Under the pieces are notes generated by a model. That model saw only the letters and a program-made list of their open reading frames with translations, was not told the origin of the DNA and made no database searches. A DNA stretch of 64,000 nt from NCBI RefSeq assembly GCF_000321225.1, contig NW_004450665.1, forward strand, positions 436,201 to 500,200. The letters are read 5' to 3'. The translations under genes were made by a program, and so were the position numbers. How positions within the stretch are numbered: position 1 is the first letter of the stretch; each line of letters opens with the position of its first letter. Source of the stretch: Odobenus rosmarus divergens (Eukaryota > Chordata > Mammalia > Carnivora > Odobenidae). Shown in pieces: positions 1-64,000 of the stretch.

Positions 1-1579
1 AAAAAAAACTGAGATGTAAGGTGGTAGCAGTCAGGGAAAGGAGGGGATCGGGTTCATGGATATTTAGAAAGTGGAGGTGGCCAGGCTGTGGCTGGTAAGA
101 TGAAAGCTGGAAAAGATTGCCGGGTGTCTGCCTTGGGTACCTGCATGAGGTGGAGCACAGGAGGCCAAGGGCAGTTTAGTGAAGGGGCGTGTCCTTCACT
201 CACCTGGGCCAGTGGCCCCGTAGCAGGCACTGCACAGATTCCCCCTGGGGCTTTGAGCACCTCAGTTAATCTCTGTGTCTTGGGCTTCCGGTTTCCCTGT
301 ACATGAAGTGTAGGAGTTGGAGTGGGAAGATCTCTATACTCTCTCCCATTCTAAAAAAAATAAAAAAGAAAAAATAACATTATTATCATGGAACAAGAAA
401 GAAAAATATCACAGTATACCTGCAGTCAAATAATCTAGAGACAGAATCCTCTTATCTCAAATAAGCTTGAATTTACTCATTTCTTGGCCAAGTTTGACAT
501 GAACTGGCACTCTTCATTTTTTTATCATGAGGCAGGTCTCCTACACTGCAATTCTTCTTTTGACTATCTGCAGTTCAGGGCTACGTCGCTTGGAAATTAG
601 GGGGTGCCCTAAATGACAGAGCATCCCGAGTACTGTGGAGTTGGTAGTGAGCAGAGAATGTATTCACTGAATCCCCTGTGGAAGAATACATCATTCTATG
701 CAAGCCAAAGCCCGGTTTTCTTTTTTAAGTCTTAGGGCACAAAAATGTACTCATTGTTACCCTCCTTCTCCACTTTCATCCTCTCTCTGAGAATTTGCTA
801 TTGTAAATACAATTGTCATGAACAGAAACTGTCATATATTTTGAATATTTACCTCTGTTATCGGTACATTTTTTTAACATGTAAGCTTCTATTTCTGTTT
901 TGAGATGTTTGCCAGCATCTTTTCCTAGAACCCTCAAACTTTCATATTTAAAGCTTCGTTTGGTTCTTTCCGCCCGATGATTAATAATAATAGTAAATAA
1001 AGCTAGATCCAGTCATTATCCTTGGAAACTTACTACTTATCCATAAATCAAAAACAGTGTTTTTCTTAATATTCTGTACTCTAATTCATGTTCTTTATAA
1101 CTCTCTTTGCATTCATGTTTAGTTTTTTAAAATTCCAGTAAGCATCTGTGTGGCAGCGTGTGAAGTTTGAAGTCCAAATAAGGAACACCTCCTGTATTCT
1201 TCCTAGCACTAGTTTTGTAGTTTTATCAAAAAGCCATTAAGCTTGTTTACATAATTTGTGCTTTATAAAGCCCTGGGATTTAGCTGATCAAATTCTATTA
1301 TCCTCTGTAATGGTAAAAGCTGTTCATGTCTTTTTAATCTAATATTTATAGAGAGCTTGTTACTCAAGTTCCTAAGCACTTGCCCTCAATAATATCATTT
1401 TATTTATTATCATGCTTCTCAGAAGTTTCAGTAGGGAAGTGCAAGCAGCAAGGAAATGAGTCTCTTCGTGGTGTGCGTGGGTCCTGGTGGAAAGTATCAT
1501 GAACCTCCCCCACCATGCCTACTTGTATACCCTACCCCCCAGCAAGCAAAGCAGTTCCTTCTCTAGCATATTCATTTTC
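1..1579. other. Non-coding sequence, nothing recognised
   Basis: AT-rich single-copy-looking DNA with no reading frame of coding character. It has a short A-rich run near 352-375 and no repeat that I can name. It may hold old, unrecognisable repeat fragments. Confidence 0.6.
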
Positions 1580-2160
1580 TTAGCAGCTTACGATTTATTA
1601 TCTCACTGTTAACTCCAGTCAGGAGTCAGCCACAGATGAGCTCATCCCCTGAAGTGTCTCCCAGGCTGAAATGAAGGGGGTCAGCAGGGCTGTGATCGCC
1701 TCTGAGGCTTAGTATTCTCTTCCATGTTCATTCGGGTTGTTGACAGAATTCAGTTCCTTGTGGCTTTAAGACTGAGGACCCCATTTTCTTACTGGCTATT
1801 GGCTGTGGATTGCTCTCAGCTCCTAGAGGCTGCTCCCAGGTCCCAGCGGTGAGTCCCTCCCCCAGCCTGGCCGTTAGTGGATCTCTCTGGTCTCCAGGCT
1901 GTCCTGCACAAGCTCACTTGATTAGGTCATGCCTACCCAGGATAATGACCTGCTTGATTAACTCAAGTCAACTGATTGGGGACCTTGCTTACATCTGCAA
2001 AATCTCTTTACCTTTGCCATGCGTAGTGACCGAATTGCAGAAGTGACACCCATCATGTTCACTGATCCCCCACATTCAAGGAGCAGGGCTCATGCAGGGA
2101 GTGCATACGGGGTGGCAGGAGTCTCGGGGGCCATCGTTGTACTCTTCTTACCACACCTAG
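1580..2160 (-). mobile_element. Ancient interspersed repeat, probably an LTR-type fossil
   Basis: The text resembles a common old mammalian repeat read backwards: a 'tctcactgttaactcc' stretch, then 'gacagaattcagttccttg', then 'gattaactcaagtcaactga', 'acatctgcaaaatct' and 'gggggccatc' near the end. I recall this order from an old mammalian repeat, perhaps of the ERVL-MaLR class, but I cannot fix the family by eye. No coding content is visible. Boundaries are approximate. Confidence 0.4.
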
Positions 2161-2419
2161 CTCCGGACACCTCTGTATAGTACTCACAATTCCAGCTACA
2201 TTTATTCTTACCTTCTGAGCACCAGTGCAACATTTATTTTGTAAAATATTAAGCCTTTTTTTATTATTTGTCTAAGAGTTTTTAGTATAGTGTTCAATAT
2301 AGGAAATTTTGAAAATATGAAAAGCAAAAATAAAAATTGCTTACCAGCTACAGATGTGAATTACTAACATGTTAGGAAAGGTGTCATAAAGACTTTGCGT
2401 TATATAGTGAAGCTGTATT
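2161..2419. other. Non-coding sequence
   Basis: AT-rich DNA without recognisable features. Confidence 0.5.
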
Positions 2420-2605
2420 TATTATTGAGAACAAACTGAACATCAGGCACCATTCTAGGTAGATTACACACATTAATTCATCCATCATCCAGTACTTCAC
2501 AACAACCCCACAGAGTAGGTAATAATACCCACTTCCCTTTTTTTGGATGAGGAAACTAAAGCTCAGAGATACTAAGTCCTGAGTCACACAGTAAATCTCA
2601 GTAAG
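2420..2605 (-). mobile_element. MIR SINE, antisense
   Basis: Read on the + strand it shows the reverse-complement landmarks of MIR in order: 'caggcaccattctaggt', 'cacaacaaccccacagagtaggt', 'ggatgaggaaactaaagctcagag' (written here only to identify the core) and 'gtcacacagtaa'. It is an ancient mammal-wide tRNA-derived SINE and is heavily diverged. Confidence 0.85.
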
Positions 2606-4135
2606 TTATGGAGATTGACTTCTTAGGGTTGTATGATTCAGAACCAGAGTTCCTAGTTACTATGTGTGTGTGCGTGTGCGTGTATGCGTGGTTACATGCA
2701 TCCATTCAAACACTGCTCCTCATTTTGGATTCTGTAGTATGGTCGGTAATATGATCTCTGAAATGAGCACCTCTTATTCATACCTTTTCATTATCATTAT
2801 CATCAAAACTTCCTTACCCAGCTCTAATTCATTATCTGTGGTTTGGACAGCATTTTTGCAGTAAACTATTTACTTCTTAATTGTCCAAATAATGCCTTGG
2901 GGTTTTTAATCAGCGAACACATTTTAAATGAAATCAGCATCTAAACCATTAGGCAATTATCAGTCTTAGCTCTAAATTCAACTACGAGTTAATATAATTT
3001 TCTGAGAGCTTTATGGGATAAATTGTGTATTTCCTATCTACCTAGGTTAGTCGTCCCTTAGGGTTAGAGCCCGACTTTTAGGATAATTAAAATTCTATCA
3101 CCAATATCTAGTCACACTGTCAATGGAACATCTTACACCAAATCTAACAAAATCTGGTGTGAGAATGTAACAAGATTGAACAGAATTGTACTGGGGATCA
3201 TCCGGAATATTTAGTGTGCTTATAGTGCCTTCTTCTTCCCTTTTTTGCAAGGAAACCAGCTAGAAACGAGGACACATGCTGCTCCCCTATTCTCTGTTAG
3301 GCTTATTAACATTCGCAGGCCAGGTGCTGCTACGCTTCCAATCCCTCAGTGTTCCCAGATGTCATGAACTATTTCTCTGATGAATTCACGGCCTAAAGTG
3401 TAAGCCTCAAAACACTGGCTTCTTCCATTTTATTCCCTCTGCTCATTTTTATTTTTTCTCATCACCAGCTTTTTCTCTCCCTCATCTGTCTCCTGCCCCA
3501 GCACACCTCCTCTATTGTTAACCCGCACGCAGAATAGCTCTCCTCCGTGTCTTCTTCAGGCACATCTTCTCCTCTCTGCTGACCTCTCACAAACTGTCTT
3601 TGTTAAAAAACCTTTGTAATCACTCAGTAACTCCTGCCTCACGCGCTCAGCTATTTCAGTTCCTCACAATCAGTATAAATCTTTGAATTCAATTCTGTTC
3701 ATACAGCTTCAATTGAAAATCTAGGAACCAACTCACTGATCAAACACAGCCCGAAAAGAGAGCTCTTCTCTGTAACTGATTACCCACTTGCCCAAAACTC
3801 CCTTCTGGATTCACGCTCTTATTCCACAGATGGCTTCCCCTGCCAGGCTTTCTTTCAAATCTCTTCATTGTGTGTCAGTCACAGTGATAGGTTAATACTA
3901 CAAAAGTTCTCAAATGGTTTTTGAACTTAAATCAAGAAGAGGAGAGGAAAGCTGTAAGAGGTCGGGTGAGGCCCACGCCACCGGACAGGGCCCGGGAGGG
4001 AGTGCAGGATGCCATGGAAAATCAAGAAGAAATGGCTAAAGAGTGGTAACCGGCCCCTCAGGATCTCCTCTGGAGCTTCCAAAATGGCACCCCACATGCA
4101 AAGGCACCCACCTCCAAATATTTCTACACACCTAC
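2606..4135. other. Non-coding sequence with a short GT-rich tract
   Basis: A degenerate (GT/GC)n tract lies at about 2661-2690. The rest is ordinary AT-rich DNA with no coding or RNA feature recognised. Confidence 0.5.
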
Positions 4136-4354
4136 CTAGACAGTATTTTTTTTTTTTGAGATTTTATTTATTTATTTGACAGAGAGAGAGAGACAGTGAG
4201 AGAGGGAACACAAGCAGGGGGAGTGGGAGAGGGAGAGGCAGACTCCCTGCTGAGCAGGATCCCGATGCGGGGCTCGATCCCACTGGGATCATGACTTGAG
4301 CCGAAGGCAGATGCCCAACGACTGAGCCACCCAGGTGCCCCTAGACAGTATTTT
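4136..4354 (-). mobile_element. Can-SINE (SINEC), antisense, with 14-bp TSD
   Basis: The poly-T and 'gattttatttatttattt' side is at the left and the tRNA head 'gagccacccaggtgccc' at the right, so the element lies on the minus strand. The element proper is about 4150-4340. A perfect 14-bp target-site duplication, ctagacagtatttt, lies at 4136-4149 and 4341-4354. A 64-residue minus-strand reading frame here is SINE translation, not a gene. Confidence 0.95.
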
Positions 4355-6023
4355 AAACACACTGCCTTCTGGTGCTAAAAGCAATGCCTTTCTTATGTGA
4401 CCCACCCACCCATGCCTCCTCAGAAGCCAAGAATGGCTTCCCATTGTCTGTGGCAAGGGAGTGTCGTTGGTGCCTCTGACATCTGGGGTCTGAAACTCTC
4501 ATCTAGTCCACTGTAATCAGCTCCTCCATCAGGCAGGAGGGGGAGAAAAACACCTTGGAAAATCCAACTAAGGTCAGCTCGTTGCTTTGTGATCAGAAAC
4601 CAGAAAGCACAGGAATCATTTTGCCGGTCTACACTAGAATTCCTTCTCTTCTGCCTGACTTAAAGCCCCTATGTGTGGGTTTCTGTCTCCAAACCCTGCC
4701 TTTTGCAGTTTTGTGGGTCGTCTTTCCTTCCTTCTGAGGAAATCCATTTCCATATCAGAAGGTTCCTGGCAATTTTGTTAGGAAAAGCTCATATAGCAGC
4801 TAATTTCTTTCTTTTTTTTTTTTATCTTATCTTGGTCTCACTGATGCAACCAAGAAAGTTAAAATAAACTGCACCCACTCCATGTTGCCTAAACTGGCAG
4901 AATTGGAATCATATCTCCTGGACTTAGAAGCCCTGAAGCTCATCAGTGCCCTGCAAATGATTGCCACACGTTGACAGGTGTCCTGTTTGTGAAGAGTGAG
5001 GAAGTAATGAAGTTGTCAAAAATCTCCTTATTGCATTTATGGACAGAAGACTCTGTTAGGGCTGAGCTCCCTTCACATAATTATTAATCTCATGTCCTGT
5101 TTTTACTCCTATTTTTGAGCAAAGAAAATCAACATTGAAAGGTGAGACTAGGCAAGAACTTGCTACATCATCATCATCATCATCCACCATCATCATTGCT
5201 TCTTCTTTGCTTGGCTATACGTCTGTTTCATTCTGTCTTCCCTGGAACCACGTTTGGCCCTTGTGCCTCAAAGCCCTCTTGGTTGGATGTAGGTTTCAGG
5301 CCATGAAAAGGCAGCATGCTTTGGGACGTCAAAGGAACGCCTTAGTGGACAGGGGCGTGGAGGTGAGGGCAGGAAGTCGCTCAGTGTATGCTGAGGCAAG
5401 TCGAGCACGGGATAGAATCTGACCTATTCTGTTCGCAGTTCTTAAAAGACTGTAAAATCGTCGTGGGCATCTCGCTGATGTTTTCCACATTGTCCAATCC
5501 GAAGCGTTCGCTGTCTGTGTCTGGGGCATGCTGTCCTCGTGAAGCTTCGCCTCACCACACCCCTGTCCTTGTGCTGAGAGAGTCCTCATCTCTCCCTGTG
5601 CTGGATCTCATGCTTCCCACTTTCCCCATCTCCCCTATCCTGGTTTCTCTGTCTCACTCCAGCACAGCACACCCTCTGGTCGCTTCATGACCCTTTAATG
5701 TGACCTACCCTTCTCTTTGGAAGTTAGAATATTCTTTTTGTCCCAGATGTTCTGAAATTTCACTACTTGCCTTTCACACTGGCAACTCCTTACACTTCTT
5801 TCTATTGTTCTGTTTGTGATTTGGTCTCTTCCGATTTCTCTCTTCTCTCTAGAGTGACTTTTCATCATGGCTTCCTCAAAGAGCTCTTTTTTTGTTCCTG
5901 AAAAATTCCTTCATAATGGCATTCTAGCATTGCTTCATGAATGCACAGCATTTCCTTGCCTCTTAAGGATAAAGATGTTTATCTTTCTTTATTCTTTTGT
6001 TTTATCTAAATTACTCTATTCTC
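4355..6023. other. Non-coding sequence with a (CAT)n microsatellite
   Basis: A (CAT)n tract at about 5168-5196 is interrupted once. Overlapping reading frames of 86-100 residues at 5329-5690 lie on both strands in sequence of raised GC. They show no domain, homology or codon pattern that I recognise, so I do not call a gene. Confidence 0.5.
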
Positions 6024-6231
6024 GGGGCGCCTGGGTGGCTGAGTCGTTAAGCATCTGCCTTCGGCTCAGGTCATGATCCCGGGGTCCTGGGATCGAGCCC
6101 CGCATCGGGCTCCCTGCTCAGCGGGAAGCCTGCTTCTCCTTCTCCCACTCCCCCTGCTTGTGTTCCCTCTCTCACTGTGTCTCTCTCTGTCAAATAAATA
6201 CAATCTTAAAAATAAATAAGTAAATAAATAA
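6024..6231 (+). mobile_element. Can-SINE (SINEC), sense
   Basis: It begins ggggcgcctgggtggctgag, carries the 'atgatcccggggtcctggg' body and ends in a CT-rich stretch and an aaataaata-type tail. It belongs to the 'gtcgttaagc' head subtype. Confidence 0.95.
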
Positions 6232-6689
6232 ACTTCTTTATTCTCATTTTTCTGTTGTTTTTTTCCTGATTTCTATGTCCCTCAGCTTTCCTCGGGTTCT
6301 TAATAATTATTAGCTGTGTTTGTTATTAAGAGTGACAGGGTCTGGTTGACTTTAAACTTTACTCTGGGATAGAGGTACCACATGTCCTGGCGTGCCCAGC
6401 ACAGACCCACTGGCGTGCTCTTGCCCTCGAGTAGTCACTAATAGCTCTCCCTTTTACTCTCTCACACACAGAGTATGTGTGCATATAATATACACTACGC
6501 TCGAATTTTTTAGGAGGGAAGAAAGTTGAATGCCAGTGTTTATTCACCATCCTAACCTGGAAACCCTTACTTAATTTTAATCCCTTAATTTAATACCATA
6601 GAAGCAAATAGTTTTTCAAAACATGACTTTTAAATTTATTGAAATCTGTAAATTTTAAATATCAATTAATGTTTCCCTTTTATTTAAAG
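6232..6689. other. Non-coding sequence
   Basis: Nothing recognised. A 63-residue minus-strand frame at 6359-6550 shows no coding signature. Confidence 0.5.
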
Positions 6690-6855
6690 GACGTCATCAT
6701 TCTTAGTGCTTATTATTGACTCTGTGTAAGAGGTAATGTGATAGAAGCTTTCGTCTATAGTATTCCGTTTATTACTTACAACAACCCTGAGAGGTATTAG
6801 TGTTCCAATGTCAGAGACCTGTGAACAGTGACACAGGTTTTAATATTTTCAAACA
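6690..6855 (-). mobile_element. MIR fragment, antisense
   Basis: The segment 'ttacaacaaccctgagaggtatta' followed by 'gacacag' is the reverse-complement core of MIR. It is diverged and its ends are approximate. Confidence 0.6.
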
Positions 6856-8518
6856 GCCAATGAGTGTTTAAACACATTATTTTCTATGGGTGCATCTGTA
6901 AGACAATTTATCAAAAGCTATTCATTTAAAGAATATGGGTTTGAATGAGAGACTTTCTTATCTTTTAATGGCATAAATTTATCACTTTTCCCTTTTAATA
7001 GATTGAAAGATTCTGAGAAACTCTCGTTCTTATAATTAAAATAATGTAAATTATTATTAGTAGTAGTATTTTAAAATTTTCTTCCCCTGTTTCTGATTTC
7101 TGGTTGACTAGAGTCTAGGCTGTGATCCAGGATGACTACTTTGTTCACTAATGAATCCAGCAGTGTCTGTATATAGTTGGCACTAATAAATGCACTGCTG
7201 TGAACAGACCTTTGCTACTTTGGCTCTTTGAGTAGATAGAAGTAGCCAGCAATAGTTTGAGATAAACAGGTAAGCATGAGTAACTATTTCTAACTCGGTA
7301 CTAGGTAACAAGTGTGAGACAAGTCTGCCCCTCCTAGAGTTAGAAGACAGATGTTGTTAGCAGTGGGCTCAAAAGTTGTCTATACAACCTGTTCTGTAAG
7401 CTTGAAAGTCCAAGCTCTTTATCCCTTTACATGTTCCAGCTGCCCGGCGTATGGATGATTTTCTTAGACCAAATATGAACACATTCCAGAAGCAGGACTG
7501 AGTTTGTAATTGGGATCCAACGACCAGAATCCTCTAATTCAGTGGATGAAGCAGAATGATTTAAGATTCCAGCCTCAGTCACCATTGTGAAAAATAAAAA
7601 AATAAAGGTTTCCCTAGACTTTATCCTTTATCCTTTTGATTCAAGAGTAGGGAGAGTCTCTAAATTATTTTCACCAATCACCTTTGGTGAACACCAGTAA
7701 TTTCACCACTAAAAAAAACCCACCCCCTATAATGTAACTAGCAATTCAATGTATTTATGCTCATTAACAAAACATGAGGCCTTGAGCAGAGATAAATATA
7801 CCTTACATGCTGTCCACCTGTGAAATCTGGTCTTTTCACGAAATACTAGCCACCCTCCTATGGTGTGTATGTTCTTGCTTAGATCAACCCTTGGGTATCA
7901 ACTATCTCATATACATGAAATTATATCAAACTGTCTTTGTGGATGTATTTTAAGAGTAAATTACAGACCCCAAAACATATTAATTAACTGCCCAGGTTGC
8001 CTACCAAGTACTTGTAAAAGGGCACTATGTCAACATAAGTTAGTAAACTTGGGACAAATTTGCAAAAGGTGGTTACTTTAACATTAGCGTGTTGGCTGAT
8101 TGTTGTAAAGCACAAATAATGAGTTATGTCTTGGTAATAATCATCAATGACGTTACTGGGTTTATTCATCAGACTCCTGAATCACTCTTGCCAATTATTA
8201 ACAGCCATTCCAGGCCAGCTTGAACAACATTTTCCTTTACATTTTGTCTTGCTCCTTTCTTCTTTCTCATGGCCTTATTTTCAGAGCCTTACAGAATGTT
8301 CTCCCTTGGATAGAAGAAGAGAGATCTGATATGACTCTAACATATCAGTGTAATACATTACCTCCTCCAGTGTATCTCCATTTCAAAAAGAATAACAAGA
8401 GGACTCCATATATGAGGAAGATATTTTCAAATGAAGCTCTTTGAAATGCTCTCAAAATCATTCCTATCCATAGCCCCCGTTCTGCTTGTCTATACAGAAA
8501 ATCATAGTCCAAGTGATT
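6856..8518. other. Non-coding sequence
   Basis: AT-rich DNA. Frames of 60-74 residues at 7860-8444 are scattered on both strands and look random. No gene or RNA recognised. Confidence 0.5.
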
Positions 8519-8882
8519 TATTTTTTAAAGATTCTATTTATTCATCCATCTGAGAGAGAGAATGAGAGAGAGAGAGAGAGAGCATGAGAGGGGGAGGGTC
8601 AGAGGGAGAAGCAGACTCCCCGCTGAGCAGGGAGCCTGATGTGGGACTTGATCCCAGGACTCCAGGATCATGACCTGAGCTATTTTTTAAAGATTTTATT
8701 TATTCATCCATCTGAGAGAGAGAATGAGAGAGAGAGAGAGCATGAGAGGGGGAGGGTCAGAGGGAGAAGCAGACTCCCCGCTGAGCAGGGAGCCTGATGT
8801 GGGACTTGATCCCAGGACTCCAGGATCATGACCTGAGCCGAAGGCAGTTGCTCAACCAACTGAGCCAGCCAGACACCCTGTT
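8519..8882 (-). mobile_element. Can-SINE, antisense, with internal tandem duplication
   Basis: The tail-side part of one antisense SINE is present twice in tandem, at 8519-8680 and 8681-8838. The second copy continues into the head (ending 'gagccagccagacaccctg'). The copies share the private variant 'ttcatccatctgag'. They differ by one substitution (attCtatt against attTtatt) and 4 bp in the (GA)n tract, so the duplication followed the insertion. Confidence 0.9.
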
Positions 8883-9865
8883 CAAGTGATTTTTAAAGGC
8901 TCTGTTATGTGAAGTTTTGTTTGTTGAGAGCTGGTAAACCACTATTTTTATTAACTACTCTGTCTTACTTTTGTATCAATATTAACTTTATAATAAGTCT
9001 TTCTTTTTTCCCTTCCCCTCACTATCCCATTCCATTTACAAAGGCTAAAGGAAGGTAAGATTAGAGAAAAAATTGAATTACATATTACATAGAAAATCAC
9101 AAAGGAACACATACTTATTCTCTGAAAAGAGAATTAATCTGTTAGCATCATATTCCCAACACTTCCACTCTCAAGTTCTGTCTTCTCTTTGAAAGCTCTA
9201 GATTCTATTTATTAAAAGATTCAGATTCCCCATATATAATAATTTTTAGTACTTTGAAATCCTAATCTTCATTTGTATTTGAAAGTAAAATATTCCAACT
9301 CCCATATAACATGGGAGTATTTCCTCCATTTTGGCAGCACATCACTAGGGTCTGTGTATCATTAGGTGGGCAAGAACCCAGCTAGCTCAGAAGCTTCTGT
9401 GGATGCTGAGATTTTTGTCATCATGCTGTTATTCATGGGTTGTCAGTAATTGCAATCTTGCTTAGATATTTTTGGTTAGTAGTGGAAAGTAAAAGGGGAT
9501 AATAATTATAGCGACTTAAGAAATTAGAAAGAAATTGGACTTGGAGATTTATTGTTAAAACCAGTGATATTTTCTTTCCCCCATTTCAAGCCCTGGGCAG
9601 AAACCTCATAAAAACATTTGGATGGACTGTCATGGCCGCATTGAGCATCTGACTCTGTTTGCAATGTCATTAAAATGAATTTTTGGTGCCAGTTCAATTT
9701 GCCTGTAGTTCTACAGACATGGTCCTATTCATATTGATTGCTCTCCCTTTCATAGTAATGGGATGAAGGAAAGAGGAAAACTATGTCCAAAAGTAGTCAA
9801 TGTGTTAAGGCTTTCTTTTTCAGTGTTCCTGTCCCACGACGTTTTAATAGGCCTGCAAGTCTATT
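8883..9865. other. Non-coding sequence
   Basis: AT-rich unique-looking DNA. The stretch 9620-9725 is unusually free of low-complexity sequence and is noted as a possible constrained element in the findings. Confidence 0.5.
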
Positions 9866-10084
9866 AAAGATGTTCCTTGGGGCACCTGGGTGGCTCAGTT
9901 GGTTAAGCGACTGCCTTCGGCTCAGGTCATGATCCTGGAGTCCCGGGATCGAGTCCCACATCGGGCTCCCTGCTCAGCAGGGAGTCTGCTTCTCCCTCTC
10001 ACCCTCCTCCCTCTCATGCTCTCTGTCTCTCATTCTCTCTCTCAAATAAATAAATAAAATCTTTAAAAAAAAAAAGATGTTCCT
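9866..10084 (+). mobile_element. Can-SINE (SINEC), sense, with 12-bp TSD
   Basis: The head ggcacctgggtggctcagtt and body 'ctggagtcccgggatcgag' put it in the 'gttggttaagcgactg' subtype. It ends in caaataaataaataaaatct plus poly-A. The perfect target-site duplication aaagatgttcct is at 9866-9877 and 10073-10084. Confidence 0.96.
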
Positions 10085-10734
10085 CGATGATAATCTTGCT
10101 TTAAAGGGGATGTTAATTTCTTGTGTCGTAGTGAGAAAATATTCAGTGTGCAAATGATTCCTAAAACATAAAAATCATGCAAATTATATAAGTATGCAAA
10201 TCCCGTTTCCTTTAACAAAATTACAAAAAAACACATTTATTTATATCATAGAAGTATCGTTTTTGACAAAAATACAGATCTTCCACCATTTGCCTTTCAT
10301 AAAGCATGTTACCTTAACATCAAATTTAACTCTAGATTCTGAGTTTCTCACTGCAATTATTTAGGAATATTGAATGTCTTTAATAAATATGCAGAAGAAA
10401 GTAAGTTCTGAAATACCTTACAAATCCATCTCTTTTAACATAATCTTTAAGTAGGCACTTGGACTTCCCAGTTCCTTCAGCAGATCCTTAATTGATGTGG
10501 TTCATAATCCCTTTCTAATTCTTGTCATTAGGCTTTTTTTAATTTCAATTTGAATAATTATGATTTGATTAGCAGCAATTTTAATGGTAGCTGTGATAGA
10601 CTTCTTTCAGACATTAGACAGAATGTGAGTCATTTCCCACTCATATCAAATATCTATGTTTATTATTCTATGTTATCCCCTGGGTACAATTTTTAGAATT
10701 TTAATGTGTTTACTTAAGTTTATGTAATTGTTTA
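10085..10734. other. Non-coding sequence
   Basis: AT-rich DNA without recognisable repeats or genes. Confidence 0.5.
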
Positions 10735-10870
10735 CTCACTTAACTAGTATTTATTAGTGCATATTATGTGCTAGGCACTGGGGATACAATAGAAAACACA
10801 TTGAACATAACATCTGCTTGTGGGGAGCTTATAGTATTATAAATATGTGTAAAATTATTTCAAATAGTCT
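10735..10870 (-). mobile_element. L2 LINE fragment, antisense
   Basis: The order 'tatttattagtgcatattatgtgctaggcactggggatacaatag' and then 'ggggagcttatag' is the reverse-complement 3' region of L2, an ancient LINE (quoted here in part only for identification). Confidence 0.65.
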
Positions 10871-11102
10871 AGCACAGCATTATATGAGTAGCCAAGTTAT
10901 TTCTATCTGAGACATTGAATTATTAAAATGAGAAAAAGTTATAAATTTGCTAAGGTTAGTATATATGTTGATCTATAGCAATTTCTGATAGATAAATCAT
11001 TTATTATCTTAAGTCGGAATTTCCCAAACTTTAGTGATTTATCATCTTCACAAGTTTTGCAAAGCCAGCCCACAGACAACTAATTTATTTATTTAAGAAG
11101 TA
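10871..11102. other. Non-coding sequence
   Basis: Nothing recognised. Confidence 0.5.
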
Positions 11103-11611
11103 TTTTTGTCTTTCCTTTTTTTTTATTATGTTCATTTAGCCACTGTAGAGTACATAATTAGTCCTTGATGCCGTGTTCAATGATTCATTAGTTAAGTATA
11201 ACACCTAGTGCTCATCACAGCACGTACCCTCCTCAATGTCCATCACCCTGTTACCTCCTCCCCCTATCCTCCTCCCTCTCTGATTTCTCTCCGTTTGGAC
11301 TTCCCTCCCTTCCCCTATGGTCCTCTGTGCTATTGTTTATCTTCCGCATATGAGTGAAACCATATGATAATTGTCTTTCTCTGTTTGACTTACTTCACTT
11401 AACATAATCCCCTCCAGTTCCAACCATGTCTATGCAAATGGTGGGTATTCATCATTTCTGATGGCTGAGTAATATTCCATTGTACATATGGACCACATCT
11501 TCCTTATCCATTCGTCTGTTGAAGGGCATCTCGGTTCCTTCCACAGTGTGGCTATTGTGAACATTGCTTCTATGAACATTGGGGTGCGTGTGCCCCTTCT
11601 TTTTGTCTTTC
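11103..11611 (-). mobile_element. 5'-truncated LINE-1, antisense, with 12-bp TSD
   Basis: A left-hand poly-T (the antisense poly-A tail) leads into the carnivore L1 3' end: 'cacctagtgctcatcacag', 'ctcctcaatgtccatcacc', 'tgagtaatattccattgta' and 'aacattggggtgcgtgtgcc'. Only about 485 bp of the 3' end is present, so the insertion is heavily 5' truncated and non-coding. The perfect duplication tttttgtctttc at 11103-11114 and 11600-11611 defines the insertion. Confidence 0.93.
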
Positions 11612-12589
11612 AGTCAACTTCTGTTTTTTTAACTTATTCTTATCCAAAGCAACAATATCCATAAAATTTTGTGTTTGTTTTTTCCTAATGTGCTGTTAAA
11701 ATACGCTGCGGGCATATAACAGAACTAGTGTGATATGATATGATGCTTCTCCAAGTCTCTGGTACACACACTGGGAAATTCTGGCTTAACAAAACCTTTG
11801 TACCTAATTTAAAATCTTCTCTTTTGTGAAACTATTAACTTGTATGGCCTTGGAGTAAGAACTGTAACTAGCACAGCCCACACATTTTCAAAATCTAATA
11901 GCTTATTTAAATCCGAGGAAGGCTTATGCATAAGGACTTTATTTTAAAACGCAAATATTGTAATTTGGTAGCAAATGATAGACCTGGATCCTAATCTCTT
12001 ATTTTGCTAGCAGTTGATTCATGTTGGCCCAGGTGTTCTTTATGATGTCCATCTGATCTTCAGACATTCTCCTTCTTCTGTCCTTCCAACCATCACTCGG
12101 ATTTCATATTTGATGAGCAATTACTATAATCTGTATCTCTGTCCCAGAAGAATGCAAGCTGCCCCAGGACATTCTAAAGTGACCCCCTACTGCCAACCCT
12201 GCTAGTTCTCTACCCAGTTCTGCCCTCTCCAGTTCTCTCCTGCTGCCTTCCCTTCACCATACCTACAGTCCTGTGTATCAGGTAATGATTTGTAGACTCT
12301 CACAAAACTTTGAGCTAAAGAGAGTCTTCATCACCTAGTCACACCCCATTTTACAGATGAGAGAATTAATGCTTACATTTTTGACAGTCCTAACTTAAAT
12401 GCTGACATATATTTAAATTGGATTGGGCATATTCATAGAATTAGCCCCAATGATAAATTTTGAACACTTCCTAAAAACACTTTATATTGCTGTCTCTTTT
12501 TCAATCAGCTTACAAAATGATTTTGCCTATGTTATTTACATTATTTGTTTATCCAATATCTTAGTCATTCATCGCCCACATTTTAAGCC
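11612..12589. other. Non-coding sequence, possible MIR remnant
   Basis: A short 'cattttacagatgagagaatt' at about 12349-12370 may be a MIR core remnant. A small frame at 12014-12205 shows no coding signature. Confidence 0.45.
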
Positions 12590-12785
12590 TATAAACAGCA
12601 ACAATAATAAAGTTCTAATACTTAGCAAACACTGTTGTGTGCTGGGCATTGTGCCTTATGTGCACAAACCTCTCATGAAGTAGGTTGTATCCCCTTTGAT
12701 GTGTGAGACAGCTAAGGCTAGGTAAATAACTGGCCTAAATTCAAGAATTATTAAGTGGTAGAGTGAAACCAGGTTTGTGTCACTT
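12590..12785 (-). mobile_element. MIR SINE, antisense
   Basis: The reverse-complement MIR landmarks run in order: 'gtgctgggcattgtgcc', 'catgaagtaggttgtatcccc', 'gagacagctaaggctaggtaa', and 'agtggtagagtgaaaccaggt'. Confidence 0.75.
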
Positions 12786-12935
12786 TGGAGGCCACCACCT
12801 TTGTCACTTCATTATAGCCCCCACTTTATTCCTGGTGCCATGCTAGAGTAATGAGACACTGTGTAAAAGTATAAGACACAATGCTTATCTTTAGTAAGAC
12901 TTCACTCTAGTTCAAATGACAGAAGTAAAAATATT
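12786..12935 (-). mobile_element. Possible L2 fragment, antisense
   Basis: 'cctggtgccatgctagagtaatgagacac' (quoted in part) and 'caatgcttatctttagtaagactt' resemble the reverse-complement 3' part of L2. Weak and diverged. Confidence 0.35.
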
Positions 12936-14242
12936 GTTCATCAGATTAAGACCTGAATTAACTTTTGGCAATTGTCAAGATCGAAATCTACCTTCATAGG
13001 AAAAAAAATTCATGATCATTGATACACACTGTGACCCATGCTGTGGAGGCATTTCCAGTGAGAACATTCCACATTGCTTTGGACAATGACAGAATCACTG
13101 AAATAAGTTGGTAACATGGCAAAATGAGCTTGTAGTGTTGTTTTCTCCCTTGGATGTAAGGACAACATGGAGCCTCTGGTCAAACAGAAAAAAAGCCCAT
13201 AAAGACAGATTCCAGTGGCTCAGAGTAAGCATGTAGGACTCCCCTAACAAAAAGATGGTGACACATCATCAGGGGAACTTCCCTTCTCCCATCTAAATCT
13301 GGGAAATAATCATTGGCTCCAACTTTTAACAACTCAACAGTAAGGACAGGTGCTCAGTTTAATTATCTGGAATAAACCAACAATGGTAGAAGTGTTTCCA
13401 GTGACATGAGTGCTATAAAAAATATACATTATATACAACGAAGAGACTTTATACATAGTGGGAGATCAATGAATAAATGTTTCTCACTGATTACAGAAAA
13501 TATAATAATAAAGCACAGCCATTTAGATAAAAAGTTATGAAAATATGTATTTTTTCTCCTTGTGAAGATTTTTGGAGGAAAAGGAAGATAAAAATAATTG
13601 TTAATAGTAATTGTAGCTTGTTAAAAACTTAGATTATTGAAATTCTTAGCTAATAGACTTGTTACTTTTACAGAATTTTTATAATTGCTTCAAGTTCCAA
13701 ACAAGTGAGTACGTATAATTGACAACCAACTGTAATAATGAGAGTTATGGTCCTGGAAATTAGCTTTGTAACCTTGCTTCTTTCACCCTGAAGAAGTTTC
13801 CACCAGCACTTGTAGATTGTACATTCTTACTGCAGGTGGCATTGAGAGATTACATTAAGTTGGTTATGGATCATACTGTATAGGTTCACTTTACTAAAAT
13901 GTAAACTCATTCCAGCAAATCTAAATCTGACAAAGTATGCCATTTTCATGCTGTATAGACTCAGCAAGAGGTCATAAGAGATTAGAGGTTAGTTGAGGTC
14001 CCGAACTCTGACCATTGCAGATCTGTTAATGTTATTTAGAAGTATTGAATTAAATGATATATATGGAGATGTTTTTATACATTAATATGTAGATATGAAA
14101 CTACAGTACTTTGAAAAATACAAAACAAATGTCATCAAACCTCTAGTCTTTACCACACACTCCGGGGTGTATCACAAGGAATAAATCATTCTCTCCAAGG
14201 ATCCAGGAGTAAAGAAGGTCCCTGTGACATTAGTGGTTTATA
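12936..14242. other. Non-coding sequence
   Basis: AT-rich DNA with nothing recognised. Confidence 0.5.
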
Positions 14243-14277
14243 TGTGATTGTTATCACAACAGAAAAAAAAATAGCTA
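14243..14277. repeat. 35-bp source of a distal exact duplicate
   Basis: The sequence beginning tgtgattgttatcacaacag and ending in A9-tagcta recurs exactly at 15824-15858. It contains a TGTGAT...ATCACA inverted repeat. This copy sits in ordinary flanks, while the other lies between direct repeats, so this is the likely template. Confidence 0.8.
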
Positions 14278-14945
14278 ATTGTCCTCATTTCTAGCTTCCC
14301 TTATTAATTATGTCAGCTTCTTTCCACATTTTTCCTTATAGGATGTGAGTTTATTTCGTCCCATTCTTTCTGAGCTAACCCGTATCCTATCCTCACTCTG
14401 TCACATGTACTGAAGTAACTATAGCAGAAGCGACTAATATTCATCTTATCTTCATGCAAGACAATTTTCACATCCATTTAACTGCTGCTCCAATCCTCAT
14501 AGCCTACTTAATTACTAGTGCTAATATCCTGTTTTTAAAAAAAAAAAAATTGGTATGAAGGCAGCAAAATGCATTAGTGTGTTCCTGAGAAATCAGACAC
14601 ATCCCCAGGAAGTCTCATAAGGTGATATTCATTACCCTGGTGACATTATTATTGTCTGGAGACCTCCATTGTTGAAGGTAAGGTGGTGAAGTGCTAGGAG
14701 GGCAACCCATTAACTAAAACTCAGTAGAATGGTGGATAAAACTAAAAAGTCAATTAATTTATAATGAGAAATAATTATCCTGATGCTCAAAAGTAATTGC
14801 TTCTTCTCCCTATTGGCAGTCCTACATAATCAGATAATTTGGGGGCTTGGAATCAGTACAGAAGGAATTACATAAATCACATGAATTGATGACATCAAGC
14901 TAAGCCTGTTTGTTGCATCGTTTTACTACTTGGGTCTGTTTTTGT
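14278..14945. other. Non-coding sequence
   Basis: A poly-A run near 14538-14550. No gene or named repeat seen. Confidence 0.5.
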
Positions 14946-15142
14946 TTTTTTTTTAAGATTTTATTTATTTATTTGACAGAGAGAGAGATAGCGAGAGAGG
15001 GAACACAAGCAGGGGGAGTGGGAGAGGGAGAAGCAGGCTTCCCGCCGAGCAGGGAGCCCGATGTGGGGCTCGATCCCAGGACCCTGGGATCACGACCTGA
15101 GCCGAAGGCAGACACCTAACGACTGAGCCACCCAGGTGCCCC
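14946..15142 (-). mobile_element. Can-SINE (SINEC), antisense
   Basis: Poly-T and 'aagattttatttatttattt' at the left and 'gactgagccacccaggtgcccc' at the right (quoted in part). A short direct repeat ggtctgtt flanks the element at about 14933 and 15144. Reading frames across it are SINE translation. Confidence 0.95.
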
Positions 15143-15153
15143 AGGTCTGTTGA

Positions 15154-15528
15154 CTAAACTTCCCTCTCCTTGGATCGTTTTTTGACGGTCGTCAGCTTGT
15201 GCTGCTACAACTCTTTTTTCCCCAAGCTTCCAAGGTGGACAATACCATTCTGATCTTTTTTTTCCCCCTTTCCATATAAATGACATCAAACAGAGCAAAG
15301 TTTGTGTATCGGTTGCAAAGTGTTTCGGGAGAGTTGGACTCTGAGGGTGAAGAAGTTCAAGGGTGCCTTACCCAGTTCCTTGCACTTCTTTTCCTTGACA
15401 AGGATGCATCAGTCATAGAATTAAATGAAATTAAAAGCATTTTTTAAGATGTTTTATTTTTTCTTAATAAGTGTTGCATAAAATAATAGTCTATCTTACA
15501 GTCCATGACCTCCTGAATTATCAAATAT
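15154..15528. other. Non-coding sequence
   Basis: Nothing recognised. Confidence 0.5.
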
Positions 15529-15753
15529 GATCATGTATTTTTTTAAGATTTTTTATTTATTTATTTGACAGAGAGAGAGAGAGCAAGAGAGGGAACACAA
15601 GCAGGGGGAGTGGAGAGGGAGAAGCAGGGGGAGTGGAGAGGGAGAAGCAGGCTTCCCGCTGAGCAGGGAGCCCGATGTGGGGCTTGATCCCACATGACCT
15701 GAGCCGAAGGCAGATGCTTAACGACTGAGCCACCCGGCGCCCCGATCATGTAT
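15529..15753 (-). mobile_element. Can-SINE, antisense, with 10-bp TSD and internal 23-bp duplication
   Basis: The element is about 15541-15743. The duplication gatcatgtat flanks it at 15529 and 15744. Inside, a 23-bp unit (starting gcagggggagtggagaggga) is repeated in tandem at 15601-15623 and 15624-15646. The body is also shortened near the 'ttgatcccacatgacctg' segment, where the usual ggaccctgggat portion is missing. Confidence 0.95.
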
Positions 15754-15815
15754 ATTTTTAATGAATATTCTGTCTGTCTACATATATTGGCCAATTTAGA
15801 GATGTCTGTAAACAG

Positions 15816-15870
15816 TCAACATCTGTGATTGTTATCACAACAGAAAAAAAAATAGCTACAATCAACATCT
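15816..15870. repeat. 37-bp insertion flanked by 9-bp direct repeats
   Basis: The repeat tcaacatct at 15816-15824 and 15862-15870 brackets a segment whose 35 bp (15824-15858) are an exact copy of 14243-14277. The structure looks like a short templated insertion with a target duplication. Confidence 0.7.
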
Positions 15871-16239
15871 CTTTTTTGAGATGGACAAATCTTCATTGAA
15901 CTACTCCCCTGTAATGGATGGTGGTAGGCGAGCAGCCCTCCTTATTCCGAAAGATGTCGAGGGTAAATTTAAGTGATATTTTCAAATTCTGTTTGAATTT
16001 GAAATTCTGTTTTGAATCTGAAAATGGAAAGATTGAAGTTCTTTATTCATGAGGTATAATAAAAGGCTATTCCATTACCATATGGTCAAGCCCATGGCAT
16101 GGTTTGCATGTGAAAAAATGGTAGAGAAATATAAATTTTTGTAAATGAGAAACAGGAATAAAATGTCATGTTTAAAGCTGTAAATAGAATTTCCTGGAAG
16201 AGTAGATTGGCAGCACCACTACTAGTTCTGTGAAAAACT
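15871..16239. other. Non-coding sequence
   Basis: Nothing recognised. Confidence 0.5.
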
Positions 16240-16560
16240 CGGGGCTTCTTGCCTCCTCTCTGGTCTGGCAGATGCTCCTGGGAAAGAAGTGACAGTTTTG
16301 AAGACACTGCAGCAGGCATGCGTGCATCTTTATGCTCACGCAAGCTGCGGTGCTGGGGGAGCCTCCGTGGGGCAGCCTCACAAACCCCTCTGAGGCAGCT
16401 CAGCAGCTCCCAGGCATGGGGAACAAGGCTGGCCAGGAGGGCAGTGGAGCTGGTGAGGGGCACGGCCCGGGGAGACCCTGACCAGGGTGACCTTCTCTGA
16501 GAATCCTCATGCACCTGCGAGCACACAGCAGTGTCTTCGAATCACGTGCTGACCACGGCC
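16240..16560. other. Local GC- and CpG-richer patch
   Basis: About 320 bp of raised GC with roughly ten CpG sites in otherwise CpG-poor surroundings, and a CACGTG E-box at 16543-16548. A minus-strand frame of 146 residues (16086-16526) and smaller frames cross it, but none shows a domain or signature that I recognise. It may be an eroded exon or regulatory patch, or chance. Confidence 0.35.
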
Positions 16561-16849
16561 CTCTGCCTATGTGTTCCTATTTGACACAAACACTTGCACA
16601 TTGTCCAAAGTGATCTCCGTAAATCCCATTGCTGTGGTTTGATTTAACGTCATATCCCCGAATGTCAGTTCCAGCTCAGATGCAGAGTTCCATACTCGGG
16701 TAGATTAGCTTACCTAATTAAGGATGTTCATTAAATGGTATTAATTTAAATGTATACCCTCATATACGGAATTATTTTTGTATGCTGCTCTATTATTTAA
16801 AGCAACATAGAAAATAAATATTGCTGTGATTTAGGATTAAAATAACTGG
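16561..16849. other. Non-coding sequence
   Basis: Nothing recognised. Confidence 0.5.
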
Positions 16850-17195
16850 TGAGCAATTATATGTATATGTAAAATTTTATATATACAGAAAATCATATAT
16901 AATTATATTCTATATATTATATTATAACATAAAACATAATATATGATATATAATTATATATTAAAGCATATAATTATAATGTAACTATATAGAATATATA
17001 GTATAAGTATATATATAATTATATATACATATAATTTTGGATATAAGTAAACTTTTGCATATATATAAAACAACTCACCAAGTTATGTGTGTAAATAAAA
17101 TATGTATAATATATGGAATATAGGTATATAATTTATATATTATATTATAAATATATATAAATATACATATATACACATATATGTATATATATGGA
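16850..17195. repeat. AT-only low-complexity region
   Basis: A run of almost pure A/T built from tatat, ataatta and atatata motifs in no fixed period, about 340 bp long. It resembles a degenerate (TA)n microsatellite expansion. Confidence 0.85.
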
Positions 17196-18729
17196 GTTAC
17201 TGCTAGGTATAGGTAAAAAGCAGAGATAATTTGAGGCCAAACTATGGATGCTTATGATCTTTTGTCCTTAATTAGGTTAGGTTTGAAATAATGACCAATT
17301 TATTCTTAATTTATTTTCTATGAAAGTCTTCTTGTGTTTTACTTCTCTAAAGGAATATATAGAGAGAAAGCAAGCAAGAACAAGAGGGAAATGGGGTAAA
17401 GAATGAGGCAAAAATATCAAAGAAACCCCATCATAGCACAACCTGTGCGTGTGTGTGGATGTTGGGCTGGTCATACAGTTGTGTGTGTTGTCCCCTGCAC
17501 AAGGGCAGCCAGACTAATGAGTCAAAGCTAAAGTCAGTCCGTGCTCCACTCAGAAGCCACAGGCCCTGGCTCATGTCTGCATTCATGAAGAAAAGGGCAC
17601 CTTTATCTCATTCACACAAAGGCACCATATGGGCTATCTCAGCCCGAGTGGTAGAAATACACTTTTCCCATCCAGGCAACATAAAGTCTAAAATTATACC
17701 CACAGAAATTCAAGCTGTTATGTTAATCATTACCTTTTCTAGGCTCTGTCTTCTAAAATCCAGTGACACTTTAGTGCAAAGTGGTGTAATTGGTACTTTT
17801 TTTGGTAATTAGAGTAGGCACTGGCAACATAAGGCACCAAAAGAATTTGAACAGAGGAATTACAAAGAAAGTAGTAAGAAGAAGAGGTGAGAGGGGCTGA
17901 AAGCTGGCTTACCTACTTCTTCAGGGTCACCTGAACGTCTGGAATATCTGGATCATGACTAGCCCTTCATTAAATCCCCCTCAGTTTGTATTTAATACGC
18001 AGAGTGTGAAGGGTCAACATTTGAGAAAGAGCACTGTGATTACAACATTCATAGAATCTTCTCAATTCATATGTGATATTGGGACCAAACTCAGGTCTGG
18101 AGCTCATATGACTACTGACAATTTCACGTGCTTACATCAAGAGAAGTTTCATACGTATGCTTTTGTCAACATGAAGTCAGTGAGCCTTCCTGCATGTGAA
18201 GTTCCTTAGCTGGACACCACAGGCAGTTGATGAAGACAAGAGAATCCCCATTCCGTGTTCTGCCTGGCTCTTAAGCCTACATTTTAGTGTATTTTAAATT
18301 TCTCAGCTTTGTTTTTTAACTTGATACAGTTTGGACTTTGTGTAACCCTAAAAATTCCCTAAACTCTATGTTCTAACATAGACTGTTGAGAGCCAGACTT
18401 ATAGAGTTGCAAGTGTTCCATTGAAGAATCATTCATCTAAAACCAACAGCAAAGATTTATTGATAAGTGGCAAAATCTTGCCAGTATGTTCTTCACTGTC
18501 CACCTCTCTCTTGAAGATAAGACAGCCTTTTAAAGACAAATAAGACTCATAGTGGTATTTCACATGGAACCTCGTGATAGAGAACTCAATATATTTGAAC
18601 ACTGTAGCATTTGTTTGTCATTATCTTACAGTCCTTTTTTGTGTTTCTTCCCCTTCACAGCAAAATTACAGGAGGAAACAGCATTACTCAAAAGTATATA
18701 TATCAGGAGTGAGAAGCCTTAAGTCGTAT
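17196..18729. other. Non-coding sequence
   Basis: Frames of 84-119 residues at 17453-18209 (+) have no recognisable homology and sit in AT-rich DNA. The segment 17811-17831 is repeated exactly at 19468-19488. Confidence 0.45.
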
Positions 18730-18850
18730 TTCTCTGCTTCCTAAATAACTGTGAGACTATGGACAAATCAGTTTGCCTTCCTGGGCCTCTGTTTTCTTAC
18801 TTATAAAATGAGACATTGAAGTAGTCAAATTTAAACTCACATCCAACCAT
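18730..18850 (+). mobile_element. MIR SINE fragment, sense
   Basis: 'actgtgagactatggacaaatcagtttgcc' (quoted in part), 'ctgggcctctgttttctta' and 'cttataaaatgagacattgaa' follow the sense MIR core. Confidence 0.7.
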
Positions 18851-20239
18851 AAATGTATCATAATGGTAATGTGGAAAATAATGAGTTACTCAGAGCTATT
18901 TCTGAATCAAAACATGAAATTATTTTATAAACTATAGAACTATTTTGTAGAGTCTCAGACTTTCTTTATTGAAAGGAGAAAGAAAGACAGGAGAGTCACT
19001 AGATATATTTAGAGCCTCCTTAGTCTAAGAGAGCCAGTCAAACTACCTAAAGGAAAAGAGGAATATTTTATAAGGACTCCATTGTCATTACAAAGGACTA
19101 GAGCTATAACCAGACCCAGGATTAGGACTTAGAAACCAACCTACTCAGTAGAGACTAGATATCGTTTCCAGAACCCAACTCCATATTTCAGGGGGAGACA
19201 ATCAACTTGACCCTGCTTGGATCAGGATTTTCTTCTCAGGACAATCAGCCATAACCAGATCACTGGGGTAGTCTAGAACAAATATCTCAAAAGGCCCTCT
19301 ATGTGGAGATAACTCTCAAACAAGAAACTACAATGGGAACAGATGTACTGGAATCTATCAACAAGGGTGCCTGTTTCTCACCCCTTCCAGCTATAGTATC
19401 CCAAAGATTTGGGTATTTAAATGTATAAAAAGAAATATTGCCCTAGGTTTTAATTCTTGGCTACCCAAGAGTAGGCACTGGCAACATATCTGTAAATTTG
19501 CATGTCCCAACAATCAATCTGTAAATTACATTCTTCTCTGTACTGATACAGTGATTAGAATCAAGGCAATTGGATGTGCCATTATGTTCTTTCCCCACAT
19601 CTTAGCACCAGGCAATAACAGAGGGCCAGCTGGGCCAGGCTGGTGCTTCAAGAGAGATGCTCTGAGCTTCTTCAGGCAGCTGACATTTATGGGAGCTATG
19701 GTATGGCACCAATAATTCCCAGAACCTCATGACAAGTGCGGGCAAGCAGCTGTTCTGTAGATAGGGGCCTCATCACTTACTCATGTTTGAGACATTTTTA
19801 CTGGTTCATTGCCTTACTTTAAAGCTTCTTTAATTGTAGGGATGCTACAAAAAGAATGCAGCAACTAGCAATTAAATCAAGAGCACCACTCTGCATCATA
19901 AGTGGGTAGGTGGATTACTTACTTCGTGGAGGGGGTAATTGGCTTTTGAATCCCTAAGTGAATGTTTGGCCACCAAAACCTAATGTTTTAAATGATCCAT
20001 TTGTTTCTGTTCAACATTTGCCTCTACGGTGAACTGAAAACAAATCTTACTGCTAACTTATGTGATAGAACCACAGACCTTTAGAATTGAGTGGCTCCTT
20101 AGAAATGATCAAGCCCTTACACTATATTTTGTTTAAGAAATAAATGTCTAGAGAACTAAAGCAAATGTCCCAAAATCACACAGCTAGTTCTTAAAAGTGT
20201 GAAGACTAGAGGTCAAGTTTGGTGGAACTTGTGCATGCA
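18851..20239. other. Non-coding sequence
   Basis: Unique-looking DNA, including the 21-bp duplicate at 19468-19488 and an 11-bp direct repeat atctgtaaatt at 19488-19498 and 19517-19527. No gene recognised. Confidence 0.5.
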
Positions 20240-20266
20240 CCCCCCCCCACACACACACACACGCAC
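20240..20266 (+). repeat. C9 run plus (AC)n microsatellite
   Basis: Nine C at 20240-20248, followed by (AC)n to about 20262. Confidence 0.9.
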
Positions 20267-20589
20267 AGAATCAGATTCATCACAATCCCTGGTAATACTC
20301 TCATTATCCATCACTAACTAATCAATTTTTGTTTAATAACAATATAGTAAGGGCCTGCAAACCCATCATCCTCCAAAAGAGCTAGGATATTGGCAATAAT
20401 ATAGGAAACTTAGGATCTTTCCTATTCTATGCCCCACCCCTGATGCACAGGTAACTGTAAACCTGAATCGTGCATTTCTTTCATGTCCTTTGTATAGTTT
20501 TCTTGCACGTAGATGTAATCCATAAAGACATTTTCAGTTTTTTTCATTTATGAAAAGCATATCACGCTGTGTTAACTTAATGTATTACT

Positions 20590-20860
20590 AAGGCCCATCC
20601 ACACTGTGTATGCCATACTACAGTAAAGTTTTTACTCCCCCATTAACAGGCTTTTGGATTGTCTGTGAGTTTTCTTGTGAACAGTGCTGCTATGAATATT
20701 CTTATGTTTCTTGTTCTAAAGGTACAGGAGTTTCTCAGGGGTAAATAGCAAGAACTGCTAGGTAAGCGACTACATAAATGATTAGGTTTGTGGTGACAAG
20801 TTGCATCCCAAAGTGGTGGCACCAATATTCACTCCCAAGAGCAATGTATAAGACCCTGCA
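20590..20860 (-). mobile_element. Old L1-like LINE fragment, antisense
   Basis: 'gtgaacagtgctgctatgaatattc' (in part), then 'aagtggtggcaccaatattcactccc' and 'gagcaatgtataagac' match the reverse-complement 3' region typical of old mammalian L1 elements. Diverged and non-coding. Confidence 0.65.
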
Positions 20861-20875
20861 GATGGTGTCTATCGG

Positions 20876-21010
20876 GGCCAGAAAGCTTTTCCTACAAAGG
20901 GCTAAGCAGGAAATATTTTAGGCTCGCCGGGCCACAAACAGCCTCTGTGGCAGTTATTCAACTCTGTAACTGTAGGAAAAATAACCATGTAAATGCACAA
21001 CACCGGTTTT
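20876..21010 (-). mobile_element. hAT-type DNA transposon fossil
   Basis: 'ctacaaagggctaagcagg', 'aaatattttaggctcgccgggcca' (in part), 'cctctgtggcagttattcaac' and 'ctctgtaactgtagg' match a widespread non-autonomous hAT-Charlie family. A second copy of the same family lies at 29700-29850. The strand assignment is a guess. Confidence 0.6.
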
Positions 21011-21219
21011 ATAGGTACTGACATCAGAATTTCATAAACTCTTCATGTTACAAAGTACTATTCTTCCTTTTTCTCCCCAGCCATTTCATAGTGTAAAAAA
21101 CTTTATTTTGTGGGTCATACAAAAGCAGGTGGCAGGCTGTTGACATCTTCACTTCCTTCCTTCCTCCCATCTCCTCCCCTTTTTTTGGGTAGTGATGCAT
21201 TAAAAACTTATCGATGACC

Positions 21220-21450
21220 TGTTTGTTACATGCCATACACTGTTCCAGATGCTAAGGATTCTGTTAGCAAGTGAAATATGTAAGGATCAAATGGTGGTAG
21301 GTATTATAAGACAAATCAAGGGAAGTGAAGGTTGGTGATAGGAGGTGATGTTTTAGACAGAAAGGTCAGGAAAGGCCTCCCTGGTGGGATGACATCTGAG
21401 CTGAGCCCTTATTTTTAAATGGAGGATTGGGACATGCAAATATCTGAAAG
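21220..21450 (-). mobile_element. L2 LINE fragment, antisense
   Basis: 'catgccatacactgttccagatgctaagg' (in part), 'gtcaggaaaggcctccctgg' and 'tgacatctgagctgagccc' follow the reverse-complement order of L2. Confidence 0.7.
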
Positions 21451-21734
21451 GAACTGTTTCAGTGAGAGAGAACAGCAAATCTGTACTCCTCCCCTGAGCT
21501 GCACATTGTGTTTTGAATATTGTGCTGACCATCTCTTCCTGAATATGCCATAAGTCCTCTGACTCTCATTGGCCAATCTGAATGCACCAGCCACTGCAAT
21601 CTTGGGTTCTCCATGTGGATGAAAGGCATCTCTGTTAACCTGTCATCCAAATCAGAACCCTTTAAGTTTTCTTGTCTCTCTCCTCCCCTTTTACTGCAGA
21701 CATCTGCTTAGTCAACAAGTACTTTCATTTCTGT

Positions 21735-22140
21735 TTCCTTAGTATCTCAGTTTGCTTGGGCTTCCATAACAAAATACCTCAGACTGAGCAACTGAAACAG
21801 CAGAGAGTCATTTGCTCACAGTTCTGAGGCTGGAAGTCCATGACCAAGGTGCCAGCAGGGTTGGATTCTTCTCAGGCCTCTCTCCCTGGCTTACAGATGG
21901 CCTCCTCCCCTTTGTGTCCCCATGTGGTCTTGTCTCTGGATGTGGGCATCATGATATCTTCCTCTCCTCTCACAAGGACACCAGTCATATTGGATTAGGG
22001 CCCATCCGTATGACCTCATTTTGTCTTAATTATGTAAGTCTTAAAAGGCCCTATCCCCAACTACAGGCACATTCTGAAGCACTGGGGGTTAGGGCTTTAG
22101 CATATGAATTTTAAAGGGACACAATTCAGCCCGTAACAGT
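21735..22140 (-). mobile_element. MLT1-type LTR (ERVL-MaLR), antisense, solo
   Basis: Reverse-complement LTR landmarks run in order: 'cttccataacaaaatacctc', 'tcacagttctgaggctgg', 'gacaccagtcatattggatt', 'gacctcattttgtcttaatta' and 'cacaattcagcccgtaac'. No internal retroviral sequence adjoins it, so it is a solo, non-coding fossil. Frames inside it (21812-22114) are not genes. Confidence 0.85.
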
Positions 22141-22279
22141 TATCTTCCAATTTAATCTCCCTTTTCCCCCTTTTTAATGTCATTTTCTTACTTAAGGTCC
22201 TTCTCTTTTCATTTATATTTATTGGTTTCTTAATTTTGGTCTATACACTTATGACCAATTCTCCCCAAAGTTAGCAGAA

Positions 22280-22850
22280 TAATCATGCAAAAATAAAAAC
22301 TTGACCATGTCTTACTCTGCTTGAACAAGCCTTCATTGATTCCCTGGCAGTCATGAGGATAATGCCCACCAGCATATCATATGCTCAAGGAACTGCCCTG
22401 TCCACGCGGCCAGTCCTCTCTCACCAGATAAACTGTCCCCCTCTCTGCTGCAGCAAGAGTAGACTACTGGCAGCTCAAGGCCTTTGCAAATTCTCTTTGC
22501 CTGGAATCCCACCTCTGTTCTAATCAAGTTGTTTCACGTGATTAATTGATATATTCCAAAAAGCACAGCTCAATATCATCTTTTATGAAAACCGTTAGCA
22601 GAGTAGCAGACCATCATTTTCAACACTAAGTTAGCTGTCCCTCCTATGGGCCCTCTGACTATCACAGTATCTTTTTCCAAAGGAATACAGTACAATTATT
22701 TCTGCCCTGAACCGTGAGGACCATGTGAGCAGAGACTGTGTCTTGATTGAGACTTGTATCTTTAGTACAGCTGAGTCCCTGCTCCTCTTAGGCACTTAAT
22801 GAATATTTGATATACAAGACAATGAATACATGAATGAATAAAAAAGATTA
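22280..22850 (+). mobile_element. L2 LINE 3' region, sense
   Basis: 'cttcattgattccctggcag', 'aaggcctttgcaaattctc', 'tttgcctggaatcccacctc', 'gagcagagactgtgtcttg' and 'ggcacttaatgaatatttga', ending in gaatgaata repeats, follow L2 3' end order. Non-coding, heavily decayed. Confidence 0.8.
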
Positions 22851-22883
22851 GCTAGAAAGAATATTTTTGTATATTATTTCAAT

Positions 22884-23098
22884 ACTCTAATGCCAGTATT
22901 TTTTTTAAAGATTTTTTAAATTTATTTATTGAGAGAGAGAAAACGAGAGATAGAGCACGAGCAGGGGCGGGCGGGGAGAAGCAGTCTCCCTGCTGAGGAC
23001 TCAGGGCTTGATCCCAGGACCCTGGGATCATGAACCAAGCCGAAGGCAGATGCTTAACTGACTGAGCCACCCAGGTGCCACACTCTACTGCCAGTATT
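22884..23098 (-). mobile_element. Can-SINE (SINEC), antisense, with 17-bp TSD
   Basis: Poly-T and aagattttttaaatttattt at the left, 'gactgagccacccaggtgcc' at the right. Flanks actctaatgccagtatt (22884-22900) and actctactgccagtatt (23082-23098) are a 17-bp duplication with one mismatch. Confidence 0.95.
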
Positions 23099-24019
23099 AT
23101 GAAGGTAATTATAATTAAAAATAAACCATTAGGTTGTGCTAAGCCAAAAACGACTACAAATGGCATACATGGTATAATTATGACAGTCTGTGTAGTATCC
23201 AGACATTGAAAATCAATAACCAGTATTTAAAAGTGGTTGTTTTCTGTTTACAGGTTATGAGTCTGTGTATAACTTACTTCCTTTTTCCTACTTTCCTGCA
23301 TTTTTCAAGCAGCCTTAGTTCTATGAAATGTCCCATGACTCTTTACTCACGTTACTAAATTCACCACCTGTTTCTCAACTTTCTCAAATTGTGTTGTCCT
23401 TTACATTTCACTGCTTAAAAAATAAAAAGTGGTATCTGATACAAATTATTTGGCCACAAATCCACATTTTCAGGGAACCGAAATAAAACGCATAACAAGG
23501 CTTGGAGGATAAACTTCTCCAACCACTGTGAAATTTCCATTATGCCCTTCGTAACTTCTCCAGGTTTTGGCCCCAAGAACAAATGAACAGTCTAATCTTT
23601 GATCAAGGGTTACTTCAAGTTAAAATTATCTGCCGTTCTAGAGAAACGCTTCCAAACGGTCGCACCCTGCTGCTATGAAGGTGAGAGTCGTTCCCACAGT
23701 TCACATATTGCATAGCTGCAGGATGCAAGGCAAGGACTTAGAGAAAAGATTAAACCTCCCTCAAAACATTATTTCCATTAAAATGACATCATACAGAGCA
23801 TTATCGCCAAAATGTTTTCAGTTTTCTGCAGCCCTAACAAAACAAATATTGCCCTTGAGGCAGCCTTGCAGAATAACTTTCACTTAAGAGAAATGCAGAA
23901 GGCAGCAGACATTATAATTTTAGGGAAAGGATTAAAATAACCATTGCCTGGTTTCTGGGAGGCTTCCCTCTGATTTTCTTCTGTGTGCTGATTATCTCCA
24001 CAGCTGGATAATAGAGCCG
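23099..24019. other. Non-coding sequence
   Basis: No gene recognised. A 70-residue + frame at 23675-23887 shows no homology known to me. Confidence 0.5.
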
Positions 24020-24110
24020 TAGTTTCGGAGATAGAAGGAATCTTATAGATCATCTAGTATATATAGCTTCATTTACAGTTGAGGAAATTGAAGCCCAGAG
24101 AAACCCAGGA
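24020..24110 (-). mobile_element. MIR fragment, antisense
   Basis: 'cttcatttacagttgaggaaa' followed by 'ttgaagcccagagaa' is the reverse-complement MIR core. Confidence 0.55.
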
Positions 24111-24219
24111 ACATGGCAAATGACTCGTTCCCCTTCCTCTGAGAGGCCTTGGAAGTGAATCACAGCATAAGTGACACGTCTCCGTTATTAACTTCAGTTG
24201 TTCCATTCGCCTGCAGACT

Positions 24220-24420
24220 CTGGTCGGAAAGACCCGGGTCTGCACTCCTGTTGCCACATAGCAGTGTGATCACGGGGCAGTTATTTAATCTTTCAAACCT
24301 TCTACTTCCTCAGTTGTAAACTACTCATCTTAAAGGACCTATCGTGTGAAGTTGCGTTAGGATTAAATGCGAAATTTGCTAGAAACTAGGTTCATAAGTA
24401 ATACTGGTGTTAGCTGTCAT
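24220..24420 (+). mobile_element. MIR SINE, sense
   Basis: 'gacccgggtctgcactcctg', 'tagcagtgtgatcacggggc', 'ttatttaatctttcaaacc', 'cttcctcagttgtaaact' and 'ttaggattaaatgcgaaa' follow the sense MIR consensus almost from end to end. Confidence 0.8.
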
Positions 24421-24599
24421 GTATCTCCATGGAATCCCACTAGTTGAGCTAAGGCATTCTGGAAGGTCAAGATTTCAGAGTTTATGAAGACAGTGACTTT
24501 ATCACTTTCACCTCAGACTACTTGGTATGTATCCAGCTTCCATATCCCTGTTTCTTAGGATTTTGGAGCCTGACAAAGGAAGAAGAGGGCCTAAAACGA

Positions 24600-24765
24600 G
24601 CAATCACTGGCGCGTAGTGAGTGCTTGGTCTGTGACTGATTCTCTCCAAAGTGTTTTCATGCATATTCCCATTTATTCCTCAAAACCACTTAATAAAGTA
24701 AGCAGGTCCTGTGATAATCCCCATTTTCACAATGAGAGACAGACACAGAGCAATTAATTTAGATG
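24600..24765 (-). mobile_element. MIR SINE, antisense
   Basis: 'gtgttttcatgcatattccc', 'cctcaaaaccacttaataaa' and 'atccccattttcacaatgag' are reverse-complement MIR landmarks. Confidence 0.7.
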
Positions 24766-24828
24766 CGTTAAAGAGTTATTTATTACCACCTTCCAAATTG
24801 CTCCAACTGTCATGAGGCAAGAGGATTT

Positions 24829-24844
24829 GCCGCCCCCTGGTGTC
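24829..24844 (-). promoter_or_regulatory. Candidate CTCF-like site
   Basis: gccgccccctggtgtc reads on the minus strand as gacaccagggggcggc, close to the CTCF core (CCASYAGRKGGC type). This is a motif match only; occupancy and conservation cannot be judged from sequence. Confidence 0.4.
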
Positions 24845-25429
24845 TCAGTTCTGGTCTTCAGCTTCCAGAGCTGACAGTGGCTTTTTTGGTGGCAGGAGAG
24901 GTCCCTACCAGTTCTCTGACTATCCAATCCCACATCTCACCAAATGCCCCAGTGAGCAAGGTTTTCTAGAGCAAAAAGGTAGCCTTTGATGAGGGGCTTA
25001 ACTACCTGGTTATACATTAAGACCCAGCAGGTATAAGGCTTTCTTAGTGATGCCCCTGGAGCAAGGACATACTTTGAAATGCTATCTGGTGGGTTTCCTT
25101 TCCAGGCCATTGCCCTCTCCTTCCCTCTTCAGTGCTTGTCAAGGCATTCAGGCAAGGCTTGACATTCGGTCCTGGTGTCCCAGGGAAGGGAGAGCACTCT
25201 GTTCACTGGAACGGAGAGTTGTTACTCACTTTTGAGCCTCAAATTAGGCTTTTAGAAACTCTTAGCAAGATAGCAATTTTAAAGGAAGAAACGATTTTTC
25301 TCGAACTTCTAAAGCTAGGTTTTAGCACAGTCAAAACAGATTAAACTGTGCTTTTGAGTAAGAAACACTATGATTAAAAAACAAGTTCTTGCCGCACAAC
25401 AAGGAGGAAAAAAAGAAGCCTTTCTGTCA
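24845..25429. other. Non-coding sequence
   Basis: Nothing recognised. Confidence 0.5.
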
Positions 25430-25560
25430 ATGGTGTGTGAAAAGAGAGAAGAACTAGAGAGAGGGGAGAGGAGAAAAGAAGAAACAAATGTGGAAAGGAA
25501 GGAGAAATGGCAGAAAGGAGGGGTGCAAAAGAGAGTGAGAGGCAGACAAGGAGAAACGGC
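25430..25560 (+). repeat. Purine-rich tract
   Basis: About 130 bp dominated by G and A on the + strand (aaagagagaagaactagaga, then ggagaggagaaaagaagaaa). It produces overlapping frames on both strands that are low-complexity shadows. Not a clean microsatellite. Confidence 0.8.
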
Positions 25561-26591
25561 AAACCCCACCTCGCCCACCTCTGCTTGCTGTGGAAACCCA
25601 GGGGCACAGGGAGAACAGGGAGCTACCATGTGGTGGGCAGGCAGCCAACAGAGGGAGGCAGGTCGGATCTGAGAGAAGTTCCATGTGAGTCTCTGTAAAA
25701 CAAGAGATTATAAATATGCCTGTAAATGTTCGCTCTCCTTAACCTGCAGTTTACTGTCCTCTAACAAGGACCGTCAGGATACTTCTCACGCACCCCCTTC
25801 TTAACTTTGTGACCCATGTGGAGATTTAGGAGCCCTGATCTCTATTTACCATCTCTTAACCTTAGCTTTCAAATAATTCACCAACTTATGCATGCAATTG
25901 TATTGTTATGCCTCATTTTCCATTCTCCAGAGAAGCCTTGTTTTGGAAATGTGATGCGGGTCTGGATATGAATGTTACTTTATCCGATATGTAAGTCATA
26001 CTTAGGAGTTGAAAAAGTTTCCAGATTTTTATAGGGACATTTAAAAACCTTAGGTGGCTTGACATATTCCCTACTGATGTACCTCATCTCATTTGAAATA
26101 CTGCATTCGATGGAAGCAAATGATCTGCTGAAGAGTATTCTTCGTCTTGCTTCCCATAACTTACAGCCTTATCTCATTTCTCAAAATGCTTTTCCAGTTA
26201 CAGCCAGCACTTGATCATTTGAGCACACAGCACTTTACCTGAACGGTTCTTCTGGTGGGCTTACCTTTCTGCCTTGTTACCTATCCTGAAACCCTCCTCA
26301 GAAGTTGTAGTTGCTGAGGCTGGAGTAGAGAAGGTAGATAGGGAGCATGAAATACGGATGAGCCATGTCTGGCTGTTAGAATCTTACCAGATTCGATTGA
26401 CCTCAGTCTCCTTTGAAGCCTCTGAAAGTCTGAGTCCCCAAGCCTTGTCCTGGGCTCACCTTGCTCTTTCTGAACATTTGCCCTCACTTATCTCATTAGT
26501 TTCCATGGCACGGAATACCGTCTACATGCTACCCCACAAACAGCCACATCTCTAGCTGTGACCTTTCTTCTACGCCCCAGATGTTGATACC
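25561..26591. other. Non-coding sequence
   Basis: A 93-residue + frame at 26274-26555 is not recognised as a protein. Nothing else found. Confidence 0.5.
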
Positions 26592-26821
26592 TAATTGTTT
26601 ACTTGAGGGGCGCCTGGGTGGCTCAGTCGTTAAGCGTCTGCCTTCGGTTCAGGTCATGATCCCAGGGTCCTGGGATCGAGCCCCACATCGGGCTCCCTGC
26701 TCTGCGGGAAGCCTGCTTCTCCCTCTCCCACTCCCCCAGCTTGTGTTCCCTCTCTCACTGTGTCTCTCTCTGTCAAATAAATAAAATCTTTAAAAAATAA
26801 TAATAATAATTGTTTACTTGA
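26592..26821 (+). mobile_element. Can-SINE (SINEC), sense, with perfect 15-bp TSD
   Basis: The element runs from ggggcgcctgggtggctcag at 26607 to the (aat)n tail near 26806. taattgtttacttga is repeated perfectly at 26592-26606 and 26807-26821. The uneroded duplication suggests a fairly recent insertion. Confidence 0.97.
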
Positions 26822-26964
26822 TAGAAGCATTAACTGTCTCTTGAGCATCTCAAGTCTGGCTTGTTAAAAATGGAACTCTTGATCGCTCTACCAGCAAAAA
26901 TGTGTTCTTCCATTTACCTGTTGTTTAAACCAGAAAGCTGGCTGACAATCATCCTACATAAAAC

Positions 26965-27055
26965 ATCTCTCTCTCTGTCTTTCTCTCCCCCTCCCCCCGT
27001 CTTACTCTCCCCCACCCTCCCTCCCTCCCCTCCCCCACCTCTCTCCACTACCTGC
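26965..27055 (+). repeat. Pyrimidine-rich tract
   Basis: About 90 bp of almost only C and T on the + strand (ctctctctctgtctttctct, then tccctccctcccctccccca). Confidence 0.85.
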
Positions 27056-27073
27056 CTTATCCAACCCATCAAT

Positions 27074-27277
27074 AATTTCTATTTTTGGGGATGCCTGGGT
27101 GGCTCAGTTGGTTAAGCATCTGCCTTTGGCTCAGGTCATGATCCCAGGGTCCTGGGATCGAATCCCACATCCGGCTCCCTGCTCAGGGGGGAGCCTGCTT
27201 CTCCCTCTCCCGTTCCACCTGCTCGTGTGTTTTCTAGCAAATAAGTAAAATCATTTTAAAAAACAATTTCTATTTTT
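27074..27277 (+). mobile_element. Can-SINE (SINEC), sense, with 13-bp TSD
   Basis: The element is about 27087-27264, with a shortened CT region and tail 'caaataagtaaaatc'. The duplication aatttctattttt lies at 27074-27086 and 27265-27277. Confidence 0.95.
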
Positions 27278-27394
27278 TTTCTATCAAATGTATCTCAAAC
27301 TCATTCACCGTATTTCCATTGCCACCACCCTAATTCTTGGTACCACCATCTTCATTCAGGTTATGCGTTGCCGGTCTGCTCCCACTCTTATCCA

Positions 27395-27990
27395 CTCTAA
27401 CCTGTTCTTCAAATAACAGCCAGAGTGATCTTTTAAAAACAGAAACTGGATTGTGTTGCTTCCCTGTGTGGAACCTTTCCATGCTTCCTGTCCTGCTTTG
27501 CACCTTCCTCAGGGCCTCACCTTGCACAGAAGGGCTCCCCAGCCTGACCCCACCCGCCTCAGTCAGCCCCGGCTGTTTCCGGAGCCCACCAAGTTCTTTC
27601 TCATCTTGGAAGCTTTCCACCATGTGTTCCATCGCCTGGAACTTTCCCCTGTTCCACCCTTGCCCCCTGGCTTCCCCTCCATCCTCATCTCCCACCACCA
27701 GCTCTTTGATCATTTAGGGCCTGCTGAAGCACCAGTTGATCAGAGGCTGTCTCTGTCCACCCTGATGGCTTCCTTCCTGTGACTATTTAACACAGCTGTC
27801 TGTTTATTCAAATCGCCTGTCCCATTGAGTATTTTTTTTTCTATGTTATCTCTGTTACAGTCTCTGAGGTCAAGGCCAGGTCTGTTTTATTGACCACAAA
27901 CGAGCTTATGGCTTAGGGGTCCAGAGTAAGTGGGGCATGTTTATTGAATAAGTGAATGAATGAATGAATGAATGAACGAACGAATTTGGT
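27395..27990 (+). mobile_element. L2 LINE 3' region, sense, with (TGAA)n end
   Basis: 'cagccagagtgatcttttaa', 'cttccctgtgtggaaccttt', 'caccttcctcagggcctcac', 'gcctggaactttcccctg', 'gcaccagttgatcag' and 'tttattgaataagtgaatga' follow L2 order. The (TGAA)n array at about 27953-27983 is the usual L2 terminal repeat. Frames of 109-127 residues on both strands here are L2 debris. Confidence 0.8.
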
Positions 27991-28869
27991 GATACCCACA
28001 GATACCATACGAGTTAGATAGGAAATACTTATCAAAACAAGCTCATCTCAGAGAAGTACCTTTCCCAGGTTCAAATCCCTTCTCTTTTAGTTCCCCCCAC
28101 ACACCCACCACCACCACATAACCCACGTTCCTTAATAAGCAGCTGGGGCTGTTCTCCGCAAAGGTGGGAACTTCTAATTTGCAAACTTGACTTTCACTGG
28201 CAGTTTAGAAATATTTGTCCGGGGATCTAGTCACATGATTATTTCTTCTAGGCCTTGAGGCAAAGGGCTTCAGGCCCTTTGCTAAGTCACTGTGTCCTGC
28301 TCCAGTCAATGACACCATGTAGTCCCATGTGGAATGTTGATCTGCAGTAATACCCAAGCCTTTCTGTTCCTCAGCCTTGCCAGCAACAGTAGGTCAGGCA
28401 AATACCAGAATTGCTGGGGCCTCCCTATGATGGTGCAGAGGTGAAAGGCAGTGCAGGAAACCACGTACATCACTGAATGGGAGAGAGGAATTCTAAGGAT
28501 CATTAACCGTATCAGCAGAGGAGGCAAGAGGCAAGAAGCATTCCAAACCCCTGTGGGGTGATTGTGGTTGCATAAGAGCTTGGCTCCCGCAGAGCGGCAC
28601 TGAGTATAAAGCACACCCTTTCCACTCAGTGTCCTGTCTGTAAGCCTTCCCAACATCGTATACTGTGGATATCAGTGCACGAGTTCCAGGCTGTGAGCTT
28701 GTTAAGGATTTCTACTTTGTCTTTTTCCTGTGTTTACCACCGTGCTGGATAAAATGAACTGTCCACGCAGAAGGCAGTGTTGTAAGTCTCCTCCACTGCT
28801 TCCCTCCTTTATGTAGAATACAGAAGAGGAGTTAAACACGTACACAGCACAAAGAGGTGACTGATAGGA
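27991..28869. other. Non-coding sequence
   Basis: A 116-residue minus-strand frame at 28306-28656 is not recognised as a protein. No other feature. Confidence 0.45.
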
Positions 28870-29325
28870 ATAACCAAGGACCCCCAAATGGGTGGGTGGC
28901 TTAAAACAAGAGAAATTAATTTTCTTATAGCTTGGAGGCTATAAGATATCTGATATAGGATCTGATATCATGGTGGTCTCAGGGCTCAGGGTCATGTGCT
29001 TTCTGAAGGCTCAAAAGAGAACTTTTCTTACCTCTCCGTCTCCTGGCGGTTGTCGTCCTTGGCGTTCCTTGGCTCGTAGTTACATTATTCCAATATCTGT
29101 CTCACTGACACAGGGAATTATGTCTGTGTGTCCACATTCCCCATTTTAGAGGACACCAGTCATTGGATTTGGACCCATACTAATTCAGTTTGACTTCATC
29201 TAAATTTGATTATATCATATAATCTTATATCTGCAAGGACCCTATTTTCCAATAAGGTCACATTTACAGGTTCTGGGTAGATACGAATTTTGGGAGAACA
29301 CTCTTTAGCCCGGTACAGTAGGTTG
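28870..29325 (-). mobile_element. MLT1-type LTR (ERVL-MaLR), antisense, solo
   Basis: 'gggtggcttaaaacaagaga', 'gaggacaccagtcattgg', 'ctaatttcagt'-like 'ctaattcagtttgacttcat', 'aataaggtcacatttacagg' and 'gaattttgggagaacactct' follow a reverse-complement MLT1-group LTR. No internal region adjoins it. Non-coding. Confidence 0.75.
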
Positions 29326-29699
29326 ACTTGGATTCAAATATATCAGATAATACCTTGATAGTGCTTTTGAGTTGTATTTTAAAACAACCTCACACTCATA
29401 ACAGTAGAGGAAATAACTAAATTGGAGAACTGAAGCATACCTGTACAAAAAATCGCAGAGGTTTGTCAAAGTTTATACTTAGATTATCATTGTTTTCACA
29501 TGCAGGAAATGGGAACAGACCCTGGGCTTGGGTGCGTTAAATGCTGCTCTGTCATCCTCCACTGATTTGTCCCCTTGCTTGGTCACTCCTTTGGACGTGT
29601 CATCTGTCAGCTTCATTCTAGGAGGTTCACACATTCCTATAAAGCTAGGTGTTTTTCTCCTTTTTCGTCCGCCTTTCTGCTTTCTTACCTGTCACTTTT
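29326..29699. other. Non-coding sequence
   Basis: Nothing recognised. Confidence 0.5.
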
Positions 29700-29855
29700 G
29701 TTGAGGGGTCAGCAACCTTTTTCCATAAAGGGCCACAGAGTGAATACTTAGGTTTTGTGGGCCACCCCGTCTCCGTGGTGCAGCAGCTACCAGAGGCAAC
29801 GTGTCAACAAATCAGTGTGGCCATGTGCCAATAAAACTTCATTTATGGACGCACA
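29700..29855 (-). mobile_element. hAT-type DNA transposon fossil
   Basis: 'gggtcagcaacctttttcca', 'taaagggccacagagtgaat', 'ttaggttttgtgggccac', 'ccgtctccgtggtgcagcag' and 'ccaataaaacttcatttatg' match a common non-autonomous hAT-Charlie family, fuller here than at 20876. The strand assignment is a guess. Confidence 0.75.
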
Positions 29856-30785
29856 TGTGTGCATTTTATATAACTTCCATGCGCCATGAAATATTACTCT
29901 TCTTTTGATTCTTCTACCCATTTAAGACTGTAATGAGCAGGTCCACCTTGAGGACTGTGTGGAGAGGAGGTGGGCCAGAGTTTCCGGTCCTCGCCAGGTC
30001 TTAGTCCTTCTCTCAGGTGATCTGTCTGCCTTCACCTCACCTTTTCTAGCTCAGAGCACGTTCTGCACGCTGTACAATGCTCCACGTCTCTTTTTCTCCC
30101 CACTTTCTGTCCTTTCCCTGTCTTTCTTCCTCTTTCCTTCCTCCCCTGTGCACTTGCATGCTTTCTCTGCCCCTCGCCCTCGATACTATGTTTCCAAAAT
30201 AAATACCCACTGCCTCTAAATTATATTTGACAATTGCACATTAATTATGTTAACCATTTCCCATTTTCTAAAAATTGAGGGTTAGTGATAATAAGCCATG
30301 GGAATATTCATAAGATGATCATTCCCTTATTCAAGATAGGAAATAAGCTTTAAAATCCCTATATAAAATGAATACAGATTTTAATAATCCCTCGGTTATT
30401 GTTTAAAGCATGTGTTTTCTCTGCTGGGTGATCAGCCTCCAAACATATCCAAAATTAGAACGCTGTACAGAGTACTGGGTGCCAATTACCCAGTTTCTAC
30501 AAGTGGCCAATAATAGCCAATTTTGTTTCATTTGTCTCTCTCCATCCCAACATGGAATTACTTTGAAGCAAGTCCCAGACCTCAGTGATACTTTAGCCTG
30601 TATGTATTAAAGATCATGGTTCTTTTTTAAAAAAACATATCCACAATCATATTATCATAGCTAAAAACCAATCATAATTTAATATGTTTAAATATCCAGT
30701 GTTCAATTTCCCCAATTGTTTCATAATTGGGCAGCCTCCATTATTTGGGTCCCAATATATGAATTAACTTTATCATGCCCAATAT
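29856..30785. other. Non-coding sequence
   Basis: Nothing recognised beyond a pyrimidine-rich stretch around 30090-30180. Confidence 0.5.
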
Positions 30786-31090
30786 GACTTCATTAGTTCA
30801 GCAAGTACCAGGTACTCTGCTAGACAATAAGGATTAAACAATGGCAGTGATGACCACATTGCCCTCACTAACTTAACAAAGTTGTAGCTACAAAAAATGT
30901 TACAAATATGATATGAGAAATGCGAGTGCACTGGTAAACATAGAGTTTTAGGGAAGCCGACGGAGATGGATGGACATCTAACTTGAACTTCGTATGGTAC
31001 TTGGGGTTGGGATGTGAGCAGTATGTTCTGCAAAGTGCTTAACATCTGAACCCTGATGGACTGAGAGGAGCTTGGGCAGGTGGTGGTGTT
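30786..31090 (-). mobile_element. L2 LINE fragment, antisense
   Basis: 'gcaagtaccaggtactctgc', 'ctagacaataaggattaaac' and 'atgatatgagaaatgcgagtg' (in part) fit the reverse-complement L2 3' region. Its far end is uncertain. Confidence 0.55.
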
Positions 31091-32383
31091 CCTGGCATGG
31101 GGCAGAATTTGCTGCAATTAGAGTCAACCTCAGATTTAGGAAACTTCACAGAGAATCATTTTTTTAAAAAAAGTGAAATCACCGAATGCATTTGTACTTC
31201 TGTTAAAATTAGGGTGAGAACACCAGTTTTAGGCCCTTTGAATATGTTAACTCTGATATTTTAAGGGTTTCTCTCCCTAAAAAGTTATTTCTAGCTAATT
31301 ATCCTTACCAAGGAACTTAATCTGTCAGACTGTCTTGCTAATGTTCCTCACAATGGAGGCTGCTTCAGTGAATAGAAACTGAGTTAATGGGGAAAATTAA
31401 ATACTTAGAGGAATTGATTATTTGGGGATTTTCTTCCAAGGTGATAAATGTTATCTGTATCATCATCTTTTCTTTTTCTTTTTTTTTTTTTTTCTAATTA
31501 AGCCCGGTGCCTGGGTTGGAAGAAGGGAGGAAGGGCCCCCTCTAATGGGGAATTGCTTACACCATGGTCCTTCCTGCCCCTAAAGAGGTAAACTGTTAGG
31601 ACATGTTTGATCTCCCAAAATTTCAGGGAGCAGACAGTGATGTGAGCTTGGGTCAACATGAAAGGAAGGGCCATCTGGTAAGATTCTGTTCTGTTAATAG
31701 CGAATCAAACTGTCATTTCCGATTGTATGTTTTCTGCTACATCAAAGCCTTTTAGATAGAAACTTCAGAAGGAATGTAATTTCTCAAGTTAGCCTGTTAC
31801 AAGTTAGGTTTAAACTAAGTACTAACAGAAAATAAAATTCCCCAACAATAAAATAGATATAAAATACGTGTTACGTATATTAAGGAACTTGGTGTAGGTT
31901 ATAAGTGGGTTTATGATTTTATATAGTAAATCTTATTACTTGGATTATTCTGGTGGTTGCCTGAAAATTAGCAGTTACTTTTTCAGCTTGTACCATAATT
32001 GCTTATTTTGTGTAGCTTCTCCCACTTGCTCTTTGGTGGCTTTAAACGGCCATTATTCATCTGCATGTGCCCAGGGCCTAGAACAGTGCTTGGAATAAAG
32101 CACGTTGTTCATTAATGAAGGCTTCTCTGCTCCTGACACTCTCACCGCGGGAAGGAGGCATCCCCATACTTGGCACAGAACACTTACTCTCTTACTGTTC
32201 AACCTGCAAAGAAACGATGATGGTTTTAAGATGCTCATTGCACCTTAGATATATTTTTATGTTGCTCTTTTAAAAATCATTGCAGTTTAATATCATGTAA
32301 ATATTGCAAGTACAATACCAGTCCTCTATAATTTCAAATATCACTCTGATGGTTTCACCTGTAAAGACTTTCTAAATGCTGAC
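31091..32383. other. Non-coding sequence with poly-T
   Basis: A poly-T run at about 31479-31493. No gene recognised. Confidence 0.5.
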
Positions 32384-32402
32384 TTTTTTTTTTTTTTTTT
32401 TT
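32384..32402 (+). repeat. Poly-T run (19 nt)
   Basis: Nineteen consecutive T. No Can-SINE body follows, so it is not a SINE tail that I can identify. Confidence 0.9.
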
Positions 32403-32418
32403 GAAGCTTAATGTTGTA

Positions 32419-32433
32419 GCGCTCTCTGGTGTG
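32419..32433 (-). promoter_or_regulatory. Weak CTCF-like motif
   Basis: gcgctctctggtgtg reads on the minus strand as cacaccagagagcgc, one mismatch from a common CTCF core form. Motif only. Confidence 0.25.
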
Positions 32434-32559
32434 AGCTACAGCACCATGAGCGATCTACTTCACATGGGTACTTTACAGGAATCACTGATGATTATGATAG
32501 TGATAGAGGCTTGTTGGAAGCTAAATGAAGAAAGGAATAAGGTATATCATTAGCACAGT

Positions 32560-32950
32560 ATTTATTAAACTTCTGCAGACTTCTAGGCACTGTGCTAAGA
32601 ATTTGAGATTCACCAGTAAAAAAGTTATAAAAAAAAAAATTCTCCAGCCTAGTGGAGTAATTTATAGTCTTTGAGGAAGGTGGTAGGGGAGACAGACAAC
32701 AGAAAACAAGCATTACCAATAAGTAAGTTATATACTGTGTGAGCAGGCCATATGTGCCTTGGGACAAGGAATGGAGAAGGTAAGGGGCAGTGCGGGGTAA
32801 GTTTGAGTAAGGCAGGCAGGGTGGGCCTCAGCGAGATACGCCGTTCGAGTCAAGACTAAACAGAAGAGAAGGACGTAGTCCTGAGACCCAGGGGGAGGCA
32901 CCTTGAAGGCACAGGAGGCAGCCGGGCCCCGAGACAGAGCCGCTTGTCAC
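32560..32950 (-). mobile_element. L2 LINE 3' region, antisense
   Basis: 'cttctaggcactgtgctaag', 'gagacagacaacagaaaaca' and 'ggcagggtgggcctcagcg' follow reverse-complement L2 order. Confidence 0.65.
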
Positions 32951-34589
32951 AGCCAGGCAACAGGTAGGGACCGGTGTGGGGGAGACATTATTTGAAGTGA
33001 TTTTTTTTAACCTAGCGTGTGCAGTATGTTTCAAGGTATTTTTAAATAACAGGAGATGTTATCTTTAAAGGTCCACAGGAATGTTCAGTCACTGATCCTG
33101 GATGACATTTACTTAGTCCCAGTTTGGAATCGAGATCCGAATCTCATTTCTTTTACAGGCAACAAGAAGCGAAGAGTAGCATTTCCTTGCCACACAGGGC
33201 AGAAAACTCCTTGTTGCCACAGAGATGGACTCCTGACTGTCAGATACACACGCACCACATCTCTACCCAGTGTGAGAGGAAAGGGAAGGGAAGATTAGCT
33301 TGTCTAAGTATTGACATAAATGCAGTCAATAACTCCAGCCGTACTGTAAAAGAAATTTAACATCCCTACAATGGAACAAAAACATTAACAAATATCCTTC
33401 TTCCCGGAAAAGAGCTAATGCCTTCTCAGAAAAAAAGACACAAATAAGCTTCAAATTGTTCTTCGGGTGGGCGAGAATGATCCACCATTATTTATACATG
33501 TTCACAGCACTCGATTTGTCATCCATCTTTGGGCTGGAATCGTGAGCATAAAAATAATCAACACTTTCCACCACCTGCAGAACATCATCTGTACTTTTAG
33601 CTCGTTTCCTCGGCGCTTCCTGCATAGGTTCCATCTGCTTTACATACCTTATTTCTCGACACGTGATTAGAGCTGTTTATGCCACCTGAGCTGCATACCT
33701 GGCTGGCGTTATGAATGGTTCATACCACCACAGCCCGCCATTGTGACGTGGCGTCTGCGGTATGAGAGGCTAGGCTCCAGAGAGCCTTGTCATGCTCGCA
33801 CAGTATCTGCTGGGGGAGAAAAATGTGACACCGAATTTCTAATAATTTAAATTATGTCAGTAGGATTATACTTATTGAGGAAATCTTCTAAACAAAATAA
33901 TGATCTATGAAATTTCTGGTCTTCAAAGTTATACACTTGGAAGACTGATGAGATTTTCAAACAGATCCTCTTAAAAATGACAGAAAAAGAAAAAAGACTC
34001 TTATAACCTAACATTATGCTGAGAGTCTTTCTATCTGAAAGATTTATGAACAATTTTGTTGAAATTATACCTTAAATAACTACAAGTGGTAACTACGAAA
34101 TTATTTTGTGACTTAGTAAAGCACACAGCTCATGTAAAATGATCAATATTTCCTAGATTATTAACTTGTGTAAATATGGATCTTGGTATAAAGTTTACCT
34201 GAAATAAGGTGCCCCTTAATTGTTTGTTTCAATATGAAGTATTTCTAGCTTTTAGCCAATACCCAGACTAAGAAATACAACATCAAATAGAAAATTAAAC
34301 CCCGTGATTATCCCTAATCTTATTCCCCTTGGCTTATTCCTGATCCTAGAGGATCCTGGTCTATTGAGGATGATGTTAGCTGTGGGTGTGTCATAAATGG
34401 CCTTGAAGAAATATTTTTAAAATATGAGTTGATCTTTTATCTCCACAGGTTTTCAACACCCACCTATAACTATGCACTAGACCTTTCAACCCATGCACAA
34501 TTGTTAGGGCTCTGCAATCTTATATTTCACTATTGCAGACCCTTCAGTTTCCAATTGATCTAGATCCCATCTACTAAATCCTTTTTGTC
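32951..34589. other. Non-coding sequence, one non-repetitive stretch
   Basis: 33440-33830 is unusually free of low complexity and contains TGACGTGGC (cAMP-response-like core) near 33744. It is listed in the findings as a possible constrained element. No coding exon seen. Confidence 0.4.
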
Positions 34590-34935
34590 TCCAAAGTATT
34601 TGGTCTGAACTATAAGAATGAAATTGGCCTTACCTTACCCTTCATATAGCTCATCAGTATTTAACCTTTATGATTCCCTGAAAATGCCATGTCCCTCTGG
34701 TCATTTCACAGCTTTCTAAATCTAGGTCATATGGACATTCTGTAGGAACTCACAGTAGCCTATGCATAGCTCTATTTTAGCACTTGTTTGTGATTTGTAA
34801 TTTCAGGCTTAATGTTCTCTCACCATCAGTGGACTACAAGCCTGCTGAGAACAGGACCTCAAGTCTTTATCATTCTTATATCCCCAGAACCTAACTGATG
34901 AAACCGATCAGGAGCTCAATAAATAGTTGTGAATG
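34590..34935 (+). mobile_element. L2 LINE 3' region, sense
   Basis: 'gactacaagcctgctgagaa', 'aggacctcaagtctttatca', 'atatccccagaacctaactg' and 'gagctcaataaatagttgtg' match the sense L2 3' end. Confidence 0.7.
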
Positions 34936-35007
34936 TGTGCATTATTGAATTACATTAATGTTTTATGACATTTTTCTAAGTGCAGTAGGTTATATATTGT
35001 TGTCATT

Positions 35008-35230
35008 TAAAAAGTCTTTCTGTGGGTCCCTAGGTGGCTCAGTCTGTTAAGTGTCTGCCTTTGGCTCAGGTCATGATCCCAGGGTCCTGGGATCGAGCCC
35101 CGCATCGGGCTCCCTGCTCCGTGGGGTGTCTGCTTCTCCCCCTGCCTCTCCCCTCTGGCTTGTGCTCTCTCTCTCTTGCTCACTCTCTCTCTCAAATAAA
35201 TAAAATCTTATTTTTAAAAAGTCTATCTGT
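35008..35230 (+). mobile_element. Can-SINE (SINEC), sense, with 16-bp TSD
   Basis: gggtccctaggtggctcagt head at 35024, 'cagggtcctgggatcgag' body, caaataaataaaatc tail. Flanks taaaaagtctttctgt (35008-35023) and taaaaagtctatctgt (35215-35230) differ at one position. Confidence 0.95.
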
Positions 35231-36053
35231 ATGTTTCCCCCACTCCCTGAAAATTAGTGGGTTGCTACAGGGAAGACAATAAAAATGTTGATGTGTCACC
35301 AACCATGTCACCACTGGGTCAAAGGGATGAGGAATGAAAAGAATACTAAATCTAGAACCAAGAGACAAAATCTCCATCATTTTGCCACTAACTCTTTATA
35401 GTCAATTGGGCAAGTCACTTATCACTCCTGAGACTTGACTTCTTAATCTCTAATAGAAGAGAGTCATAATGGATGTCCTCTAAGATGTTATATTGATGGA
35501 TTATTTGGGATTCAAAACTTTTCACATGAGAACATGGCTTTCTTCAAATGTTAGGCTTCTTCCTTTGGAGATGTGTTCCTATGAGGCTGCAAATTTTAAG
35601 TTTTGCAAAAGCAATTCTTATTAATGCTGTCGCATTTAGTTGGAGATCCTTGCTCATATCTTGCTCGTTGTTAATGCTCAGTTGTTGATTGATGGAGTCA
35701 GGATAATAGCCATTAAGACTTCTACGTCCAAAGAAAGCCACAGATAAAGTTATTGGAATGCAGTTTATTGGAGGAGAGATCTAAGGATGTATAAAATTGA
35801 ATCCACTAGTTTTATCCAGCAGGCCAAGATTTACATGCAATATGGAAAATCTTGGGTGACGTATATACCATAGTTCACTTCCCACTGTGTTACTCTAAGA
35901 GTGAGAAACCCAAAGTCATTCCCGAAGAGTAACTGTAATAGGGCAGTAGGGCTTCCAAGGAATTTGGACTGCAAGCAGTTGTTGGTTATGCCCCTCTAAG
36001 ATGTTTTATATGCCATTTTAAATTTAGATAGCTTATAGTGTATTCTCTTTTTT
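35231..36053. other. Non-coding sequence
   Basis: Nothing recognised. Confidence 0.5.
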
Positions 36054-36273
36054 AAAAAGATTATCTCAGGGCACCTAGGTGGCTCAGTTGGTTAAGCGAC
36101 TGCCTTCAGCTCAGGTCATGATCCTGGAGTCCCGGAACCGAGTCCCACATCGGGCTCCGCACTCAGTGGGGAGTCTGCTTCTCCCTCTGACCCGCCCCCC
36201 TCTCTTGCTCTCTCTCACTCTCTCTCTCTCAAATAAATAAAATCTTTAAAAAAATAAAATAAAAAGATTATCT
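36054..36273 (+). mobile_element. Can-SINE (SINEC), sense, with 13-bp TSD
   Basis: Head gggcacctaggtggctcagt at 36069, 'ctggagtcccggaaccgag' body of the gttggttaagcgactg subtype. The duplication aaaaagattatct lies at 36054-36066 and 36261-36273. Confidence 0.96.
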
Positions 36274-36450
36274 TAGAGTTAATATGAGAGAAAAAAAAGC
36301 TCTCAGATTAACAAATTGGTCCTCAGCCAGTACAGTGATATGATTTGAAAATCAAAAACACTTAGATGCATATGCAGATGTATAGGACACACACACTTTT
36401 TCCCCACTGCATTCAGCTCAGATTGGACCTTTATTAAAATATGCTCTGTA

Positions 36451-36640
36451 GGGGTGCCTGGGTGGCTCAGTCGCTAAGCGTCTGCCTTCGGCTCAGGTCT
36501 TGATCCCAGGGTCCTGGGATCGAGCCCCGCGTCGGGCTCCCTGCTCGCGGGAAGCCTGCTTCTCCCTCTCCCGCTCCCCCTGCTTGTGTTCCCTCTCTCG
36601 CTGTGTCTCTCTCTGTCAAATAAATAAAATCTTTAAAAAA
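36451..36640 (+). mobile_element. Can-SINE (SINEC), sense, ending at the scaffold gap
   Basis: A full-length copy from ggggtgcctgggtggctcag to caaataaataaaatctttaa, of the 'gtcgctaagcgtctg' subtype. It abuts 50 N, and its 3' half is present again beyond the gap at 36691-36790. Confidence 0.95.
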
Positions 36641-36690
36641 NNNNNNNNNNNNNNNNNNNNNNNNNNNNNNNNNNNNNNNNNNNNNNNNNN
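36641..36690. other. Scaffold gap, 50 N
   Basis: Exactly 50 undetermined bases. The flanks carry the same SINE 3' half on both sides, so the gap probably joins contig ends that overlap instead of spanning missing sequence. Confidence 0.98.
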
Positions 36691-36794
36691 GCAGGAAGCC
36701 TGTTTGCTTCTCCAAAAAAAGCTCCCCCTGCTTAAAAAAAAAAAATCGCTGTGTCTCTCTCTGTCAAATAAATAAAAAAAATAAAAAATATATG
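36691..36794 (+). mobile_element. Second copy of the gap-flanking SINE 3' half, overwritten
   Basis: Starts gcaggaagcctg. It then matches the left copy with the 7 bases ctctccc at 36714-36720 and the 12 bases gtgttccctctc at 36734-36745 replaced by A; spacing is preserved exactly. After the tail, aatatatg at 36787-36794 resembles the start of the left flank's atatgctctgta, whose remainder would fall under the next A12 block. Confidence 0.85.
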
Positions 36795-38099
36795 AAAAAA
36801 AAAAAAAACTTCAGAATATATATGGATAACGTGGAAAAGAGTCAAAAACAGCCGTATATACATGATAATGAAAACTGTTCCATCCTGTGAGGAGTTAAAA
36901 AAAGCTTTTTTCCACCAAAAAAAAAAAAGCTCTATCAGTTCCTGGTCAGAACGCCAGAAAAAAAGAGAACTGAGTTCAAAAAAAAAAAATTACTTGAGAA
37001 TTACAGATAGGATAAGGAAAAAAAATCACTGGTAGAGGAAAAAAAAAAAACTTTCTGATATACTCATGTCGGCACACCTAAAAAAAGTAATCTTGAAAAA
37101 AAAAAAAAAAACCGAGCAGAAGGATGAGTTTCCACAGTGTAAAAAAAATGTGTCCCGGTAAAAAAAAAAAAAAGTTCAATCATCTGTATTGAAAACATTG
37201 TAAAAAAAGACAGTTTTTAAAAAAAAAAAAAAATGATGAGACAGATACTAAGCTCCCAGTAAAAAAAAAAGGCACTTTCAAAAAAAAAAAAAAAAAAAAG
37301 TATTTGAAATACACTAGTTTATCAAAAAAACATGAAAATGGAAAAAAAAAAAAAACTGAGAATTTGCCATACCTAGTAGTTTCTAAAAAAATTACACACC
37401 TATCAAAAAAAAAAAACTATATAAACACATTACAAATATGGGAATAAAAAAATTAATTTTTCACTAAAAAAAAAAAAAAAGGAAAATCTATAAGGTATAA
37501 CTTTCTAAAAAAAGGCGGATATCTGCAAAAAAAAAAAAATCCATTTGTCACTTAAGACTTAATGGCTAAAAAAAAACATGCAAGCGTAAAAAAAAAAAAT
37601 GCAAGATGCATCAACAGTAATTGCTTTAAAAAAAAAAAATAGAGTTTAAAAAAAAAAAAATATAATGCCACAACACTGTAAAAAGATTTAAAAAAATATA
37701 TACATATATAAAAAAAAAAAAATGTGTGTGTATTTTTTTAAGCCTTCCTGAAAAAAAGCTTTATTGAAATAAAAAAAAAAAAGTCAGAGAATAAGTTCAA
37801 GCGTGCTACATAAAAAAACTTCAAACCTTCCAAAAAAAAAAAACTTTCCATCTCACACCTACCCACCGCCATAAAAAAACAGACTTTAATTCAAAAAAAA
37901 AAAACCTTCCTCACTCACTGGCCTCCTTGTATAAAAAAAAGATACCAGAATATAAAAAAAAAAAAATGTTTTCATTTGCACTTTCTCTGTCTGGAAAAAA
38001 ATTCCCCAGACATTAAAAAAAAAAAATAGACAATGACCTTATTCATTTAAACATCAAAAAAAGAGTGAGGGCTGTAAAAAAAAAAAATGTGTTAAAAAA

Positions 38100-38500
38100 T
38101 GTAATCAGACAAAGAAAAAAAAATACCATATGATTTAAAAAAAAAAAAAAATCACTCATATGTGGACTCTAAGAAACAAAAAAAACAAACAAAACAAAAA
38201 AAAAAAAAAATTGAGGAAACAAACTTGGTTACTAGATGGGGAGGGGCTGGGTGATGGGCCCCAAATTGTCGAAGGGAATTAAGAGCTACAAACTTCCAGC
38301 TATAAAGTAAATAAATCATGGGGTTGTAATGTACAGCATAGGGAATATAGTGAATAATATAAAAAAAAGTATGGTGACAGAAAAAAAAAAAACTTGTCAT
38401 GGGGATCATTTCGCAATGTATAAAAAAATCAAATCACCATGAAAAAAAAAAAAAACTAATAGGATATCCTATATCAATTATACTTCAATTAAAAAAAATT
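38100..38500 (+). mobile_element. LINE-1 3' tail, sense, overwritten by the comb
   Basis: 'taccatatgattt', 'atcactcatatgtggactct', 'gggaattaagagctacaaac', 'tgtacagcatagggaatata', 'agtatggtgacag' and 'ggatcatttcgcaatgtat' are the familiar L1 3' end, running to 'atacttcaatt' and a natural A8 at 38491-38498. Two consecutive comb units are clean here. Where blocks fall, the expected bases fit exactly (for example acaaatg, 7 nt, at 38422-38428 and ttgtacacctga, 12 nt, at 38442-38453). Confidence 0.85.
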
Positions 38501-39043
38501 GCAATCTACACCCAACCTATTCTTCCATTCCTGTTGTAGTTTTAAAAAAAATTATCAGTTGCTAAAAAAAAAAAATTTAATTCTTTGCTCATTATCTGTT
38601 TTTTAAAAAAAAGAATACAAGAGTAAAAAAAAAAAAAATTTAGAATTTTTTTTTTTCTCTGTGGCAAAAAAAGTGCCTAGATCCAAAAAAAAAAAAAAGT
38701 GGGTACTTAATAATGTTTGTTGAATGAAAAAAAGGACTATAAAACAAAAAAAAAAAAAATGGTGCCCTGAAGATTGTTACTGAAATGTGTGTGCTGAAAT
38801 GCATGTATGTGGGGTTTAGGGCCAAGCAATCACTAGGACCAAAATGTTAAAAAAAAATCAATATTAACAAAAAAAAAAAAATTTTTTAAGTCATTGACAG
38901 ATATGATATAAAAAAAAGGGGCCAGAGGAAAAAAAAAAAAAATTATGAGTTAAAGAATGAAAGTTATGGAAAAAAAAAATATTGCTACTGAAAAAAAAAA
39001 AAGTCCTGATAAGGATTAAAGAAAAAAAAAAAAAAAAAGTACA

Positions 39044-39240
39044 GGACGCCTAAAAAAAAAAAACTGTTAAGCGTCTGCTTTCGGCTCAGGTCAAAAAAAC
39101 AGGATCCTGGGAAAAAAAAAAAAATCGGGCTCCTTGTTCAGCAGGGAGCCTGCAAAAAAATCTGCTGCTTGCTAAAAAAAAAAAATCAGTTTCTCTCTCT
39201 CTGACAAATAAATAAAAAAAATTTTAAAAAAATAAAAAAA
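39044..39240 (+). mobile_element. Can-SINE (SINEC), sense, overwritten by the comb
   Basis: ggacgcc head, 'ctgttaagcgtctgctttcg', 'gctcaggtc', then A7 where atgatcc is expected (39093-39099), 'caggatcctggg', A12, 'tcgggctccttgttcagcag', A7, 'tctgctgcttgct', A12, and 'ctctgacaaataaataaa'. The order and lengths match an intact SINE. Confidence 0.9.
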
Positions 39241-42014
39241 AAAAAAAATTAAAATTTAAAAAGGTGAGTAGTGATAAAAAAACAAATGTTTTGACAAAAA
39301 AAAAAAATAACAGAAAAGAGATGAAGCTAACCTTAAAAAAAAAATCTTTACTTAGGAAAAAAAAAAAATGAGGTCTGGATATAAATGACAACCAGAGAAA
39401 AAAAAGAATCATGTCAGAAAAAAAAAAAATTACTAACACATACTGTAGTTTCTTTGCCAAAAAAAAGGAGCTGGAGGAAAAAAAAAAAAATCAGGCCAAA
39501 AGTGAAAGTAGGAAATCATAAAAAAATGGAAAACGTGTTAAAAAAAAAAAACCGTATTGAGCTTGTTTTAGTTGGTTTGAAAAAAAAAAGGTGGAAAGGA
39601 AAAAAAAAAAAAGGCATGTTACAACAGATGATGGGAAATTAAAAAAAAGAACTAGAAGTGGAAAAAAAAAAAATCTCGGGAAGGTCGTGGCCGAGCCAGA
39701 ACAAAAAAAACAGTGATTCAGGAAAAAAAAAAAACAAGTTATTTGTATTCTATTGATGTTTTCAAAAAAAATACTAATATATTAAAAAAAAAAAATACGC
39801 GCGGGCTACTATTCTAAGCACTGTAAAAAAAGCGTTGAAAACAAAAAAAAAAAAAACCCCCCGCCCCCCGCCACCGCACCGTGGGAAAAAAAAAGGGAAA
39901 CGTGCAAAAAAAAAAAAAGGGATAACTACTGTGGAGATAACGGAGCAAAAAAAGGAGATAGGAAGCAAAAAAAAAAAAGAGGGACAAGCAGAGGAAAAGG
40001 TGGTATTAAAAAAACTATGGGGGCGGGAAAAAAAAAAAAGCTGCGGATCTCCAAGGACAGAGTGAGAGAAAAAAATCCAAGGACGGGCAAAAAAAAAAAA
40101 CTGAGGAAGGCAGGGGTCAGTGTGGCTGGAAAAAAAGGAGCAAGGGGGAAAAAAAAAAAAAAGGACGGGCTGGGGTAAGGCAGGCGGAGCAAAAAAACAG
40201 AGGGCCTTCAAAAAAAAAAAAAACTGGACTTTCACTCTGAACAAGACCCTGAAAAAAATGACGGCTTGGAGAAAAAAAAAAAAATGTGACTTACATTTGC
40301 AGAGGCTCAGCTAAAAAAACGTGTGCAGGGTAAAAAAAAAAAAACGGGGGCGGGGGGGTGGTTACAAGGTTTTAAAAAAAGGGGGCAGGAGGAAAAAAAA
40401 AAAAAGACCAGAGCGGTGTGGGGTGGGGGGGAGGAAAAAAACAGGAGTGCTCAGAAAAAAAAAAAAGAAGGTAGAGCAGACAGCATTCACGGACCGGTTG
40501 GAAATGAGTGTAGAAGAGAGGGCGGGGGTAGGGTGGGGGTGATGGGGGCTGTAGTGAAAAAAACCCCGGCTTTGTTAAAAAAAAAAAAAAGAATACAGTT
40601 GTCCTTTACTGAAAGAAAAAAAAATGCTTGAGGGGCAAAAAAAAAAAAACTCTTTTAATCTGTGGTGCTCTGCCTCTCAAAAAAATTGTAATTTATAAAA
40701 AAAAAAAAAAACTAGATTGTATAATCGGTGGAATTTCACAAAAAAAGGATTCTGCCGACAAAAAAAAAAAAGGTCATTTAGCATATTCCCCTCCCCCAAA
40801 AAAAAAATGTTTTCAGTGCGAAAAAAAAAAAAGCTGGCAGTCAGGACCGCGAGCTCGGTGAAAAAAAAGTTTGATTTTGCGAAAAAAAAAAAACAGGTGG
40901 AGTTGTGTACTTCCACCGGAAGAAAAAAATCCTTCGGTTTGAAAAAAAAAAAAATTAGCAGCTGTGAATAGCCATTGCTCAGAAAAAAAATGTTAGAAGT
41001 TACAAAAAAAAAAAACTCTAATCCCATCACTTAGTCCTCATTTAAAAAAAAGAATATTTCCATTAAAAAAAAAAAATCTGTGACGGTTCCTACAGGTAAG
41101 GTAGGAAAAAAACTGGATTCTTCACAAAAAAAAAAAAATATTCAAAATAACGAGTTAGTTACTTGGAAAAAAACAAGATTGAACATAAAAAAAAAAAATA
41201 ATGAACTCCTGGAATTAATAAAATACAAAAAAAATGTATTTTATTCCAAAAAAAAAAAATCTTACGGATGTTAAAAAATCATCCTTCTAAAAAAATGGGG
41301 GTTTCTGAAAAAAAAAAAAATTCCAGTAGCTTATTTGTTTATGTGACATAAAAAAACAGGCTTATCTTGAAAAAAAAAAAACCTGAAATCAGTCACTTCA
41401 CCCGGCAGCCCAGTTTCCTCTTAATGAAAATTCGTATTGAGTGATGACAGTCTGGTTCTACAGGTTGTCCTAAAAAAAGGCCTTTTCCAGTAAAAAAAAA
41501 AAAGACATAGGTCTACATTTTTTAAAAAAGAAAAAAAAAGGGTTCCTAGTGAAAAAAAAAAAAAAAATTCAGGAGTATGTAGGGTTATAATTTAAAAAAA
41601 TCAATCTTATATTAAAAAAAAAAAATCACACATTGAAATTTTCAGGGTCCAAAGAAAAAAAGTAATTACTTATTAAAAAAAAAAAACATGTAGAGAGCAT
41701 TTCAGTAACAGAGAAAAAAAAATCCAATTTTACCTAAAAAAAAAAAATGAAAGGGACATTTGTTGACAAGATGAGGAAAAAAATTCTGATTAGAGCAAAA
41801 AAAAAAAACAAAGATTCAGAGGCTTGAGAGAGCACAGAAAAAAAAAGAAAGAGCAGAAAAAAAAAAAAAAGAGGAGTGATGGGTTGGGGAGTCAGGAAAA
41901 AAAAAGAACATGATGAGCAAAAAAAAAAAACCATGAACCGTGAACGTTAGCATCAACCAAAAAAAAAAGCTGTTTTCTGAAAAAAAAAAAAATCTTGTAT
42001 TTAGTTTTTGGGTT

Positions 42015-42228
42015 TCTTTTAAAAAAATCATTTATTTATTAAAAAAAAAAAAGAGAGAGTGAGCAAGCAGGGGAGAGGCAGAAAAAAAGAGAGAGAGAGA
42101 AAAAAAAAAAAAACTCCCTGCTGAGCACAGAGCCTGATGTAGGGCTCCATCTCATGATCCTGAGATCATGACCCGAGCCAAAATCAAGAGTCAGCCACCT
42201 AACAAAAAAAGCCACCCAGGCACAAAAA
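42015..42228 (-). mobile_element. Can-SINE, antisense, overwritten by the comb
   Basis: 'tcatttatttatt' at the left, 'gagagagtgagcaagcaggg', then one clean unit with 'ctgagcacagagcctgatgt' and 'atcatgacccgagcc'. Near the head 'cacctaac' is followed by A7 at 42204-42210 where cgactga is expected, then 'gccacccaggcac'. The block is A on the + strand although the element is antisense. Confidence 0.9.
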
Positions 42229-43150
42229 AAAAAAATTTTTAATAAAAAGCATTTCTTTCTACTTAAAAAAAATAAGGAGAATCTAAAAAAAAAAAATTGA
42301 AGGATGGCGATCCTTAACTTTGTTCAAAAAAAGTTCAGAGAAAGTAAAAAAAAAAAATTTTCTACCACTTAAAGAAGTCCTTGCATAAAAAAAACCCATT
42401 TCGTGGAAAAAAAAAAAACACAGAGGACAAGGTGTGGACCATAGTGTAAAAAAATTTGCAGATGCAGAAAAAAAAAAAAGGCTACAGCCCAGAAAAGTAC
42501 TCTGTGACAAAAAAAGTGTATAGTGCCTAAAAAAAAAAAATCAGCGCCGTCACCAGCAGCGCCGAGCACAAAAAAAAGTACGTCTCCTAAAAAAAAAAAA
42601 AGTCGAGGTTGTTGAACACCCCAGGTAGGCAAAAAAAAGAGTGTTACTTTAAAAAAAAAAAACAGCTGGTGCTTGGAATTGTCTAAACAATAAAAAAAGT
42701 GTGACTTATTAAAAAAAAAAAAAGTCTCCAAAGTGCAGGCAGCTGTGAAAAAAAAAAAACATCACTTGGTTGAAAAAAAAAAAAATGAAACTAAAAAAGT
42801 ACAATTTTCAGAAAAAAAAACCATTGTTTTCAAAAAAAAAAAAAATCAATTTTACGTACATATACGTGTGTATGAAAAAAACTGGTGCTTAATTAAAAAA
42901 AAAAAATTTGGGCAAAAGTGTATCAGAGCCTCTTGTGAACTTTCAGGTAATACCTTCTGAGTTCTTCAGCTATCTTTAACGTAAAGCTGAAAGCATAAAA
43001 AAAGCTGCCCGAGGTAAAAAAAAAAAAAAATAGCGATAAAATTTAGAGCTCTTTATCAAAAAAAGTCATTTAACAGTAAAAAAAAAAAACAAGAAGTTCG
43101 ACCTAATTTTTTTTTCGTAAAAAAATCCTTTAAATGATAAAAAAAAAAAA

Positions 43151-43171
43151 GTGTGTGTGTGTGTGTGTGTG
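43151..43171 (+). repeat. (GT)n microsatellite within the comb
   Basis: Ten GT units between A12 and A7 blocks. The true array may extend under the left A block. Confidence 0.85.
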
Positions 43172-44125
43172 GTATAGAAAAAAAAAAGTTTCCAAAGGAA
43201 AAAAAAAAAAAATCTTTTCCAAGAGATCCATATGCTTTGGAAAAAAAGGCAGCAGATTCAAAAAAAAAAAAAAAAACTAAATCCCTCGGTCTATAGTATA
43301 AAAAAAAAGAAATAAAGCATGAAAAAAAAAAAAGAGAAACCAATGTTCACACTTTTCAGCCTAAAAAAACTCCAGGTGTGACAAAAAAAAAAAAATTTGA
43401 ACCCTTATGCCTCAGTATCCCAAAAAAAAATCATTCAAATAAGAAAAAAAAAAAATACTGCAGGTGAGTGAGAATTTCATAGGGAAAAAAACTAAATGCT
43501 TACTAAAAAAAAAAAAGCATTTAAGGACTTCACAAATAGCAAATAAAAAAAAGATTATTCTTAATAAAAAAAAAAAATAGAAGTGGCATTGTGCTACATC
43601 ACAGACCAATGGGCTATTTGCTGCCCCAAATCAGTGTTGGATTGGAGGCAGTATTGTGGGGAATACTAAAAAAAAGAGTTATAAAAAAAAAAAAAAAAAA
43701 TATTTTAAAGATTTGAGTGGTTTTCTTTAAAAAAAAAAGCCTTGTGCTAAAAAAAAAAAAGAGTATAACCTATGGACTCTTAATAAAGTAAAAAAAGTAA
43801 GTTGTGGACAAAAAAAAAAAAGACACTTAGTTCTTCTGCTGAGGTGGTGCAAAAAAACAGAAAGACGATTAAAAAAAAAAAAAAGAAGGTAAGCAAAAGT
43901 CCAGAAGACAGAATGTGAATGATCCTTCAGGTCATGGTGAGAAGTAGCTCAGCAAAAGCAGAGTTCAGTAACAAAAAAAAGAAATAAGGTTGAAAAAAAA
44001 AAAAGAGAAACTGGGGGCGGAAGGGTGTGCTGGAAAAAAAATGAACTAAGTATAAAAAAAAAAAACTGGGATTTTTTGCCCTGAAGGCTGGTGGAAAAAA
44101 ACAGACTTCGGCAGAAAAAAAAAAA

Positions 44126-44224
44126 ACCTGGGACATTAATAATACACAAATTGCTGAGCCCCAGTCCCCAAGTTTCTGATTCACTAGGTCTGAGGTGGAG
44201 CTCAAGAATTTGCATAAGTAATGA
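44126..44224 (-). mobile_element. MER20-like hAT fossil
   Basis: 'gctgagccccagtccccaag', 'tttctgattcactaggtctg' and 'gagctcaagaatttgcataa' match a common hAT MITE. It is readable because two consecutive comb units are clean. The strand assignment is a guess. Confidence 0.6.
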
Positions 44225-44650
44225 GTCCAATGGACTGAATTGTGTCCTTCCAAGATTTGTATGATGAAATCCTAACCAAAAAAATGACTGAATTTGAAAA
44301 AAAAAAAAAAGTAGGTAATTAAGGTTAAATGAGTTCATAAAAAAAGTGAGATTGGTGGAAAAAAAAAAAAAGGGAAAACGAGCTCTTCCTCTCTCCCACA
44401 TGTGGACACAGTGAGAAGGCAGCCATCTGCAAGCCACGATGAGAGCCCTCACCAGAAGCCAAAAAAACTAGCAACATGATAAAAAAAAAAAAGCCTCCAG
44501 AACCATGAGAAAACAAATGTGAAAAAAACCCCCCAGCTGTGAAAAAAAAAAAAAGCAGCCTGAGTGAATTAATAACCTGAGTAAAAAAAAATGACAACAT
44601 TGAAAAAAAAAAAACCACTCTGAAAACCACTGCTGTGGGCCATAAAAAAA
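44225..44650 (+). mobile_element. MLT1-type LTR (ERVL-MaLR), sense, overwritten by the comb
   Basis: 'ggactgaattgtgtccttcc', 'gatgaaatcctaacc', 'gtaggtaattaaggttaaat', 'agaaggcagccatctgcaag' and 'gcctccagaaccatgagaaa' follow a sense MLT1 LTR across several A blocks. Non-coding. The right boundary is uncertain. Confidence 0.75.
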
Positions 44651-46149
44651 CTTCCAAGTCCCTAAAAAAAAAAAATTCTTCCCTGCACTTGCACTTACCA
44701 TCGCAAAAAAAACTGGATCCTATTAAAAAAAAAAAAAAAAGTCAACCAAGGATGATAGAAAATACAAAAAAATGGGTGCAATTAAAAAAAAAAAAAAGCT
44801 TGTCAGCACTGAGTTTCATGAGTGAAAAAAAAATATTGAGGTGCATAAAAAAAAAAAAAGTCAATTAGTCTTCAGTCCTGGTGGGTGAAAAAAAGGATGG
44901 GGGCAAGAAAAAAAAAAAACAAGTAGCTTGCTACCATCAGCTTTATTTAAAAAAATTCTTCTCTTTGAAAAAAAAAAAAACTTTTGCTTTTTGAATTTTG
45001 CTCTGGTGGAAAAAAAACACAATGTGACTAAAAAAAAAAAACAGTTTACAGTTTGGGCACTAGGAGAATTAAAAAAAAAGTAAGCAGAATAAAAAAAAAA
45101 AAGTGCTGGTCTTGTTCTTCATTCCTTCCCTAAAAAAACCTGGATGCCCTCAAAAAAAAAAAAGCAGCCACTAAGAGGTCTCACACACTTACAAAAAAAC
45201 TTTTCAAAACCAAAAAAAAAAAAAAACCTCAGGAAAAATAGGATAAATTTTTTAAAAAAATATTTCAGTTACAAAAAAAAAAAAAAAGCTAAACATACTT
45301 TTTGTCAACCTCCAAAAAAAATTTCAGGGGGAATAAAAAAAAAAAAGAAATCAAGAGTTAATTGTTAATCTGCACAAAAAAAGATTATTTTCTTGAAAAA
45401 AAAAAAATTGTATTTCCAGACCTTTGTAGATGATTAAAAAAAATAATAGATTGTACAAAAAAAAAAAATTTATCCTATGCTGCTTGCCTGTATGTACAAA
45501 AAAATGTATATAATTTTAAAAAAAAAAAAATTAGTACTTAATAAATGTTTGCTGATTGAAAAAAAATTAAAATATATAAAAAAAAAAAAAACCTCATCCT
45601 ACCTTCAGGCAGTTGTTTTAAAAAAATTCAGGTTTGTCAAAAAAAAAAAAACAGGGCCACACTTCTGGAACTCTCATTTGAAAAAAATTGGTTGGGGCCC
45701 AAAAAAAAAAAATTTTAAAAAACCATCCATGGGTAGTTCTGAAAAAAAAACACTAAGAAGCAAAAAAAAAAAATTATGGTGTGAAGGTCTCTCATGTTAG
45801 ACAAAAAAATTTCACTTCTCCAAAAAAAAAAAAATTAGAGGGAATATTAGAACTTGTCTGGCCAAAAAAAAGAAAATGGCATAAAAAAAAAAAAACTACT
45901 TCAGCTAACCTAGGTTGGCATTGTAAAAAAAATTAATCCTTTTCAAAAAAAAAAAACTAAATGTTATACAGCAGCCTTCCCTTCTGAGTCATTCTTCATA
46001 CTCCCAATTTCTGTTTCCCAGGCTAGCTAATCTGTAGAACAGCTGAAAAAAAAAAAAGGAGTAGTTAAAAAAAAAAAATTCTTTATGATCGTGTTCTGTG
46101 TATGTCCAAAAAAAAACACAATTTAATAAAAAAAAAAAATTTGTTGTGG

Positions 46150-46348
46150 TTTTTTTTTGTTTTTAAAGAAAAAAATTATTTATTTGAGAAAAAAAAAAAA
46201 AGAGAGCACATGAGAGGAGGGAGGGTCAGAAAAAAAAGCAGACTCCCTGAAAAAAAAAAAACCTGATACAGGACTTGATCCTGGAACTCCAGGATCATGA
46301 CCTGAGCCAAAGGCAGTCACTTAACCAACTGAGCCACCCAGGCGCCCC
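46150..46348 (-). mobile_element. Can-SINE, antisense, overwritten by the comb
   Basis: Poly-T and 'gtttttaaag', 'ttatttatttgag', 'gagagcacatgagaggaggg', then a clean unit with 'actccaggatcatgacctga' and 'gactgagcc'-type head 'aactgagccacccaggcgcc'. Confidence 0.9.
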
Positions 46349-48134
46349 TTTAAAAAAATGTTTTAAGGAGGAAAAAAAAAAAATAATTGGGTTTTTTTTT
46401 TTCCTCCTTCCTAAAAAAATTCAATTTTAAATAAAAAAAAAAAACTTCTTAACTAAGACTGAATTATATTGGAAAAAAAATAGTAGTACTTGTAAAAAAA
46501 AAAAAAATATAAAGTATATTCATTATAGTCATGGAAAAAAAAATGAATATCAAAAAAAAAAAAAAAAGTTATGCACTTAAAATGTTATTCTTTATAAAAA
46601 AAGTCTTACCCTCAAAAAAAAAAAAAAGGCTCTATAGTTTCTAATGATACTTATGAAAAAAAATTGATTTTGTATGAAAAAAAAAAAAATTTTTATTTTG
46701 ATAAATGGTTGTGCCATACCGTTAGCCAACAAATGTAGCATTACTCATTATTGGTTTCTCACAACTTTACAAGAGTAGAAAAAAAATCTCTTCTTTTTAA
46801 AAAAAAAAAATTTAAAAATGGAATCAATTTTAAAGTAAGAAAAAAACCATTCGTTATGGAAAAAAAAAAAATTGCCATGTTACTTACTAATTCAGTTGTT
46901 AAAAAAAAGCTTTGTAAAAGAAAAAAAAAAAAGACAAAGTTACTTTATTCCATAGAAGAGCAAAAAAATTTAGAGGAAGGCAAAAAAAAAAAAGAATGAA
47001 CAAATTCTCCCTAAACAAAGGAAAAAAAAAATGGGTATCCAAAAAAAAAAAAAAGTTAACATGTTTTATATTTATAACCCCAGAACTGCAAATGTAGTAA
47101 TATCTGAACTTACGAAAGACAAAAATCATTAAACAATGAAATATAAAAAAAAAATAAATACTTTAAAAAAAAAAAATTGATAAGTTAGATACCAAGAGAA
47201 AGTTTAAAAAAATCCCACTTGAGAAAAAAAAAAAAAATCCTAATGCTTTTAGATAAAATATTTCCCAAAAAAAGGGCACAACCTATAAAAAAAAAAAAAA
47301 ATGCTCATTTGTATATCTTAGATATAGAAAAAAAAATCAACATGAGTAAAAAAAAAAAATCTGCAGAGTAATTTTAGGAGAGGGGAAAAAAAAAACTTCC
47401 CCTGGACCAAAAAAAAAAAATAAAGTGAATGACTCTGAGTAGTTGCAATGCCTTCATCAGATGACTCAGTGAGATCGTGGGAAGAGCAAGGAGAGAACAC
47501 TGAAGGAAAAAAAAAAATAATTTGAAAAGGAAAAAAAAAAAAAGGTTGCAGCTAACTAACAAGACCCAAAAAAAAAAATCAGAGCAGTAGGAAAAAAAAA
47601 AAATTAGGAAATCCTAACAATCAAGAAGTTAGAAAAAAAGAGTGTTAAACAAAAAAAAAAAAAATAAAAAAAGAAGAATGAACAAAAGAAAATAAAAAAA
47701 TGGTCAGTAGTGAAAAAAAAAAAAAGGAAGCCAAGCCTTGGCTTTGGCTGTTGGAAAAAAACTGGAGTTTCCTGAAAAAAAAAAAAGGTGGGTAGAGCCA
47801 CTGAAGAATGAATAGAAAAAAAGAACAGCAAGTGAAAAAAAAAAAAAAGTTCCATGGTAAGGAGGGAGGGCTAAATAAAAAAATGCTGCTTAGTCAAAAA
47901 AAAAAAAAAAAGCGAGGGTTTGGGAATTTTTTATATTAAAAAAAATGAGGGAGTTATAAAAAAAAAAAAAAATGGAGGAGGCGGTAGAGAGGAAGAGGAA
48001 AAAAATGTAAAACAAAAAAAAAAAAAAAAACCCCAGGAGAGACAAGACAATGTGGAATTTGCCTTGGGGGGGGGAAAAAAGAATACCTGCTCTGAGAAGG
48101 GAATAAAGGAAAGAGTAGAGATTTTCATTAAATT

Positions 48135-48310
48135 CTATTGACCGACACCGTTCTTGACATTTTATCTCCTTTAGCTCTCAGAAAAAAATGAACTAACTTT
48201 AAAAAAAAAAAAATGCAAAGTAGGGCTCAGAGAGGTGAATAAAAAAAAAAAAGGTCACTGTGAAAAAAAAAAAAAAAGCAGGGTTCAAACGCAAATCTAG
48301 CTTAAAAAAA
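48135..48310 (-). mobile_element. MIR SINE, antisense, overwritten by the comb
   Basis: 'attttatctcctttagctct', 'tgaactaactt', 'tagggctcagagaggtgaat', 'ggtcactgtg' and 'gcagggttcaaacgcaaatc' keep the reverse-complement MIR order across the A blocks. Confidence 0.7.
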
Positions 48311-51300
48311 GCCTTGCGTGCTTAAAAAAAAAAAAGAGCGTGAACATGGGGAGAGATCAGCCCCAAAAAAAAGTGAGGCTAGAGAAAAAAAAAAAATGGG
48401 ATCCACACATCCCATCTCTTCAACCAAAAAAAAAGAACGTTTTCCAAAAAAAAAAAAACTTTTTGTCTCTGATTAGAAATGCTCTTAAAAAAATGACTTT
48501 TGGTCAAAAAAAAAAAAACTGATTAATAAATTAATCTTAAGGGCAGAAAAAAAAAGGACAGCTTGACAAAAAAAAAAAAAAAGGTTACTGCATTTCAAGG
48601 TGCCAACCAAAAAAACTTTGAGGTGTGAAAAAAAAAAAAATTGACCTTCTAGAACTTGATGAAGACTTCAAAAAAATGCCATTTTATTTAAAAAAAAAAA
48701 ATGCATAGCTTCCTTTATTTTTAAATGACTAAAAAAAGAATGAAGGGACAAAAAAAAAAAAACCTATATCACACTGTAGAATTTGGCAAGTAAAAAAACA
48801 TATACTTAAATAAAAAAAAAAAATTGTTTGCATATCACCTTTAAAATCATCCAAAAAAATGACATCATAAAAAAAAAAAAAAAATAATTGATTACTTTGT
48901 GTAAATTATGTTTAAAAATACCTCTCTCCTCAACAGGATACTGAAAAAAAAGAATTTTACTATAAAAATCCCTTAAAAAAATCTAGTTTTATTAAAAAAA
49001 AAAAAACAAATATTTGTTGAATACAGAATACTCTGAAAAAAACCATGAGAATACAAAAAAAAAAAAAAATAGTTTTTTAAACAGCATTTGCCATAAGATA
49101 TAGAAACTTTCTTATAATGAAAATAAAGTTATACATCTTGGATAAAAGATTGAATAAAAAAAAAATTCGTAACAATTAAAAAAAAAAAAGGTATGTGTAT
49201 TTTGTACAGGAGGGAAGATCAGGAGCTATTTGGGAAAGCTTAGGAATGGGAGGAGAGAGGGGTTTTGAGTTCCATGGGCAAAAAAACCAGTCTAGGTTCA
49301 AAAAAAAAAAAAAAACCAGTAAGAATATATATATTTAGAAAAAAAAACCAAGGAATTGGCAAAAAAAAAAAAGGGACCTGGCTTGGCAAGTCCAAACTTG
49401 GAAAAAAAAGGCACTCAAGAAAAAAAAAAAAAATGCTGCCCATGGGTAGAGTATCTTCTCCAAAAAAAACCAAGTCCTTTCAAAAAAAAAAAAATCCATC
49501 CAGCTCATGTGGCCTGATCTCTCAAAAAAAAAGTCAACCGATAAAAAAAAAAAAAACATCTACAAAATACCTGCATAGCAACACAAAAAAATATGTTTGG
49601 TTGAAAAAAAAAAAAAGCCCAGCTAAGTTTGCACACTAAACTGAGACTCATAGTCAGCAAAGATTATTGTTTTAAAATGAACAAGTGAGAAATCCATTTC
49701 TAGAGTAAAAAAAATTTATTCCCTCAAAAAAAAAAAAAGGAGCTTTCTCTGTCAGCATAGACAGGTGAAAAAAACATGTTAGAGGTGAAAAAAAAAAAAT
49801 ATTCTCCCATCTCTCCATTCCCGATGAGAAAAAAAGTGAACCTGGTATAAAAAAAAAAAATAAAATATTTTATATGGTTAGAGCAATGGAAAAAAAAATG
49901 AATCAAGTAAAAAAAAAAAAATCAAGAAGTCAAAAACAAAGATTTTCCTTAAAAAAATTGTTTCAAAAAAAAAAAAAAAAAAGGATGCCTTTATTCCATA
50001 TTTTAGCCAAGAAAAAAAGTGTCCACCAGGGAAAAAAAAAAAATCACTCATTGTTGGCTCAGAGCTCCGCCTAAAGGAAAATATTTCCATTGATCCAAGT
50101 AAGTGTACCCCAGACCCATAACCTTAGGAAAGCAAAAAAACCCCCACTCCACAAAAAAAAAAAAAGTTTCTGTGTTTTTTCTTTTATAATTGAAAAAAAA
50201 ACCATTGCCATGCAAAAAAAAAAAAATGTTACAGAAGCTCAGAGAAAGTTGAAAGAAAAAAATTTTTTTTAAGAAAAAAAAAAAAAAAAATAATACACAA
50301 GTTTGTCTTCCAAGTTAAAAAAATTCCCACCAGTGAAAAAAAAAAAAATAAAATACTGAGTCTCCAAAAAGGCAGCTAAAAAAAATTATCCTGTTTGAAA
50401 AAAAAAAAACCAAATGGAGTGATGGGGTAGTTTTTATAAAAAAAAGAATAATGTTGCAAAAAAAAAAAAAAGTAGAAATGCCACAGCCATTTTGACCTTA
50501 AAAAAATATCTTAAATTCTAAAAAAAAAAAAAAGTCTTTTTGTTCCCCCTCTTGGTACTGAAAAAAAAATTCAGGCTAAAAAAAAAAAAAAATATATACT
50601 TAATAATGTTGTAAAATCTCTAAAAAAAATTATGATGAAAGAAAAAAAAAAAACATTAGTGTTTATTAAATGCTTACCATGGAAAAAAACATATATTGGC
50701 TCAAAAAAAAAAAACCCAAAACTTTGTAAATTATATATTATTAAAAAAAATTTATACCTGAAGAAAAAAAAAAAATTGGAACGGTTAATTCACCAAAGGA
50801 AAAGAAAAAAAATGGTGCTAAGAGAAAAAAAAAAAATTAAAATCTAGGCTTTTGTCCCTCTAGACAAAAAAATATTTTCTACCAAAAAAAAAAAAAAAAA
50901 ACAAACAAACAAAAAAAGAAAAACAAAAAAAAAGGGAGAGAGAGAGAAAAAAAAAAAAAGAACAAAAGAAAGAAAGGCTTATTAGGGAAAAAAAAATAAG
51001 CTAATTGAAAAAAAAAAAAGTTTTTCCTAAAGTGCAAAATTAGGATGTAAAAAAAGTACAATTAAAACAAAAAAAAAAAACATTTTTGTTAAGCAGGAGG
51101 CCAAAAGGGAAAAAAATGAGAGCTGCAAAAAAAAAAAAAAAAAATTCTGCTTTTTTTTCCCAATATTCTTAAAAAAACCCTGACAAGTATAAAAAAAAAA
51201 AAGGTTTAGATGACAATTTGTTTGGAACCATAAAAAAAAACATTTGATATGAAAAAAAAAAAAACATGCCTCTCTTTCTATAGAGCACTTGAAAAAAAAG

Positions 51301-51690
51301 TTTTAATATCAAAAAAAAAAAAAAAGCACAGGTGAATTGTATGTTGATGAAATAAAAAAATATTGCAAAAGGTAAAAAAAAAAAAAGACGTGAGATGTGA
51401 AAACAAAATGTTGAAAAAAAATTCTTTTCAGAAGAAAAAAAAAAAATTAAGCCTAACACACATGCCATGCCCCGCAAAAAAATCTTCTTAATTTGAAAAA
51501 AAAAAAATGCTCAGAGACCCTGCTAGAATGGGCAAGGGCAGAGACGGCCAGGTCTGCCTATGTCTGGGCAGTGCCTGAAGGGTGGCCCTAAGACACAAAA
51601 AAAAAGTCACCCAGCAGAAAAAAAAAAAATCTCTTAGGGTAGGGAATTGTTTTCTGTCAAAAAAATAAAACAGCTCTTAAAAAAAAAAAA

Positions 51691-51911
51691 AAAAGGGGGC
51701 GCCTGGGTGGCTCAGTTGGTTAAGCGACTGCCTTCGGCTCAGGTCATGATCCTGGAGTCCCGGGATCGAGTCCCGCATCAGGCTCCCTGCTCAGCGGGGA
51801 GCCTGCTTCTCCCTCTGACCCTCTTCCCTCTCGTGCTCTTTATCTCTCATTCTCTCTCTCTCTCAAATAAATAAATAAAATCTTTAAAAAATAAAAAAAT
51901 AAAAAAATAAG
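51691..51911 (+). mobile_element. Can-SINE (SINEC), sense, intact, at the right edge of the comb
   Basis: gggggcgcctgggtggctca at 51695 through 'ctggagtcccgggatcgag' to caaataaataaataaaatct and an A/T tail near 51911. Comb columns expected at 51720-51726 and later hold normal SINE sequence, so the comb stops at or just before this element. Confidence 0.95.
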
Positions 51912-52927
51912 GCTCGTAAGTTGGAGGAAGAATGGACAAGGGGAGGTGGTTTCATGCTGGGTGACAGGAAGGAGGGAACTTCATAGGCAGGCAATGGAGG
52001 TTGGGTGGGCAAGAGCCAGGGACAGGTGGACAATGCCGGAATGAACATGGGGAAATAACTAGAACAGAATGGCCTACTCTGCGTTCTGTCCAGCCAGACT
52101 GTAGATTCTATTTAGTACCTCATGTTTTTATAAAATCCTATTGATCTAGTTAGCCCAAATGTTAAAAAATCAATTATCTTTCTTCTTAGAAGGCAGCCAT
52201 GTAAATTCTCCAGAAACCAAAATTTTTTTTATTTTGTTTCATTGTAAAACATCAAGACAAGACAGTAAGGTGATCGAAGCAACCAAATTACTAGGATCAG
52301 TGCTATGAGATTGGCGAGTCTAATAAACGAAGCTTAATACATAATCATGGACAGAGGTTTCAGCTCTATTAACCACGGTTATGCGTTTACATGAAGAGAA
52401 CTGGTAGAATAACTTACAAGGTTTTAATGTAAAAATAGGAAGTATTAATGAAGTAATATCCACGAAAGCAGGGAAGGAATGTGCATTTCCTAAATGAACA
52501 GTCACTACACAGGTCTCATAGACTTTCAGAGATGACTTAAATTCTGGAATCACTAGACACATATTATCCAAACTAATAAAAAGTAGCAAAAAGATGAATT
52601 AATACAGCAGATGATTATAATATAAATATTTGGCATTGGAATGTTATAACTTTTAAGGGTGTAACCAGTATCTAAAAGTATACTCTAAACATGATAATGA
52701 AGTTACAAGATACTCAATGGCAGTGACTTCTTTCCTCCTTCCGTCCCTGGGCGATTTATTCTTCTTCTGGCCTTGCAATGGATATTGTTCAGATTAGGCA
52801 AAGCATCCACCTTCACTATGTATATATATATACATATGTATAAGGACGTGTATTTTTTCACCTGTTGGGGTATATACCAGTGCATGTCTCTGTGATAACC
52901 TAATGTATCTCTGTGTGTTCTAAATAC
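51912..52927. other. Non-coding sequence
   Basis: Ordinary sequence with a (TA)n stretch near 52820-52842. No gene recognised. Confidence 0.5.
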
Positions 52928-52960
52928 CACACACACACACACATACACACACACACACCC
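52928..52960 (+). repeat. (CA)n microsatellite
   Basis: (CA)n with one internal interruption (acatacac). A minus-strand VCVCV-type reading frame here is a microsatellite shadow. Confidence 0.9.
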
Positions 52961-55900
52961 CTATATGGTTCCAAAAATAACTTGGTCAGGCAGAATTCCT
53001 CCATGAAACTGGCTAGTTCTGATAGACTTCGTGAAAGTAACAACACCCAGAGCTTATTTGAAATGCAAAGAAATCGAGCTACTTATATGGAGTAGGTGTT
53101 AGCTACTGGAGTTGAAAACATCATTTGTGGGAAAAATAATCAGGCTGGAAAGAACTAAAAGTTGGCTGTAATTTACTGTATTGTTAACTACAAGTGAATT
53201 TCAGATCAAAAGTGACAGAGGTGGAAAAAAATAAAAGAAAACATAACTTATGATACCATACTGCTGAAGCCAGAGTATTTTACCAAGAACAGATACATGT
53301 TCAATGGAGAGGGGTCAGCTTTGGACAAATATGGGAAATAAAGATCTAAAGTAATATAAACTAAATATGTATAAAAGAATCATCTGGAGTAAGAATAGTC
53401 TGGAAATATATAACCAGTTGTTTTTTTAAAGAACTGATTTTCTACTGCCATTTAGAATTGCTGTTACCCTGTTTTGAGCATCACCTCAAGACAGGGGCAA
53501 TCTAACCCAGGTGAAATGTATAAAATATGTATAGGCATGGTTCAGAGAAATTTTTAAAAAGCGTAAGTGATCTGAGGAGGAGAAATATAATTGGGGTTAT
53601 ATATGTAGGATAAAGGTCTATAAAAAAAAGTGCTTGAGAAAATAAAAATAATGTTGAACTGCCTTGGAAATTTCATTTTTAATGAGAAAGTAGAAAAACA
53701 AAGAAATTGGGCTTCTCTTATATTAGAAAGGATTTAGTAGAGATTTTATCTGAAGCAACTTCTTAGGATAGTGTAGATGAAATGTGTAGAAGTTTCAGAA
53801 AGGAAAAGAAACTTAGCTCGCATCAAATTCTGAAATTGCATCATGTGGAGAAGCCTCGAAGGCTGTCTGTCAAGATAGCTGACATTACTTTAATGAGTTT
53901 TCTACGATTCAAAGTCAGATTCTTTTGATAGAACTTGATTTATCAGCACACTCTAGTTTGATCTCAAATATAATCAGAGTCTGGGAGATTGAGATCTACT
54001 ATCAAAATGCCACTATATTCATTTAAAATGAGAAGAGTAACTGCTTGAAGGGGTAGGATGGTCTGGCCGGTGCCTTCTAGCAGGCAAGGCAACGGAGACC
54101 CAAGGATAAACCAGGACGCCGACATGTCGATTTGTAATGAAACACAGAATGCTGGAGGGACTGGATGCTTTTGTTCTCTACCCTGCCAAATCCCTCCCTG
54201 TAGGGCTGCCACATGGGCAGCCAAATTAGAATCAGATGCTTGCTTCTTGGGCATGGACTGGGAGCACAAGGAGTGAATTAGGTTTTGAGAGAAGGACTAG
54301 GCTGTCTTTGGACCACGGAGCCCTTTCTCTTAGGCTGCAGTCATGCAAAGTTCGTCTTGCTCACAACCCTCTCACCTCTACCCTGGCTCTCTGTCTAGAT
54401 TCCTTCTGCCCCCGTCTTTTATTCTTTAGCTCTGTTAAGATGTTCAGTCAGATTACAGTGGAGCGTAGGTCACCCAGTGGTAATTATGTTCCAGTCCTTG
54501 CTTTGCGCTGATATTTTGGTTCAACTAGCAGAGGGTGATCTTATCTTTAAGACTTTTCAGGGAAGTCCTCAAGACCCCTTACTGACAACTGAAGACAACA
54601 GAGATGATTTCTTAAAGTTCTTTCCAGCCCTCTATTTTGTTGGGAAAAAAAATGTTCCAGGTGCTGTTATCACACACAGATAACTGAATTTCCTTTTCAA
54701 AGACTAGGAATGACAAAGGAGAGAAAAGTTGGGTAGACTTAGAAGATGTGGCCTGCGTATAAGTGAATCCTTAGTGTTTTTCCAGTTCTGAGAGGGAAAT
54801 AATCCTTTTGATTGAGATGTTTGCATTCATTGCCCGGAAACTTGGTTTTGGCTCCCCATGGGCATCAAATGGAATATGCAGATAGAGTACTTTACTTCTT
54901 AGTAGCTTTTATAGATATTTTGATCATTCCCATCATATTAGAACTTCTAATTTAGAACTGTGACGATGAAGAAGCACTTGCTCAGCAAAAATGTCTTAAT
55001 GTTCAGCCATCTACTCCCTGGAAGCTTTTGTGATAACACATACTACCAAGATAGAGAAACCATTGCGGTGAATAAGACTTATTATTTATCCATGTGTTAC
55101 TGTTGAAAATAAAAGGCAGACCATGTATGTTTTGCATGGAACTCCACTGGAAAGCTATCCTATGATAATACAAAGAAAGATAAGGTGGAAGAAATAGAAA
55201 TGGGAATGACTAGAGGGTAATACAATTAATTTATAGCCAGCCATATTAAATTTGTTTAAGATTGACAGCAGATTTACCCCTGGGAAGGAGAAGGAGAGGA
55301 GAGAATGGATTTTATTTTAAAGAGCTCCTGAAACCTAGTAGGATGTGCCTAATGAGGTGATATAATATAAAACATCACTTGATGTGAAATTTGCATAATG
55401 CCTCTTTTTCCCTAAGAGATTGCTTTGAAAGAATAACAAAGAAACTGAAATGAGGTGGAAAACAAAATAACAAAACACAAATATTTTCTTGGTGTTTGCA
55501 AATATTAAAAATAATTTCCTATCTTCTGATTCGTTTGTTCTCCTGAGAGCCCACCTGGATGTCCTCAGAATGTAAAATGATACTTTAATTAATACATTGG
55601 GATTTAGATTTCTTTATAACCATGCCACTTGTATGAAAAATGTCCATGTCTGCTTATGAGCCATGCAAAACAATGGTTGTGTGAATTATGCCGTGCTGAG
55701 CGGCACCAGACAAACACCTATATGCTGCTTTGATTTATGCACAAACTGTTGTGGTAAATAAGCTAGCCCTTATCGAGGTTCTCCAAAGAAGTCTGCCTTT
55801 TGCAGTTTATTCCCTCCGTTTTGCACCTTTTTTCTTTTAATGGAGAACCTTGTCTTCCTGTGGGTGCCTGTTTTCTGACCAGCTCTGCTTATCCAAAGAG

Positions 55901-56169
55901 GAAACGGTCTTGGTGCTCTCCTGTTGAGATGACACTGTTACCCCAGTGCCGTATCTCTCCCCCCATCACTGCTCCCTTCACAGTTTCATAGGAGACCTAG
56001 TGTTCATGTTGCCTTGCTTTAAAATCCTCCCTACAGGGACGGGGAAGACTGCTGCTGCCAGACATTTTACATTTGTTGCTTCATTAAATTTTAGCATAAA
56101 GTTTCCAGTCACTGCATCACCTTGTACATATTGTTTTGCATTTAAAACCCTTCATATTTAATTTTGAAA
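52961..56169. other. Non-coding sequence
   Basis: AT-rich DNA without named repeats over about 3.2 kb. Frames at 53964-54511 on both strands (91-101 residues) are not recognised. 55590-55760 is a non-repetitive stretch noted in the findings. Confidence 0.45.
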
Positions 56170-56330
56170 TTGCTTTTCATTCCTTCATCTAGTCCTTCAT
56201 TCTCTGAACCGGTGTTTATTGACCGTCTATTCTCTTTAAGCTACTAAGCTAATTATTGTGGGTGGTTAAGAAATGACTAAGACCTGGGTCCTTAAACAGC
56301 TTCCTTCTAAAGAGAAGTAAGAAGGTGGGA
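56170..56330 (-). mobile_element. Possible L2 fragment, antisense
   Basis: 'accggtgtttattgaccgtc', 'agctactaagctaattattg' and 'cctgggtccttaaacagctt' resemble the reverse-complement L2 3' region. Weak. Confidence 0.4.
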
Positions 56331-56488
56331 GACTGGTGAGCCTCCGAAATCACACTGCACCCAACATTGGCCCTGAAGGCATCGTTGGGTGAGGTCATTG
56401 CTAAAGGATGTGTGGGACAGATGGAACCATGCCCACTCTTCCCTGTCAGCATCCTCGGGCCCCCGCCCACCCACCCGGCATACACGTT

Positions 56489-56725
56489 AAAATGTAAGTG
56501 CTTGGGCGCCTGGATGGCTCAGTTGGTTAAGCGACTGCCTTCGGCTCAGGTCATGATCCTGGAGTCCCGGGATTGAGTCCCGCATCGGGCTCCCTGCTCA
56601 GCAGGGAGTCTGCTTCTCCCTCGGACCCTCCCCCCTCTCATGCTCTCTCTCTCTATCTCATTCTCTCTCTCAAATAAATAAATAAAATCTTTAAAAAAAT
56701 AAAATAAAATAAAATGTAAGTGCTT
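56489..56725 (+). mobile_element. Can-SINE (SINEC), sense, with perfect 15-bp TSD
   Basis: Element about 56504-56710 with head gggcgcctggatggctcagt and 'ctggagtcccgggattgag'. aaaatgtaagtgctt flanks it perfectly at 56489-56503 and 56711-56725. Confidence 0.97.
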
Positions 56726-58769
56726 ATATCCAGCCACCTGTTTTCAAGGCACTGCTGTCCCTGCTTGCGGTTGTCATAAACCTATTACAAACCCACTCCC
56801 TGAACATGATGGTATCTATCCTGGGCTTCTTTCCTGTGCCAGGCCCTGCCCAGCCCTCCCTGCCATATTCTAGAGGTAAGGTGCCTCTGAACCCAGCCCC
56901 AAACATCCCTAGCTTCAGTGTTCTCCCCTGCTTTGTCTCAAGGGCCCAGATGGGTTTATTGCATATTTGAGGTAATACTTAGAGATTATACTATCATTTT
57001 CTTTCTGTAACTCCTCTTTTCTAACATCCTTGCATTTTAACTCTAAGCTGTATATTTTTATTTCTGGAAACAGAATTTTGGCCAAAGAAATGTTTAACCC
57101 AACTTAGTAAAGGGCAGCTCCCCACTCTGAGGCACAGTCTGCTGGCTAAGGTAGCTAGCTCCGAGTTCTTCAGTAGAACTTAGTGGTAGTGTGGGCTGTG
57201 GAGAAAGTTCCTCTGCTCTGACCTTCCAAATTCAGAGACCTCCTTTGTGATTGCTTCTTGATCTCAAAGCCTTCTAGTCTACCAGTCTGCGTCATGACAG
57301 AGCACTACCCTAATGGAAAGTCAGTCACCAAAGCCATTTGCCCTTCATATCTCTGACACTAATAAAAGTACCAAACCCCCTCCCTCAGTGATCTAACACC
57401 CTAGACTCTCAGGAGATGTGTCTTTGTCTTGACATTCTTATACGCTTGCAAAAAGGCCAATCCTTCCTTAGAAAATTCAATACCAATTTATATTACTAAG
57501 ATGGTACAAATATTAATCAAATATGCAGCAACCCCAGTGTGATTTATATAACATAAATGCAACATCAGATGCTTTGCCCAATAAGTACCCTCCCCTCTTT
57601 AAGGACCCTTTGTCTTTTATAAACCACGTTCCAGATTCTGCATCTATGCCACGGCCTAACGGCCAACATCCCAGTGTTGTCAGGAGTCATTTAGCCCACT
57701 GATAGGATGGCACAGTCCCTACATCTGCTCCTGAATCAAGGAGCTGATTAACGGTGCATTGCAGCTCTTGGCAAGAGTCAGAGTAGGAAATAAAATTAAG
57801 ATGTAGGGGTTAGGCAGGAAATTCAGATAAAACTACTTGGGAAATGTAGCTAAGCAAGATATAATTACCTAACTTATAATTAGCCCAGAACATCAGGCCT
57901 ACCATCCCTAAAGGCTTCTTTTTTGCAAAGAGACAAGTGATACCATCAAGTAGCAGATGGTACTCTTGTATGAGTGCGGGTGAGTAACGGATACTTCTTA
58001 CCTTAAGAGTGTAGCCTGCTCAGAATTTGGTTATAGGAATTCCTGTTGGCACTAACTCATTAGCTTAATAGCTCATTATTTCCGTGTTTTTCATTGCTTT
58101 GGGCTAGTACAGTTACTACATTTAAAAAAAAAGTTCTGGAAAATTTCACTAACATCTCTGGGTCTGATGGCCTCTATCACTCGATCACCTAACAAATTAA
58201 CACAACCAAAGTAAATTTATTAATTTATCAAAAGCCAAGAAAGTCGATTGATTTCAACATGGTTCCAACAATTTGTGATACATTTTTATTTTATTCCTTA
58301 AAAATTCTATGTTGTATGTTTTAGAAAAGAGGAAACTATTCAGGTCTAGAGTGTGGTTTTGGCCCCAGTGAGTGCTCCTGAGTCAGAGCACCTTGCATGT
58401 GACCCTGGAAATAACACTCTTATTGCAGCGTTGTTTAAAAAAAAAGGGGGGGGAAGCTCAATAAAGTCCCCTTGGTTCAAGGAATATGCTGTGGAGAGAG
58501 GAAAACCCAGGACCAGAAGGGGTCTCTGGCTTCTGTTTACCTAAGAGACAGGTTCAGTGAGATGAAAGGCCTGCTCTGTTCTTTCCATTAATCTATAATA
58601 GGCCTATGCAGGTGGCTTAAAGCAGCCTGGCCAAGACCATGCTGCCTGTAGGAACTGACCTTCAGTTGTGTGTCCCCTCCTGGAGGGGAGTCCTAGAGCT
58701 ACTGGTTTGTACCCTGTTTGTAATCACAGCCACAAAAACGGTATGGTCTTTCAAACCCTTTATTTCGAC
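56726..58769. other. Non-coding sequence
   Basis: No gene recognised. An A10-G8 homopolymer junction lies at about 58437-58453. Confidence 0.5.
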
Positions 58770-58910
58770 ATGTGGACTTGTTCATTTATCTACTCATCCA
58801 TTCGTCCTGTAATGCATCAATTCTTTGTACTAACATCTCCTGAATACCTACTCCATAGAAGTCACTTGGCTAAATTCTGTAGAGAATAAAAATAATGTCC
58901 AATTTTCTGT
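58770..58910 (-). mobile_element. Possible L2 fragment, antisense
   Basis: 'tcatttatctactcatccat' and 'ctcctgaatacctactccat' fit the reverse-complement L2 terminal region. Weak. Confidence 0.4.
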
Positions 58911-59019
58911 GTAGCAAAATCTGTTGAATCACTGAGGTATTCAGAGAATATTAAGCAAATATATGTTATTTTATTTAGGGGGTGGAAATGCATAGTAGTG
59001 AAATAAAAGAGAAAAGTTT

Positions 59020-59110
59020 TTATATGATCATATATATATATAAATATATAACTTCTATATAAGCATATATGCATATGTATAATTTTATAGATATAATTTT
59101 AGAAGTAGTA
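59020..59110 (+). repeat. AT-rich low-complexity region
   Basis: Short (TA)n-like stretch with atatatat and tataagcatatatgcatatg motifs. Confidence 0.75.
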
Positions 59111-60014
59111 AATACGATTTCCCATAATTATTTCTTTAATGATAAGAAATAAAACCTCTTAATGCTTATAAATGACTTGGAAAATACTCATTTGTAAACC
59201 AATCAAGTAGGGTAATTATTCATTTTTGGAATACGAGGAGAACAGTGATAACAAAGTTACCTTACGCTTTAGATTAGGGCTTCCTAGCCTGTTTTTGGAT
59301 CAAGAATGTTAGCTCCGTATAAGAAGCATGTTGTCTTTCCAGTCATCACTGTATCACTAGCATGTAGAACTAGTCCCAGCATGTAGTCATCAACATTATT
59401 ATACTAAAGAGTATTCAAATGATTGAAGGCAGAACACAAAACCCTTTCAATGATCTGCAAAGACAGATGAAGCATCTTCATAGGGAAATTATGTGGGTTC
59501 ACGCATACCTTTTTGTGTATATTTCAGGGAAGTGCTAGACTCTTCTCATGCTCACTCACAGCTGCTAGGTTAAGAACCCCAGCCTTAGCTGAACAAAAAC
59601 AGACATGATATGTACAAAAGAGCATCACCCCAAAGTAGAGAGTACAGCCAGGGGCCAGGCCAACCCCTGAAATGTACACGTGATACTCAGAGGTATTGTT
59701 GCCTACAACAGATTTGGTATGAAAGAACTTTTTTTTTTAATCAGTTGTAACTGATACTCCAAAATTATTACAAATACTCAGAGTCAACATAATGGGGGGT
59801 GGGGCGTGGAGGGAAACTTACGTTTTGAAGGGCCGGGGACCAGATAATGAATGATGTTTAACCTTGTCTTCCATATACATCATTTTTGGCCCTTAAGTAA
59901 TATCCTAGGGGAGAAAACCTCTCTACTGAAGCATCATTTTGCTCCTTCTTAGGATTAAAATCACTTAAATAATTGAAACTACTGAAATTATTCCTACACT
60001 CCTCACTGCAATTT
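59111..60014. other. Non-coding sequence
   Basis: Nothing recognised. Confidence 0.5.
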
Positions 60015-60420
60015 GTGTGCCTGTGATTGTCCCCCCAAATTCATTCGTTGAAGCCCTAAACCCCAGTACCCCAGAATGTGACTGTATTTGGAGAGAAGGC
60101 CATTAGAGAGGTAAATTAAGTCAAAATGAGGCTGTTAGGACAGGCTCTGATCCAATCTGACTGGTGTCTTTAGAAGAAGGCTCAGTTAGGACACACAGAG
60201 AGACACCGGGAATGTGCACAGAAGAGAGAACAAATGAAGATGCAGCAGGAAGACGGCCATCCACAAGCCAAGGAGAGAGGCCTCACAACACATTGAACTG
60301 CCCGTGTCCTGACCTTGGACTTCTAGCCTCCAGAACTCTGAGAAAATAGATTTCTATCATTTAAGGGATCCGGTCTGTGGAATTTTGTTTTGGAAGCCCT
60401 AGCACAGGAATACACCATCT
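60015..60420 (+). mobile_element. MLT1-type LTR (ERVL-MaLR), sense, solo
   Basis: 'gtgattgtccccccaaattc', 'gttgaagccctaaacccc', 'gtgactgtatttggagag', 'gactggtgtctttagaagaa', 'cttctagcctccagaactct' and 'tctgtggaattttgttttgg' follow the LTR in order. No internal region adjoins it. The 61-residue frame inside is not a gene. Confidence 0.85.
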
Positions 60421-60661
60421 TTCATCTTATGGATCAGTGTGCGATCTATAAACAAGAATAAGAGGCGTCATCTTACTGCACATCGTATGATTTTAGTGTC
60501 CAATAAGTAGGACTCCACCCAGAGGAGAGGCACCTTTGACAGTACTGTGGATAAATAGGATATTATTGTTAAATTTTCTTTCCACACACAAAGGAGAGAA
60601 GGAAAATAACATATAACATCAACTCTTTGCCAGGCAACTTCATGTTGTCTTTTATGTTTTA
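60421..60661. other. Non-coding sequence
   Basis: Nothing recognised. Confidence 0.5.
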
Positions 60662-60860
60662 TTTTTTTTAAGATTTTATTTATTTATTTGAGAGAAAGAG
60701 AGCATGAACAGTGGGAGGGGCAGTGGGAGAGGGACAGAGAGAATCTCAAGTACACTCCCGCAGAGTGTGGAGTCTGACGCAGGGCTCGATCCCAGGACCC
60801 TGAGAGCATGACCTGAGCCGAAGGCAGACACCCAACCAACTAAGCCACCCACGTGCTCCT
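60662..60860 (-). mobile_element. Can-SINE (SINEC), antisense
   Basis: tttttttaagattttattta at the left, 'gacctgagccgaaggcagac' and 'aagccacccacgtgctcc' at the right. More diverged than most copies here; no perfect TSD is evident. Confidence 0.9.
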
Positions 60861-61533
60861 GTTATCTGTTTTATTGTTCAAAGAATGTTAGGAGGTAGAT
60901 ATTGTTAGTCATATTATATGGATGAGAAAATGAGGGTTCTGGTGGGTTTGAACATGTGAATGGCGTGCACATCCACACTCAGATGCCGAAACCTACACTT
61001 TCTTCTGGACGCCACACTGATCATCTCTGAGTCATCATGGTCTGAGGTCGTCACACACCTAAGATGTCTGCTTGTCAGGGGAAGATGAGAGCGTTTGTTG
61101 TCACTCAGCTTCAGTGCATGAAGTGACGACCCTGGAAACATAAAAACAGATTTTCTTTTCTAGCTTCAGTGAAACCAATGATTTAACATTTTCATTTTTT
61201 TTTCCTTGCTGAGAAATATGCCCAGCAATTAATATGAAAAGAAAGAAATGTAGCCATCTGGACCCTAGTGCCTTCTGTTCATGAATTTGTAGTAAAAGGT
61301 CAGAGAACATGTGGTCAAGACTAATCAATGAAATTGTTCATCTTGCCACTAAGAATTAAGAGGTGATCGGTTCAAAAAAGTCAGTTGAACATGAGACAAT
61401 TTTTGATAGTGAAAGAATACAGATTTAGCATATTTTATCACTTTTATGTATTTTATATAATTAACAGTTACAATAAGAATATTATGAAATCGTTTACCAT
61501 ATTCTCTGAGAACAAAAATTACCCGTTTATAAG
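60861..61533. other. Non-coding sequence
   Basis: Two 75-residue minus-strand frames at 60914-61328 are not recognised. Confidence 0.45.
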
Positions 61534-61742
61534 TCTATAGAAGTGGGCACCTGGGTGACTCAGTTGGTTAAGCATCTGTCTTCGGCTCAGGTCATGATCT
61601 CAGGGTCCTGAGATAGAGCCCCATGTCAGTCTCCTTGCTCAGCAGGGAGCCTACTTCTCCCTCTCCCTCTGCCCCTCCCCACCGTTCTTGTTCTCTCTGT
61701 CTCAAATAAATAGAATCTTTAAAAAAAAAAATCTATAGAAGT
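61534..61742 (+). mobile_element. Can-SINE (SINEC), sense, with 11-bp TSD
   Basis: Head gggcacctgggtgactcagt at 61545, tail caaataaatagaatc plus poly-A. tctatagaagt flanks at 61534-61544 and 61732-61742. Confidence 0.95.
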
Positions 61743-62789
61743 CAAACCTAATGGGTTTTATACAAGTTCCTTACAATATTTTTTATATTAGTACATATGT
61801 CAAAGATACCCAGAAATCAACATAATGATGGATTTTCTTTTGATATAACACAAACACAGCTCCAATTTTATTTCTCTGGGAAAATCCTTTATATATTTGG
61901 GTAATTTTTTAAGGTAAAGTGGTGTCAATCTAGTTGGACAAAATTTCTTGACCCATCTTATTCATTTTCCGTCAATATAGTGATGTTTCAACATATTCTA
62001 ATATTTGTAATTGTCAAATAATGGCACAAATTTTAAATTGAGTCAATTTTTTTTTTATTTTTCACTTTTGCCATTCTCATTGTTATTTTCAATTACCTCA
62101 TTTTCTTAGTCCCCTTTTCTTTCAAAGTAAACTGTCTATTAGACTTTGGGAGATTTTACTGTACAATGCAATTATTTCCATTTCCATGATTGCCATTATA
62201 AAACCTATTTTTATTTTTAAGTGAATATCACCAAGTAAGAATATTGCATTTCTATTAAACACATTTCTAGCCAGGGAAAAATGCCAAATGATTTTAGGGC
62301 ATCTGCCAGCATGGGGACTATTTCATTTAGATATTTGTCTATGGTGGCAGCAAAAGGACAGTGAACGGGTTTTTGGTTTTTGTTTTTGTTTTTTTTAAGA
62401 GTTTTCTTCTTTTTTTGGAAGGGAAGAAGAGGCAGGGCTTCTGGCTAACATAAAGAGAAAGGTATTTTCTCTTATTACAAAATAACATTTCACCCGCTAG
62501 TTCTAAACTTGCTGCTGCGTCTGCAAGCTCTTACGTAATGGGAAAAATCTGTCACAAGATTGTGTAGTCTTGCTCTCCCTGCATCTTTTTCGTTTTTCTG
62601 CCACAATTGTAAGATTGATCCTCAGAATTCAGTTCAGTCTTTTTTCTCCTTCAAGATAAGGATGTGTTTTAGCCAGAACACTAAATGGAGCATTATGAGA
62701 TTTCACTGCTGTTGCCCCTCTCCTGCAGCACAGTGAGGCTCCTGGTCTTTTATTTCTCCGAAATCTCTTTGGACCTAGGCTGCAAATAG
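61743..62789. other. Non-coding sequence
   Basis: AT-rich DNA, then a non-repetitive stretch at about 62440-62720. No gene recognised. Confidence 0.45.
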
Positions 62790-62935
62790 AAATGGCTTCC
62801 CGTCACACTGAGAATGAAAACCAAAATCCTTATCTTGACTTTACAGGGCCTTTCATGGCCTGGCCCCTGACTGTATCTCTGGACTCACCTATCCCTCTTC
62901 CAGTTGTGACACAGCTCAGACAGAGCCCCCAAACA
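62790..62935 (+). mobile_element. L2 LINE fragment, sense
   Basis: 'gaatgaaaaccaaaatcctt', 'tacagggcctttcatggcct' and 'ggcccctgactgtatctctg' match the conserved part of the L2 3' end. Confidence 0.75.
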
Positions 62936-63060
62936 GAGATTCAGATCTAGTTCTAGTGGTTCTCCACCCAGTGCTCTCAGTAACCAGCCCCTCCCCCACA
63001 CTGTGCAGGGGCCGCAGGCCCACAGCTCTGGCCTGAATCTTCTCCCCAGCCTGAAACCAG

Positions 63061-63526
63061 CTCTTGGCAGGAGGTCAAATTTTGTTGAGGTATAATATCC
63101 ATAGAGATATGTCTAAAAATCCCTAAGTGTAAAGTTTGATTACTTTTCACAAAGCAAACTCACTTATGTAACCAGGACCCAGACCAAGAAATAAAATATT
63201 ACTGTGCCCCAGCAGACCCTTGGCAACCCTTCCAGAACCTACTTCCCCACAGACACAACCACTCTCCCGACTTCTGAAACCACAAATGTGTTTTCCTGAT
63301 TTTGAACTTTATATAAGAATACAGTATGTACTCTTTTGTATCTAGCTCCCTTTGCTGAGTATTAAATTTGGCAGGTGCATCTATGTTGAAGGTAATGCAG
63401 TTCATTCTCATTGCTGTGTGTGTGGGTATGGGTCTGACAATCTGTGCTCTCTTTTGCTGTAGGTGGATGTTTTAGTTGTTTCCAGTTTGGAAGTAATTCA
63501 AATACTGCTGCTATGAACAGTCTTGG

Positions 63527-63559
<33 letters not shown>

Positions 63560-63790
63560 CACCCTTATGTACAAACATATATTATATATGTAAGATATAT
63601 ATCTAGATTTGGGGTCCTAGCCTATGTGTATGTTCAGCTTTAACAGATGCTGCCAGTTTTCCGAGGTAATTCTACCCAATTTACATCATCCCAGCAGTGT
63701 AGGAGCGTTCCCCTTACTCCATATCCTTGCCAGCCTTTGGTAGCATGTCACTTTAGCCATTCCCCTGGGTATGTAGTAACATCAGCTCTT
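63061..63790 (-). mobile_element. Old L1-like LINE fragment, antisense, with (GT)n
   Basis: 'ttgttgaggtataatatcca', 'gtatctagctccctttgctg', 'aatactgctgctatgaacag', 'tgctgccagttttccgaggt', 'acatcatcccagcagtgtag' and 'atccttgccagcctttggta' match reverse-complement old L1 3' sequence. A (GT)n microsatellite at about 63527-63554 interrupts it. Non-coding. Confidence 0.75.
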
Positions 63791-63903
63791 TCTAAAAACA
63801 TTATTTTTTTCTCAAAATAACTAATTTATGTTAATGGTAGAAAAAAGGGATAAAACTCAGATAAACAAAGGAAAGTTATTAATGAAGTTTAGAAAAGCAA
63901 ACA

Positions 63904-64000
63904 GGGCGCCTGGGTGGCTCAGTTGGTTAAGCGACTGCCTTCAGCTCAGGTCATGATCCTGGAGTCCCGGGATCGAGTCCCACATCAGGCTCCCTGCTCG
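63904..64000 (+). mobile_element. Can-SINE (SINEC), sense, cut by the window end
   Basis: gggcgcctgggtggctcagt head and 'ctggagtcccgggatcgag' body of the gttggttaagcgactg subtype. The window ends in the 'gctccctgctcg' part. Confidence 0.95.

Follow-up and report, generated by a model that had tools for sequence, protein, structure and literature searches.

Do adenine blocks that return every 61 bases, over some 15,000 bases of a contig of Odobenus rosmarus divergens, belong to the genome of the animal or to the stored sequence that stands for it? The question is raised by a stretch within the window, i.e., the whole 64,000 nucleotides of DNA analysed here (NCBI RefSeq assembly GCF_000321225.1, contig NW_004450665.1). 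Two features define it, an assembly gap and the comb of A blocks that comes after it:

36641..36690, no strand: gap of 50 N, directly preceding the comb-bearing stretch
36714..51690, forward strand: comb of A blocks, 246 words at a 61-base stride, 219 of them overwritten and 27 spared

Register and limits of the A-block comb

Each overwritten unit is laid out as seven As (A7), 13 kept bases, 12 As (A12) and 29 ordinary bases, with a period of 61 and no drift. Base composition was tabulated by position modulo 61 over 36691-51690, the check that the initial annotation had proposed: A makes up 90-94% of columns 53-59 and 12-23, against 22-37% of the remaining 42, with sharp block edges. The table confirms the A7 and A12 blocks that had been placed in these very columns from 36714 to 51690, without drift. 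The columns flanking the blocks (52, 60, 11 and 24) carry all four bases at normal rates, i.e., the edges fall on whole bases. The column variance singles out the same register; among the periods from 20 to 129, only 61 (0.082) and its double, 122 (0.083), are outstanding, and the next best period reaches 0.0018.

The comb was divided into words of 32 bases starting at 36714+61u (u = 0-245, n = 246). All 19 block positions are A in 219 of the 246 words and not so in the other 27; one block complete without the other was found in none of the 246, and the chance of 19 As at 30% A is about 1e-10 per word. The comb had been claimed over 246 units. Its limits and its register stand, but it is not unbroken, as 27 of the 246 words (11%) are wholly spared. 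The overwritten total comes to 4,161 of 15,000 bases.

At the left end, 23 bases separate the 50-N gap from the first A block. At the right end, the final block closes at 51690, which is base 15,000 counting from the base after the gap, a figure indistinguishable from any end within 15,000-15,029. The word expected next, 51720-51751, is clean, and the final A run (51679-51694) extends four bases past the comb columns, like chance As elsewhere. The homopolymer-run list of the whole window contains no comb outside this stretch. A single-column period scan in 42 segments of 1500 bases (1-63000) placed period 61 for A on top in one in-comb segment, 45001-46500, its statistic being too weak to serve as a negative control.

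The 27 spared words fall into 24 separate runs, none of which shifts the register, and their spacing looks random (mean 9.3, sd 7.9). Base composition was considered as a cause of the sparing and rejected, GC and columns being alike in spared and overwritten words: with 27 spared words set against 218 of the 219 overwritten ones (the first was dropped), GC did not differ in the middle 13 bases (Mann-Whitney p 0.67), the next 29 bases (p 0.19) or the previous 29 bases (p 0.27), and the lowest p for per-column composition, 0.03 among 71 columns, is at chance level. The spared words at 42143 and 46291 lie within SINE matches, but there are overwritten words in SINE matches too.

Replacement of bases in ordinary DNA

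The window contains SINEs, which from the appearance of their sequence are probably carnivore CAN SINEs. Three of them bear on what the As have done to the sequence:

46176..46347, reverse strand: SINE within the comb, aligned gaplessly to clean copies
36557..36640, forward strand: clean SINE left of the gap, matching 36705-36788
51691..51894, forward strand: clean SINE after the last block (limits approximate, by eye)

The SINE at 46201-46347 aligns with a clean reverse-strand copy, 56504-56650, over 147 bases and gaplessly, with identity at 114 of 128 kept columns and at 6 of 19 overwritten columns; at all six of the latter, the partner base is A. Identity of the comb copy is likewise divided in the comparisons with 36069-36240 (120/141 kept, 10/31 overwritten), 51693-51835 (110/124 and 6/19) and 35024-35170 (101/128 and 5/19), the five SINE pairs counted being hand-picked gapless self-BLAST rows, of which one spans no block. 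Among the 60 self-BLAST matches listed (E-value limit 10, many of them weak), seven contain a single gap, and their two sides differ in length by 1 or 2 bases, never by 7 or 12; such gaps look like those that diverged SINE copies have. Close to the assembly gap, 36557-36640 agrees with 36705-36788 at every one of the 58 kept columns but at only 3 of the 26 overwritten ones, and therefore the three blocks there replace exactly 7, 12 and 7 bases.

Because the spared units keep their phase and the SINE alignments are gapless across the blocks, we read the As as replacing bases, and an insertion of A blocks, which would shift the register at spared units and open gaps in the SINE alignments, is rejected. 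Bases replaced at unchanged length, the mark of an overwrite, is what we observed. The kept bases have a GC content of 0.396, equal to that of the left (0.404) and right (0.397) flanks, and so the DNA beneath the comb is ordinary; our best reading of the stretch is ordinary mammal-like DNA in which 4,161 bases have been replaced.

Could such a comb still be a real genomic feature, i.e., a VNTR or satellite, or A-tracts that nucleosomes or selection keep in phase? In favour of this, the window does carry the sequence, and phased A-tracts do occur in nature. Satellite and VNTR arrays also share with the comb a fixed period over many kilobases. In those arrays the whole unit recurs, whereas the bias here is found in only 19 of 61 columns; the 42 kept bases are unrelated between units and of normal composition, and the 19 recurring positions replace other sequence. 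Furthermore, the drift is nil over 246 units, the blocks of each word are all present or all absent, and a SINE is cut by blocks without a change in length. We leave next to no probability to a real feature. The initial annotation had called the comb an overwrite, neither satellite nor VNTR, and the replacement in SINE copies together with the phase-keeping spared units bears this out. Its argument that a biological process accumulating indels could not hold the register is reasonable, but the gapless SINE replacement and the spared units that stay in phase are the stronger evidence. Judged from these alignments and counts, the comb is almost certainly an artefact of the stored sequence, overlaid on ordinary DNA. 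We regard it as probably a data error and not biology, and biological novelty there is none.

Candidate causes of the overwriting

The cause is most likely damage to the stored sequence by assembly or processing software. Damage from assembly, gap-filling or polishing, as a general kind, resembles the comb in that wrong bases run from an assembly gap onward in ordinary DNA, but the comb is strictly periodic, all A, and made of whole 32-base words. Hard-masking with N or X is similar in replacing bases at unchanged length; in the comb, by contrast, the fill letter is A and the stride is fixed rather than set by sequence content.

The initial annotation had proposed a file-level overwrite in a FASTA file of 60 columns, where each line and its one newline byte together take up 61 bytes. 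We simulated overwriting on random sequence at line widths of 60, 61, 70, 80 and 100 and as a single line, with the newlines overwritten or spared. A 60-column file yields a sequence period of 60 and cannot give the observed 61, because newlines are not bases; widths 61, 70, 80 and 100 give no 61 either, the two best periods being 60, 120, 121 or 101, or none clear. The sole simulated layout with 61 and 122 as its best periods is the single-line, i.e., newline-free, buffer. In its plain form the newline stride is thereby rejected; to save it, a stride that counts newlines would have to have been misapplied to sequence without any, and overall we hold this origin to be very improbable. The 61 register therefore indicates damage on unwrapped sequence.

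The best single account, to which we would give about an even chance, is that software blanked part of each packed 61-base record. When the damage occurred, the contig would have been in memory as base codes free of newlines, A being zero (a common coding), and divided into 61-base records such as would follow from a k-mer length of 61. At two bits per base, a 64-bit word has room for 32 bases, and a record would occupy two words, with 29 bases in one and 32 in the other. A faulty mask would then have blanked all but 13 bases of one word. Where a word is spared, as in 27 cases, the faulty step would not have touched the record. The arithmetic, i.e., 7+13+12 = 32 and 61 = 29+32, fits a packed two-word record without proving it, and the absence of any word with one block only means that the damage comes in whole 32-base words. 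That the comb stretch begins at an assembly gap also counts for damage to packed records. Several points count against it: composition gives no reason for the sparing of 27 words; the offset of the first word from the base after the gap, which may not be the true start of the contig, is 23, neither 0 nor 29; and the block edges on whole bases are explained equally well or better by a mask at base level. Also against it, no software known to us outputs contigs as 61-mers placed end to end. The end at base 15,000 hints at a chunk limit, which a packed record does not need.

A serious rival to the packed record is a base-level mask, deliberate or accidental, on a 15,000-base chunk, in which a script set fixed positions of each 61-base unit to A and passed over about one unit in nine. 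The mask could have served as a watermark, or come from a test fault or from a spaced-seed-like pattern copied back into the sequence. All four block edges lie on whole bases, the comb closes at exactly base 15,000 from the gap (15,000-15,029 would look alike), and the skipped units look random in both spacing and composition, all as such a mask would have it; yet the 32-base span and the remainder of 29 then become coincidences, and the round 15,000 was spotted after the fact. We consider a base-level mask quite plausible, at somewhat less than an even chance.

Returning to the packed record, the fault may belong to an assembler, gap-filler or polisher and be hitherto undescribed, zeroing part of every packed 61-base record in a contig; in this specific form we find the proposal rather doubtful. 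If it is true, the fault would recur in other contigs and in other public assemblies made with the same version, silently corrupting genes and variant calls.

Consequences, searches elsewhere, and the edges of the comb

The importance of the comb is one of data hygiene. The 4,161 overwritten bases suffice to corrupt exons, repeat annotation, k-mer statistics or variant calls locally, and the comb also makes long false open frames. The list for the window has 26 ORFs with a length of 110 aa or more; 12 lie within the comb, among them these two:

39774-40310, reverse strand: long in-comb ORF (ORF list)
43949-44467, reverse strand: long in-comb ORF (ORF list)

Such comb-made frames are long and rich in Lys or Phe runs, and gene-finding software could mistake them for proteins. 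Pfam gave no match for the 8 ORFs that were scanned, out of the 14 that lie outside the comb. At gathering thresholds, Rfam likewise gave nothing in the window, which also has no tRNA genes. Should the fault prove systematic, other damaged contigs could easily be picked out by its signature (A7, 13, A12, 29; period 61).

A three-unit comb pattern had no matches in viral contigs. In prokaryote contigs, it matched 17 stretches, in each of which the least A-rich match is at least 92% A between the blocks; these are plain poly-A tracts and were rejected as combs. The absence of the comb from both collections says little, as they consist of viruses and prokaryotes. A search of the open-licence literature with loose terms found no published account of such a periodic error, and it gave no support to our presumption that a gap of 50 N is typical of one assembler. 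The sea otter genome, as an example of a carnivore assembly, is reported to have been built with ABySS, for which k = 100 was picked from values between 60 and 120 (PMC5748697); nothing connects the window with it.

The edges of the comb deserve a brief description of their own. The 50-N gap is flanked by near-identical SINEs; it may be a false gap between overlapping contig ends, or the two may be young sister copies. From the match of 36557-36640 to 36705-36788, the two may be the same locus, i.e., an unmerged contig overlap. This reading is not certain, because, of these 58 kept columns, 55, 54 and 52 are matched by sister SINE copies within the window, and because the match of the left-of-gap SINE to the comb side continues leftward of 36705 only with an indel. 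At the other edge (51679-51720), the comb stops a few bases at most from a SINE 5' end, as seen by eye and with no N gap, and there may be a contig join or a filled gap at this point.
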